DNA from: Nitrospinaceae bacterium
GTDB lineage: Bacteria; Nitrospinota; Nitrospinia; Nitrospinales; Nitrospinaceae
Reading direction: 5' to 3'
Assembly (NCBI GenBank): GCA_029261395.1
Contig: JAJDBJ010000054.1
Location: 1-42,021, forward strand
DNA length: 42,021 bases
The notes under the pieces are model-generated. The model did no database searches, was not told the origin of the DNA, and worked only from the letters and a program-made list of their open reading frames with translations. Each line of letters starts with the position of its first letter. Positions within the stretch are counted from its first letter, which is position 1. The position numbers and the translations under genes were made by a program. Of the stretch, positions 1 through 42,021 are shown in pieces.

Positions 1-928
<928 letters not shown>

Positions 929-1034
929 TATAACTGAAAACCTTGTTCCTCAAAGTACTATTTAAACGTTGGCACCCGCAATTTTCATTTGGCACCTTTT
1001 AATTTCAAAGAACTGTGTAAAAGCAAAGTCGGAC

Positions 1035-1063
1035 AGCATATACCCTCCGATCAACTACGTCAA
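1035..1063 (-). promoter_or_regulatory. rRNA promoter (-35 TTGACG / -10 TATGCT)
   Basis: On the minus strand, TTGACG (1058-1063) and TATGCT (1035-1040) are separated by exactly 17 nt. An A/T-rich tract upstream (about 1065-1080) resembles an UP element. The start would be near 1028, giving a leader of about 100 nt before mature 16S. A second TTGACA (1160-1165) with a weaker TTTGTA at 18 nt spacing (1136-1141) may be an upstream promoter. It overlaps a 6-bp inverted repeat, GGTGTC...GACACC (1158-1163/1172-1177). Nothing else is seen between 929 and 1400. Confidence 0.7.
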
Positions 1064-1411
1064 CTAAAAAAATATTTAATTGAATAACAGGAGGATTCGG
1101 GAACTGAAATTCGTGTTCCCTTGAATGCTGCGAAATACAAAGAACGTTGCTTGATAAGGTGTCAATATAGAGACACCGTACTGAAACAGCAAGGTTTATT
1201 TTCATTTATTTTAAAAAAAAGTGTGATGATCGTTTTTAAGTACGAATGGTGCTTTAATATCAGTGGTTTACAATCGTTTTGACTCCCGGCCTAAAAATTT
1301 GAAAGCCCCTATTCTCTGCTGGCTTTTCCTGTAGAATGCAATTATCGTTGTTCTGACAATAAGTTTTTGGGTCTGATGAACCCTTTTTTGATTTTTTATA
1401 GAGGCCCGATA

Positions 1412-2422
1412 TTGATAAATAAAACTATTCATATTCTCGGTGCAGGGGGTATTGGAGCGGTGCTGGCCTGGGGGCTGGTACGCGAAGGTTATTCCGTGGT
1501 TCTGGTGGAGGCCCACCCCAACAAGGTAGCGGAGGGCCAGAAAAAAGGCGTCACCGTAGCCGGATTGGGAACGCAACCGGTTCCTTTCATGGCGTTTGAT
1601 GACTGGACTCCGCCGGACGGGGGCTTTGTTCTGCTCTGCACCAAGACCTATGATAATCCGGCGGTGCTTGCCCGCCTGTCTGAAAATACCTTTCTGGTGC
1701 CGGTTCAGAACGGTTTTGATCCGGAATTGGAGCGTCGCAACCATGCCGGGGAGGGAATTGCGTCTTTTGTTTCGGAGTGTGAACGCGATCGCCCCGTCAC
1801 CCGAATCACCCGACCGGGCAGTCTTCATATCGGTGGACGCCGGTCCATCACGGCGGATGAGCGGGCCGAACTGGCATCCCTCGCGACAGCGCTGGGGAAA
1901 TCGAAACTGTTTCCCGTTGAGTTGGTGGAGGATGTCCGACCTTATAAAGCGACCAAGCTGATGTACAACGCGGCTATCTCCCCGCTTGCGGCGGCGGCCG
2001 GGGTGGATAACGGTGAACTGTTGACCGATGCGTTGGCCAAGAAACTCTTTTTCGGTGTGTTGCTGGAAAACTACGCGATTCTCAAACACGCCAATATCGA
2101 CCTTGCCCGGATTGGCCCGTTTCATCCTGACGTGGTGTCTGTGATTCTGCGCACTCCCGGGCTACCTGCATTCATGGCCCTGTTCTTTCGTCCCTCGTTA
2201 CGCGGCACCTATTGTTCAATGGCTCCGGATATTCCCATCGGCCGCACTGAAATAGAAGCTTATAACGGTCACCTGATCCGGCTCGCGGGGAATGATTTCC
2301 CCTGTCCGTTGAACCGGGCTGCGTTTAATCTCGTGGAGAAGATGACACGTGAAGGCCTGCAACCGGAACGTAAATATTTGCAGGTTCTGGCGGACAATTT
2401 GCCGGAAGGAGTTCTGTCTTGA
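1412..2422 (+). CDS. Ketopantoate reductase family protein (ApbA/PanE-like)
   Basis: Likely an NADP-dependent 2-dehydropantoate 2-reductase-type oxidoreductase of the cytoplasm. The N-terminus is a Rossmann motif (ILGAGGIG). The family's catalytic-lysine region follows (CTKTYD), and the C-terminal helical domain begins around KATKLMYNAAISPL. TTG at 1412 is chosen because GAGG (1401-1404) precedes it by 7 nt; this gives 336 residues. An ATG at 1367 would add 15 residues but has no clear ribosome site. The stop overlaps the next start by 4 nt, so translation is probably coupled. The true substrate is uncertain, because pairing with an HpnA-like reductase rather than panB/panC leaves a role in CoA synthesis unproven. 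Confidence 0.85.
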   Translation: MINKTIHILGAGGIGAVLAWGLVREGYSVVLVEAHPNKVAEGQKKGVTVAGLGTQPVPFMAFDDWTPPDGGFVLLCTKTYDNPAVLARLSENTFLVPVQNGFDPELERRNHAGEGIASFVSECERDRPVTRITRPGSLHIGGRRSITADERAELASLATALGKSKLFPVELVEDVRPYKATKLMYNAAISPLAAAAGVDNGELLTDALAKKLFFGVLLENYAILKHANIDLARIGPFHPDVVSVILRTPGLPAFMALFFRPSLRGTYCSMAPDIPIGRTEIEAYNGHLIRLAGNDFPCPLNRAAFNLVEKMTREGLQPERKYLQVLADNLPEGVLS

Positions 2423-3405
2423 TTTTAGTTACCGGCGGTGCCGGTTTCCTGGGTTCCCATTTAGTGACGCAGTTGCTGGATGCGGGCCAATCGGTTCGTG
2501 TACTGGAACGGCCGGGGGCCAAGGTCGATCATCTGCCGCTGGACCGCATTGAATTGGTGAGTGCTGATATTCGTGATGAACCGGCTGTCCGGGAAGCTGC
2601 ACGGGATTGCGACACTGTTTATCATCTCGCCGCCGATGCCAATCTTTGGAGGCGCGACCGCGGGGAGTTCGATCAAATCAACCGTCTGGGTACCGTCCAT
2701 GTGATGCGCGCCGCTCTGGATAATGGAGCCAAACGAATCCTGTATACAAGCACCGAAAGCATTCTTTCCTCTCCGGATTCCAATGGCGGTGCGGTAGAAA
2801 ATCTTCGTCTCAAAGCGAGTGACATGCTCGGCCCGTATTGCCTCAGCAAGTTTCTTGCGGAGGAAGAGGTCTTCCGCATGGTCGAGAAGGAAGGGGCGCC
2901 CATCATTGTGGTCAGCCCCACCTTGCCAGTCGGGCCCGGTGATCGCGGGCTGACCCCGCCGACACGCATGTCGTTGGCCTTTTGCAAAGGCGAGCTTCCC
3001 GCCTATCTGGATTGCCGGTTCAATCTCGTTGACGCGCGCGATGTGGCGACGGGGATGATCTTGGCGATGGAGAAGGGGAGGACCGGTATCCGTTATCTGC
3101 TGGGGGGGGAGAATACCCGCCTTTCAGAGTGGTTGAGGGTTCTGGGCGAGGAAACGGGGCAACCGGTGCCGCGTTGGAAGGTGCCTTATGCGCTTGCTCT
3201 CGGAGTAGCGTGGTTCAGTGAACTGTGGGCGGATTGGGTCACCGGTAAAATGCCGATGGCGACGATCACGGGGGTACGTCTGACCCGCCGCAACATGTTT
3301 TTCGATCCCTCGGCCAGCCTGAAAGAACTCGGTCTCAAACCCCGCCCGATCCGTGAGGCCGCACGCGATGCCGTTGCCTGGTACCGGTCACAGGGCTGGC
3401 TCTAG
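2419..3405 (+). CDS. NAD-dependent epimerase/dehydratase, HpnA-like extended SDR
   Basis: An extended short-chain dehydrogenase/reductase of 328 residues. The N-terminal TGGAGFLGSH is the NAD(P)-binding glycine motif. A conserved YHLAAD strand follows, and YCLSK carries the catalytic Tyr-Lys pair. Layout and phrases such as VYHLAADANLW resemble the hopanoid-associated sugar epimerase/dihydroflavonol reductase subgroup. The TTG start at 2419 overlaps the upstream stop (TTGA) and is preceded by a strong GGAAGGAG (2404-2411). The 3' end overlaps the convergent phosphatidyltransferase gene by 4 bp. No hopanoid genes are visible nearby, so the HpnA link rests on sequence resemblance only. Confidence 0.85.
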   Translation: MILVTGGAGFLGSHLVTQLLDAGQSVRVLERPGAKVDHLPLDRIELVSADIRDEPAVREAARDCDTVYHLAADANLWRRDRGEFDQINRLGTVHVMRAALDNGAKRILYTSTESILSSPDSNGGAVENLRLKASDMLGPYCLSKFLAEEEVFRMVEKEGAPIIVVSPTLPVGPGDRGLTPPTRMSLAFCKGELPAYLDCRFNLVDARDVATGMILAMEKGRTGIRYLLGGENTRLSEWLRVLGEETGQPVPRWKVPYALALGVAWFSELWADWVTGKMPMATITGVRLTRRNMFFDPSASLKELGLKPRPIREAARDAVAWYRSQGWL

Positions 3406-4052
3406 GTCTCTGTTGAAGACTTCAGTGTGACATATTGCCAGAGGGCAAAAATCAGGAAGAGCGGCGCGCACACCGAAGCGGCGATCAACAGGTAGAACAT
3501 GCCGTCGAACCAGGCAAAAATACAGATTAGAAACATGGAGTCGTCGAAATCAAAGCCCTCAGGAGCGTTGAACGCTTCATTGGGTGTACTGCCGCTTTCG
3601 TGCAGGCGGAACACGATCCAGAAAGTGAGCGCGATGGAGAGTCCCGACAGCACGCCCATCTTCCAAGCCCAGTGACCCAGTACGCCCTCGGTCAGGCCGA
3701 TGCCAATGCCGAAGAACAACACGACGTTGACTATGGAGTCGCAGTACAAATCGTACCAGTGCCCCCAGCTTGATGATTTACCGCTCAGCCGGGCCAGCTC
3801 GCCGTCGGCACGATCCATCAAGGCGGAAAAAGCGAACAGCACGCCACCCCAGACCGTCCAGAAATAGTCTCCCATTGCAAACGCCCCGGCGGCGGCGATA
3901 CCGGTCAACAGCCGCAGGGTCGTCAAATGGTTCGGCGTGACCGGCGTGTTGACCAACGGCAGAATGAGCCAGCGGCCTGCATAGTGGGCATAGGTTTTGG
4001 GAGGAGGTATCTCTTTTTTCGATTCAGGTTTAGATGGAGCGGGTGTGGTCAT
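3402..4052 (-). CDS. CDP-alcohol phosphatidyltransferase
   Basis: An integral membrane enzyme transferring a phosphatidyl or similar group from a CDP-alcohol to an alcohol acceptor. The full signature Dx2DGx2ARx8Gx3Dx3D is intact: D80, D83, G84, A87, R88, G97, D101, D105. Several hydrophobic helices surround it and the length (216 residues) is normal. The N-terminal 20 residues are Pro/Lys-rich and cytosolic. The acceptor cannot be read from the sequence; a phosphatidylglycerol-type or inositol-type product is possible. It lies 41 bp downstream of an MsbA-like exporter on the same strand, suggesting a small envelope-lipid operon. Confidence 0.9.
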   Translation of the reverse strand: MTTPAPSKPESKKEIPPPKTYAHYAGRWLILPLVNTPVTPNHLTTLRLLTGIAAAGAFAMGDYFWTVWGGVLFAFSALMDRADGELARLSGKSSSWGHWYDLYCDSIVNVVLFFGIGIGLTEGVLGHWAWKMGVLSGLSIALTFWIVFRLHESGSTPNEAFNAPEGFDFDDSMFLICIFAWFDGMFYLLIAASVCAPLFLIFALWQYVTLKSSTET

Positions 4053-4093
4053 TTTGGATTTGCCATTGGAAAGGGTTTCATTTTTGCTTAAGT

Positions 4094-5884
4094 CTAAAAT
4101 CTTTTTGTCACGGGACTTATTTTTGATTGAACGCTTTCCTCATTGATGTCTGTCTCCGTTTCGATCTGCAGGGCTTTTAAATTGTAGAGGTATTGGTAGA
4201 GGCCTTTGTGGTCCATTAACTCCTGATGGGTGCCGGTTTCGACGATCTGTCCTTTATCCAGCACCAGAATCTTATCAGCGTTGTGGATGGTCGACAGGCG
4301 GTGGGCGATCACGAAACTGGTCTTGCCCTGCATCAATCGCTCCAGCGCTTCCTGAATGAGTTTCTCGGATTCGTTGTCGAGCGACGACGTGGCTTCGTCG
4401 AGTATCAACAGACGGGGATTCTTGAGGATGGCGCGGGCGATGGCGATTCTCTGTCGTTGGCCGGCGGACAAGCGAATCCCTTTCTCGCCGACGACGGTCT
4501 GGTAGCCGTCCGGACATTCGTTGATGAACGTGTCGGCGTTGGCCCCTCGTGCCGCTTCCTGGATCTCGTCCAGTGTCGCTCCTTCTTTGGCGAAGCGTAT
4601 GTTTTCCTCAATGGTGCCGCCGAACAACAACGTCTCCTGCGGCACCAGTCCGATCTGCCGCCAGTAGCTCGTCATTTGAATGTCGCGGATGTTTTGGCCG
4701 TCTACCAGTATCTCGCCGGAGACCGGATCGTAAAAGCGGTGCAGGAGTTGCACGAGGGTGGTCTTGCCGGCACCGCTGGGTCCAACGAGCGCCACCATCT
4801 CACCCGGCTCGATACTGAAGTTGAGTCCCTTGAGTACTTCCTGATCTTCCCGGTAGTGGAAGTGCAGATTTTTAATTTCTACTTTGCCTGCAATCTTCGG
4901 CATGGGAGCGGCGTCAGGTGCGTCCTGCACTTCGGGCGCGGTATCCAGAATTTCAAAGATGCGTTCGCTGGCTCCGAGGCCTTCCTGAATACGCGTGTAC
5001 AGTCGCGCGAAACTGCCCATGGGTCCGGCGATGATTACCGCATAGAGGATGAAGGCGACCATTTCTCCGGGGCTGAGCGTGCCGGCGATGACTTCCCGTC
5101 CGCCGTACCATAACAATGCCAGTGCGGTGATGAAGGCGATGAAGCCGATCATGGGACCGAAAAACGCGGATATCTTGACGCGCTTCTTCGCACTTTGAAA
5201 GCTGTCTTCCACCGCACCGTCAAACCGTGTGATTTCCTGTGTCTGCCGGACGAAGGATTTGATCAACGACATGCCGCTGATGTTTTCTTCAATGATGGTG
5301 GTGGAGGTGGCGAGTTTGTCCTGGATTTCGCGTGATAGACTTTTGAGCTTTTTGCCAAAAGTTTTGGCGAACAGCACCATGACTGGCGCCAGCACCAAAA
5401 TCATGAAAGTCAGCTTCCAGTTCATGATGATGACAATGATGATACCGCCGACCAGGCGGATCGATTGCTGGAGCAGGGTGGCGGGGACATCGGTGATCAC
5501 GCCCTCAATGGTCGTCACGTCGTTGGTCATGCGCGACATGATTTCGCCCGTTCTCCGTTTGACAAAAAAACTGGTGGACAACGTGTGCAGGTGATTGAAG
5601 ATGATTTTCCGCAAGTCGGTGATCACGCGCTTTTCGGTGATGTCGTACAGGTAATTGTGCGCAGTCGAAAACAGCATCTGCAAAAGGAACAGCAGGGCGA
5701 TGGTCCACGCCATCTTGTTGAGCAGGTCCAGATCTTTTTGTACTTCAACAACGTCGACCAACTCTTTCACGAACAACGGGATCGCCAAATTGATCGCTGT
5801 GACCAGCACCAGAAACAGGCTTCCCCAAAGGACGGCGGTCCGATAGGGTTTCAGTAATTTGAAAAGGCGTTTAAAATTTCGCAT
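4094..5884 (-). CDS. ABC exporter, MsbA-like lipid/multidrug half-transporter
   Basis: A fused transmembrane-ATPase half-transporter of 596 residues that should act as a homodimer in the inner membrane. Six hydrophobic segments lie in residues 15-300. The nucleotide-binding domain follows, with Walker A GPSGAGKT (368-375), Q-loop Q416, signature LSAGQ (472-476), Walker B RLLILDE (491-497) and H-loop H529. The organisation and length match MsbA/LptA-flippase and multidrug exporters; the cargo cannot be told apart by sequence. The downstream phosphatidyltransferase favours a lipid substrate. The C-terminus has a 20-residue polar tail. Confidence 0.93.
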   Translation of the reverse strand: MRNFKRLFKLLKPYRTAVLWGSLFLVLVTAINLAIPLFVKELVDVVEVQKDLDLLNKMAWTIALLFLLQMLFSTAHNYLYDITEKRVITDLRKIIFNHLHTLSTSFFVKRRTGEIMSRMTNDVTTIEGVITDVPATLLQQSIRLVGGIIIVIIMNWKLTFMILVLAPVMVLFAKTFGKKLKSLSREIQDKLATSTTIIEENISGMSLIKSFVRQTQEITRFDGAVEDSFQSAKKRVKISAFFGPMIGFIAFITALALLWYGGREVIAGTLSPGEMVAFILYAVIIAGPMGSFARLYTRIQEGLGASERIFEILDTAPEVQDAPDAAPMPKIAGKVEIKNLHFHYREDQEVLKGLNFSIEPGEMVALVGPSGAGKTTLVQLLHRFYDPVSGEILVDGQNIRDIQMTSYWRQIGLVPQETLLFGGTIEENIRFAKEGATLDEIQEAARGANADTFINECPDGYQTVVGEKGIRLSAGQRQRIAIARAILKNPRLLILDEATSSLDNESEKLIQEALERLMQGKTSFVIAHRLSTIHNADKILVLDKGQIVETGTHQELMDHKGLYQYLYNLKALQIETETDINEESVQSKISPVTKRF

Positions 5885-5955
5885 GGGCCACTATAAGATT
5901 TAAATATCCGAACAATATACAGGGAACAGGTTCCACTAAAAAGGAATTTCAAGTG

Positions 5956-5973
5956 GCCAGCGTGACGCTGGAC
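5956..5973. repeat. Short palindromic repeat, copy A
   Basis: A CCAGCGTGACGCTGG palindrome (5957-5971) with flanks GG and ACC, in the gap between the divergent ABC exporter and the ubiA-like gene. It shares CCAGCGTGACGC and TGGACCC with copy B (7736-7766), which carries one extra 12-mer unit between them. Confidence 0.6.
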
Positions 5974-6072
5974 CCGATATGACCACTACTTTGAGCGCTT
6001 TGTTGTGCAAAATCTTTAATTACGCTAAGGTTTCATTGCAAGGTTCAATCGTGATTGTATGGAGAAGTTCGT

Positions 6073-6927
6073 TTGCTCGCTAAACTCAAAATTATATTTT
6101 CGGATATCAAGATCCAGCACACGGTGTTTGCCCTGCCATTCGCGGTGATGAGCGCATTTCTGGCGGCGGAGGGTTTACCGGAATGGGAAACGCTGGGGTG
6201 GATAGCGGTGGCGATGTTCGGTGCGCGTAACGCGGCGATGGCGTTCAATCGCATCGTCGATGCCCGGCTGGATGCGCGCAATCCGCGCACTCAAGATCGC
6301 GCACTCCCGGCAGGGGAGGTGACGGTTGCTCAGTATGTCGTTTTCCTGGCGCTCTCGTCGGCGCTGTTGGTCTGGGCGAGTTACAAATTGAATCCGCTGG
6401 CGTTTTATTTGTCGCCTCTGGCCTTGGCAATCGTATTTTTTTATTCGATCACCAAGCGGTTCACGTCGTGGTCGCATGTCTATCTGGGATTCGCGTTGGC
6501 CTGTGCACCGGTCGGGGCGTGGGTGGCGGTGAAAGAGGAAATATCGCTGGTGTCACTGATTCTGGGGGCGGCGGTGGTGTTCTGGCTGACTGGATTCGAT
6601 ATCATTTATTCCTGCCTCGATGTGGAAGCGGACCATGAGAATGAGGTCCATTCCGTTCCCAAGCGGTTCGGAGTCGACCGCGCCCTGAAAATAGCTTACG
6701 GCGCGCACGGGATCATGATATTTTTTCTGCTCTGGATGCTGTGGCACCCGGCTTTGGGAGTGCTTTATGGAGTTGGAGTGATCGCGGTCGCCGGACTTTT
6801 AATTTACGAGCATTCTCTGGTGAAAAGCAACGACCTGTCCAAGGTCAATTTCGCCTTTTTTAACGTGAACGGCATCATCGGCGTCGGCCTGATGTGTGTG
6901 GTGATTGTCGATGTGGTCTGGGTTTAG
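6073..6927 (+). CDS. UbiA-family prenyltransferase, probable futalosine-pathway menaquinone enzyme (MqnP-like)
   Basis: A membrane prenyltransferase that attaches a polyprenyl chain to an aromatic quinone precursor. The first Asp-rich motif is NRIVDARLD (residues 59-67); a second, YSCLDVEAD, lies around residue 180. Eight or so hydrophobic helices fill the rest. TTG at 6073 is chosen because GGAG (6061-6064) sits 8 nt upstream; it gives 284 residues. An in-frame TTG at 6055 has no ribosome site. The aminofutalosine synthase gene mqnE lies 1.2 kb downstream on the same strand, which argues for 1,4-dihydroxy-6-naphthoate as acceptor rather than 4-hydroxybenzoate. That assignment is inference from context. 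Confidence 0.87.
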   Translation: MLAKLKIIFSDIKIQHTVFALPFAVMSAFLAAEGLPEWETLGWIAVAMFGARNAAMAFNRIVDARLDARNPRTQDRALPAGEVTVAQYVVFLALSSALLVWASYKLNPLAFYLSPLALAIVFFYSITKRFTSWSHVYLGFALACAPVGAWVAVKEEISLVSLILGAAVVFWLTGFDIIYSCLDVEADHENEVHSVPKRFGVDRALKIAYGAHGIMIFFLLWMLWHPALGVLYGVGVIAVAGLLIYEHSLVKSNDLSKVNFAFFNVNGIIGVGLMCVVIVDVVWV

Positions 6928-6987
6928 AGACAGCCAGAAGGATTGTTCTGGCGGGTCAAGGCTTCTTTGGAGGCTGTTGATATAAGG

Positions 6988-7026
6988 CAACAAATGTTCA
7001 TTATGTACAAATATGAGCATTTGTTG
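6988..7026. promoter_or_regulatory. Inverted-repeat operator upstream of toxin-antitoxin pair
   Basis: Two 14-bp arms with one mismatch, 6988-7001 (CAACAAATGTTCAT) and 7013-7026 (ATGAGCATTTGTTG), are separated by 11 nt. They end 41 bp before the antitoxin start. Ribbon-helix-helix antitoxins usually bind such sites to repress their own operon. The binding role is inferred from position and symmetry. Confidence 0.6.
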
Positions 7027-7067
7027 TATTCTTATCGAAAGGTCATACCCAGCAGGAGGAGAATACC

Positions 7068-7331
7068 ATGAGCCGTCTTTCTATTGAAATCACACAGCAA
7101 CAGCATCAGCGTCTAAAGGCCGTTGCCGCCCTCCACGGTCAAAGCATAAAGGATTATGTTTTGGAGCGGGCCTTGCCCCAGCTCCCCGATTTGGAATCCC
7201 TGTCGGAAGAAGAGGCTCTTCTAAAGTTGGAAGAGCTTATGAAGCCGCGCATCGAAGCGGCAGAGCAAGGCCAAACCTCCACCCGATCTGTCCAGCAGAT
7301 TTTCAGGGATGTCCAGCGGGAACAAATGTAG
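7068..7331 (+). CDS. Type II antitoxin, ParD/RHH-like
   Basis: An 87-residue acidic protein. The N-terminus (SRLSIEITQQQHQRLKAVAA) reads as a short beta strand followed by a helix, as in ribbon-helix-helix antitoxins such as ParD. The C-terminal half is Glu-rich and probably wraps the toxin. A strong AGGAGGAG ribosome site precedes the ATG, and an inverted repeat lies just upstream. The stop codon TAG overlaps the GTG start of the toxin gene by one base, typical of coupled toxin-antitoxin operons. Family placement rests on this layout and on the N-terminal pattern. Confidence 0.82.
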   Translation: MSRLSIEITQQQHQRLKAVAALHGQSIKDYVLERALPQLPDLESLSEEEALLKLEELMKPRIEAAEQGQTSTRSVQQIFRDVQREQM

Positions 7332-7639
7332 TGCCGCTTTATCAGCTGACGGAGGACGCGGATGCTGATTTGGAAGGGATTATCCGCTACACTCTCAGTC
7401 AGTGGGGAGTAGAGCAGGCCCGGTTGTATACGGATAAGCTCCATCGTTGTTTTGAAAATATTGCCGCAGAAAAAACCGCCTCCCGTCAATTTTCGGAAAA
7501 ATATCCGCAAGCTCGGGTGACTCATTGCGAACACCACTACGTCTTCTATTTGGAGTTAGAAGGAAAACCGCCGCGCATATTTGCCGTCCTGCACGAGCGC
7601 ATGGACTTGCTGGCCCGCTTGAAAGATCGATTGGAATGA
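7331..7639 (+). CDS. Type II toxin, ParE/RelE superfamily
   Basis: A 102-residue protein starting at GTG, overlapping the antitoxin stop. It has the ParE/RelE pattern: an N-terminal strand (YQLTEDADADLEGI), two helices carrying a YTLSQWG segment, and a C-terminal beta region (HHYVFYLELEG, RIFAVLHERMD) ending in LARLKDRL. The pattern IFAVLHERMD fits ParE-type toxins, which act on DNA gyrase, better than RelE mRNA interferases, but the target cannot be settled here. The frame looks intact, so the pair is probably functional. It sits between menaquinone genes, a likely mobile insertion into core chromosome. Confidence 0.85.
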   Translation: MPLYQLTEDADADLEGIIRYTLSQWGVEQARLYTDKLHRCFENIAAEKTASRQFSEKYPQARVTHCEHHYVFYLELEGKPPRIFAVLHERMDLLARLKDRLE

Positions 7640-7687
7640 GCAAAGCGCAGATAGATATGCCCCTTAGGGGTCTGCATTCAGATAACT

Positions 7688-7715
7688 TTGTGAATGAACA
7701 CGAATACTGTAGAAT
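7688..7715 (+). promoter_or_regulatory. Putative promoter of the ArfA-like gene
   Basis: TTGTGA (7688-7693) and TAGAAT (7710-7715) with a 16-nt spacer lie about 65 bp before the ArfA-like start, with repeat copy B in the leader between them. Recognised by eye only. Confidence 0.4.
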
Positions 7716-7735
7716 GCAGTATGATTTAAAAATCA

Positions 7736-7766
7736 GGGTCCAGCATGATGCTGGGCGTCACGCTGG
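7736..7766. repeat. Short palindromic repeat, copy B
   Basis: A perfect 15-bp palindrome CCAGCATGATGCTGG (7740-7754) runs into GCGTCACGCTGG (7755-7766). On the opposite strand it reads as CCAGCGTGACGC + CCAGCATCATGC + TGGACCC, which is copy A with one extra 12-mer unit. It sits in the 5' leader of the ArfA-like gene, directly before its ribosome site. Confidence 0.6.
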
Positions 7767-7779
7767 AGAAGGAGTTATT

Positions 7780-7968
7780 ATGAAGAAGAGTGATGGTAAG
7801 AAAATTGAGATTATTAAGGAAGATCCTGTGGCGAAGGCTTTGAATACCTCGCAGTATCGAATGAAGGTAAAAGTCTCCAAGAAGGTTTACCGCAGGACGG
7901 AGCAGAAACGCGTTCTACGGAAGGACGAGAACGGTCCCATGAGGTCATTGATTGCTTCAGTGGCTTGA
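7780..7968 (+). CDS. ArfA-like alternative ribosome-rescue factor (tentative)
   Basis: A 62-residue basic protein. ATG at 7780 follows AAGGAG (7769-7774) by 5 nt. Residues 18-30 (AKALNTSQYRMKV) align without gaps to the ArfA segment EALLHDPLFRQRV, and a KK...YRR basic stretch follows where ArfA has KKGKGSY.RK. ArfA recruits release factor RF2 to ribosomes stalled on mRNAs lacking a stop codon. As in E. coli arfA, the end of the reading frame lies inside a long hairpin (7927-7981) that contains the stop codon. Cleavage there would yield a non-stop mRNA and a protein of about 50 residues. The GKGSY segment is shortened, so the family call is not certain. A longer open frame runs upstream, but the ribosome site supports this start. 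Confidence 0.6.
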   Translation: MKKSDGKKIEIIKEDPVAKALNTSQYRMKVKVSKKVYRRTEQKRVLRKDENGPMRSLIASVA

Positions 7969-7981
7969 TGGGACCGTTCTC
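7927..7981 (+). promoter_or_regulatory. Long hairpin spanning the 3' end and stop codon of the ArfA-like gene
   Basis: A perfect 14-bp stem, 7927-7940 (GAGAACGGTCCCAT) with 7968-7981 (ATGGGACCGTTCTC), encloses a 27-nt loop. Within the loop CATTGA and TCAGTG can form a further 6 pairs. The TGA stop (7966-7968) sits at the top of the 3' arm. There is no T-run after the stem, so an RNase III-type double-stranded substrate is a better guess than a simple terminator. Confidence 0.75.
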
Positions 7982-8091
7982 TGCTCGGCGCAGGGCCAAT
8001 ATTGCTGGAGCATGAGAGCACGATTGTAAGTTTACTTTCGCCACCAAATTTAAAAACCTTAGAATTGCGCACGGGGCTCGTCGAAAGCTGT

Positions 8092-8127
8092 CAACTGTAA
8101 GCCAGTTGCCACTCCCCGTCAGGGGAG
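8092..8127 (+). promoter_or_regulatory. Two tandem hairpins in the mqnE leader
   Basis: CAACTG-taagc-CAGTTG (8092-8108) is followed by CTCCCC-gtca-GGGGAG (8112-8127), ending 13 bp before the mqnE ATG. The second stem pairs the only AGGGGAG that could act as a ribosome site. This may modulate translation, but no known riboswitch class was recognised. Confidence 0.35.
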
Positions 8128-8140
8128 CGATTCGCCACAA

Positions 8141-9247
8141 ATGATTGGAAACCGGATGTTTGAATATCTCGATAGCAGACTAAAGCCTTTAGAAGCCAAA
8201 GTGGTGGCGGGTGAGCGCCTATCCTTTGAGGACGGGGTGACCCTGTTCGCGTCTCCCGATTTATTGGGGGTGGGGCGTCTGGCCAATCTGCGCCGGGAGC
8301 AAATGAACGGGAACAACACGTACTTTATCCATAACCGACATATCAACCCCACCAATGTTTGCATTCACAGTTGCCAGTTCTGCGCATTTGGCGTCAAGGC
8401 CGATGCGCCCAACGCCTACGAAAAATCACTGGACGAAATTTTTGAAGATGCGGGAGCGTACCGGGGAGGGGAGGTCAGCGAGTTTCATATCGTTGGCGGT
8501 CTGCACCCGGATTGGCCGTATGAGATTTATCTGGATATGGTGAAGGGATTGAAGGATCGTTTTCCTGCCGTTCATATTCAGGCGTTCACGGCGGTGGAAC
8601 TGCATTACCTGGCCGAACTGGCGGGCAAGCCGTTGCGTGAAACTCTACAGGAATTGAGAGACGCCGGGCTGGGTTCCATTCCGGGCGGCGGGGCGGAAAT
8701 CTTTGCCAGCCGGTGCCGCAAGAAAATCTGCAACGACAAAATCACCGGCGAAGAATGGCTGGAGGTACACGAAATCGCGCATGAGGTGGGGCTGAAAAGT
8801 AACGCCACCATGTTGTACGGTCATTTGGAAACCATCGAAGAGCGGGTCGATCATTTGGTGCGGCTGAGGGAATTGCAGGACCGCACCGGCGGATTTGTCA
8901 CTTTTATTCCGCTGTCATTTCATCCTGAAAACACACCGCTGGATTTTCTGCCCTCCACCAGTGGACAGTTGGATTTACGCGCGCTGGCGGTTTCGCGTTT
9001 GATGCTGGATAATTTTCCGCACGTCAAGGCCTTCTGGATCATGATCACTCCAAAAATCGCACAAATGTCCCTTGGAATGGGAACGGATGACATGGACGGC
9101 ACAGTGGTGGAGGAGAAGATCATTCATGCCGCCGGAGCCGCCACTGATCAGATATTTCATCGGCAAACCATCGTGGATATGATCCGGGAAGCAGGCCGGA
9201 TCCCGATGGAACGAGACACTTTGTATGAAACCCCGCAACTGGTCTAA
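8141..9247 (+). CDS. mqnE: Aminofutalosine synthase MqnE (radical SAM)
   Basis: The first radical step of the futalosine menaquinone pathway. It joins SAM's adenosyl radical to 3-[(1-carboxyvinyl)oxy]benzoate to give aminofutalosine. The radical-SAM cluster motif is C74-x3-C78-x2-C81 (NVCIHSCQFC). MqnE-typical phrases follow: PGGGAEIF, LKSNATMLYGH, GGFVTFIPLSFHPENT. The length (368 residues) is normal. It could equally start at ATG 8156. With the UbiA-like gene at 6073 it shows that this organism makes menaquinone by the futalosine route. The ParDE-like pair and ArfA-like gene separate the two, so they are probably not one transcript. Confidence 0.95.
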   Translation: MIGNRMFEYLDSRLKPLEAKVVAGERLSFEDGVTLFASPDLLGVGRLANLRREQMNGNNTYFIHNRHINPTNVCIHSCQFCAFGVKADAPNAYEKSLDEIFEDAGAYRGGEVSEFHIVGGLHPDWPYEIYLDMVKGLKDRFPAVHIQAFTAVELHYLAELAGKPLRETLQELRDAGLGSIPGGGAEIFASRCRKKICNDKITGEEWLEVHEIAHEVGLKSNATMLYGHLETIEERVDHLVRLRELQDRTGGFVTFIPLSFHPENTPLDFLPSTSGQLDLRALAVSRLMLDNFPHVKAFWIMITPKIAQMSLGMGTDDMDGTVVEEKIIHAAGAATDQIFHRQTIVDMIREAGRIPMERDTLYETPQLV

Positions 9248-9279
9248 TCCCCACCCCCTGTTTTAATGCCTGTAGTTTT

Positions 9280-9309
9280 TTGGTATATCCGAATAAATTC
9301 CTTTATAAT
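9280..9309 (+). promoter_or_regulatory. Putative sigma-70 promoter upstream of cheY
   Basis: TTGGTA (9280-9285) and a perfect TATAAT (9304-9309) are spaced by 18 nt, about 255 bp before cheY. The remainder of the 318-bp gap shows no gene or clear structure. Confidence 0.4.
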
Positions 9310-9565
9310 TAAATTATCTATTGTGTTGTAAAACGGATCTTTTAAGCGATCTCTTTTGAAAAGACGGTTCTTTTGTACAAGGGCGCCTGTTCCTTAATCC
9401 GATGCCACCGGTTTTCTTGAGAATCTCCTGTGCTCTCTAGACGTTGTGGCGGGGTGAGATTTTGATTGAGCGATATCGAAGGGGGGAGCGCGATTCTTGT
9501 TTTTGAGTTACCCGACTTCAGTTTCATTAAATAGCTGGGATCCCTGTAGAAAGGAAAAAGAAATT

Positions 9566-9952
9566 ATGGGTTACGAAACCAGAAAAGTAATGGTGGTTGA
9601 TGATTCTTCTGTGATGCGCCAAATCATCAAAAATAATTTAAGACAACTGGGTTTTGAACTTTCGAACCTGTTGGACGCAGAAGATGGAGAAGATGCATTG
9701 CAGAAGATCAATCAGGATAAAATAGATTTGGTGATCTCGGACTGGAATATGCCTAAGATGACGGGAATAGATTTTTTGAAAGCCATTCGCGCTGATGGAG
9801 CCCTAAAAGAACTTCCTTTTTTGATGGTCACCTCAGAGGCCGACAAGGAAAAAATTATGGAGGCGGTTCAGGCGGGCGTGAATCAGTATATTATCAAACC
9901 CTTTAATGCCAATCAACTGGAGGAAAAGATCAGGGAGATTTTCCCCAACTGA
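9566..9952 (+). CDS. cheY: CheY-like response regulator, single receiver domain
   Basis: A 128-residue stand-alone receiver. The acidic pair D12-D13 (VVDDSS), phosphoacceptor D59 (VISDWNMPKMTG), T89 (MVTSEA) and K111 (IIKPF) are all present. DWNMPKMTG is a close match to chemotaxis CheY proteins that bind the flagellar switch. ATG 9566 follows AAAGGA (9550-9555). The open frame extends 23 codons upstream but lacks a ribosome site there. A CheX-like phosphatase gene follows after about 70 bp, and cheB lies convergent. No cheA, cheW or receptor gene is in the window. Confidence 0.92.
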   Translation: MGYETRKVMVVDDSSVMRQIIKNNLRQLGFELSNLLDAEDGEDALQKINQDKIDLVISDWNMPKMTGIDFLKAIRADGALKELPFLMVTSEADKEKIMEAVQAGVNQYIIKPFNANQLEEKIREIFPN

Positions 9953-10019
9953 GTCTTATTTTTTGAGGTACGAGTTTAAAGTTATTGCCTTGGAAAAGCA
10001 TCACGCAAAAAGGAAAAGC

Positions 10020-10544
10020 ATGGTGACATTTGAGTTTACCAATGAAGCGACGATCCCCGAAGAACTAGCCTCGTGTGTTAAGGTTTCGGTTTCTTCAGTG
10101 TTTCACAAGTCCTTCGGATACTTTCCCTCTTTTCAGGACGATGATGAAGAGACACAGAAAGTTGGGGAGGGAGTAGTCGGTATTATTTCCTATTTTGGTG
10201 ATATCACCTGGCTCATGATGCTGGGTTTTCCAAAGGATTGTGCCACTGGGCTGGTGGCCAAGTTTACGGGATTCGAGCTGGACTATGACAGTCCCGATAT
10301 GGGCGATGTGGTGGGTGAAATGGCTAATATTCTCGCTGGTGATGTGGTGTCCCGCCTCCGCGATGGTTGTATCAAGGTTGCCATGTCTTTGCCGACCCTT
10401 ATAAAAGGAACGGATGTCGAACCGCTGTTGCCCAGAGGCTTCCCCTCCAAAAAACTGATTTTTACCGTTCCCGAGGGAATTGTTATGGTTAAAATTGTCG
10501 GCGCCAAGCCTGTGACGTCCTATGGCCGGGCCCCCGGTAGTTGA
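10020..10544 (+). CDS. CheX/CheC-like chemotaxis phosphatase domain protein
   Basis: A 174-residue protein predicted to dephosphorylate CheY-P. The segment GDVVGEMANILAGDVVSRL holds the ExxN motif (Glu and Asn three apart) that forms the active site in CheC/CheX/FliY phosphatases. The rest has the expected alternating strands, with LPRGFPSKKLIF and the closing FTVPEGIVMVKI. ATG 10020 lies just after AAGGAAAAGC; the open frame runs further upstream, overlapping cheY, but has no ribosome site. Its position directly behind cheY supports pairing with that regulator. It has one visible ExxN motif, as CheX does, whereas CheC usually has two. Confidence 0.75.
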   Translation: MVTFEFTNEATIPEELASCVKVSVSSVFHKSFGYFPSFQDDDEETQKVGEGVVGIISYFGDITWLMMLGFPKDCATGLVAKFTGFELDYDSPDMGDVVGEMANILAGDVVSRLRDGCIKVAMSLPTLIKGTDVEPLLPRGFPSKKLIFTVPEGIVMVKIVGAKPVTSYGRAPGS

Positions 10545-10741
10545 TCGATTTTCTCTAAGTCGGTGTTCCCACAGCTACATCATCTCTCCCCCTGGGCACG
10601 TATCCCTCGCTCAATAGGGTTTTCTTCCATAATTGTATTTTTTTTGCGCGTATCCGTTTTCTATGTATTTTGAGGAGTTTTTTTAGGCGTAGAGAGATCC
10701 GTGGTTCTGTTGGGCTTTTCTGGAAGAAAGGCGGAGGGTTT

Positions 10742-11863
10742 TTATGTATTACCTTTGTTACCTGCGATCAGGGAAGCCAGACGGCCAGTTTGACACTTTA
10801 GAATAATTTCATCAGCAACCCTATTCAAAGGTAGTATGGCATCGGCCAACTTGGATTTTACGATAAACCCAGGCATGCCCCATACCACACTCGAGGCCTC
10901 ATCCTGAACCATGACCTGTCCGCCACGGGCCTGGATATCTTGACAACCCCGCATCCCATCCTGTCCCATACCGGTTAACACCACGGCCAGGGCATTTCGA
11001 CCGAAAGTTTTGGCCACCGAACGGAACAAGACATCGACTGCGGGTCGGCAGGAGTTTTCGTGAGGAGCCTGATTGATACGGGCTACCACGTCACCTTTGT
11101 CCTGCTCGACGGCCATGTGATAGTCCCCCGGCGCAATGTAAACGTGACCGGGCTCAAGCACATCCCCGTTTTCGCATTCCTTGATAATTAAGTTGGATTT
11201 ACTGTCCAGCCGGTTGGCGAGGAGTTTGGTGAAATTGGGCGGCATATGCTGAACCAGCACAATGGGAACGGGGAAGTTCTTCGGAAAAGCGGGCAGGACT
11301 TCCATCAGAGCATTGGGCCCTCCAGTGGATACGCCGATCGCAACCACATCCACACGATGGAAGCGTTTGATCCCTTTTATTTTTTTCGGGTCTTCGGGGT
11401 GCTCGACCAACGGTTTGGGTTTGGGAAGATTGTTGGGGATGTTCAGTCCGGAGCGTTCGCTACAGATCGCTTTAATTTTTGGAATCAACTCATTTTTGAT
11501 AAGTTCAATGCCCTCGTTCAGACTTTTGGCTTTTGAAGGTTTGGCCACATAGTCGGTGGCTCCTTTGGAAAGAGCGTCCAGCGTAGCGGTGGCTCCCTTT
11601 TGTGTGAAGGTGCTGAACATGATTACTGGAAGCTTGGGCCACGTCTCACGGATTTTATCCAAGGCCTCCAATCCATTCATCACCGGCATTTCGATATCCA
11701 GGGAAACGACATCAGGATTGACCTGGGGAATTTTCTGGAGGCCGATACTGCCATTGGCCGCCACTCCTACTACTTCGATATCAGGATCCTGATTCATCAT
11801 GTCCGAAAGCATTTTTCGAACAAGCACAGCATCATCAACTATGAGTACTCTGATTTTTGGCAT
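10742..11863 (-). CDS. cheB: CheB protein-glutamate methylesterase/deamidase
   Basis: A two-domain response regulator of 373 residues. The receiver domain (1-120) has D10-D11 and phosphosite D56 (SLDIEMPVMNG). The methylesterase domain (170-373) carries the catalytic triad in the usual contexts: S179 (GVSTGGP), H206 (VQHMPP) and the Asp of TGMGQDG. It removes methyl groups from chemoreceptor glutamates during adaptation. The start is placed at the ATG opening MPKIRVLIVDD; the frame continues 62 codons upstream without homology. It is convergent with the cheY/cheX pair rather than in one operon. No cheR is visible here. Confidence 0.95.
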   Translation of the reverse strand: MPKIRVLIVDDAVLVRKMLSDMMNQDPDIEVVGVAANGSIGLQKIPQVNPDVVSLDIEMPVMNGLEALDKIRETWPKLPVIMFSTFTQKGATATLDALSKGATDYVAKPSKAKSLNEGIELIKNELIPKIKAICSERSGLNIPNNLPKPKPLVEHPEDPKKIKGIKRFHRVDVVAIGVSTGGPNALMEVLPAFPKNFPVPIVLVQHMPPNFTKLLANRLDSKSNLIIKECENGDVLEPGHVYIAPGDYHMAVEQDKGDVVARINQAPHENSCRPAVDVLFRSVAKTFGRNALAVVLTGMGQDGMRGCQDIQARGGQVMVQDEASSVVWGMPGFIVKSKLADAILPLNRVADEIILKCQTGRLASLIAGNKGNT

Positions 11864-12221
11864 ATTTTTTAAAGTTTTCAGTCGGTTGATTCGTATGGAT
11901 TTTAGAGGCTCTAATGCAAATGTTTTAGAGAAGTCTTCAGTCCTAAAAGGGTAAAGATGCCAGAGCGGCCCAATATAAACTCCTTCATCAAGGTTAACGG
12001 AAAATATCCGGTATCTCCAGAAAATATGGCAACCAGAGAGTAAGGTCATTTTTAGGCGGGTCTTCTGGATGCTTTTGCTTCATTTTCTGGCAGGGGCTAA
12101 GGGGATTACTTCTTTATTGAGCATTCCGATGAGATTTACCCGGTGTCCCAATCCTCTTAGTTTCCGTTAGAACCTCTTTGTTTTGAGGGCTATCCGCCGT
12201 TTGCAGGCTAAATTTTAAAAA

Positions 12222-12237
12222 TGGCACGGGAATTGTA
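12222..12237 (+). promoter_or_regulatory. Putative sigma-54 promoter of nirA
   Basis: TGGCACGGGAATTGTA matches the -24/-12 consensus TGGCACG-N4-TTGCA with one change (GC to GT at -12). GG (12223-12224) and GT (12235-12236) are spaced by exactly 10 nt. The start would be near 12248, leaving a leader of about 64 nt before nirA. The rest of the 11864-12311 gap shows no gene. Confidence 0.6.
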
Positions 12238-12311
12238 CTAGTAAGAGTCTTATGGGATGAGTTTGGAATGCTCGGCCCGCTGAACGGTTGAAATTTTGAT
12301 CTGGGATTCTA

Positions 12312-13913
12312 ATGAATAAAGTTGAAATACTAAAAGCTGAAAAAAATGTTTTAGATGTTAAAAACGATTTGGCCCGTTTTGCCCGCGAAGGGTGGGAAGC
12401 CATTTCTGAGGATGATGTCCAAAGGCTCAAGTGGTACGGATTGTTTTTAAGAAAACCCACTCCGGGATTCTTCATGCTCCGGATTCGCATACCGAACGGG
12501 TTCGCGACAGCGGATCAGTTGCGGGTGTTATCGCTGATCGCGACTCGATTTGGGAACGGAGTGATCGATATCACTACCCGCCAGCAGTTTCAAATTCGAC
12601 ATTTGCGTATTGAAGATGTCGCTGTGGTTTTTGAATCACTGGAATCGGTGGGTCTGACTTCTCTGCAAACCGGAATCGATAACGTACGGAACATCATGGG
12701 TTGCCCCGTAGCGGGATTGCATCCCAGGGAAATCATCGATGCTTCACCCTGGGTCCGGGCTTTGAATCATCATATCCTGAACAATCCGGAGTTTGTGAAT
12801 CTTCCCAGAAAATTCAATGTCGCCATCACCGGATGTCCCGACAACTGTCTCCATGCGGAAACTCAAGACCTGGCATTGATTCCTGCCGTCAAAACAATAG
12901 CGGGAAGAGAGCGCATCGGATTTAATATTCTGGCTGGCGGCAAACTCGGCTCCGGGGGATACCGGATTGCCACTTCATTGAATATATTTGTTCATCCTGA
13001 AGAAGTGGTTGAAGTGTGTGCGGAAATCATTTTGTTATACCGGGATCACGGTTGCCGCGAATCCCGCACTTCAAACCGTCTGGCCTTTCTTTTGGATGAA
13101 TGGGGAGAAGCACGGTTTCGTGAGGAGCTGGTCCTGCGATTGAAGCACCCACTGGAAAGCGCCGGTCAGGACAAGCGGCTCAATGAAATTAAAGACCACA
13201 TGGGAGTCTTCAGGCAAAAAAAATCCACGATGAACTTTGTCGGACTGAAAGTGATCGTCGGGAGGATCCAGGCCGAAGAGTTGTTTCAAGTGGCGGACCT
13301 TGCTCATCAATATGGTAACGGAGAAATCCGAATCTCTCCCCACCAGGCACTGATTATTCCTCATGTGACGGACAAAGCGCTGGGCGACTTTTTAGAAGAA
13401 CCGGCGTTGAAAAACTTATTATATGCCCCCTCGGCGATCCAAAAAAACCTGGTCAGTTGTGTGGGCAAAGATTATTGCCACCTGGCGACTATAGAAACCA
13501 AGGGGCAGGCGGTGGAAGTCGCCCGTCAGTTGGAAGCCAAGCTTGATCTTGAAAAAGTGGGGCCGATTTCGATGCACTGGTCGGGTTGTCCCGCTGGATG
13601 CGGCAATCACTTGGTGGCGGATATCGGGTTCCTGGGGAAAAAGGCAAGGGTCGGCGGAGATATTGTCGATGCGGTGGATATTTTTGTCGGCGGTCGGGCC
13701 GGGCCGCATCCCAAGCAGGCGGTCAAGATTCTCGAAAATGTGCCTTGCGACCGGCTCCCGCAGGTTTTGGAAAATATCATTCCGTACCATACTCGAACGA
13801 AAATGCATCCCCTCAAGAGAAAACGGGGCGCGAGTAAAACTTTGAAAACGGGTAAAGCCATCGCGGGCGGTCAAAAGGCGTTACCCCCTAAACCATTCCT
13901 GACTTTTATTTGA
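12312..13913 (+). CDS. nirA: Ferredoxin-nitrite reductase (siroheme / 4Fe-4S)
   Basis: Assimilatory six-electron reduction of nitrite to ammonium in the cytoplasm. Two NIR_SIR ferredoxin-like halves flank the siroheme domains. The cluster ligands are C383-x5-C389 (CVGKDYC) and C426-x3-C430 (SGCPAGCGN), as in NirA and sulfite reductase. The length (533 residues) is normal. The gene is followed after 33 bp by a formate/nitrite-family transporter, which favours nitrite over sulfite as substrate. A sigma-54-type promoter upstream also fits nitrogen control. The last 35 residues are basic and lie outside the conserved fold. The ribosome site before ATG 12312 is weak (GGGAT). Confidence 0.88.
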   Translation: MNKVEILKAEKNVLDVKNDLARFAREGWEAISEDDVQRLKWYGLFLRKPTPGFFMLRIRIPNGFATADQLRVLSLIATRFGNGVIDITTRQQFQIRHLRIEDVAVVFESLESVGLTSLQTGIDNVRNIMGCPVAGLHPREIIDASPWVRALNHHILNNPEFVNLPRKFNVAITGCPDNCLHAETQDLALIPAVKTIAGRERIGFNILAGGKLGSGGYRIATSLNIFVHPEEVVEVCAEIILLYRDHGCRESRTSNRLAFLLDEWGEARFREELVLRLKHPLESAGQDKRLNEIKDHMGVFRQKKSTMNFVGLKVIVGRIQAEELFQVADLAHQYGNGEIRISPHQALIIPHVTDKALGDFLEEPALKNLLYAPSAIQKNLVSCVGKDYCHLATIETKGQAVEVARQLEAKLDLEKVGPISMHWSGCPAGCGNHLVADIGFLGKKARVGGDIVDAVDIFVGGRAGPHPKQAVKILENVPCDRLPQVLENIIPYHTRTKMHPLKRKRGASKTLKTGKAIAGGQKALPPKPFLTFI

Positions 13914-13946
13914 ACTACAATCTTCGGAAGACAACCCAGAGGACTT

Positions 13947-14831
13947 ATGTTTAAAGAAGAAATAAACAAGATTACCGAAACGGCAGAAAATAAAATTCGG
14001 TACATGCAATCCTCGCCTGCAGGTTATTTGGTATTGTCCGCCCTTGCCGGTATTTATGTCGGGTTTGGAATCATCCTCATTTTTTCCATCGGCGGACCCA
14101 TCCAGGCGGGGGCGGGGCCCTTTTTGAAACTGGTGATGGGGGCCAGCTTTGGCATCGCATTAAGCCTGGTGATCTTCGCAGGATCGGAATTGTTTACCGG
14201 TAACAATATGATTCTGATTGTCGGAAGATTGCAGAATAAAATTTCATCAGGACTGGTGATGAAATCATGGCTCCTGTGTTATTTGGGGAATTTGATCGGC
14301 TCCGTTCTACTGGCCTGGATGATGTTTCATGCGGACAGTCTGGCGGAATCCTCGAAAAACCTGATTCTGCAAGTCAGTTCCATGAAGATGAATGCCGACG
14401 CCAAAGAGTTATTTGTCCGGGGGATTTTATGCAACTGGCTGGTGTGCCTTGCGGTGTGGCTGGCGGTGAAGATGAAAAGTGAAACCGCTAAACTCATCAT
14501 GATTTTCTGGTGTCTGTTCGCGTTTATCAGTAGCGGGTTCGAGCATTGCGTGGCCAATATGACTTTGCTGAGTCTGGGCTTACTGCTTCCTCACGGGGCG
14601 GAGATTTCCCTGGCTGGTTTCGGATACAACCTGACCTGGGTCACGCTGGGCAATATTGTCGGCGGAGTCCTGTTTGTCGGTATGGCTTATTGGTTTGCCG
14701 CTTCAAAAATGATCAAACCCCTATCCATTAAAAACGGCAATGGCGAGTATTCAAACATTAAGCGAACTCCTCAGGGAGAAATTGACGAGGTATCTGAAGG
14801 AATAATCACATCGACAATCAGCGGCAGATGA
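13947..14831 (+). CDS. nirC: Formate/nitrite transporter (FNT) family channel, probable nitrite uptake
   Basis: A pentameric inner-membrane channel of the FocA/NirC family, 294 residues. Six hydrophobic helices are visible. Family hallmarks are the re-entrant region around AGSELFTGNNM and the central-His context SGFEHCVANM. AGAGGAC directly precedes the ATG. The position right behind nirA suggests import of nitrite for assimilation; a NirC assignment over FocA rests on that context. About 45 hydrophilic C-terminal residues follow the last helix. The final 61 bp overlap the 3' end of the convergent phosphodiesterase gene. Confidence 0.88.
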   Translation: MFKEEINKITETAENKIRYMQSSPAGYLVLSALAGIYVGFGIILIFSIGGPIQAGAGPFLKLVMGASFGIALSLVIFAGSELFTGNNMILIVGRLQNKISSGLVMKSWLLCYLGNLIGSVLLAWMMFHADSLAESSKNLILQVSSMKMNADAKELFVRGILCNWLVCLAVWLAVKMKSETAKLIMIFWCLFAFISSGFEHCVANMTLLSLGLLLPHGAEISLAGFGYNLTWVTLGNIVGGVLFVGMAYWFAASKMIKPLSIKNGNGEYSNIKRTPQGEIDEVSEGIITSTISGR

Positions 14832-17185
14832 TCCGAACCGATGCGGGTCAGGGTGGTGCGCGGGACGAGGCAGGATTGCACATCGATTTCTTTTGCGACA
14901 AATATATGATCGATGCGGCCCACCGGAAACCTTCCGAACCAGGTGCGTTGCGGAACATGGTTGTCCAGAATATCTTGGGCATCGTTTAGCATTTGTGTGA
15001 TGCGGCGGCAGGTTTTGTGACTGGGATTGGCGTTAAAATCTCCGCACAGAATAACCGGACCGTGGCACTCGGGATGCGACAACCATTGAGAACCCATCAG
15101 GGTCTCGATTTGATAACGCTGTTCGACGGGGCGCACTCCGAGATGTGTGTTGATGATTTGGACTTTGTGACCGTCCACGTCGATTTCCACCCACAAGGCC
15201 CCCCGCGTTTCCAGACGGGGGCGGTGGGGAGGGCCGGGGAGGTCACCTGACCGGACCATCCGCATGGGATAGCGGCTCAACACAGCGTCGCCATACAACT
15301 CTTCTTCAATTTGCAGGGCCGGATGAAAATGGAACTCCATTTCCAACTCGCGGGCGATTTCATGCGCCTGATCCACTGCCTGCGTCCGGCTTCGTCCGAC
15401 ATCCAACTCCTGTAGGGCTACGATATCGGGATTGTATTGCGCGATAATTCTGGCAATGCGTCGTGTTGAAATTTCGCCATCCATGCCGATACAACTGTGT
15501 ACGTTGTAAGTCATCACTCGCAGAGGAAATCCGGTGGGAGTGCGTTTCAGCGGGCGTTGAATCCAGTTCAACGGTTTCTTTTTCAGCGCGGCCAGAGCGC
15601 CTTCCCGCAAATCGATCGGGCGGATGAAGCTCTTCTCACTATTGGGAACCGGGGCCGCCAGAGGAAGCAGGGCGAATCCTCTGGTTTCTTCCGATCCCAT
15701 CCCGCCGTGTGTTCCGTTTTCGATCGGGAAGGTCATGGGAAGGCCATCCAACCGCCAACCGGAAATCACAAAATCGCCGGAGTCGGGATGGTGACACATC
15801 TGCACCCACTCTTCGGTAGCTTCCTTTAAAAAAGGATGATGGGAACCGAGCAGGGTTTCCTCGTCGCCGGGAATGGTGTATTCGCCATCCGGTGTCCAAA
15901 TTTGAATGCGGTCGTTTCCGGCGGGCACCATTACCATGGGGATGTTGGCTTCCTGCGCCAGTTTACGGCCCAGAGCGTCCCGGTTGGCTAATGTGACTTC
16001 CGCGGGGCAATAGATATGTCCCAGGGGTCCCATGGCAGTGACGGATATTTCCGAAGCTTCGACCGGGTCTTTGAATTCCACCAGATTTCCGGAGAGCCGT
16101 TCCAGAAACGAACCGCCCAACCATTTGGAACGGTGCAGTTGAATGCCTTTCGCCGGACTTTGCAAAGAACCGGTGAATTCGCCGAACTGTCGAAAGACAC
16201 TCAATACGGCATCTTCCAGAGTCCTGCCATTTTCCATGGAGTAGGGGGTACAGTCCTCCTGGCCGTGGTCGGAATAAATCCAGACATCGTATTCCCGTCG
16301 CGGCGACCGTTGCGACGCCTGCGTGATGCGCTTGACAGCATCGTCGATACCCTTCAACGTCCAATGCGCGAATTGGGAAGTTGGACCGCGCCGGTGGGCC
16401 TGTTCGTCATATCCCACGAAGTTGGCGTGGATGATAGGCAGACCACGGGCCGCATCCATTTTGATTCCGATCACAATGAGTTCACGCAAAAGAATGCAGA
16501 TTGCCACCCGTGCCGGAACAAATTTGATCTCCTTCCACAAGTCATGTTTTTCGATCACGCCCCGAATACTGTCGACAACCGCCAGTATTACTTCCAATAC
16601 CAACAGGCCCGCCATTCGTATCAGGCTCCACCCGTGGAACACGATCAAATGCAAAAGGAATAACGGATTGCTGAGTTTCAGGAGGCCGCTCCAACCAATC
16701 GTACCGGGGCAGAAATGAGATTCCGCCGCGCCACCGGTAAAAATATTCGAGTAGGAACTGCCGCCTTCCAATAGCCCTGGATTATTTTGTGCGAGGATTG
16801 TCTCCACATGAGCGCAGGCATCGGACTCAAACATGCGCATGATTTTTTTGTTTTGACGGTCCAGAAAACTGAAGGCCGGGACGACCCGTTTGACCCCGTA
16901 AAATAATTCTCCTTGAATGGCAGGGGTACTGGTAGGTATTCCGGGGAAATGGGTGTGGAGTCGATACCCTTCTTGTTTGCTCAGTCGATTCAGAAAAGGC
17001 ATTTTGCCTTTTTTCAATGCGACCTCCAATTGGGTCCGGGAGAGTCCGTCAATTTGTATAATGATCAATCCCGGCTCCGATCCGGTTCCGGGCGATTTGG
17101 AAAGACCCGCCAAGCGTATGCCCCACTCACTGCGGCTGAGCCAACGGCGAATATTCGATAATAGGCGTTCCACATGTCCAATCAT
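14771..17185 (-). CDS. AlkP-superfamily phosphodiesterase fused to an endonuclease/exonuclease/phosphatase (EEP) domain
   Basis: An 804-residue fusion of two hydrolase families. The N-terminal part (about 38-530) is a type I phosphodiesterase/alkaline phosphatase fold: metal-binding D46 (IQIDGLS), nucleophile region PTSTPAIQ (T87), D260/H264 (GYDEQAHRRG) and D306-H307 (SDHGQED). A hydrophobic insert at about 170-205 may anchor it to the membrane. The C-terminal part (about 560-795) is an EEP domain with MTYNVHS, ALQELD, GDFNANPS and GSDHLPLI. Both active sites look complete. The ATG abuts the stop of the upstream GT4 gene with no gap, so the two are co-translated. The role is unknown; a phospho-head-group or glycolipid substrate would fit the partner. 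Confidence 0.85.
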   Translation of the reverse strand: MIGHVERLLSNIRRWLSRSEWGIRLAGLSKSPGTGSEPGLIIIQIDGLSRTQLEVALKKGKMPFLNRLSKQEGYRLHTHFPGIPTSTPAIQGELFYGVKRVVPAFSFLDRQNKKIMRMFESDACAHVETILAQNNPGLLEGGSSYSNIFTGGAAESHFCPGTIGWSGLLKLSNPLFLLHLIVFHGWSLIRMAGLLVLEVILAVVDSIRGVIEKHDLWKEIKFVPARVAICILLRELIVIGIKMDAARGLPIIHANFVGYDEQAHRRGPTSQFAHWTLKGIDDAVKRITQASQRSPRREYDVWIYSDHGQEDCTPYSMENGRTLEDAVLSVFRQFGEFTGSLQSPAKGIQLHRSKWLGGSFLERLSGNLVEFKDPVEASEISVTAMGPLGHIYCPAEVTLANRDALGRKLAQEANIPMVMVPAGNDRIQIWTPDGEYTIPGDEETLLGSHHPFLKEATEEWVQMCHHPDSGDFVISGWRLDGLPMTFPIENGTHGGMGSEETRGFALLPLAAPVPNSEKSFIRPIDLREGALAALKKKPLNWIQRPLKRTPTGFPLRVMTYNVHSCIGMDGEISTRRIARIIAQYNPDIVALQELDVGRSRTQAVDQAHEIARELEMEFHFHPALQIEEELYGDAVLSRYPMRMVRSGDLPGPPHRPRLETRGALWVEIDVDGHKVQIINTHLGVRPVEQRYQIETLMGSQWLSHPECHGPVILCGDFNANPSHKTCRRITQMLNDAQDILDNHVPQRTWFGRFPVGRIDHIFVAKEIDVQSCLVPRTTLTRIGSDHLPLIVDVIIPSDTSSISP

Positions 17186-18463
17186 TTACGCGTCACTGGT
17201 ATCATCGGTGAATGCCGCTTCCGCCGAATTGGCGATATTTTCCCAGATTTTCCATTCCTCTTCGACCACTCTTAGAGCCGAATCCCACAGGCTGTCTTCC
17301 GTATCTTTGGAGCCGGGTTGCTCGGAACTGAGGGTGGTGTACAAAGCGAGAGCCCGTTCGGCGGAACGGTTCATCGAAAATTCTTCCACGGTCTGCTGTA
17401 GAGCCTGTTGGAGCTTTTCTTCGTCTTCTTTGGAAAGAAACGATGCCTGTTTGAGAGCGGAGACAAAGGCGGCGGGGTCGTCACTATCAATCAACCAGCC
17501 GTTTTTTTGATGAGTGATGACGTCCCTCGCTCCCGGTGCGTCAAGAGCGACGACGGGAACTCCGGCGGCCATCGCCTCGACCAGAACCATGCCTTGAGTT
17601 TCGCTTTTCGAGGCAAATGCAAATACATCCATGGCATGGTAACTATCCACTAGGTCTTGTCCTTTCAAGCTTCCGGTAAAATGAAGATTCGAATCCAACG
17701 AGGAGTTTTTAAAAATGCATTCAATTTCGTTTCTGGAGGATCCCTCACCAACTACAAGGAAATGGGTTTTCGGGTGGCAATCAATGAATTCGGCTACCGC
17801 TTCCGCCAGAAATTGTAAGTTTTTTTCCGGCGCCAATCTTCCTGTGTGTCCGATCACCAACGCTTCCGATGGAATATTCATACGCTTTCGTATAGTGGAG
17901 CCGTTTCCTTGAGCCATTCGTTGAGCATCCACTCCCGTGGGAATTACTTCGATGGCTGTTTCCACTCCGCGCCCCTCAAGTATTTTCGCAAGGCTTTGGC
18001 TGGGGGCGATCACCCGGTCGCTGAGATTGGCGTACCCGGTCGCCAACTGGATCACGAATCGTTTGAGCTGGGGAGAATCCAACGGCACGTAATGGGTGTA
18101 CTGTTCATGCATGGTGTGATGGGTGAACACCAAGGGGACATCGAACGATGCGGCTACCAGCAGGGCGGCGTGACCGAGCAGGAATGGATGGTGAGAATGG
18201 ACGATATCAGGCCGAAACTCATCCAGCGAAATGGAGACATATCCCGGGATGGGCAGGCGTACGGAAAAATCACTTCCGTTGAAATTCTGGATGGCGGGAA
18301 CGCGGATGACGTCTATCTCATTTTCCGGCATGTTTTCAAATTCCGGGGCGATCACCATTACCCGGTGGCCTAATTTCCGGTAGGTTTCAGTGAAGGCCGC
18401 AACGGATTTGGCGACACCCCCGACATGCGGGGTAAATGTGTTGGTTACCATAAGAATATTCAT
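17186..18463 (-). CDS. Glycosyltransferase family 4, diacylglycerol glucosyltransferase-like
   Basis: A GT-B fold retaining glycosyltransferase of about 425 residues. The N-terminal domain has the GGVAKS loop and HSHHPFLLG. The segment FTHHTMHEQYTHY resembles the acceptor region of 1,2-diacylglycerol 3-glucosyltransferases. The C-terminal domain has GHTGRLAPEKN and the E-x7-E nucleotide-sugar motif near SETQGMVLVEAMAAG. Start ATG 18463 or GTG 18469, neither with a strong ribosome site. Its stop codon touches the start of the phosphodiesterase/EEP fusion, so the pair probably acts on one pathway, perhaps membrane glycolipid. That function is inferred. Confidence 0.85.
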   Translation of the reverse strand: MNILMVTNTFTPHVGGVAKSVAAFTETYRKLGHRVMVIAPEFENMPENEIDVIRVPAIQNFNGSDFSVRLPIPGYVSISLDEFRPDIVHSHHPFLLGHAALLVAASFDVPLVFTHHTMHEQYTHYVPLDSPQLKRFVIQLATGYANLSDRVIAPSQSLAKILEGRGVETAIEVIPTGVDAQRMAQGNGSTIRKRMNIPSEALVIGHTGRLAPEKNLQFLAEAVAEFIDCHPKTHFLVVGEGSSRNEIECIFKNSSLDSNLHFTGSLKGQDLVDSYHAMDVFAFASKSETQGMVLVEAMAAGVPVVALDAPGARDVITHQKNGWLIDSDDPAAFVSALKQASFLSKEDEEKLQQALQQTVEEFSMNRSAERALALYTTLSSEQPGSKDTEDSLWDSALRVVEEEWKIWENIANSAEAAFTDDTSDA

Positions 18464-18576
18464 GGGCACCGATGGATTGTATTAACGAACCGAGGATTGA
18501 AGGATCAATGTCCCGGTAACTCCCCGTTATTCTAACCGATCCAGGCTGAAGGTTTTTCTTTTTGCCTGGAAATATA

Positions 18577-19167
18577 TTATCCAGTGCCTTGCCGAGAGGC
18601 TTCCCCCACATGCTCATCCACGCACCGCCGGGCCATGGCTTTGGCTTGTTGAGCCACCTTGGGTTTCCCGGAAACCACAGCCATTACAATCGCTCCTTCA
18701 AACAATAACACCAGTTTTTCGGCCAGACGTTCCGGATCCCGCGCTCCTGCCTGAGTCGCCAGCCCTTCCATGTATTCACCGATCAGGCGGACAAACTCCT
18801 CGCAGGAACGCTGAATCGCCTTGTTTTTTTCTGAATATTCTCCAATGGCTTTGACGGCAATACAGCCGTGGAAGTTGGCCTCGCTGAACCACTGCTCGGC
18901 AACATCGAAAATCGCCAGCAATTGTTCGTAAGCGGTGTCCCCACGGGCTTCGACCTCACGCATCAAATAATTGCGAAACGTTTCATCGTAATGGCGGATC
19001 ACCGCCAGAATCAGGTCCTCCTTGGATCTGAAATACTTATAGAGCGTGCGTTTGGAAATCCCCGCTTTTTTCAAAATGGTGTCGACTCCCACCGCATGAA
19101 AACCCTGGGCGATGAAAAGGTCGCGGGCGGTATCAATCAAAATATCGCGTTTGGATGAACGGGTCAT
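18577..19167 (-). CDS. TetR/AcrR-family transcriptional regulator
   Basis: A 196-residue repressor. The N-terminal helix-turn-helix is clear (AGISKRTLYKYFRSKEDLI, about residues 30-50). The ligand-binding domain starts near residue 60 and has the W(F)SE..FHGC pattern and the helix ending LFEGAIVMAVVSG seen in AcrR-type members. It is divergent from the YHS-protein gene, and matching half-sites TGTAAAC-N-GAT lie in front of both genes. It therefore probably controls itself and the YHS gene. It lies upstream of the GT4 gene on the same strand with a 114-bp gap, so a role in controlling that operon is also possible. Confidence 0.9.
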   Translation of the reverse strand: MTRSSKRDILIDTARDLFIAQGFHAVGVDTILKKAGISKRTLYKYFRSKEDLILAVIRHYDETFRNYLMREVEARGDTAYEQLLAIFDVAEQWFSEANFHGCIAVKAIGEYSEKNKAIQRSCEEFVRLIGEYMEGLATQAGARDPERLAEKLVLLFEGAIVMAVVSGKPKVAQQAKAMARRCVDEHVGEASRQGTG

Positions 19168-19179
19168 TTTCCCTCTATT

Positions 19180-19190
19180 TGTAAACCGAT
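19180..19190. promoter_or_regulatory. Operator half-site near the tetR start
   Basis: TGTAAACCGAT repeats the left arm of the palindrome at 19332-19351. It lies 13 bp upstream of the tetR ATG, next to TATAAT-like sequence on the minus strand, so it could serve autoregulation. The right arm is not conserved. Confidence 0.35.
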
Positions 19191-19331
19191 TATTATACTA
19201 TCTGTCAACCCAAGATTAACTCAAAAAACAAAAAATTCAAGTAAAATTACCCTTATTTAGGGTTTATTTCAGAATTTTAAGATAATTTTATGATTTTCTG
19301 TAAGGGTTTCGGACCAAGTTGTACGAATAAT

Positions 19332-19351
19332 TGTAAACAGATCAGTTTACA
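19332..19351. promoter_or_regulatory. Probable TetR operator upstream of the YHS gene
   Basis: A 20-bp near-perfect palindrome TGTAAACAGATCAGTTTACA with 7-bp arms TGTAAAC/GTTTACA, 50 bp before the YHS start. It lies inside the spacer of a possible TTGTAA-N17-TTTTAA promoter (19331-19359), a position suited to repression. The divergent tetR gene is the natural candidate to bind it. Confidence 0.55.
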
Positions 19352-19401
19352 TATTTTAAATAAAACCTGGGTCTTCCAATGCCCAATCAAAGGAGAAAAT
19401 C

Positions 19402-19854
19402 ATGAAATTTTTAAGAAGTTTTGTACTCATGGCCGCACTATTCCTGGTCCCCGGCATGGCTTTCGCCGGAACAACGTCGCACAGCATGGTGGCGGTTCAG
19501 GGATATGACATTGTAACCTATCAGACCGATGGCAAACCTCAGCAGGGCAACGGCAATCATTTGGCGACCTACAACGGCGTCACCTACATTTTTGTCAATG
19601 AAGCGAACAAGAAAATGTTCGAATCCAACCCTGACAAATACCTGCCCGCTTATGGCGGCTACTGCGCTTATGGCGTAGCCGTGGGTAAAAAGTTTGTTGG
19701 CGATCCCGAGATATGGGAAGTGGTTGACGGAAAACTTTACCTGAACCTGGACAATAAAATTAAAGGGATTTGGGTAAAAGATATATCCGGTCATATCAAG
19801 ACCGCCGACAAGAATTGGAAAAAGATCAAACACAAAAATCCGGAGGACTTGTAA
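19402..19854 (+). CDS. Secreted YHS-domain protein
   Basis: A 150-residue protein with a cleavable signal peptide (hydrophobic 5-20, AFA near residue 22). The mature part holds the YHS-like fold: YDIVTYQTDGK, YNGVTYIFVNEANKKMFESN, PDKYLPAYGGYCAYGVA. This family is common in periplasmic proteins of marine bacteria, and metal binding is often suggested but unproven. A good ribosome site (AAAGGAG) precedes the ATG. A palindromic operator lies in the promoter region and a TetR gene is divergent, so expression is likely signal-controlled. A strong terminator follows immediately. Confidence 0.85.
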   Translation: MKFLRSFVLMAALFLVPGMAFAGTTSHSMVAVQGYDIVTYQTDGKPQQGNGNHLATYNGVTYIFVNEANKKMFESNPDKYLPAYGGYCAYGVAVGKKFVGDPEIWEVVDGKLYLNLDNKIKGIWVKDISGHIKTADKNWKKIKHKNPEDL

Positions 19855-19871
19855 TCCACGGAAAACCTTAC

Positions 19872-19907
19872 AGAACGGCCTTGCCGATGGCGAGGCCGTT
19901 CTTCTTT
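19872..19907 (+). terminator. Rho-independent terminator after the YHS gene
   Basis: AGAACGGCCT (19872-19881) pairs with AGGCCGTTCT (19893-19902). The inner TGCC/GGCG extends the stem to 14 pairs with a GAT loop. A T-rich tail (TTCTTCTTT) follows. Confidence 0.85.
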
Positions 19908-19958
19908 GAACGAACGTAGAAAAACTAAATTACTAACCTAAAAAGAAGGAATTATTCA

Positions 19959-20336
19959 ATGAATATTCGCAATATTTGTTTTATTTTAGGGTGGACGTTT
20001 GTTGCCGTTGGCATTCTCGGTTTCATTCCCAACCCTTTGGTCTCTTCCGATGGATTCTTTGTGGTCAACGCGCCTCATAATCTTGTTCACCTCCTCACCG
20101 GGGCGGCATTTATTTTTGGCGCAGTCCGGTTTGAAGGCAGAGAAGCGCTGGTGGTAACGGGTATCGGTGTCGCGTATCTGGCGGTTGCGGGCCTGGGGTT
20201 TGTCACTTCCGGTAATATGCTACTCGGAATGGTTCACATTAATGAGGCAGACCGTTGGTTGCATCTGGGGCTGGCATTCGCCATATTATTGCCTGGGATA
20301 CTGCTCCGGCCCACCCAGCGGAGTATCCATGCCTGA
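19959..20336 (+). CDS. DUF4383-like small membrane protein
   Basis: A 125-residue integral membrane protein with four hydrophobic segments (about 5-25, 42-60, 65-85, 98-118). The phrase HNLVHLLTGAAF between helices 1 and 2 is typical of the DUF4383 family, whose function is unknown. It follows a terminator and a ribosome site (AAGAAGGAA), so it probably starts a new transcript. It overlaps the DUF488 gene by 8 bp, suggesting translational coupling. Confidence 0.75.
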   Translation: MNIRNICFILGWTFVAVGILGFIPNPLVSSDGFFVVNAPHNLVHLLTGAAFIFGAVRFEGREALVVTGIGVAYLAVAGLGFVTSGNMLLGMVHINEADRWLHLGLAFAILLPGILLRPTQRSIHA

Positions 20337-20712
20337 GGACGATATGACTGCGGGGCTTGCAAAGATTCGCGTGAAACGCGCCCATGAGGAACCTTCTCCA
20401 AGCGATGGTTTTCGTATACTCGTGGATCGCTTGTGGCCCCGTGGTCTTACCAAAGATCGTGTGCAGTTAAACATGTGGATTAAAGATATTGCCCCTTCCC
20501 ACGAACTACGCCGCTGGTTCGGACACGATCCTCAGAAATGGCGCGAGTTCAAAAAAAAATACTTCATCGAGCTGGATGCTAATGCTATTACCGTCGAAAC
20601 GTTGCTATCGTGTTTGCAGAGCGAATCAGTCGTTACCTTTGTATATGGGTCCAAAGAAGAAAAACTCAATAATGCTGTGGCTCTCCAGACTTATTTCGAG
20701 TCTATTCAATGA
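20329..20712 (+). CDS. DUF488 family protein
   Basis: A soluble protein of 127 residues matching the DUF488 (YeaO-like) pattern: SDGFRILVDRLWPRGL, WIKDIAPSHELRRWFGHDPQKW, FKKKYFIEL, and closing YGSKEEKLNNAVALQTY. The family's biochemical role is unknown. ATG 20329 is preceded by GGAG (20320-20323). ATG 20344, preceded by GAGG (20335-20338), is an equal candidate five codons in. The first start overlaps the end of the DUF4383 gene. Confidence 0.85.
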   Translation: MPEDDMTAGLAKIRVKRAHEEPSPSDGFRILVDRLWPRGLTKDRVQLNMWIKDIAPSHELRRWFGHDPQKWREFKKKYFIELDANAITVETLLSCLQSESVVTFVYGSKEEKLNNAVALQTYFESIQ

Positions 20713-20859
20713 CGGTCTCTGTGTATCCTGATCCGGGCGGAAGATTTGCCTTAAATTCGGCCTCTCTAGAAGAATGCCTTTGAATTCGGGGCATAAATGA
20801 ATGGTTTTCTACCGGGGTTCCCTTAAGATAAGATAGATAGGAATTCGTTAAGGAGCGCC

Positions 20860-21351
20860 ATGAAGAAAACATCCAAAGTGAAGAATGTACTGAAAGTGAG
20901 CGGTGTCGACTTCACCAAGAAATACGTTTGTATGGAATGTGGTTGCCAGCGTGATCCGGTTGAGGTCAAACGGGGGTTGTTGGTCATTGAGATTTTCATG
21001 TGGCTTCTATATATTGTTCCAGGAGTTATTTATTCCATTTGGCGTCGGGTGCGCAAACAACGGGTCTGCCCGAACTGCCTGAACCCTTCGATCGTGTTGA
21101 CCTCTTCTCCCCGGGCTATGGGAATGATGCGATTGATGAGAACTTTTTCTGGACCTCTGATGGCGAACTCTAACACCCCCAAGCCTGGCTTGTCCCAAAA
21201 GCCGACTCACGGAGAGCAGACTCAAACTCCAAAACCCAAACCCGTCAAGAAAGACCTGAGCAAGATTTTGAAAACTTCCAGCCGTCGGGGACTAAAACCC
21301 AAAGGTCAGCAGGGACTGATAGATTTTAAATCTCCGAATCAGGACAAATAA
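20860..21351 (+). CDS. Unrecognised protein with zinc-ribbon cysteines and one membrane helix
   Basis: A 163-residue protein not assigned to a named family. Two CxxC pairs, C24/C27 (VCMECG) and C70/C73 (VCPNC), flank a hydrophobic segment (about 38-60), as if a split zinc ribbon brackets a membrane helix. The C-terminal third is Lys/Pro-rich and probably disordered. AAGGAG precedes the ATG. It is followed after 44 bp by a pentapeptide-repeat gene on the same strand. The reading frame looks like real coding sequence, but the function is unknown. Confidence 0.7.
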   Translation: MKKTSKVKNVLKVSGVDFTKKYVCMECGCQRDPVEVKRGLLVIEIFMWLLYIVPGVIYSIWRRVRKQRVCPNCLNPSIVLTSSPRAMGMMRLMRTFSGPLMANSNTPKPGLSQKPTHGEQTQTPKPKPVKKDLSKILKTSSRRGLKPKGQQGLIDFKSPNQDK

Positions 21352-21395
21352 CCGGCCAAGTTGCAAACGCTTTCCCAAGGATGTGAGCCTGACGT

Positions 21396-22124
21396 ATGGA
21401 TTCATCGACAAAAGATTGGAGTGGTAAGGAACTCATTGGGAAAGATTTCAATGGGCAGGATCTGGTTGAGTTTGATTTCAGTGAAGCCGATCTTACTGAG
21501 GCAACTCTGAACGAAGCCGATTGTACTCGTGCTATGTTTTATCGGGCTCGCCTTCGAAATGCCCAGGCCGCCAAAACCTGTTTTCGGGAAGCCAATCTGG
21601 AGGGAGCCAACCTCAGCCATGCCTTGTTTCAGGAGGCTGATTGTACTTCGGTCGATTTGGAGGGAGCGGATTTGCGAGGGGCCGACTTCACGCGAGCCGA
21701 TCTCAGTCATTCCAATATGACAGGTATCTACATGAGCGAGGCCACGTTCGTGGATACGCGATTGATTGAGGCTGACCTGAAAGCCGGGGACCTGCATCAA
21801 ACGAACCTGTCGGGTGCCGATTTGACTGGAGCGGATTTGCGTTACTCCAATCTGGAAGGAGCGGACCTCACCGGTGCCAAACTGCATGGGGCCGACCTTA
21901 CCGGAGCGAACCTTTCGCGAGCCCAATTGAAGCAGGCGGATCTCTTAAACGCCGACTTCAGTGACTGCACGATTATTGGAGCGGATTTCTCCGATGCCAT
22001 TCACCTCAGCTGTACGCAGATCGAAACCTCCCTGTTTGAAAAGGATAGCGTAACTTTTCCGAGTTCCATCAAGATTGTCTGGTCGTCTGAAACCGAATAC
22101 GAATGCCGATGTGCAACCGAATAA
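21396..22124 (+). CDS. Pentapeptide-repeat protein
   Basis: A 242-residue protein, mostly tandem A(D/N)LXX repeats from about residue 15 to 205 (such as ANLEGANLSHALF, ADLRGADFTRADLS, ADLTGADLRYSNL). These form a right-handed quadrilateral beta-helix. Some members mimic DNA and protect gyrase (Qnr-like); most have no known role. No signal peptide is seen. The C-terminal 35 residues leave the repeat pattern. The ribosome site is weak (GGATGTGAG). It lies directly downstream of the zinc-ribbon membrane protein gene and may be co-transcribed. Confidence 0.9.
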   Translation: MDSSTKDWSGKELIGKDFNGQDLVEFDFSEADLTEATLNEADCTRAMFYRARLRNAQAAKTCFREANLEGANLSHALFQEADCTSVDLEGADLRGADFTRADLSHSNMTGIYMSEATFVDTRLIEADLKAGDLHQTNLSGADLTGADLRYSNLEGADLTGAKLHGADLTGANLSRAQLKQADLLNADFSDCTIIGADFSDAIHLSCTQIETSLFEKDSVTFPSSIKIVWSSETEYECRCATE

Positions 22125-22366
22125 ATTGGAAGTTTTTTCAAGCTCCTGCCTGTTGCTGTTTTCGAGCCACAAGTTCTAATCGAATGAGAAGGGGGAAGGC
22201 ATAAGTTCCTAACTCCAAAAAAGGAATTGAAGGTGCATTCTATTTCTTCATGGTCCCTCTTAATATCCCTATTTAGAAGGTGTCAGGGTAAGGTTCTGAT
22301 GGACGAATCTGGATACCTCTGCGATACTAATTATACTCTACTCATCGAACTCGAAAACAGGGCTCT

Positions 22367-22849
22367 ATGTCCAACCGGTCCAAAATACTTCCCTGGGCGG
22401 CAGGCTTGGGATTTCTCCTGATACTTCCCATGTTTTTTGTGGACTGGGAGGAGGAAGCGGAGTACCCAACATTGGAAAAAGCGGAACGCATCGTCCGCCA
22501 TATGTCGGCCCCCCGTCAGTTGAAACGCTCCTCCTTCCTGTTGGTTTTCCCTGAGGGCAAACCTTCGGATTTCGTGAACTGGATGTTTTCGAGCCTTGGA
22601 GCCGCGGAGTGGCCCCCATCGCAAGAGGAATGGGAGGGTATGGGAGGGGATAGTGCAGGCTCTGCCGGTATTCCCATTCTCCCTAAAGATGTGGAAATTT
22701 TTTCCAGCCCCCGATCAGACGTAACCAAGCATATCATTGTGAAATCAGATGATCGCAAAGGGCTCATTATCATTGAGGGATTTTTAAAGTCGGGTGAACC
22801 TCCAGTTCTTGTGAAGCAATGGTCATTTAAGCCACCTCAAATCTCCTAA
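22367..22849 (+). CDS. Unrecognised membrane-anchored protein
   Basis: A 160-residue protein with an N-terminal hydrophobic anchor (about 8-25, ILPWAAGLGFLLILPMFFV) and a soluble remainder. No family was recognised. The mature part carries an RHMSAPRQLK segment and two beta-rich stretches (SSFLLVFPEG, KGLIIIEGFLK), suggesting a small alpha/beta domain outside the membrane. No clear ribosome site precedes ATG 22367. Codon use is in line with its neighbours, which supports a real gene. The 240 bp upstream hold no gene. Confidence 0.55.
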   Translation: MSNRSKILPWAAGLGFLLILPMFFVDWEEEAEYPTLEKAERIVRHMSAPRQLKRSSFLLVFPEGKPSDFVNWMFSSLGAAEWPPSQEEWEGMGGDSAGSAGIPILPKDVEIFSSPRSDVTKHIIVKSDDRKGLIIIEGFLKSGEPPVLVKQWSFKPPQIS

Positions 22850-22983
22850 ATAGCCAATTCTATGGTTTCCTTTGCCAGAGGAAGCAATTTATACCCTTAA
22901 ATATTAATGGAAAAATTCAAAAAACTTGTTATCCTGAAGTGACACTATTCCTTTTTTAACAATAGTTTGGAGAGAATACAATC

Positions 22984-24306
22984 ATGCCAGAGGCCCCTGT
23001 AAAAACGCCCCAACGTCCGAAACTGACGATTCGCCGTGGGAAAAAAGTAACAGAGGGTGTCGAGGTTCAATCCGTATTTGCTGATATCAAGAGCGGCCAA
23101 CTGAAGCCTAAACACGAGTTCAGTATGGACGGAGTTAATTGGCGGCGCCTGGACAATCATCCTCAGTTGGCCAAAGCATTTGCTTCTGCACCCGAACCTG
23201 AGCCTAAAAATAAGGGGCCGTGGGTTTTTCTTTTCCTGACTTTTCTGCTGGTGTTAGTCGGTGCTTATTTTCATCCCTACTGGGCTTTTTATAATGTTCA
23301 GACGGCAGCGGATAGTCGAGATGTTCAAAAACTGTCCCAATGGGTCGACTACTCTGATCTGAGCCGCCATGTTCAGAGTCAATTGGATGTTCAATGGAGC
23401 GAGGTTTCTGCTGAAAAATTCAGTAAAACTCCCTATGCCAAGTTGGCGGATCCCATGGGCCGGGCTCAGGTGAATAAAATGACCAACGCCTTGGTGACTC
23501 CGGAGGCGGTGATGGGTTTTGCAAGAGGGGAAACAGATCTGATTGGCTCTTGGGCTCGTGGCAGTTCCAAAGCTTCGGCAGTCGAAGACTCCAAGGACCC
23601 GTTGGAGGGGCTGGGGCTCAATTTGGAATCCGTGAAGGGCGTGCTGGATAGTGTGAAGGGCGTGCTGGCTCAAGTTGAATTCCGTTATGCGGGTATCAAT
23701 TCATTTGTTGTGACGATCAGCACTGCTAATGGAGAGAGTCTGGATTTCATGTATGAGCGGAAAGGCATGGGTTGGAAGTTAAGCGGGATAACTCTGCCTT
23801 CGAAAGGCGTACGTTCTTCCCTCAATGATATCGCCCAGTCTGCTCTCAAAAGTGCCAGGGCCAAAGCCAAATCCGGGGCAGTTAATAAAAGCCGGAAAGA
23901 AAAAGAAAAGAAGGATGAAAAAAAGCCAGTCCAGGTAGCAAAGCTCGACAATAAGAAGAACGCTTATATGGCAACTCTGGAACTGAAAGGCCTGACTGTA
24001 GGAAAGGGGAAGAGGTTTCTCTTTAGCAGTCCCAACCCGGGACTGTTTGCTACCTTGACCAACACGGGTAACAAAACCCTGAGCGAAGTGGAAGTCACCG
24101 TTTACTTTTATAACGGGAAGGGCGCTATTGTCAGTGAAAAGAAATTATATCCGGTGTCGGTCTCCAAATATCGCCCTGGTCGCGATAATGACCCCTTAAA
24201 TCCCAAAAAGTCAAAGAAGGTCGGATATCTCGTCAAGGAGTTTGCTCCACCCTCATGGGCCGGAAAGGTGCAAATGAGGGTCACTGACATAGTATTCAAG
24301 AAATAA
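22984..24306 (+). CDS. DUF2939-like bitopic membrane protein
   Basis: A 440-residue protein in four parts. Residues 1-75 form a cytosolic domain (IKSGQLKPKHEFSMDG resembles GYF-like or similar input modules). A membrane helix spans about 79-96. The DUF2939-like region starts at YNVQTAADSRDVQKLSQWVDY and runs to about 285. A Lys-rich linker (290-320) leads to a C-terminal beta domain of about 110 residues (GLFATLTNTGNKTLSEVEV) resembling FxLYD/DUF4352 folds. The family has no known activity. A ribosome site (GGAGAG) precedes the start. Confidence 0.65.
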   Translation: MPEAPVKTPQRPKLTIRRGKKVTEGVEVQSVFADIKSGQLKPKHEFSMDGVNWRRLDNHPQLAKAFASAPEPEPKNKGPWVFLFLTFLLVLVGAYFHPYWAFYNVQTAADSRDVQKLSQWVDYSDLSRHVQSQLDVQWSEVSAEKFSKTPYAKLADPMGRAQVNKMTNALVTPEAVMGFARGETDLIGSWARGSSKASAVEDSKDPLEGLGLNLESVKGVLDSVKGVLAQVEFRYAGINSFVVTISTANGESLDFMYERKGMGWKLSGITLPSKGVRSSLNDIAQSALKSARAKAKSGAVNKSRKEKEKKDEKKPVQVAKLDNKKNAYMATLELKGLTVGKGKRFLFSSPNPGLFATLTNTGNKTLSEVEVTVYFYNGKGAIVSEKKLYPVSVSKYRPGRDNDPLNPKKSKKVGYLVKEFAPPSWAGKVQMRVTDIVFKK

Positions 24307-24335
24307 CAGTCAGCCCTCTTTCCTGAACATAGTTT

Positions 24336-24344
24336 TGGTACAAT
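24336..24344 (+). promoter_or_regulatory. Extended -10 promoter candidate
   Basis: TGGTACAAT forms an extended -10 element (TGN-TACAAT) about 60 bp before the integrase-like gene. No good -35 is seen. Confidence 0.35.
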
Positions 24345-24403
24345 ATCCCTAATTAAGTAATAGATATTCTCCCGGCAGTTTTTGTTGAGGCGAAAGGAAT
24401 TTA

Positions 24404-25618
24404 ATGAGTTTGACGGAACGAAAAATTAAATATCTAGAACCTGGTCAGAGTCGCCAGATTGTTTGGGATAATGGCGGATTTGGTGTTCAGGTCACTCCGG
24501 AAGGGGAGAAGAGTTTTATTCTGGAATATCGCTTCAATGAGATGACCAAGCAGGTCACTCTCGGTATCTATCCGGATATGAGCCTTGATGCGGCAAGAAA
24601 AAAAGCCGTCATGGCCATGGCAATGGTTATGACGGGTAAGGATCCCGAGCAAGGACTTCCAGAGCCGGAACCTACAAAAACCAAAGTTGATATTCCTGCA
24701 AGTCAAACGCCGACTTTTGATAAAATTATGGAAAAAACTTCTGAGAAGCTGGGCCAGTTTACAGGGAAAGCCTCAGAACAATTCGACAAGTTCAAAGCTT
24801 CTGATGCACTGGAGCAGTTTAAGGAAAAAGCGTCTGCGAAGCTGGATGAAATCAAGCAAAGGGTTGAAAAAAAATCAACACACCACCCTCAGGTAGCACC
24901 CCAGGCGGCGGCAGATAAGATCGTACAGCTCAATAGAAAAGCAAGAACTCAAGAAGTGAAAGCAAAGCCCTTAGAGAAATCCAAACCCCCCGAGAAGAAA
25001 GCCGAGGAGCCTGCCAAAAAAGAAGAATCCAAAGGCATGCGAGACACCTTTGGCCGTACTCTTAATAAAAATGAACTCAGAACTCTATGGTCGGGTCTTG
25101 AAAATTCGGATATGGCTCCCTCTAGTCAACTGGCAATCAAGTTGTTGATCGTCACTGCTCAAAGATATGAAGAGATTGTTTCTGCCCGGTGGGTAGATTT
25201 TGACCTGGTCTCCAAATGGTGGACTATCCCGGAAAACTTCACCAAAAACGGGAAAAAACATAGAGTTCCACTCAGCAATCTCGCCACGGATCTTTTGAGA
25301 AAGGTTAAGGACTTGTCGGGAATGTCCGGAGTTTTATTCCCAGCTCCGGGTGGTGTGACCCCTATGGATTCCAAGACCTTGATCGAGGGGCTTCAGCGGG
25401 CGCAAGTCCGGTTTGGACTGAAGCCGTTTTCTCTGCATGATTTGCAGGATAGCGCGGTGTGTCAGATGCTCGACAATGGCATCCCGGATTACATCTTGTA
25501 TAAACTGCTGAATGAAGACGAGCCGACAGAATTTGAGAATGAAGGCAAGACGGTCACGGATTCCGATTTGCGGAAGGCCTTAGATAAGCTGGAGAGACAA
25601 CTACCCAAAAGTTACTAG
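24404..25618 (+). CDS. Integrase-like protein with degenerate tyrosine-recombinase active site
   Basis: A 404-residue protein. Residues 1-80 match the DUF4102 arm-binding domain of P4-type integrases (VTPEGEKSFILEYRF, VTLGIYPDMSLDAARKKA). Residues 103-210 are an unusual Lys/Glu-rich helical linker in place of the core-binding domain. Residues 217-375 match the catalytic domain: R254 (TAQRYEEIVSARW) and the beta-hairpin lysines (TKNGKKHRVPLS). However, box II reads HDLQ (345-348), so the second catalytic Arg is Gln, and no GH box or nucleophilic Tyr context follows. It is probably catalytically dead. No tRNA or att site is adjacent. A domesticated DNA-binding role is an inference. Confidence 0.75.
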   Translation: MSLTERKIKYLEPGQSRQIVWDNGGFGVQVTPEGEKSFILEYRFNEMTKQVTLGIYPDMSLDAARKKAVMAMAMVMTGKDPEQGLPEPEPTKTKVDIPASQTPTFDKIMEKTSEKLGQFTGKASEQFDKFKASDALEQFKEKASAKLDEIKQRVEKKSTHHPQVAPQAAADKIVQLNRKARTQEVKAKPLEKSKPPEKKAEEPAKKEESKGMRDTFGRTLNKNELRTLWSGLENSDMAPSSQLAIKLLIVTAQRYEEIVSARWVDFDLVSKWWTIPENFTKNGKKHRVPLSNLATDLLRKVKDLSGMSGVLFPAPGGVTPMDSKTLIEGLQRAQVRFGLKPFSLHDLQDSAVCQMLDNGIPDYILYKLLNEDEPTEFENEGKTVTDSDLRKALDKLERQLPKSY

Positions 25619-25642
25619 GAGCCCATGGGTTTGCGAAAATAA

Positions 25643-25678
25643 AAAAAGGATCTGCAGGAAGTCCTGTGGATCCTTTTT
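25643..25678. terminator. Bidirectional terminator between convergent genes
   Basis: The stem AAAAAGGATC-TG-CAGG / CCTG-TG-GATCCTTTTT has an AAGT loop, with A- and T-runs at both ends. It lies between the integrase-like gene (+) and the LRR gene (-) and can serve both. Confidence 0.85.
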
Positions 25679-25715
25679 CTATAGAGACAGATAATAAAAG
25701 AAATTTCGTTCCGGT

Positions 25716-26276
25716 TTACAGGTGACCGCTGGTTTTGACCTGGAAGCCTTCGACTTTGTCGAGCAGGAGTTGCTTGAGCTCCATCATCTTGGCCGCCTCG
25801 GTCAGGGCAGCTTTACCCTCATCCTTGATCTTGTTGAGACGCATATCGAGACGTGCCAGGTTGGTGAACAACGGCAGAAATTTGGCCAGGTATTTCGCGC
25901 CTTCGTCGGTGATGTTGTTGTCGGACAGGGTCAAACGGGTGAGGCTGAGCAGATTGTCCGATACGGCCAGATACTTCACACCCTCATTGCCGATGCTGTT
26001 GTAAAACAGGTTGAGAGACTTGAGGTTGACCAGATACTTTGAGTTGGAAATGTATTTCGCACCCTTGGCACCCATCATGTTGGTGCCCAGCTCCAGCGTT
26101 TGCAAATCTTCCAGAAAATCCATGTTGGCAATGTCTTTCGCGCCGTATTCTTTGAGGTACGCGGCGGTCAGATCGAGGGTTTTACCGTCCTTGCTAATCT
26201 CGGATTTGACCAGAGCCAGCGATTCTTCGAATCCCCGGTTCTGGCCTTTGGCTTCTTTATTTAATGACATATCCAT
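25716..26276 (-). CDS. Leucine-rich repeat protein (RNI-like)
   Basis: A 186-residue cytosolic protein with about five leucine-rich repeats of roughly 24 residues: LEDLQTLELGTNMMGAKGAKYI, LVNLKSLNLFYNSIGNEGVKYL, LLSLTRLTLSDNNITDEGAKYL, LARLDMRLNKIKDEG. The regular (D/N)EGAKYL helix after each strand matches the ribonuclease-inhibitor-like class. No signal peptide is present. LRR proteins usually mediate protein-protein contacts; the partner is unknown. The ATG at 26270 (third codon) is an alternative start. Confidence 0.85.
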   Translation of the reverse strand: MDMSLNKEAKGQNRGFEESLALVKSEISKDGKTLDLTAAYLKEYGAKDIANMDFLEDLQTLELGTNMMGAKGAKYISNSKYLVNLKSLNLFYNSIGNEGVKYLAVSDNLLSLTRLTLSDNNITDEGAKYLAKFLPLFTNLARLDMRLNKIKDEGKAALTEAAKMMELKQLLLDKVEGFQVKTSGHL

Positions 26277-26456
26277 AATAAATCAACTTCCTCCATACAC
26301 GAATCATACGTCCCACTCAGTTCCAGCCTGTGGGTGGGGCCAAGCCCTGTTTCTATTGATACCCGATCATACTCCTAAACCACCCAAAAGCTCAAGGAAA
26401 ACTCAAGTTCATGCCGCCGGAACCTGCGGAATTTTGAAGGTTTGGAGTCCAATTTC

Positions 26457-26486
26457 TTGGTTTTCAGGGGCGTTCTCTGCTATGAT
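26457..26486 (+). promoter_or_regulatory. Putative promoter of the nuoB-like gene
   Basis: TTGGTT (26457-26462) and TATGAT (26481-26486), spaced 18 nt, lie 49 bp before the start. GAGGAG stands at 26521-26526. Confidence 0.45.
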
Positions 26487-26534
26487 GACCTCATTATTCT
26501 AATCGGAATGACTCGTAATTGAGGAGTTTTTTAC

Positions 26535-27077
26535 ATGTCAGATATAACCCAGTCCGAGCTGGAAATGACCCTCGGCAATAATGTCATCGTGACCCAAATG
26601 ACCCAGGCGGTCAACTGGGCGAGAAAATATTCGTTCTTTATCTATCCCTTTATCACCGCCTGTTGTGGAATGGAGTTCATGTCCGCCGCCGGTCCGCGGT
26701 ACGATCTGGATCGGTTTGGTGCCGCGTTTCCGCGATTCTCTCCGCGTCAGGCGGATCTGTTGATGGTGGTGGGGACGATCAGTCATAAGCAGGCCCCGAT
26801 TCTGGTTAAAGTATACAACCAGATGGCCGAGCCGAAATGGGTGGTGGCATATGGAGTCTGCACGGTTTCCGGTGGATTTTACGACAACTACTCCACGGTC
26901 ATGGGTATCGACACGTTGATTCCGGTCGATGTCTACATTCCTGGATGTCCGCCGCGCCCGGAAATGGTCATCGACGGCCTGATGAAATTGCAAGACAAGG
27001 TCCAGGCAGAAACTCTGTCCGACCACGTTAAAGGTCCGGCACCGGTCACTCCACCGGAACGCCTCGTCAATATTTAA
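26535..27077 (+). CDS. nuoB: NADH-quinone oxidoreductase subunit B (NuoB-like, 20 kDa)
   Basis: Holds the N2 iron-sulfur cluster of complex I, the last electron carrier before quinone. All four ligands are present: C43-C44 (TACCGMEFM), C109 (YGVCTVSGGFYDNYS) and C138 (IPGCPPRPE). The length (180 residues) is normal. ATG 26535 follows GAGGAG. It stands alone: no nuoA or nuoC/D flank it and a terminator follows, unlike the usual nuoA-N operon. It may serve a scattered complex I or a second, partial complex. The C-terminal 20 residues are Pro-rich. Confidence 0.93.
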   Translation: MSDITQSELEMTLGNNVIVTQMTQAVNWARKYSFFIYPFITACCGMEFMSAAGPRYDLDRFGAAFPRFSPRQADLLMVVGTISHKQAPILVKVYNQMAEPKWVVAYGVCTVSGGFYDNYSTVMGIDTLIPVDVYIPGCPPRPEMVIDGLMKLQDKVQAETLSDHVKGPAPVTPPERLVNI

Positions 27078-27162
27078 ACGTATCTGGTAGTGCAGTTGCT
27101 TTGTTCATGAGGCGATTTTAAAACGCTTGATGAATCGAGTAACTACAAGTCAGAAAAACTTG

Positions 27163-27198
27163 AGAACTCTTCGCTTCACAGCGGAGAGTTCTTTTTTT
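27163..27198 (+). terminator. Rho-independent terminator after nuoB
   Basis: AGAACTCT (27163-27170) pairs with AGAGTTCT (27185-27192), with an inner CGC/GCG, followed by a run of seven T. Confidence 0.9.
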
Positions 27199-27227
27199 AT
27201 GGCCACGGTTCAGGATGGGGGAGGACT

Positions 27228-27725
27228 TCAGCCAGGGCGGTGCAGGGGGCGTATGCCTTCTTTAAAAAAATAACCTTCCACGATGCCGGTTCTTTCGTCT
27301 ACGAGCAACCACAGTTTGTCAAACCTCGTATCAATTTCATCATACTGGGCCACGAGAAAATAATAGGTCAGATCCCTGCTCTCAGAAAAATAAAAATAAT
27401 ACACCCGGTGGTATTGCGTGAATTCAACTTCCGAAGAAAATAAATCAAAAAAGGTGTCCGAATTCACTACGGTCTGTCTCCGGGGTACCCGGTATTCATT
27501 GTCCGGGATACTGGCTTTCGGGACTACCACAAGTTCACTATGGGCGGAGATGGTCATGGGGGGGCCAAACCACTCCAGCGCGTCTCTTTTAAGAGTCTTC
27601 CCAGGTTGAATTTGGGACACACGTCCCGCTTTTATTTCCGTGCCGCTGTATTTGAAAAGCGTGAGACAGCCCGGTAGTATGCATAAAGAGAGCGCCAATA
27701 GAATCCTTGCCATCGATCGCTTCAT
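27228..27725 (-). CDS. Lipoprotein, SmpA/BamE-like, paralogue 2
   Basis: A 165-residue lipoprotein. The signal peptide ends in a lipobox (CILPGC, Cys about residue 20). The mature part begins with the SmpA/OmlA-like pattern IQPGKTLKRDALEWFGPP, followed by HRVYYFYFSE and closing LWLLVDERTGIVEGYFF. The same phrases occur in the next gene upstream, so the two are tandem duplicates. ATG 27725 lies 2 bp after that gene's stop, with GAGGAAAA as ribosome site. BamE proteins support the outer-membrane BAM complex, but this one lacks a recognisable full BamE, so the function is unknown. Confidence 0.7.
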   Translation of the reverse strand: MKRSMARILLALSLCILPGCLTLFKYSGTEIKAGRVSQIQPGKTLKRDALEWFGPPMTISAHSELVVVPKASIPDNEYRVPRRQTVVNSDTFFDLFSSEVEFTQYHRVYYFYFSESRDLTYYFLVAQYDEIDTRFDKLWLLVDERTGIVEGYFFKEGIRPLHRPG

Positions 27726-27727
27726 AA

Positions 27728-28216
27728 TTATTTTTCCTCTGCTTTCAGAAATACGTAATCTTCCACCCATCCCGTTTTGCGGTTCACCAATACCCACAGT
27801 TCGCTGAACTGCAGATCGGTTGATGTGAGAGGGAGACTTAACAGCGTATTTCCTATGGGAATGGAAAACCCGTTTACTTTTTCCCACTCATCAAAATAGT
27901 AATAAACGACATGATGTTCGGAGAGGTCATGCCTTTGTAGAAAATACTTAAAGAAAACCTTGGAGTCGACTTCCCGCATTTTCTCGTCGGTTGGATCCAA
28001 AGAAGGGAGCCATACCGTGCCCTCTTTTTGAGCCAGAACTGCCGGGGGGCCAAACCGTTTCAAGATGTTCTCCCGTGTGGTTTTTCCAGGCTCAATATTA
28101 TTTATCGGTTCTTTTCCCAGCGACCGGTCGTACTGAACCGAACCCCAAATACAACCGGGGATTAGCATAATCACCGCCAGAACAACCAGCTTATTGGATT
28201 GGGATTTATAACTCAT
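27728..28216 (-). CDS. Lipoprotein, SmpA/BamE-like, paralogue 1
   Basis: A 162-residue lipoprotein with lipobox LIPGC (Cys about residue 22). Residues after it carry IEPGKTTRENILKRFGPP, the short helix-turn typical of SmpA/BamE-like domains. The later HHVVYYYFDE and FSELWVLVNRKTGWVEDYVF are shared with the downstream paralogue. ATG 28216 lies within the last codons of the upstream lipoprotein gene (11-bp overlap), so the three lipoprotein genes form one translationally coupled unit. An upstream extension of the frame has no ribosome site. Confidence 0.7.
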   Translation of the reverse strand: MSYKSQSNKLVVLAVIMLIPGCIWGSVQYDRSLGKEPINNIEPGKTTRENILKRFGPPAVLAQKEGTVWLPSLDPTDEKMREVDSKVFFKYFLQRHDLSEHHVVYYYFDEWEKVNGFSIPIGNTLLSLPLTSTDLQFSELWVLVNRKTGWVEDYVFLKAEEK

Positions 28217-28832
28217 TGGAGTCCTTGCTATTGTTGGGCGGTGGGTTTTCCGGCAGTGGCTTGATCCGTTTTCCCTTCGCGAGATTTTTGAGGACTTTGA
28301 GGAAATCCCTGCCCGCCGCATCGGTTGCCAGTTTTACGTATTCCTGAAAGTTATCCCAAAGAAGAACCCAGGAGGGATAACCGATGGTGTGGATTGCAAT
28401 TATTTGGCCGGTTTTAACGTCGACAAGCCGTATCAAAATTTTAACAGGAGATTTTGATCTCTTCACAGTTTCTACATCCCCGATGAACACCGCGTCCGTT
28501 CCCAAAAGTCGAGCGGCTTGCCGGGCCTCTTCGATGGAAAACTGCTTTTCAGGGACAGCCATTCCTTTACTGGATATTTCGATTTCCGCAAAAGCGGGGG
28601 TTACGATTGAGTAATGGGATTGCTTTTGAAGGTAAAACGAAAACCATTCGGCTGAGGTTCTTCGGAATTTTTTATCGCCGGAAAAAGGCAGGACGGCGAT
28701 TTTTTTCCAGGAGGAGGGGGTAAAGCTTTCATTGAAATCGAAGTGTTTGACGGTTGCTCCCGGCTTGCTACTGCAACCGGAGAGAACGAAAAGACACACA
28801 AGAAATAAACGTAGACAGATTCTACCTTGCAC
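28206..28832 (-). CDS. Lipoprotein resembling CsgG/TolB-N-type outer-membrane proteins
   Basis: A 208-residue lipoprotein, GTG start, with GGGGAG upstream. The lipobox is VLSGC (Cys about residue 20). The mature domain opens with WKKIAVLPFSGD and continues with helices and strands (ARQAARLLGTDAVFIGDVE, VKILIRLVDVKTGQIIAIHTIG). This pattern is shared by CsgG, LpoB and related periplasmic alpha/beta domains. The C-terminal 30 residues are Pro/Asn-rich. It overlaps the downstream paralogue by 11 bp and follows the HExxH gene by 52 bp. The exact family is not settled. Confidence 0.65.
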   Translation of the reverse strand: MQGRICLRLFLVCLFVLSGCSSKPGATVKHFDFNESFTPSSWKKIAVLPFSGDKKFRRTSAEWFSFYLQKQSHYSIVTPAFAEIEISSKGMAVPEKQFSIEEARQAARLLGTDAVFIGDVETVKRSKSPVKILIRLVDVKTGQIIAIHTIGYPSWVLLWDNFQEYVKLATDAAGRDFLKVLKNLAKGKRIKPLPENPPPNNSKDSNEL

Positions 28833-28884
28833 CCAGGTCTCCCCTTAAAGATTCGCTCTCTTTCAGTGTAAGGGACTGGGTAAG

Positions 28885-30264
28885 TTATTGCAAAGAAGCG
28901 AGTTCTTTTTGGGTGGCGGTCACCCAGGCGCGGGCAGATTCTTTTTCGACTGGGGTGAAGCCGGAAAGCTGGATCATTTTCTCTATTCCCGCCATCTTTT
29001 GATTTACGTAATCGGTCAGGGCCTGTGGATTGTCGACGCCGAGTCGAATCTCACCTTTGTCGTCGAGGAATCTCTTCTTCAAGTAATGAAAGTACAGGGC
29101 GAGACGTTGAACCGGGTCCTTCGGTCCCTTGCCGTACTGCAAGTGCATCAGAGCTTCCTTGCGACGGTCGATGATGTATCCGAGGCGTGTGTTGTCGTCT
29201 TTATTGAATTGGAGGTCGAACACCTCAAATGCCGCCGCTTTGGTTTCAGCGCTTACCGTCAACTTCGGCAGAGGCAGGTGTTTTACGGCGGCAATTTCCA
29301 GCAATAGGGAACGCACCCCGGTGCGGTCACTCCAGTAGGCCGATTGTAAGGGAAGTTCGCGGTTCAGTCGGCTGACTTCCATAAGCAATGGTTCCATTTT
29401 GGCGATGGCCCCGGACAGGCGCTCAAGGGTATCTGCGTTGAACTCATCCAGAAACCACTGGACCTCGCGCGGCACACTCGATTTTTCCCGGATGCCTCTT
29501 TCAAAATACGCCTTCAGGATCGGGTCGATATCCGGGATGAAAAAGGCTTCCACTACTTTTGAGAAGTAAGGGAAGTTTAAAATCAGAAATTGAGGATTGG
29601 ATCGAATATTGAGTCCATACGCTTCCAGTTCGTTGACGTGGCCCAGAAATGCTTGCGTAAGATGCAATGTTTCGTGAAGGTGTGTTGCTTCGCCGTAGGC
29701 CTTGGTGTCGATCAAAATACTTCCGGGAGAGATGCGGATGGTGTCGAACGTGGCGTGCGCCAGCTGGCCAGGTTGCAAAAGGGCGTCGGAGTAGGGCTGG
29801 ATGATGTACTGGCGTAGTGGAACTTGGTTGCTTTCAGGGAGGGCTTTCTTGAGGCGGTCCAATACGCGCGTCATGCGTGATGCTGCTTTTTGAACCAACT
29901 GCTCTGGCTGGTGGCATTTGCCGCAATCATAATTTTCAAATCCGGGGATCAGGAAGGTTGTGGTGCTGGTGCCTCCTACAACTTGCTGGATGACAAAGTT
30001 TTTCAACGTTTCGCCCGTTGACTTGGGGTCGGGTTGAGGCAGGTGCTGGGAGATCAGGGAATCGAGTTCGCCGAGTCCGATCGGAGGGCCCGCCATTATT
30101 TGATCCGGTCCACTCACCCAGAGAACGGTCGTTAATGCGATCCAAGTCCTCCACCTGGCTCCTGCCCGGAGGGGGGGCTGGCTGACGGGTAACGGTGCGC
30201 GCGGTTCCTTGGGTGCAATGCTGGATTCAGAACCAGCATTACGCTGGCCGGGCCTGCGCATCAT
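28885..30264 (-). CDS. Unrecognised exported protein with one c-heme motif and an HExxH motif
   Basis: A 459-residue protein without a recognised family. A hydrophobic export signal lies at about 38-58. A single c-type heme motif, CGKCH, is at 114-118 (YDCGKCHQPEQL). An HExxH zinc-protease-like motif is at 197-201 (THLHETLHLTQ), with Glu212/Glu214 (NELEAYG) placed as possible third ligands. The remainder is helical. The ATG overlaps the stop of the NxrC-like gene, so translation is coupled. The first 20 codons contain palindromic repeat copy C, which may explain the 35-residue N-terminal extension. Presence of both motifs makes a heme-bearing metalloprotein in the periplasm plausible. Confidence 0.65.
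   Translation of the reverse strand: MMRRPGQRNAGSESSIAPKEPRAPLPVSQPPLRAGARWRTWIALTTVLWVSGPDQIMAGPPIGLGELDSLISQHLPQPDPKSTGETLKNFVIQQVVGGTSTTTFLIPGFENYDCGKCHQPEQLVQKAASRMTRVLDRLKKALPESNQVPLRQYIIQPYSDALLQPGQLAHATFDTIRISPGSILIDTKAYGEATHLHETLHLTQAFLGHVNELEAYGLNIRSNPQFLILNFPYFSKVVEAFFIPDIDPILKAYFERGIREKSSVPREVQWFLDEFNADTLERLSGAIAKMEPLLMEVSRLNRELPLQSAYWSDRTGVRSLLLEIAAVKHLPLPKLTVSAETKAAAFEVFDLQFNKDDNTRLGYIIDRRKEALMHLQYGKGPKDPVQRLALYFHYLKKRFLDDKGEIRLGVDNPQALTDYVNQKMAGIEKMIQLSGFTPVEKESARAWVTATQKELASLQ
30213..30250. repeat. Short palindromic repeat, copy C
   Basis: CCAGCATTACGCTGG (30233-30247) with an adjacent AATGCTGG (30217-30224) that pairs with CCAGCATT (30233-30240). It belongs to the CCAGCRT-N-AYGCTGG family of copies A and B, but lies inside coding sequence at the N-terminus of the heme/HExxH protein. 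Confidence 0.55.
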
Positions 30265-32048
30265 TTCCCATTAGCGGCAGTGGATGGAGACCGCATGATA
30301 TGGAGTCTCTGCCAGACGCTGATCACCTTGCGTCCGTTGCGATCTTCCTTTTCTCCATCCCACACTGCGAAGGCGACCAACAGCGGTTCCTTTTTGTCGA
30401 GGACGGCGTCCCACTTCCCAGACACGGCAAACGTGCGGGTGAACACGACGGTCCATTCGCCGTCTTTCCAGACACCGGAACCTTCGACGTTCTGGTACTC
30501 CGCCGGTTGCGGGGTGATGGAGCCGAAGCCTTCGGAGTTGAGTTCTTCCACCGCATTTTGTTGCGTGGTGCCCAGTTTGGTAACGGGATTGGACATGACG
30601 CCGCCGAAGATGAGCGCGTCCATATCGACCCCGCCGGTGGAATATTCAGAGTCTTCGGTGGCCTCCATTGTTTCTTCGAGGCCCGCTTTCCAGTGCCAGA
30701 TGTTCACCGGTTTGCCACGGTTGCCCATGCCAAAGAACGGTTCGTTGTGACCGTGCGTGTGCAGGGTGACGTCGCCCAGTGCCAACTGCACCGCCACGCC
30801 GTCGGTAAACACGTCGGCGCGGCCTTCCATGAACCCGTTCTTGGTCGGGTCCTTCCATTTGAGGCGGACGGCGAGAACCTCACCGTTGTTGACAGAGGCG
30901 ATGTTAACGATCTCTATGGCCCCCCGTCGTGCTGACAAGGGGCGCAGAACCAGATTGGTGGATTGAACGTCCTTCCAGACCAGGCTGTCGGGGTTGGTGT
31001 CCAATTCGTAGGGAACCTGATAGGACATGATGTCCGTTTCAAATTCTCCTTTTTGAAATCCTTTGCGGAAGTTGGATCGAATGTAATGGGTCAGTGCCCA
31101 GCGGTCTTCTTCCGGGAGATGGGCATAGGAACCCATCGGGGTGCCGTCCAACCCGGTGGAAATCGTCCTGAAAATATCCTTCGGATCGTGTCCCGCTTTA
31201 AAATAATTGGGGTTGGTGATGTCATGAACGAACACCGCATGTTTCCAGGCATCCATCAACGATTCGGCAAGGCGTCCGTTGCCCTGGCCGCTCGCGCCAT
31301 GACAATCCGTACATTTATGCTTAACAAATAATTTTTTACCTTTAGCGACCAAGGCCTTGGAAGAGGGCAGGGGATTGGCTTCCAGGCTTTTCCCCGGTGC
31401 CTCGTTACGGAAGCGGTTGGAGAAACTTTTGATCAGGTTGACCAGCGCCCAGGTATCTTGCGGCGAAAGGGCATCGCCCCAGGCCGGCATGGAAGTTCCC
31501 GGTACGCCATGGATAATGGTGCGATACAAGTCTTCATCTTTGGGAAGTGTTCCCGTTGGCGTGGAGCGGAATTTGAAAATCCCCTTGCGGAAATCGCGCG
31601 GCCAGGGATACAGGTAATCGGTTGCTGTGCCGCCGCCATTGCCGTCGCTTCCGTGGCAGTAAACACACATATGAAGATAAATATTGCGGCCCCGGTTTAG
31701 CAAGGCTTGTGCTTTGGTTTTAGGTTTTTGCAGGTTGCCCATGTCATGCTCCCCGCGTTTATGAAACGCATCGGATTTCATGTCATGATCCATGTGCCCC
31801 ATATCGTGCTGACTGTGGTCCATGCCCTCGGCAGGTGGAGCTTGCTGGTATTCGGAACCGGGAGCGGCCTCTTTGCCGAACTCGATCATGCCTTCGGGTT
31901 TGGCAGGAAGTTTTTCAAGATCGTGTTTATGCTTTTCCTCGCCGTGGGAAAAGACGGAGTTGGGAATACTGCATATCAGAGCGAGGGCGACTGATAACAC
32001 CAAACCGACAAGGCCGCCTTTGAGAGAGAACTTCGCTTTCCTGTTCAT
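30261..32048 (-). CDS. Diheme cytochrome c with ethylbenzene-dehydrogenase-type heme-b domain, NxrC-like
   Basis: A 595-residue periplasmic electron-transfer protein. A signal peptide (about 10-34) is followed by a His/Met-rich stretch (35-104; GMDHSQHDMGHMDHDM, plus H96, H101) that could bind copper. Two cytochrome c domains follow: CVYCH (128-132, Met in TSMPAWGD) and CTDCH (246-250). The C-terminal part (about 345-590) resembles the gamma subunit of ethylbenzene dehydrogenase and related type II DMSO-reductase enzymes (VAVQLALG, FFGMGNRGKPVNIWHWKAG). This architecture recalls candidate NxrC subunits of nitrite oxidoreductase. NxrA and NxrB are not in the window, so the partner is inferred. 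Ribosome site AGAGGTG. Confidence 0.85.
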   Translation of the reverse strand: MNRKAKFSLKGGLVGLVLSVALALICSIPNSVFSHGEEKHKHDLEKLPAKPEGMIEFGKEAAPGSEYQQAPPAEGMDHSQHDMGHMDHDMKSDAFHKRGEHDMGNLQKPKTKAQALLNRGRNIYLHMCVYCHGSDGNGGGTATDYLYPWPRDFRKGIFKFRSTPTGTLPKDEDLYRTIIHGVPGTSMPAWGDALSPQDTWALVNLIKSFSNRFRNEAPGKSLEANPLPSSKALVAKGKKLFVKHKCTDCHGASGQGNGRLAESLMDAWKHAVFVHDITNPNYFKAGHDPKDIFRTISTGLDGTPMGSYAHLPEEDRWALTHYIRSNFRKGFQKGEFETDIMSYQVPYELDTNPDSLVWKDVQSTNLVLRPLSARRGAIEIVNIASVNNGEVLAVRLKWKDPTKNGFMEGRADVFTDGVAVQLALGDVTLHTHGHNEPFFGMGNRGKPVNIWHWKAGLEETMEATEDSEYSTGGVDMDALIFGGVMSNPVTKLGTTQQNAVEELNSEGFGSITPQPAEYQNVEGSGVWKDGEWTVVFTRTFAVSGKWDAVLDKKEPLLVAFAVWDGEKEDRNGRKVISVWQRLHIMRSPSTAANGK

Positions 32049-32096
32049 TGAACACCTCTTTAGGGAGAGGGGTTTCCTGCTAGACCCGTGAAATTG

Positions 32097-32600
32097 TTAA
32101 CGGGCTTTGCGGACCATTTTGACTCCCTGATCCAGGTCACCCAAATCTTTTAGATTCCAGTAATCTTCGCGTTGACCCAAACCAAAGTACCAAGCGTTGT
32201 CGAGGTTGCGTTCGGTGCCGGTCCATAGATAATAACTGCCGCCTGAGGTAAACACCTCAGGGAGGCCGATGGGATCGCCATCCTTGCTTTCAACCGGTCG
32301 TTTGGCATCCCATATCTTTTTCAACTCCTCCAGAGTCGGCAGGCGCCAATCATTGTACCCGCCAAAATTTTCGGAGTTTTTGCCGTCCACATATTCCAGC
32401 GCCTGATACCAGTTCATCCCCTTTATACCATCATGATAGGAGTCCGTTTTTTGCCACATCAAGCCGGTAAGGGAATCCAATACGGCTCCTTTGGAGTCGA
32501 CTGTGAACCGCGCCGACTCGGCCCAGGCGGGAATCACAAGAACCGCGATCAATAAAGCGGGAATTAACCAAGCGTGCCTGAATTTATCTCGAACTCTCAT
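32097..32600 (-). CDS. Secreted DUF1566-domain protein
   Basis: A 167-residue protein with a signal peptide (about 8-28). The mature part is a DUF1566 (Lcl C-terminal) domain: DSLTGLMWQK, MNWYQALEYV, GYNDWRLPTLEELKKIWD, YLWTGTE. These domains are small C-type-lectin-like folds on the cell surface or in the periplasm, with no known activity. It is the first gene of the minus-strand cluster, 48 bp ahead of the NxrC-like gene, and could share its promoter. It is divergent from the MBL hydrolase gene. Confidence 0.85.
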   Translation of the reverse strand: MRVRDKFRHAWLIPALLIAVLVIPAWAESARFTVDSKGAVLDSLTGLMWQKTDSYHDGIKGMNWYQALEYVDGKNSENFGGYNDWRLPTLEELKKIWDAKRPVESKDGDPIGLPEVFTSGGSYYLWTGTERNLDNAWYFGLGQREDYWNLKDLGDLDQGVKMVRKAR

Positions 32601-32696
32601 AAGAAATAGACTATGGTCTGAATAATGATCTTATTATACTAGTCGGTAGGCACTAAACCAATTTCTTTTTAATCAGGCATAAATCAATAAAACCTT

Positions 32697-33449
32697 ATGA
32701 AATTAACGGTATTAGGCTCCGGGACGTCGGTTCCCAATCTGCAACGCAACTCTGCGGGGTATCTGCTGGAGGAGAACGGTCATCGGATTTTGATCGATTT
32801 CGGGTACGGCAACCTCCACCAGCTGTTGCGCCTGGGCATCACTTATCATGATATCGACCGGATATTCTTCACCCATCCTCACCCGGATCATATGTGTGAT
32901 TTGATCCCTTTTCTGTTTGCCTCTAAATATCCGCTGGATCCCCGAACTCGGGACCTGCCGATTGTAGCAGGGGTGGGATTCTCTGAATATTTTGAGCGCA
33001 TGATGGAAGCCTTCTGCCATTGGCTGACCGCGGATTCCTACCAAGTGCAGATCACTGAACTGGATGAAGAAACGCGTGAACTCGATGGGCTGGAAGTGAC
33101 CTCCGGAAAAGTCCAGCATATTGAAATGAGCCGGGGATTTCGCTTTACCAACGCTGAAGGGAAAACGGTGACCTTCTCAGGGGATACCGATTACTGCTCC
33201 GGGATTGTGGAACTGGGACGCGGCGCCGACCTGTTGATTCTGGAATGTTCCACCCCCGATGATATGAAAGTTGAGAAGCATCTCACGCCTCAACTGTGTG
33301 GAAGAATAGCACGGGAGGCGGGGTGCCAAACTCTGTTGCTATCCCACTTTTATCCCCCCTGTGAGATGTCCTCTGTGCTGGAAGTCTGTAAGCAGGAGTT
33401 TTCCGGGGAGATCGTTCTTGCCAACGACTTGACCGCAGTTGATCTCTAA
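32697..33449 (+). CDS. MBL-fold metallohydrolase, RNase Z-like
   Basis: A 250-residue cytosolic hydrolase of the metallo-beta-lactamase fold. The metal motif is intact: H60-x-H62-x-D64-H65 (THPHPDHMCD), and the later FSGDTDY and LLSHFYPP supply further ligands. The N-terminal LGSGTSVPN and the SGDT motif are shared with RNase Z/ElaC and arylsulfatase-type members. Exosite features of true tRNase Z were not seen, so a tRNA 3'-processing role is unproven. The tail (GEIVLANDLTAVDL) is typical of small family members. The upstream intergenic region is 96 bp. Confidence 0.88.
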   Translation: MKLTVLGSGTSVPNLQRNSAGYLLEENGHRILIDFGYGNLHQLLRLGITYHDIDRIFFTHPHPDHMCDLIPFLFASKYPLDPRTRDLPIVAGVGFSEYFERMMEAFCHWLTADSYQVQITELDEETRELDGLEVTSGKVQHIEMSRGFRFTNAEGKTVTFSGDTDYCSGIVELGRGADLLILECSTPDDMKVEKHLTPQLCGRIAREAGCQTLLLSHFYPPCEMSSVLEVCKQEFSGEIVLANDLTAVDL

Positions 33450-33715
33450 CGAAATACTCCGTTTCTTCTCCTGGATCAGGCCTCAAAAACGTCATTTGCT
33501 GACATAATTTGTCTTTAAGCTCTTGCGAGTTTATTTCCATACGATCCCGATAAATAAAAAGGGCGGATTTTTATTATCTGCAACCTGTTCAAAAGAGACC
33601 TGTTAACTCAGGCGATATTTTGGGAGGGCGGTTTCTGATCCCCAATCTTCCGGTTTTGGAATGGCAATTGCTTTAATTAGATTAATTGGCAATGAAATAA
33701 CCAAGGGGCAACTAA

Positions 33716-34054
33716 ATGAAACGAGCTTCAAAGTTTATTCTGCAGATAACAGTTCTGATGGGCCTGGCTCTGCCCACGTCAGCATCAGCAGGTATTCTCA
33801 GTAAACTGGGAGCCCAGTGCCTGTGTCTTACAGAGCACGCTACTTTAGGGCAGTTCGTCAGCTTGGGTGTCATGCTGACTCTGGTAACGGGAATCATCGT
33901 GGTGAAGTGGGTTTATCGAGACGAGCTTGTTCAAGCGTTATCGAAAGAAAAGTCAGAGGCGGAGCTTTCAGCGGTGCAGACTTTGAACGAATTGAAAATC
34001 GGAGCGCGGTTTTCCGATTGGAGTAATGGCCGTCGATTGGCTGGGCAGAAATAG
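33716..34054 (+). CDS. Unrecognised small exported membrane protein
   Basis: A 112-residue protein with two hydrophobic segments: a signal-like one (about 7-24, ending SASAG) and a second at about 47-65 (LGVMLTLVTGIIVVKWVY). Between them are a CLC pair and THAT-like polar residues. A short charged helix follows (ELVQALSKEKSEAELSAV). No family was recognised. AAGGGG lies 6 nt before the ATG. A long hairpin with a T-run begins 50 bp after the stop. It probably forms a single-gene unit. Confidence 0.6.
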   Translation: MKRASKFILQITVLMGLALPTSASAGILSKLGAQCLCLTEHATLGQFVSLGVMLTLVTGIIVVKWVYRDELVQALSKEKSEAELSAVQTLNELKIGARFSDWSNGRRLAGQK

Positions 34055-34103
34055 AGATAAGCGCCTGCAGGTTGGGTCGCATAAAGTTATCATCTCCCCC
34101 GAT

Positions 34104-34167
34104 CCAGCTATTCGGGGATGCGGAATTCGAGCGCCGCAAATCCCTGAATAGCTGGCTCACCTTTTTT
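34104..34167 (+). terminator. Long hairpin terminator
   Basis: Arms 34104-34119 and 34140-34155 form 16 pairs including one G-T. An inner GCGG/CCGC (34120-34123/34134-34137) extends it. CTTTTTTC follows 5 nt later. It could end the preceding gene. Its length is unusual for a plain terminator. The stretch 34168-34527 shows no gene or clear structure. Confidence 0.6.
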
Positions 34168-34527
34168 CATTGAAACGATCTGAATTTTTGTCAGGAACAC
34201 TGATTTCCCTGGCAAACCTCCTGTCGAATTCTGTCTAGAAAATGGACAATAATTTGTCAAACTCTGCCTAGTTTCGTTCCAAATGTAGCGCAATGAGTCA
34301 GCGGATTGCATCCGGAATCCTCGCAAACAATCATCTGGTTTTGAGGGCAACGAGAACATTTTATTTTTCAATTAGTTGGAACAGAGGTCTAGGTTTTTAT
34401 ATGGAAGGCCGATAATGTGGTAAATTTTGGAATATATATTGCTGATAAAGTAGTGTTGTATACGAAGGACTTTCTCTAGTTTTCAATGTTTTGCCAAGAG
34501 GCATGGCAGAAGAATGGTTTTCCGTAT

Positions 34528-34608
34528 TGGCAAGTTTTCCTCCAAGTAACTTGCCAGATTGGGGTACCGGAGTATGCGTTCAGCAGGCCGCATACTCCGG
34601 TTGCCTTT
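34528..34608 (+). ncRNA. Candidate small RNA: two stem-loops in a gene-free stretch
   Basis: Stem 1 is TGGCAAGTT/AACTTGCCA (34528-34536 and 34548-34556) with an 11-nt loop holding CCTCC (34539-34543), complementary to a Shine-Dalgarno core. Stem 2 is a 13-bp perfect stem, ACCGGAGTATGCG/CGCATACTCCGGT (34566-34578 and 34589-34601), followed by TTGCCTTTAA. The pair has the look of an sRNA ending in a terminator, but no convincing promoter was found and the T-tract is weak. The 410 bp after it hold no gene. Confidence 0.35.
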
Positions 34609-35014
34609 AACTTGTGTTTATTCATCCTCAAAGCATATTGAATCCTACATATCCTGCCTCTGTTTGATCCTCAAAGTCATTCTTCCGTACTTAAAACAGT
34701 AAATAGCACTCTCACTTGAACAGGGTTTATATATTTTAATTCACTCTACCCGGTAATCTAGTGACCCTCCTTGCTTCTATGCTGACAATATCTGTCAGTA
34801 ATCTAATCAAAGATCTCCAGTGTTTTAGACTTCCCAATATGTCTTATAAAAATTACATTTACTTTAGCTTTTTGGATTAAAAGATACAGTGCTTTACCGG
34901 GCTCATACCTTTACATTAAGTGTAACTATTTATTTTTCAATGATTTAGGAACGTGACTTGCTTGTACTGGGGTAAAAGTGTTAATTCCTAATTTGGGGAA
35001 TGGAGGCGCAAATT

Positions 35015-35257
35015 ATGACTGTTTTATGGATAGGATTGAGCATATTTGCCGTTATTGTAACCGGCTTCTTTATCATTATGGGGATTACCAAAGGGGTGCT
35101 CTTTTTTCTCAATGGACAGGGTACAGGTCCATTGAGATCAAGCTGGGTACCCATGCAGGTTTACTCGGGAGATGATTCTCTGGGGCATCCCGACCTTCAA
35201 AAAATATCCGAGTTGCTGAAAGCAAGCGAGTCGGATGAAGGAACCGAAAATATCTGA
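35015..35257 (+). CDS. Small single-pass membrane protein
   Basis: An 80-residue protein. ATG 35015 is chosen because GGAGG (35002-35006) lies 8 nt upstream; an in-frame ATG at 35000 has no such site. One long hydrophobic helix spans about residues 2-28 (VLWIGLSIFAVIVTGFFIIMG), followed by a soluble acidic C-terminus. No family was recognised. A possible terminator (AGAGAGG/CCTCTCT, 35291-35315) follows. Confidence 0.6.
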   Translation: MTVLWIGLSIFAVIVTGFFIIMGITKGVLFFLNGQGTGPLRSSWVPMQVYSGDDSLGHPDLQKISELLKASESDEGTENI

Positions 35258-35480
35258 CAACGGGAGGTATCGTGGGCTTCCGTTGATATTAGAGAGGGGG
35301 CCGCTCTTCCTCTCTCCTTTAGAAAAAGTGATCGGCAACCTCTCGCTCCCGATCCGGTGAATGGTAGAGGCGCACCGAGGAATTAAGCCAGGGCACAATG
35401 TGCCTTGTTCCCGATTGTCTGGATGGACGTAGCTACCAGCCTCCTTCCAGGCAGTTGGCCACTTGTCCACTCCATCCTCA

Positions 35481-35630
35481 TTACGAGTCCTCGTTTTTTT
35501 TCCGCTTCTGGTAGGCGCCAACAATCACCGTCGTCAGTTTGAACACCCCGAGAGAGATGAACATACCAAACATCAACTGCAGTAACGGCGGCAGTTCGTT
35601 GGCAAACCAGTTATAAAATTCTTCCATCAT
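35481..35630 (-). CDS. 49-residue membrane peptide
   Basis: A short frame running MMEEFYNWFANELPPLL through a hydrophobic helix (about 17-38, LMFGMFISLGVFKLTTVIVG) to a basic tail QKRKKNEDS. This is a plausible single-pass topology with a cytosolic positive C-terminus. It begins 21 bp after the stop of the Nfu_N-domain gene on the same strand. No clear ribosome site is seen, so the start (35630 or 35627) is uncertain. It may be the last gene of the hemY-FIST-Nfu_N cluster. Confidence 0.5.
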   Translation of the reverse strand: MMEEFYNWFANELPPLLQLMFGMFISLGVFKLTTVIVGAYQKRKKNEDS

Positions 35631-35651
35631 GGATTGGTGGGGGTCATTGGG

Positions 35652-35921
35652 TCAGTTAAAGGATGCCTGGATGACTTCGACGGCGGCGGGTTGCAGAGTG
35701 TCCCAACTCGCTTCGGTTTTTTTAGTGACAGTGATGAAGTCCGCCATCAGAAATACACTGGCCACGCCTTCCAGGGCAAACAGGGCTTTCGCGACTGGCG
35801 ATTCTTCCGCCGCTTCGGCATTGGCATACGTTTTATGTCCGGATTCAATGGCCGGCTGGCCGATGGAAAATTTCAGGGCGTGCTCGTTGGGGGAGGTGCT
35901 CACTTGAACGTTTATGGCCAT
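35652..35921 (-). CDS. Stand-alone Nfu/NifU N-terminal domain protein
   Basis: An 89-residue protein consisting of a single Nfu_N domain: SPNEHALKFSIGQP, SPVAKALFALEGVASVFLMADFITVTK, WDTLQP. In Nfu proteins this domain precedes the CxxC iron-sulfur carrier domain, which is absent here and no Cys is present. It is therefore not itself a cluster scaffold and may help client binding. AAGGAG precedes the ATG. It lies 68 bp downstream of the FIST gene in the minus-strand cluster. Confidence 0.88.
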   Translation of the reverse strand: MAINVQVSTSPNEHALKFSIGQPAIESGHKTYANAEAAEESPVAKALFALEGVASVFLMADFITVTKKTEASWDTLQPAAVEVIQASFN

Positions 35922-35989
35922 TCTATTTTCTCCTTACAGTTGAAAGATCCTGCTTCTCACAGGCATACAGTTTGACGAGAAACCACTGT

Positions 35990-37171
35990 TTAAGCCGGGC
36001 GAAAAATGGCAAACGAACTGGTATAGCCGTGTAAAAAAGTGGTTTGCCCCACCGGCCCGATTTCGCCATTGCAGAAAAACCCGCCCAGCGGGATATTTCC
36101 TATTTCAGTTTTGAACATGTCAGAGTCGTGGTTGGGTTTCCCGTACAGGTATTCGCCACGTCCCAGACAAGAGAACAACAGCGCTCCCTTGGCATCCCGC
36201 CATCCATCTTTATCCTGGTATCGGGACAACATCACCTTTAAGTCTTCGGACGACATGACTTTGTCGCGCAGATGAAATTGTACCAGCTGTCCTTCCCTCA
36301 GCGGTGCGCCAATCGATAAGGAACCCGTTTCTTGGTCTACGCCCATCAGATTACGGATGAGGAAATCCCCCTTGCCCGGATCTTCCTTCATCGGGTTCAT
36401 CTCGATTCCCAGAAAAAGAGAGGTTCGCAACAGCTTGCGATCGTCCTCGCTCAGGGAGTCGACCATTTCCTCCAGTTTTTCCAATGGCGGTTTACCATCG
36501 ACTTCCAGCAATTGGTACTGGTCGCATTTGGTGATGTTCATCGGCTGTCCGATGGGACGACAACCCTGAGCCACGATGGTATCCAGTTGAATATTGCCGG
36601 AGAGCGCGACCCCGATCAGGCCACCATTGTGAATCTTGTCGTCCAGATACAACGCGTTTCCGCCCTGCGCCTGGGCACCGCTCGCCAGGCCGCCTACTTT
36701 GGCAGAACGGGAGTAGGCGAAGTCCATCCCTGCTAAAAACTCTTCAGCCCGGAACGAAAACGGGTCGGCCAGTACAATGAAGCTTGGGTTGGTCGCCGGG
36801 TCCACGCCCAACCACTCATGCCACACCGAGGGCGCGGTATCCGGGTCGGGTAGATTCATGGTATCTGTCTGAATCGTTTGCAGATCCACTCCGGGCAGGT
36901 GCGCCGCCGTCAGGCTGAAGGCAGGCTGTTGCTCGATTTCCTTGCCGCCGCCGATAATACCGCCGCCGGAGCATCCCAATAGCATTCCGACGGGCATGCG
37001 GTCTCGCAACAACTGCGGGATTGCCCGGTATTGGGTGCGAAAATGCGGTGATACAAAAATGACAGTCAGGTCGGCATCTCTGCCGGCCAATTGTTGGGTG
37101 ATACTCGCCACTGCCTCCTCGACACAGGCTTCAATCGTTTCTTGGGTGGATACGCACGAAGCCCACTTCAT
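35990..37171 (-). CDS. FIST-domain signal-sensing protein
   Basis: A 393-residue protein with FIST N (about 25-210) and FIST C (about 215-370) domains. Markers are GCSGGGIIGGGKEIE, FSFRAEEFLAGMDFAY, GGLASGAQAQGG and the C-terminal GALLFSCLGRG and GGFFCNGEIGPVG. FIST domains are predicted small-ligand sensors found in chemotaxis and signalling proteins. Here it stands alone, without a kinase or methyl-acceptor domain. AGGAGAC directly precedes the ATG. It follows the hemY gene by 47 bp, a likely operon partner. Confidence 0.9.
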   Translation of the reverse strand: MKWASCVSTQETIEACVEEAVASITQQLAGRDADLTVIFVSPHFRTQYRAIPQLLRDRMPVGMLLGCSGGGIIGGGKEIEQQPAFSLTAAHLPGVDLQTIQTDTMNLPDPDTAPSVWHEWLGVDPATNPSFIVLADPFSFRAEEFLAGMDFAYSRSAKVGGLASGAQAQGGNALYLDDKIHNGGLIGVALSGNIQLDTIVAQGCRPIGQPMNITKCDQYQLLEVDGKPPLEKLEEMVDSLSEDDRKLLRTSLFLGIEMNPMKEDPGKGDFLIRNLMGVDQETGSLSIGAPLREGQLVQFHLRDKVMSSEDLKVMLSRYQDKDGWRDAKGALLFSCLGRGEYLYGKPNHDSDMFKTEIGNIPLGGFFCNGEIGPVGQTTFLHGYTSSFAIFRPA

Positions 37172-37218
37172 CCATGTCTCCTATCGTTTAATTTTAGAAT
37201 CATGTGTATTAGATGCAA

Positions 37219-38670
37219 TCAATCGGTACTGGATTGGCTGGATTCCGCTTCCACGCCAAGAAATTTGAGCGCGGCTTGGGCATTCTCGGTGCCATTCTTC
37301 ACGCAATCGGGTATCCCGATGCCCTTGTAGGCCGACCCCGCCAGGTAAAGGCCTTTATAATCAGCCAGTTCTTTTTCGATCTCCGATACCAGTTGGGGGT
37401 GGTGGACCCGATATTGCACGTTACCCTTTTTATATTGAAACACCTCACAAAACAAGGGTTCTTCGTGAACTCCCATGATGTCACGCAATTCCTCACGCAC
37501 CTGTTGTTTGATCGTCTCAGCATCCTGCTCGGCTAGGTGTTCATTGACCGCCCCGCCGACAAAGGCGCGGAGCAGAACGCGGTCGTCCGGTGCGCGACCG
37601 GGAAATTTCGACGACACCCAGGTACAGGCGGTGATCTTCCGTTTTTCGATGTGCGGCACCACGAACCCAAATCCCCGTAAGGGGTGAGCAAACTGCTTGC
37701 GGTCGAATCCCAGTACCACTGCCGCAGTGGAGACGTAGGGAATCTGGTCCAGCCGGGCGGTGATGCCCGGTGCCCAGTCTTCCATCAGCCGCGCCGTATG
37801 ATTGGCCGGGGTGGACAGGATCACAGCGTTCGCCTCCAATTCTTCGCCCGATTTCAGCCGGATTTTCCAGTTGTTGCCATCTTTCCGGAGAGCGTCCACC
37901 TGTGCGTTGGTACGGAACTGAATATCGGGCGATTGCTCGATCATCGTTTCGACGATTTCGCTCAACCCGTTCTTCATCGTTAGGAAAAACGAGAACGGCT
38001 TATAACCGGATGGATTTGCGGGTTTGGGTGCGGTGGCGCGTTTGCGTTTCTGGGCCAGCATGCCGATGACCAGTGAGCGGTATTTCTTCTCCACCTGCGC
38101 GAACATGGGAAACGAGGCACCCAGGCTCATCTGCTCCGGGTCACTGGCATAGATGCCGGACATTAATGGCTGGGCCATACGCTCCAGCGCCTCGGTACCC
38201 AGTCGCCGCCGCACGAACGAAGCCAGGCTCTCGTCCGAATTGCCGCGTCGGCGGGGGAGAAACAGGTCCAATCCCATGCGAATCTTGCCCGGCCAGCTGA
38301 ACAGCCGTGTGGTGACGAATGGCATGAATTTGGTCGGCACCATCAGGCTCAATCCGTCCGGAATGGTGACCATTTTGTTGTTGAGGTAGACGAATGTTTT
38401 GGGGTGCTCGGTCTTCGTGCCCATCAGGTGGTCGTCGATGCCGAGCTTCTTGCATAGATCCACCACCGCTGGTTTTTGGGAGATGAACGAGTCGGGCCCG
38501 CGCTCCAGAATAAAGCCGTCGCGGCGGATGGTGTGGATTTTACCACCGAGGCGGTCCGATCCCTCCAGCACGGTGCAGGACACTTGAGCGTTGTTGTTGA
38601 TTTCTTCCTGGATGCGGTAGGCCGCCGCCAACCCGGCTATGCCGCCACCAATAATAATTACCTTCTTCAT
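37219..38670 (-). CDS. hemY: Protoporphyrinogen/coproporphyrinogen oxidase (HemY/HemG type)
   Basis: FAD-dependent six-electron oxidation of a porphyrinogen late in heme synthesis. The N-terminal dinucleotide motif is GGGIAGLAAAY (8-18), followed by LEGSDRLGGKIHT and RGPDSFI. A C-terminal FAD contact is seen at LAGSAYKGIGIPDCVKNG. The length (483 residues) matches the oxygen-dependent HemY family. It is first in a minus-strand cluster with FIST and Nfu_N genes. Heme supply fits the several cytochrome c genes in this window. Whether the product is protoporphyrin or coproporphyrin cannot be told here. Confidence 0.93.
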   Translation of the reverse strand: MKKVIIIGGGIAGLAAAYRIQEEINNNAQVSCTVLEGSDRLGGKIHTIRRDGFILERGPDSFISQKPAVVDLCKKLGIDDHLMGTKTEHPKTFVYLNNKMVTIPDGLSLMVPTKFMPFVTTRLFSWPGKIRMGLDLFLPRRRGNSDESLASFVRRRLGTEALERMAQPLMSGIYASDPEQMSLGASFPMFAQVEKKYRSLVIGMLAQKRKRATAPKPANPSGYKPFSFFLTMKNGLSEIVETMIEQSPDIQFRTNAQVDALRKDGNNWKIRLKSGEELEANAVILSTPANHTARLMEDWAPGITARLDQIPYVSTAAVVLGFDRKQFAHPLRGFGFVVPHIEKRKITACTWVSSKFPGRAPDDRVLLRAFVGGAVNEHLAEQDAETIKQQVREELRDIMGVHEEPLFCEVFQYKKGNVQYRVHHPQLVSEIEKELADYKGLYLAGSAYKGIGIPDCVKNGTENAQAALKFLGVEAESSQSSTD

Positions 38671-38891
38671 GGGGGCATTATGACAGGTTTAAAAGTCCGC
38701 CGCAAATAGTGATACATCTCCCTTATCAAGGGGAGGCTGGGAGGGGGTGTGCCAACCACCCTGAACCTTCATTGAAAAGTAGGGGATGACTAAAGCGTTG
38801 GACTAGTGTTTCCCCTCCGCCATGGATAGAATCTCAGGGTGACAAATAAGGAGAGGGGTTGATTTGCTGTTTCAACCGGAACATTCTTCGC

Positions 38892-38897
38892 TATAAT
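38892..38897 (+). promoter_or_regulatory. -10 element upstream of tRNA-Thr
   Basis: Perfect TATAAT 57 bp before the tRNA; the -35 region is weak (GTTTCA at 17 nt spacing). Confidence 0.45.
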
Positions 38898-38953
38898 AGA
38901 GTTGTTGATTTTTAGGTTAAAAACCTGTTAAATACCCCATTTCCAGCCGATAC

Positions 38954-39029
<76 letters not shown>

Positions 39030-39172
39030 TTGGCTAACCTCTGGCAGGGCAAATCCCATACCCAACGATTGCAAATATTGTTTTCTGGATAACTCTCCGG
39101 CAGGTAGCTTTCCCGCAAATGGTTATCGGTTTTATAAAAACATTCAATAATGTATGGGAGTGGGTTTGTGAT

Positions 39173-39181
39173 TGGTATAAT
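39173..39181 (+). promoter_or_regulatory. Extended -10 promoter before the TMEM175-like gene
   Basis: TGGTATAAT (TGN plus TATAAT at 39176-39181) lies about 60 bp before the start. Confidence 0.4.
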
Positions 39182-39240
39182 CCCGTTTATTATGATATCA
39201 AACCTAATAATATCCCACGGGTGTGAGTAAGGAGGAGCTG

Positions 39241-39858
39241 GTGAAAAGTCTCAAGGAGGGTGTCTTTCATGGTGAAATCTCCACAACCAGACGACTCTGC
39301 GCATTCACGGACGGTGTTTATGCAATCGTCATCGCGTTACTGGTTCTCGAACTCAAGGTTCCTGAGGCTGAGAAGCTGAGCGAGGAAGAACTCGTCACCG
39401 ACATGCTCGGGCAGATACCCAATTTTCTGGCTTACTTCGCTAGTTTTGGCGTGGTGGCTTTTCTTTGGATGAGAAATCACTGGATTCTTAAGTACCTCAA
39501 AGAGTGCGACGAGTTGACGTTTTGGATTAACTTTATGCATCTGTTGTTCTTGACCCTGACTCCTTACACGGCTTTGTTGCTTGGACATTACGATGAAGAT
39601 CCCATTGCGCTGATTCTTTTTTCAGGATCTATTGGCATGGCCAGTCTGTTTTTATTCATCCTCCACCGATACATTATCGGTAAAACCCAATGGCATCAGG
39701 AGGGTGCAACCAGGGAATGGACGAATCCAGACTGGTGGGAAACACCCGTCCCAATTTTTGCGGCGGGTTCCATCCTCTTATCTTTTTTTGATGTCCAGCT
39801 TGCTGTCGCCCTCTGGCTATTATTCCCAGTCTGGATCGTCATTGCCCTGAAAAGGTGA
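39241..39858 (+). CDS. TMEM175-family (DUF1211) potassium channel-like protein
   Basis: A membrane protein of 205 residues. Near the N-terminus R..AFTDGVYAIVIALLVLELKVP matches the (R)xxxFSDGVFAI hallmark of the bacterial TMEM175 family, which forms tetrameric potassium channels. Six hydrophobic helices are visible, as in the family. GTG 39241 follows AGGAGGAG; GTG 39223 would add six residues. The gene stands alone between the tRNA and the CBS-protein gene. The Ser of the FSDG motif is Thr here. Confidence 0.88.
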   Translation: MKSLKEGVFHGEISTTRRLCAFTDGVYAIVIALLVLELKVPEAEKLSEEELVTDMLGQIPNFLAYFASFGVVAFLWMRNHWILKYLKECDELTFWINFMHLLFLTLTPYTALLLGHYDEDPIALILFSGSIGMASLFLFILHRYIIGKTQWHQEGATREWTNPDWWETPVPIFAAGSILLSFFDVQLAVALWLLFPVWIVIALKR

Positions 39859-40032
39859 AATGGGATGAGCCCAGCTTAGGGCAGATACTCAGCTTTGATA
39901 GGGCCCCGTTTTTTTGCAATAAAGTTTAGGCTTCATCTGCAAGCTGTTTTTTGGGCACTGCAATCAGGTCAACGGAAGGGTCATCATATAATCAGGAATA
40001 GGGAAATACATTGTTCGAAAAAGGAGCTGAAA

Positions 40033-40428
40033 ATGATTAAAGTTGGCGAGTACATGAGCACCACCCTCTACACCACCACCCCGGATGAGTACGCCTATAA
40101 AGCTATCGATAAAATGTATAAGCACAAAGTGAATGCGCTACTCGTGAAGGAAGGCGAGGACTACGTTGGAATCTTCACCAAAACTGATTGGATGATCCTG
40201 GCGTTAAAAGGGGAGTGCGACACTAAATCCGTCAAGGTTTCCACTTTGATGACGGACATCAAAAGTAGTATCGATAAAAACCAGACCATCGCCCAGGCGA
40301 GCGCCCTCATCGAAAAAAGAAAAGTGCGTCATCTCCCGGTGACCGACAACGACAAAATCGTAGGAATGTTTTCCGTCAAAGACATGGAGCGCTATTATCT
40401 CGGCCTGCACAAGAAAACGGATTTTTAA
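40033..40428 (+). CDS. CBS-domain-pair protein
   Basis: A 131-residue protein made only of two CBS domains: YMSTTLYTTTPDEYAYKAIDKMYKHKVNALLV...GIFTKTDW, and LMTDIKSSIDKNQTIAQASALIEKRKVRHLPV...GMFSVKDM. Such pairs bind adenine nucleotides and act as energy or redox sensors for partner proteins. AAGGAG lies 6 nt before ATG 40033; the frame extends 46 codons upstream without homology. No obvious partner is adjacent. Confidence 0.92.
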   Translation: MIKVGEYMSTTLYTTTPDEYAYKAIDKMYKHKVNALLVKEGEDYVGIFTKTDWMILALKGECDTKSVKVSTLMTDIKSSIDKNQTIAQASALIEKRKVRHLPVTDNDKIVGMFSVKDMERYYLGLHKKTDF

Positions 40429-40550
40429 CAAAATGGTTTGCGCCTCAAGTTAGACCTCATCCTGCTTCCTCCATTTTTTCATGTTTGTTAACCCCCGTTA
40501 CAGTTTGTTTTGTATCCAATTATTGCAAAGTATAAAGGATAATAATAGCC

Positions 40551-41159
40551 ATGCTAATTGAAGATGAAGAGCTTTTTCACATAAACCGAAAGCTTTTATA
40601 CTCAACTTTTAACCATTTAACACCCGGTCAGATTATTAGCACTGGGGAAACATACAATCCGTTTTTTGGTTTTTACCAAGGTAAACGCGAATATCGTGTT
40701 AAACAAGAAAATGGGGGCTTTGTTAATGTGCCCGCAATGAGGTTTTTAAATAGAGTTAAAAAGGGAGAGATAAATCCGGAACACTTCCCAGCAGTTGCAT
40801 ATGAAATAGCTAATCACTTTTTAATGTTAAGCAGAGAATTGATTTTTGAGGAAGTAAGAATTGAAAAATTCAATGATGCTCCTTCGCGCCATAGATGCCT
40901 TTGGTTATTAAGAGCAAAAGAGGACGCGGGAGTTTGGTGGAATACGCTAACGTGTGGGGCGGAATCCAAAATATTAAAAATTAGAGCGACTGGGAAAGCC
41001 CATGTTGCAGATGCGGGACTATTACTTGGGGATAGTGAACCCTTAGCTCAGACCTATGCAAAGGCAGAGAAGTATTGGAAAGGAGAAGTTTCTGACCACC
41101 CTCAAATGGAAATAATTTTCGAGGGTAAGCTAGAAGTTATTGAGATTTCAAATCCTTAA
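40551..41159 (+). CDS. DUF2441-like protein, AT-rich
   Basis: A 202-residue protein. FHINRKLLYSTF at the start and REYRVKQ, then the central LIFEEVRIEKFNDAPSRHRCLWLL, resemble the DUF2441 family (a conserved E.VR..F...PSR..CL motif), sometimes compared with ADP-ribosyltransferase folds. That comparison is tentative. The gene is clearly more AT-rich than its neighbours and uses AAA/ATA/TTA-type codons, a sign of recent transfer. The upstream spacer has AAAGGATAATAATAGCC before the ATG. The function is unknown; a toxin or defence role is only a possibility. Confidence 0.55.
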   Translation: MLIEDEELFHINRKLLYSTFNHLTPGQIISTGETYNPFFGFYQGKREYRVKQENGGFVNVPAMRFLNRVKKGEINPEHFPAVAYEIANHFLMLSRELIFEEVRIEKFNDAPSRHRCLWLLRAKEDAGVWWNTLTCGAESKILKIRATGKAHVADAGLLLGDSEPLAQTYAKAEKYWKGEVSDHPQMEIIFEGKLEVIEISNP

Positions 41160-41181
41160 AACTAAATTAAAGCTCCGGGTT

Positions 41182-41801
41182 TCAATCATTAAAAAATGTT
41201 TCCAGTAGTTTTTTGGCGTTGCCGTGGACGGGTTCTCCGTCGCCCAGGAGCAGGTCGTCAAAATCACAGGATTGAAGAACTTTTAAAGCTTCTTTGGCTT
41301 TATGGATGTCTTTGTATTTGTCCGGCGGAGCTGGTTGAGTTTCCCCTTCGTTTTCCCGATCAACGCATCCCCCACAAACAGTTGTTTCTTCTCTGCCAGC
41401 AGGAAGGCCGATTCGCCCGGCGATTTTTGGTCTTTCAGATGAATCACTTTCAAACCGCAAAATAAAACTTCATCGCCTTTGAATGTGTGGTCGGGAGTGA
41501 ACTCTAACAAAGCCTTGTCGCTTTCATGGATATAAATCGGGATTTGGAACGTCTCTTTGAATTTGAGGCTGGCTCTGTCATGGTGAACGTTGGTCAGCAG
41601 AATGGCTTTCAATGGATTGTCGGCATGGTCGGCAATTTTCTGCTTCAATTCGCTCATGCCGTCATCGCTCATGTCGGGCGGATCGATAAGGACCGATTCC
41701 TCCCGGTTGACCAGATAATAACCGTTGAAGTTCAACTGCTTTTCATCGGAGAACTCGGACCAACGAAACAGATTGGGATTCAATTCCTGTAAATGGGACA
41801 T
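41182..41801 (-). pseudogene. MBL-fold protein interrupted by a frameshift
   Basis: The N-terminal part (from 41801) reads as an MBL-fold protein to GDALIGKTKGKLNQL. The frame is then lost near 41326-41334. The -1/+2 frame continues seamlessly with PPDKYKDIHKAKEALKVLQS...GDGEPVHGNAKKLLETFFND to 41182. Restoring one C in CTC-CGCCGG would make one protein of about 205 residues. The metal motif is also degenerate: the HxHxDH position reads N71-V-H73-H-D75-R76, so first and last His are lost. A decayed gene, a sequence error or programmed frameshifting are all possible. Confidence 0.65.
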
Positions 41802-41849
41802 TGCGACTCCGCAAAAAAATAGTTTTCGTAAAAGTTTTATTTCACCTTC

Positions 41850-41969
41850 TCAACTCTTTTGAAGCCACCCGGACATGGCACAAAGTTGGGCGAGGAGGAG
41901 GGGAAAGCTTTCGATGTTATTGGAAATGTCTATCATGAACAATTCTACGAGTTCTAGTCTGTTAATCAT
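41850..41969 (-). CDS. Possible 39-residue peptide
   Basis: A short frame, MINRLELVELFMIDISNNI... to SGWLQKS, whose ATG overlaps the stop of the frame running in from the right edge (ATGATTAA). No ribosome site or family was recognised. It is listed only because of the coupled start. Confidence 0.2.
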   Translation of the reverse strand: MINRLELVELFMIDISNNIESFPLLLAQLCAMSGWLQKS

Positions 41970-42021
41970 GGCCCTTGCCCAGGATCTTAACTTTTTCCAG
42001 GACAGTCAAAATTTCCTCCAG
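41962..42021 (-). CDS. C-terminal end of a gene cut by the window edge
   Basis: The last 19 codons of a minus-strand frame, LEEILTVLEKVKILGKGHD then TAA. The amphipathic helix looks coding. Too short to identify. Confidence 0.35.
   Translation of the reverse strand: MEEILTVLEKVKILGKGHD

Follow-up and report, generated by a model that had tools for sequence, protein, structure and literature searches.

A conserved gene trio linking an alternative NxrC-type cytochrome with a CxxCH/HExxH protein in the Nitrospinales

The Nitrospinales are the ocean's main nitrite oxidizers. In the parts considered here of two published accounts (PMC3578206, PMC8026999), the gamma subunit encoded in the NXR operon of the Nitrospinota is predicted to be soluble, several alternative subunits compete, and neither the route of electrons from the periplasmic NXR to the respiratory chain nor the subunit composition of NXR is settled. 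The relevant part of the Nitrospina gracilis account (Lucker et al. 2013, PMC3578206) gives four NxrC and four alt_NxrC genes. The alt_NxrC proteins described there, like the protein studied here, combine a DMSO-reductase-type heme-b domain with one to three heme-c sites and occur as several paralogues per genome; that part of the account mentions neither a neighbouring CxxCH/HExxH gene nor DUF1566. The NXR-C of Kuenenia, a member of the EB_dh family, holds its heme b with an axial Met/Lys pair (7b04; PMC8387239). The C-terminal domain of the exported Legionella protein Lcl is a DUF1566 domain (PF07603) and lies within a trimeric, glycosaminoglycan-binding region (PMC11162425).

The locus considered here lies in a window of 42,021 nucleotides, the whole stretch of DNA that was analyzed, from a Nitrospinaceae bacterium (GCA_029261395.1, contig JAJDBJ010000054.1). 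Six open reading frames, all on the minus strand, were confirmed between 27228 and 32600. A preliminary description had taken them as a set suggesting an envelope-bound redox complex or its assembly factors, with lipoproteins linking it to the outer membrane. The redox-complex or assembly-factor part of that proposal remains plausible. The cluster is, however, uneven in age: its three-gene core is ancient, and the lipoprotein genes were added later at the level of the genus.

In the direction of transcription, the core begins with a DUF1566/Lcl_C gene (32097..32600, 167 aa), followed after 48 nt by the gene for a cytochrome of the alt_NxrC type (30261..32048, 595 aa), whose stop overlaps by 4 nt with the start codon of a gene encoding a protein with both CxxCH and HExxH motifs (28885..30264, 459 aa; hereafter the HExxH protein). 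After a further 52 nt comes a weakly CsgG/DUF3280-like lipoprotein gene (28206..28832), overlapping by 11 nt the first of two tandem paralogous lipoprotein genes (27728..28216), and the second follows 2 nt later (27228..27725). The starts chosen for the tandem pair, 28216 and 27725, are shorter than the longest ORFs allow. Compared with two congeners, dN/dS is well under 1 for all six genes (dN 0.12 and dS 1.03 for the HExxH gene, 0.21 and 0.87 for lp5), and thus all six are real coding genes; the coordinates bear out the earlier picture of six genes on one strand with overlaps or short gaps. Promoter and terminator scans of the cluster gave no more sites than shuffled sequence. The terminator scan reported no terminator-like site on the genes' own strand within the cluster, which weakly suggests that the six genes form one transcript.

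The cytochrome and its DUF1566 neighbor

The 595-aa protein matches PF09459 (EB_dh) with 107 bits, along with PF13442 and PF00034. It carries two class-I heme-c sites, with CxxCH at 128 and 246 and distal Met at 187 and 305, and the heme-b ligands are Met441 and Lys574, which correspond to the Met/Lys pair of Kuenenia NXR-C. In the PDB, its best relatives are 6h5l_B, a cytochrome protein from Kuenenia, and 7b04_C, the NxrC of the same organism; the C-terminal half matches both 7b04_C and the gamma subunit of ethylbenzene dehydrogenase (2ivf_C). In an alignment of 51 homologues from the order, the c-heme Cys and His residues, both distal Met residues and Met441 are identical throughout, while Lys574 is identical in 50, the remaining position being unreadable (X).

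This cytochrome is of the alt_NxrC type known from N. gracilis, and is not the gamma subunit of the NXR operon. Its EB_dh domain is fused to two CxxCH sites, as in a type with one to three such sites, and the axial Met and Lys of heme b are those expected of an NxrC, but an NxrC in the strict sense is encoded in an nxrABC operon, and no nxrA or nxrB lies next to the 595-aa gene. The gamma subunit of the NXR operon is instead a separate gene of 335-344 aa adjoining nxrB; in the genome of the window it encodes 344 aa and lies on another contig (G000:C31), at whose end it adjoins a truncated nxrB. Relative to Kuenenia NXR-C, with which it has the EB_dh family and the Met/Lys pair in common, the protein has an extra diheme-c half and is encoded away from nxrAB. 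The earlier label, a diheme c/heme-b protein resembling NXR gamma subunits, therefore holds at the level of domains and conserved ligands, but not as an identification with the operon's own gamma subunit.

There are eight EB_dh genes in the genome of the window, four fused to c hemes and four c-free and NxrC-like. In a phylogenetic tree, the window protein and a second copy from contig C1 group as a single family with the copies of other genera, which have one each. The second copy is part of a second DUF1566/alt_NxrC pair (G000:C1:12141-14313; L002, L003, L094), which has no HExxH gene; LRR genes and a further DUF1566 gene lie on its flanks.

The 167-aa protein, small and lectin-like, matches PF07603 with 78.2 bits against a cut-off of 34.9, confirming its original assignment to DUF1566/Lcl_C. 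By eye, it has a hydrophobic N-terminal signal with an AWA-type cleavage site. It would thus be exported like Lcl, from which it differs in having no collagen-like stalk and in being encoded with a cytochrome.

A conserved core and a variable gap

To follow the core through the phylum, we searched for the HExxH gene in 77 genomes, 64 in the window's order and 13 outside. It was found in 55 of the 64 Nitrospinales and in none of the 13, and a profile search of the 22 negative genomes, those 13 included, gave no match. Eight of the nine Nitrospinales genomes without the gene also have no nuoB orthologue (a 45-48% paralogue or nothing at all), and in the ninth a contig end cuts nuoB on the side where the HExxH gene is expected. 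Since the linked nuoB is missing or cut too, the absences are most simply assembly gaps; gene loss, considered for G012, G014, G025, G038 and others, was set aside on the same ground.

We then mapped the genes of the window onto the surroundings of 55 HExxH loci from 54 other genomes. Upstream sequence is available for 53 loci, and in 49 of these the alt_NxrC gene immediately precedes the HExxH gene in the same orientation, the 4-nt overlap being common in many genomes and genera, and a DUF1566 gene precedes alt_NxrC in every such locus whose contig extends far enough (43 loci). On the other side, nuoB is convergent with the HExxH gene in 47 of 49 loci with sequence there and marks a conserved border downstream. 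The core of three genes is thus conserved across the order Nitrospinales, and it is this part of the proposed gene order that survives comparison; the lipoprotein genes, kept in only four genomes of a single genus, do not.

Two genera depart from the arrangement. In g2 (G010, G011) and g6 (G007, G008), the HExxH gene is apart from alt_NxrC, which sits with DUF1566 at another site, and both genes are kept; physical linkage is therefore not obligatory, and genomes keep the HExxH gene without it. In each genus the break separates the HExxH gene from alt_NxrC, and no split DUF1566-alt_NxrC pair was seen, which makes the DUF1566 protein the cytochrome's tighter partner. Where nxrB is assembled, most Nitrospinales genomes also have the HExxH family, and in most genomes the core is not adjacent to nxrAB. 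The only case noticed of the core near nxr genes is in G030 (L084, G030:C14:45600-64800), where about 6-9 kb separate the HExxH gene from nxrB and an NXR gamma gene. In two other loci (L064:8784-8900 and L076:5744-6040), a repeat of the EB_dh tail sits between alt_NxrC and the HExxH gene; the 3' end of alt_NxrC has apparently been duplicated in part, in tandem.

Close homologues of the CsgG-like gene and the tandem pair occur only at this site in the window genome, G016, G018 and G020; these four, out of 55 genomes that carry the HExxH gene, belong to the window's genus. Two congeners, G015 and G019, have nuoB next to the end of the HExxH gene, with no lipoprotein genes between, and every other genus lacks them. 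The interval that separates the HExxH gene from nuoB is a site of variable insertion, and the three lipoproteins are recent, genus-level cargo in it; a linkage to the outer membrane through lipoproteins, as first suggested, cannot therefore be a general feature. In other genera, this gap has taken up different inserts, among them, in some genomes, a 4.3-kb set (L054:4718-9042, L075:4677-9041, L080:10217-14654) that includes a PAS-like protein, an SDR-like dehydrogenase and other genes.

The names first given to the lipoproteins fare less well than their lipoboxes. The CsgG/TolB-N-like protein has a lipobox (LSGC), but its similarity to CsgG is below threshold (PF03783, 13.3 bits against a cut-off of 20.8, E 0.05), as is that to DUF3280 (E 0.012). 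The tandem proteins, about 30% identical to each other, are indeed a paralogous pair with lipoboxes (PGC in the first), but a BamE/SmpA identity is not supported: neither Pfam nor a PDB sequence search gave a match, and the AlphaFold model of the second, of low confidence (pLDDT 66), gave no fold match, BamE not being among the matches listed.

The CxxCH/HExxH family

That one protein carries both CxxCH (114-118) and HExxH (197-201) was correctly noted before. In an alignment of 39 diverse members, each at least 42% identical to the window protein, H74, C114, C117, H118, H170, H197, E198 and H201 are invariant, as are G208, N211, E212, A215 and Y216, the last including an NExxAY motif at 211-216. 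Searches of Pfam, NCBIfam and the PDB with the single sequence, a profile and the motif region found no relative, and a plasmid search found no match. A scan of 84,980 GTDB genomes, which may miss remote relatives because it required two peptide patterns, gave 52 loci, all but one labelled Nitrospinota/Nitrospina-like or "Nitrospirota/Nitrospirae". The exception, an "Alphaproteobacteria" contig (L157), carries DUF1566-alt_NxrC-HExxH and is 78-80% identical in DNA to Nitrospinales over DUF1566-alt_NxrC; it is probably a misbin.

The AlphaFold model (pLDDT 88, pTM 0.84) has a short strand region, an HExxH helix (193-201), an NExxAY helix (209-222) and an all-helical C-terminal half. Among the 12 PDB entries that match its fold best, nine are M1 gluzincin peptidases, although none of the matches falls below E 0.001 (best E 0.015). 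The zinc motif of M1 peptidases is HExxH-x18-E. Members such as leukotriene A4 hydrolase and aminopeptidase N likewise have an HExxH helix followed by an NE...A.Y helix, but in the present family 10 residues, invariably, separate H201 from E212, a CxxCH is present, and sequence similarity to M1 is not detectable. The pattern HExxH...G..NE..AY thus looks like that of M1 with the linker shortened, and the protein is better called gluzincin-like than a member of M1; the sequence and the order of the helices, HExxH first and the Glu-bearing one second, fit a gluzincin, while the fold matches themselves are insignificant. Considering also the invariant CxxCH and two further His residues, and an export signal judged by eye, we infer an exported protein with a single heme c and a gluzincin-like metal site formed by His197, His201 and probably Glu212. 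Such a protein would load heme and bind metal, and may act as a peptidase and have some link to NXR.

We tentatively favor, at somewhat short of an even chance, the reading in which the three genes, inherited vertically, encode an electron-transfer module in the periplasm of nitrite-oxidizing Nitrospinales, the HExxH protein being its dedicated, heme-bearing, metallopeptidase-like partner. The alt_NxrC protein would be a three-heme wire, with one high-potential heme b of the NXR-gamma type and two Met-ligated c hemes, most likely relaying electrons between the pool of c-type cytochromes and either NXR or a different type-II Mo enzyme. Next to be translated is the HExxH protein, whose most likely role is to act on this cytochrome, or together with it, as a maturation, quality-control or docking factor; the DUF1566 protein is probably a trimeric or carbohydrate-binding docking element. 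In favor of this reading are the order-wide conservation of the HExxH family and its usual place behind alt_NxrC, its presence in most genomes with nxrB, the conserved heme ligands and motif residues, and a confident model with mainly M1 gluzincins among its best fold matches. Against it, none of those matches reaches E 0.001, the HExxH-to-Glu spacing departs from that of M1, g2 and g6 hold the two genes apart, and the core mostly lies away from nxrAB. A bolder form, which we consider doubtful, would have these proteins be order-specific exported metallopeptidases with their own covalent heme c, whose redox state or heme loading gates proteolysis, dedicated to maturing or turning over the carrier through which nitrite oxidation is drained.

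Of the alternatives, the strongest makes the HExxH protein an ordinary cytochrome with an electron-transfer or structural role, a non-peptidase subunit of a periplasmic complex with alt_NxrC, HExxH and NExxAY serving as a structural metal site or heme ligands. The invariant H74 and H170 are candidate distal ligands for the invariant CxxCH, the gene is coupled to a cytochrome gene, and the family profile, compared with the PDB, hits multiheme c3-type cytochromes around CxxCH, none of them significantly. A mere heme ligand would have no need, however, of a full HExxH with a downstream Glu on the next helix, both invariant, and the fold neighbors, though weak, are peptidases; we regard this alternative as unlikely, if a serious one. 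Next comes the view that the neighborhood is kept only by inheritance within the order, the HExxH protein having an unrelated envelope function and no partnership with alt_NxrC. Conservation within one order could indeed come from shared ancestry alone; the block likewise preserves the convergent nuoB and an LRR gene, with no obvious link, and g2 and g6 separate the two genes. Against this stand the same-strand, near-zero spacing with frequent 4-nt overlap in many genera, and the different inserts taken up by the opposite gap, toward nuoB, and we consider the view rather improbable. A single redox complex of all six gene products anchored by the lipoproteins, as first proposed, has in its favor the single strand and short gaps of the window, the lack of a same-strand terminator-like site between the genes, and purifying selection on all three lipoproteins, yet with these absent from all other genera and from G015 and G019 we give it very little chance; as a general architecture it is already refuted.

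In the literature searched, chiefly the main text of open-access papers, the HExxH gene, the core and the coupling to alt_NxrC were not found described; the order-wide core, the orphan family and that coupling thus appear to be new, alt_NxrC and its heme composition being known. The HExxH gene, which no well-assembled genome of the order lacks and which is coupled to one alt_NxrC, singles out that subunit, and its product becomes a new candidate partner for one of the alternative NXR subunits. Should it be a heme-bearing peptidase, it would represent an unusual class of enzyme.

Genes flanking the core

Two flanking genes are context and not members of the cluster. Upstream and divergent, at 32697..33449 on the plus strand, is a gene for an RNase Z/phosphodiesterase-like MBL protein that is often conserved. 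Downstream, the convergent nuoB homologue (26535..27077, plus strand), recognized by the NCBIfam NuoB models, is 84-97% identical across the order, and a second nuoB paralogue, at 45-48%, is present in several genomes. Further along, at 24404-25618 on the plus strand, the window encodes a protein resembling tyrosine recombinases, with an Arm-DNA-binding domain and a lysine-rich insert in the middle. It is found at the same place in the congeners G016, G018 and G019 (59-69% identity), and because its position is kept it is perhaps a domesticated integrase.
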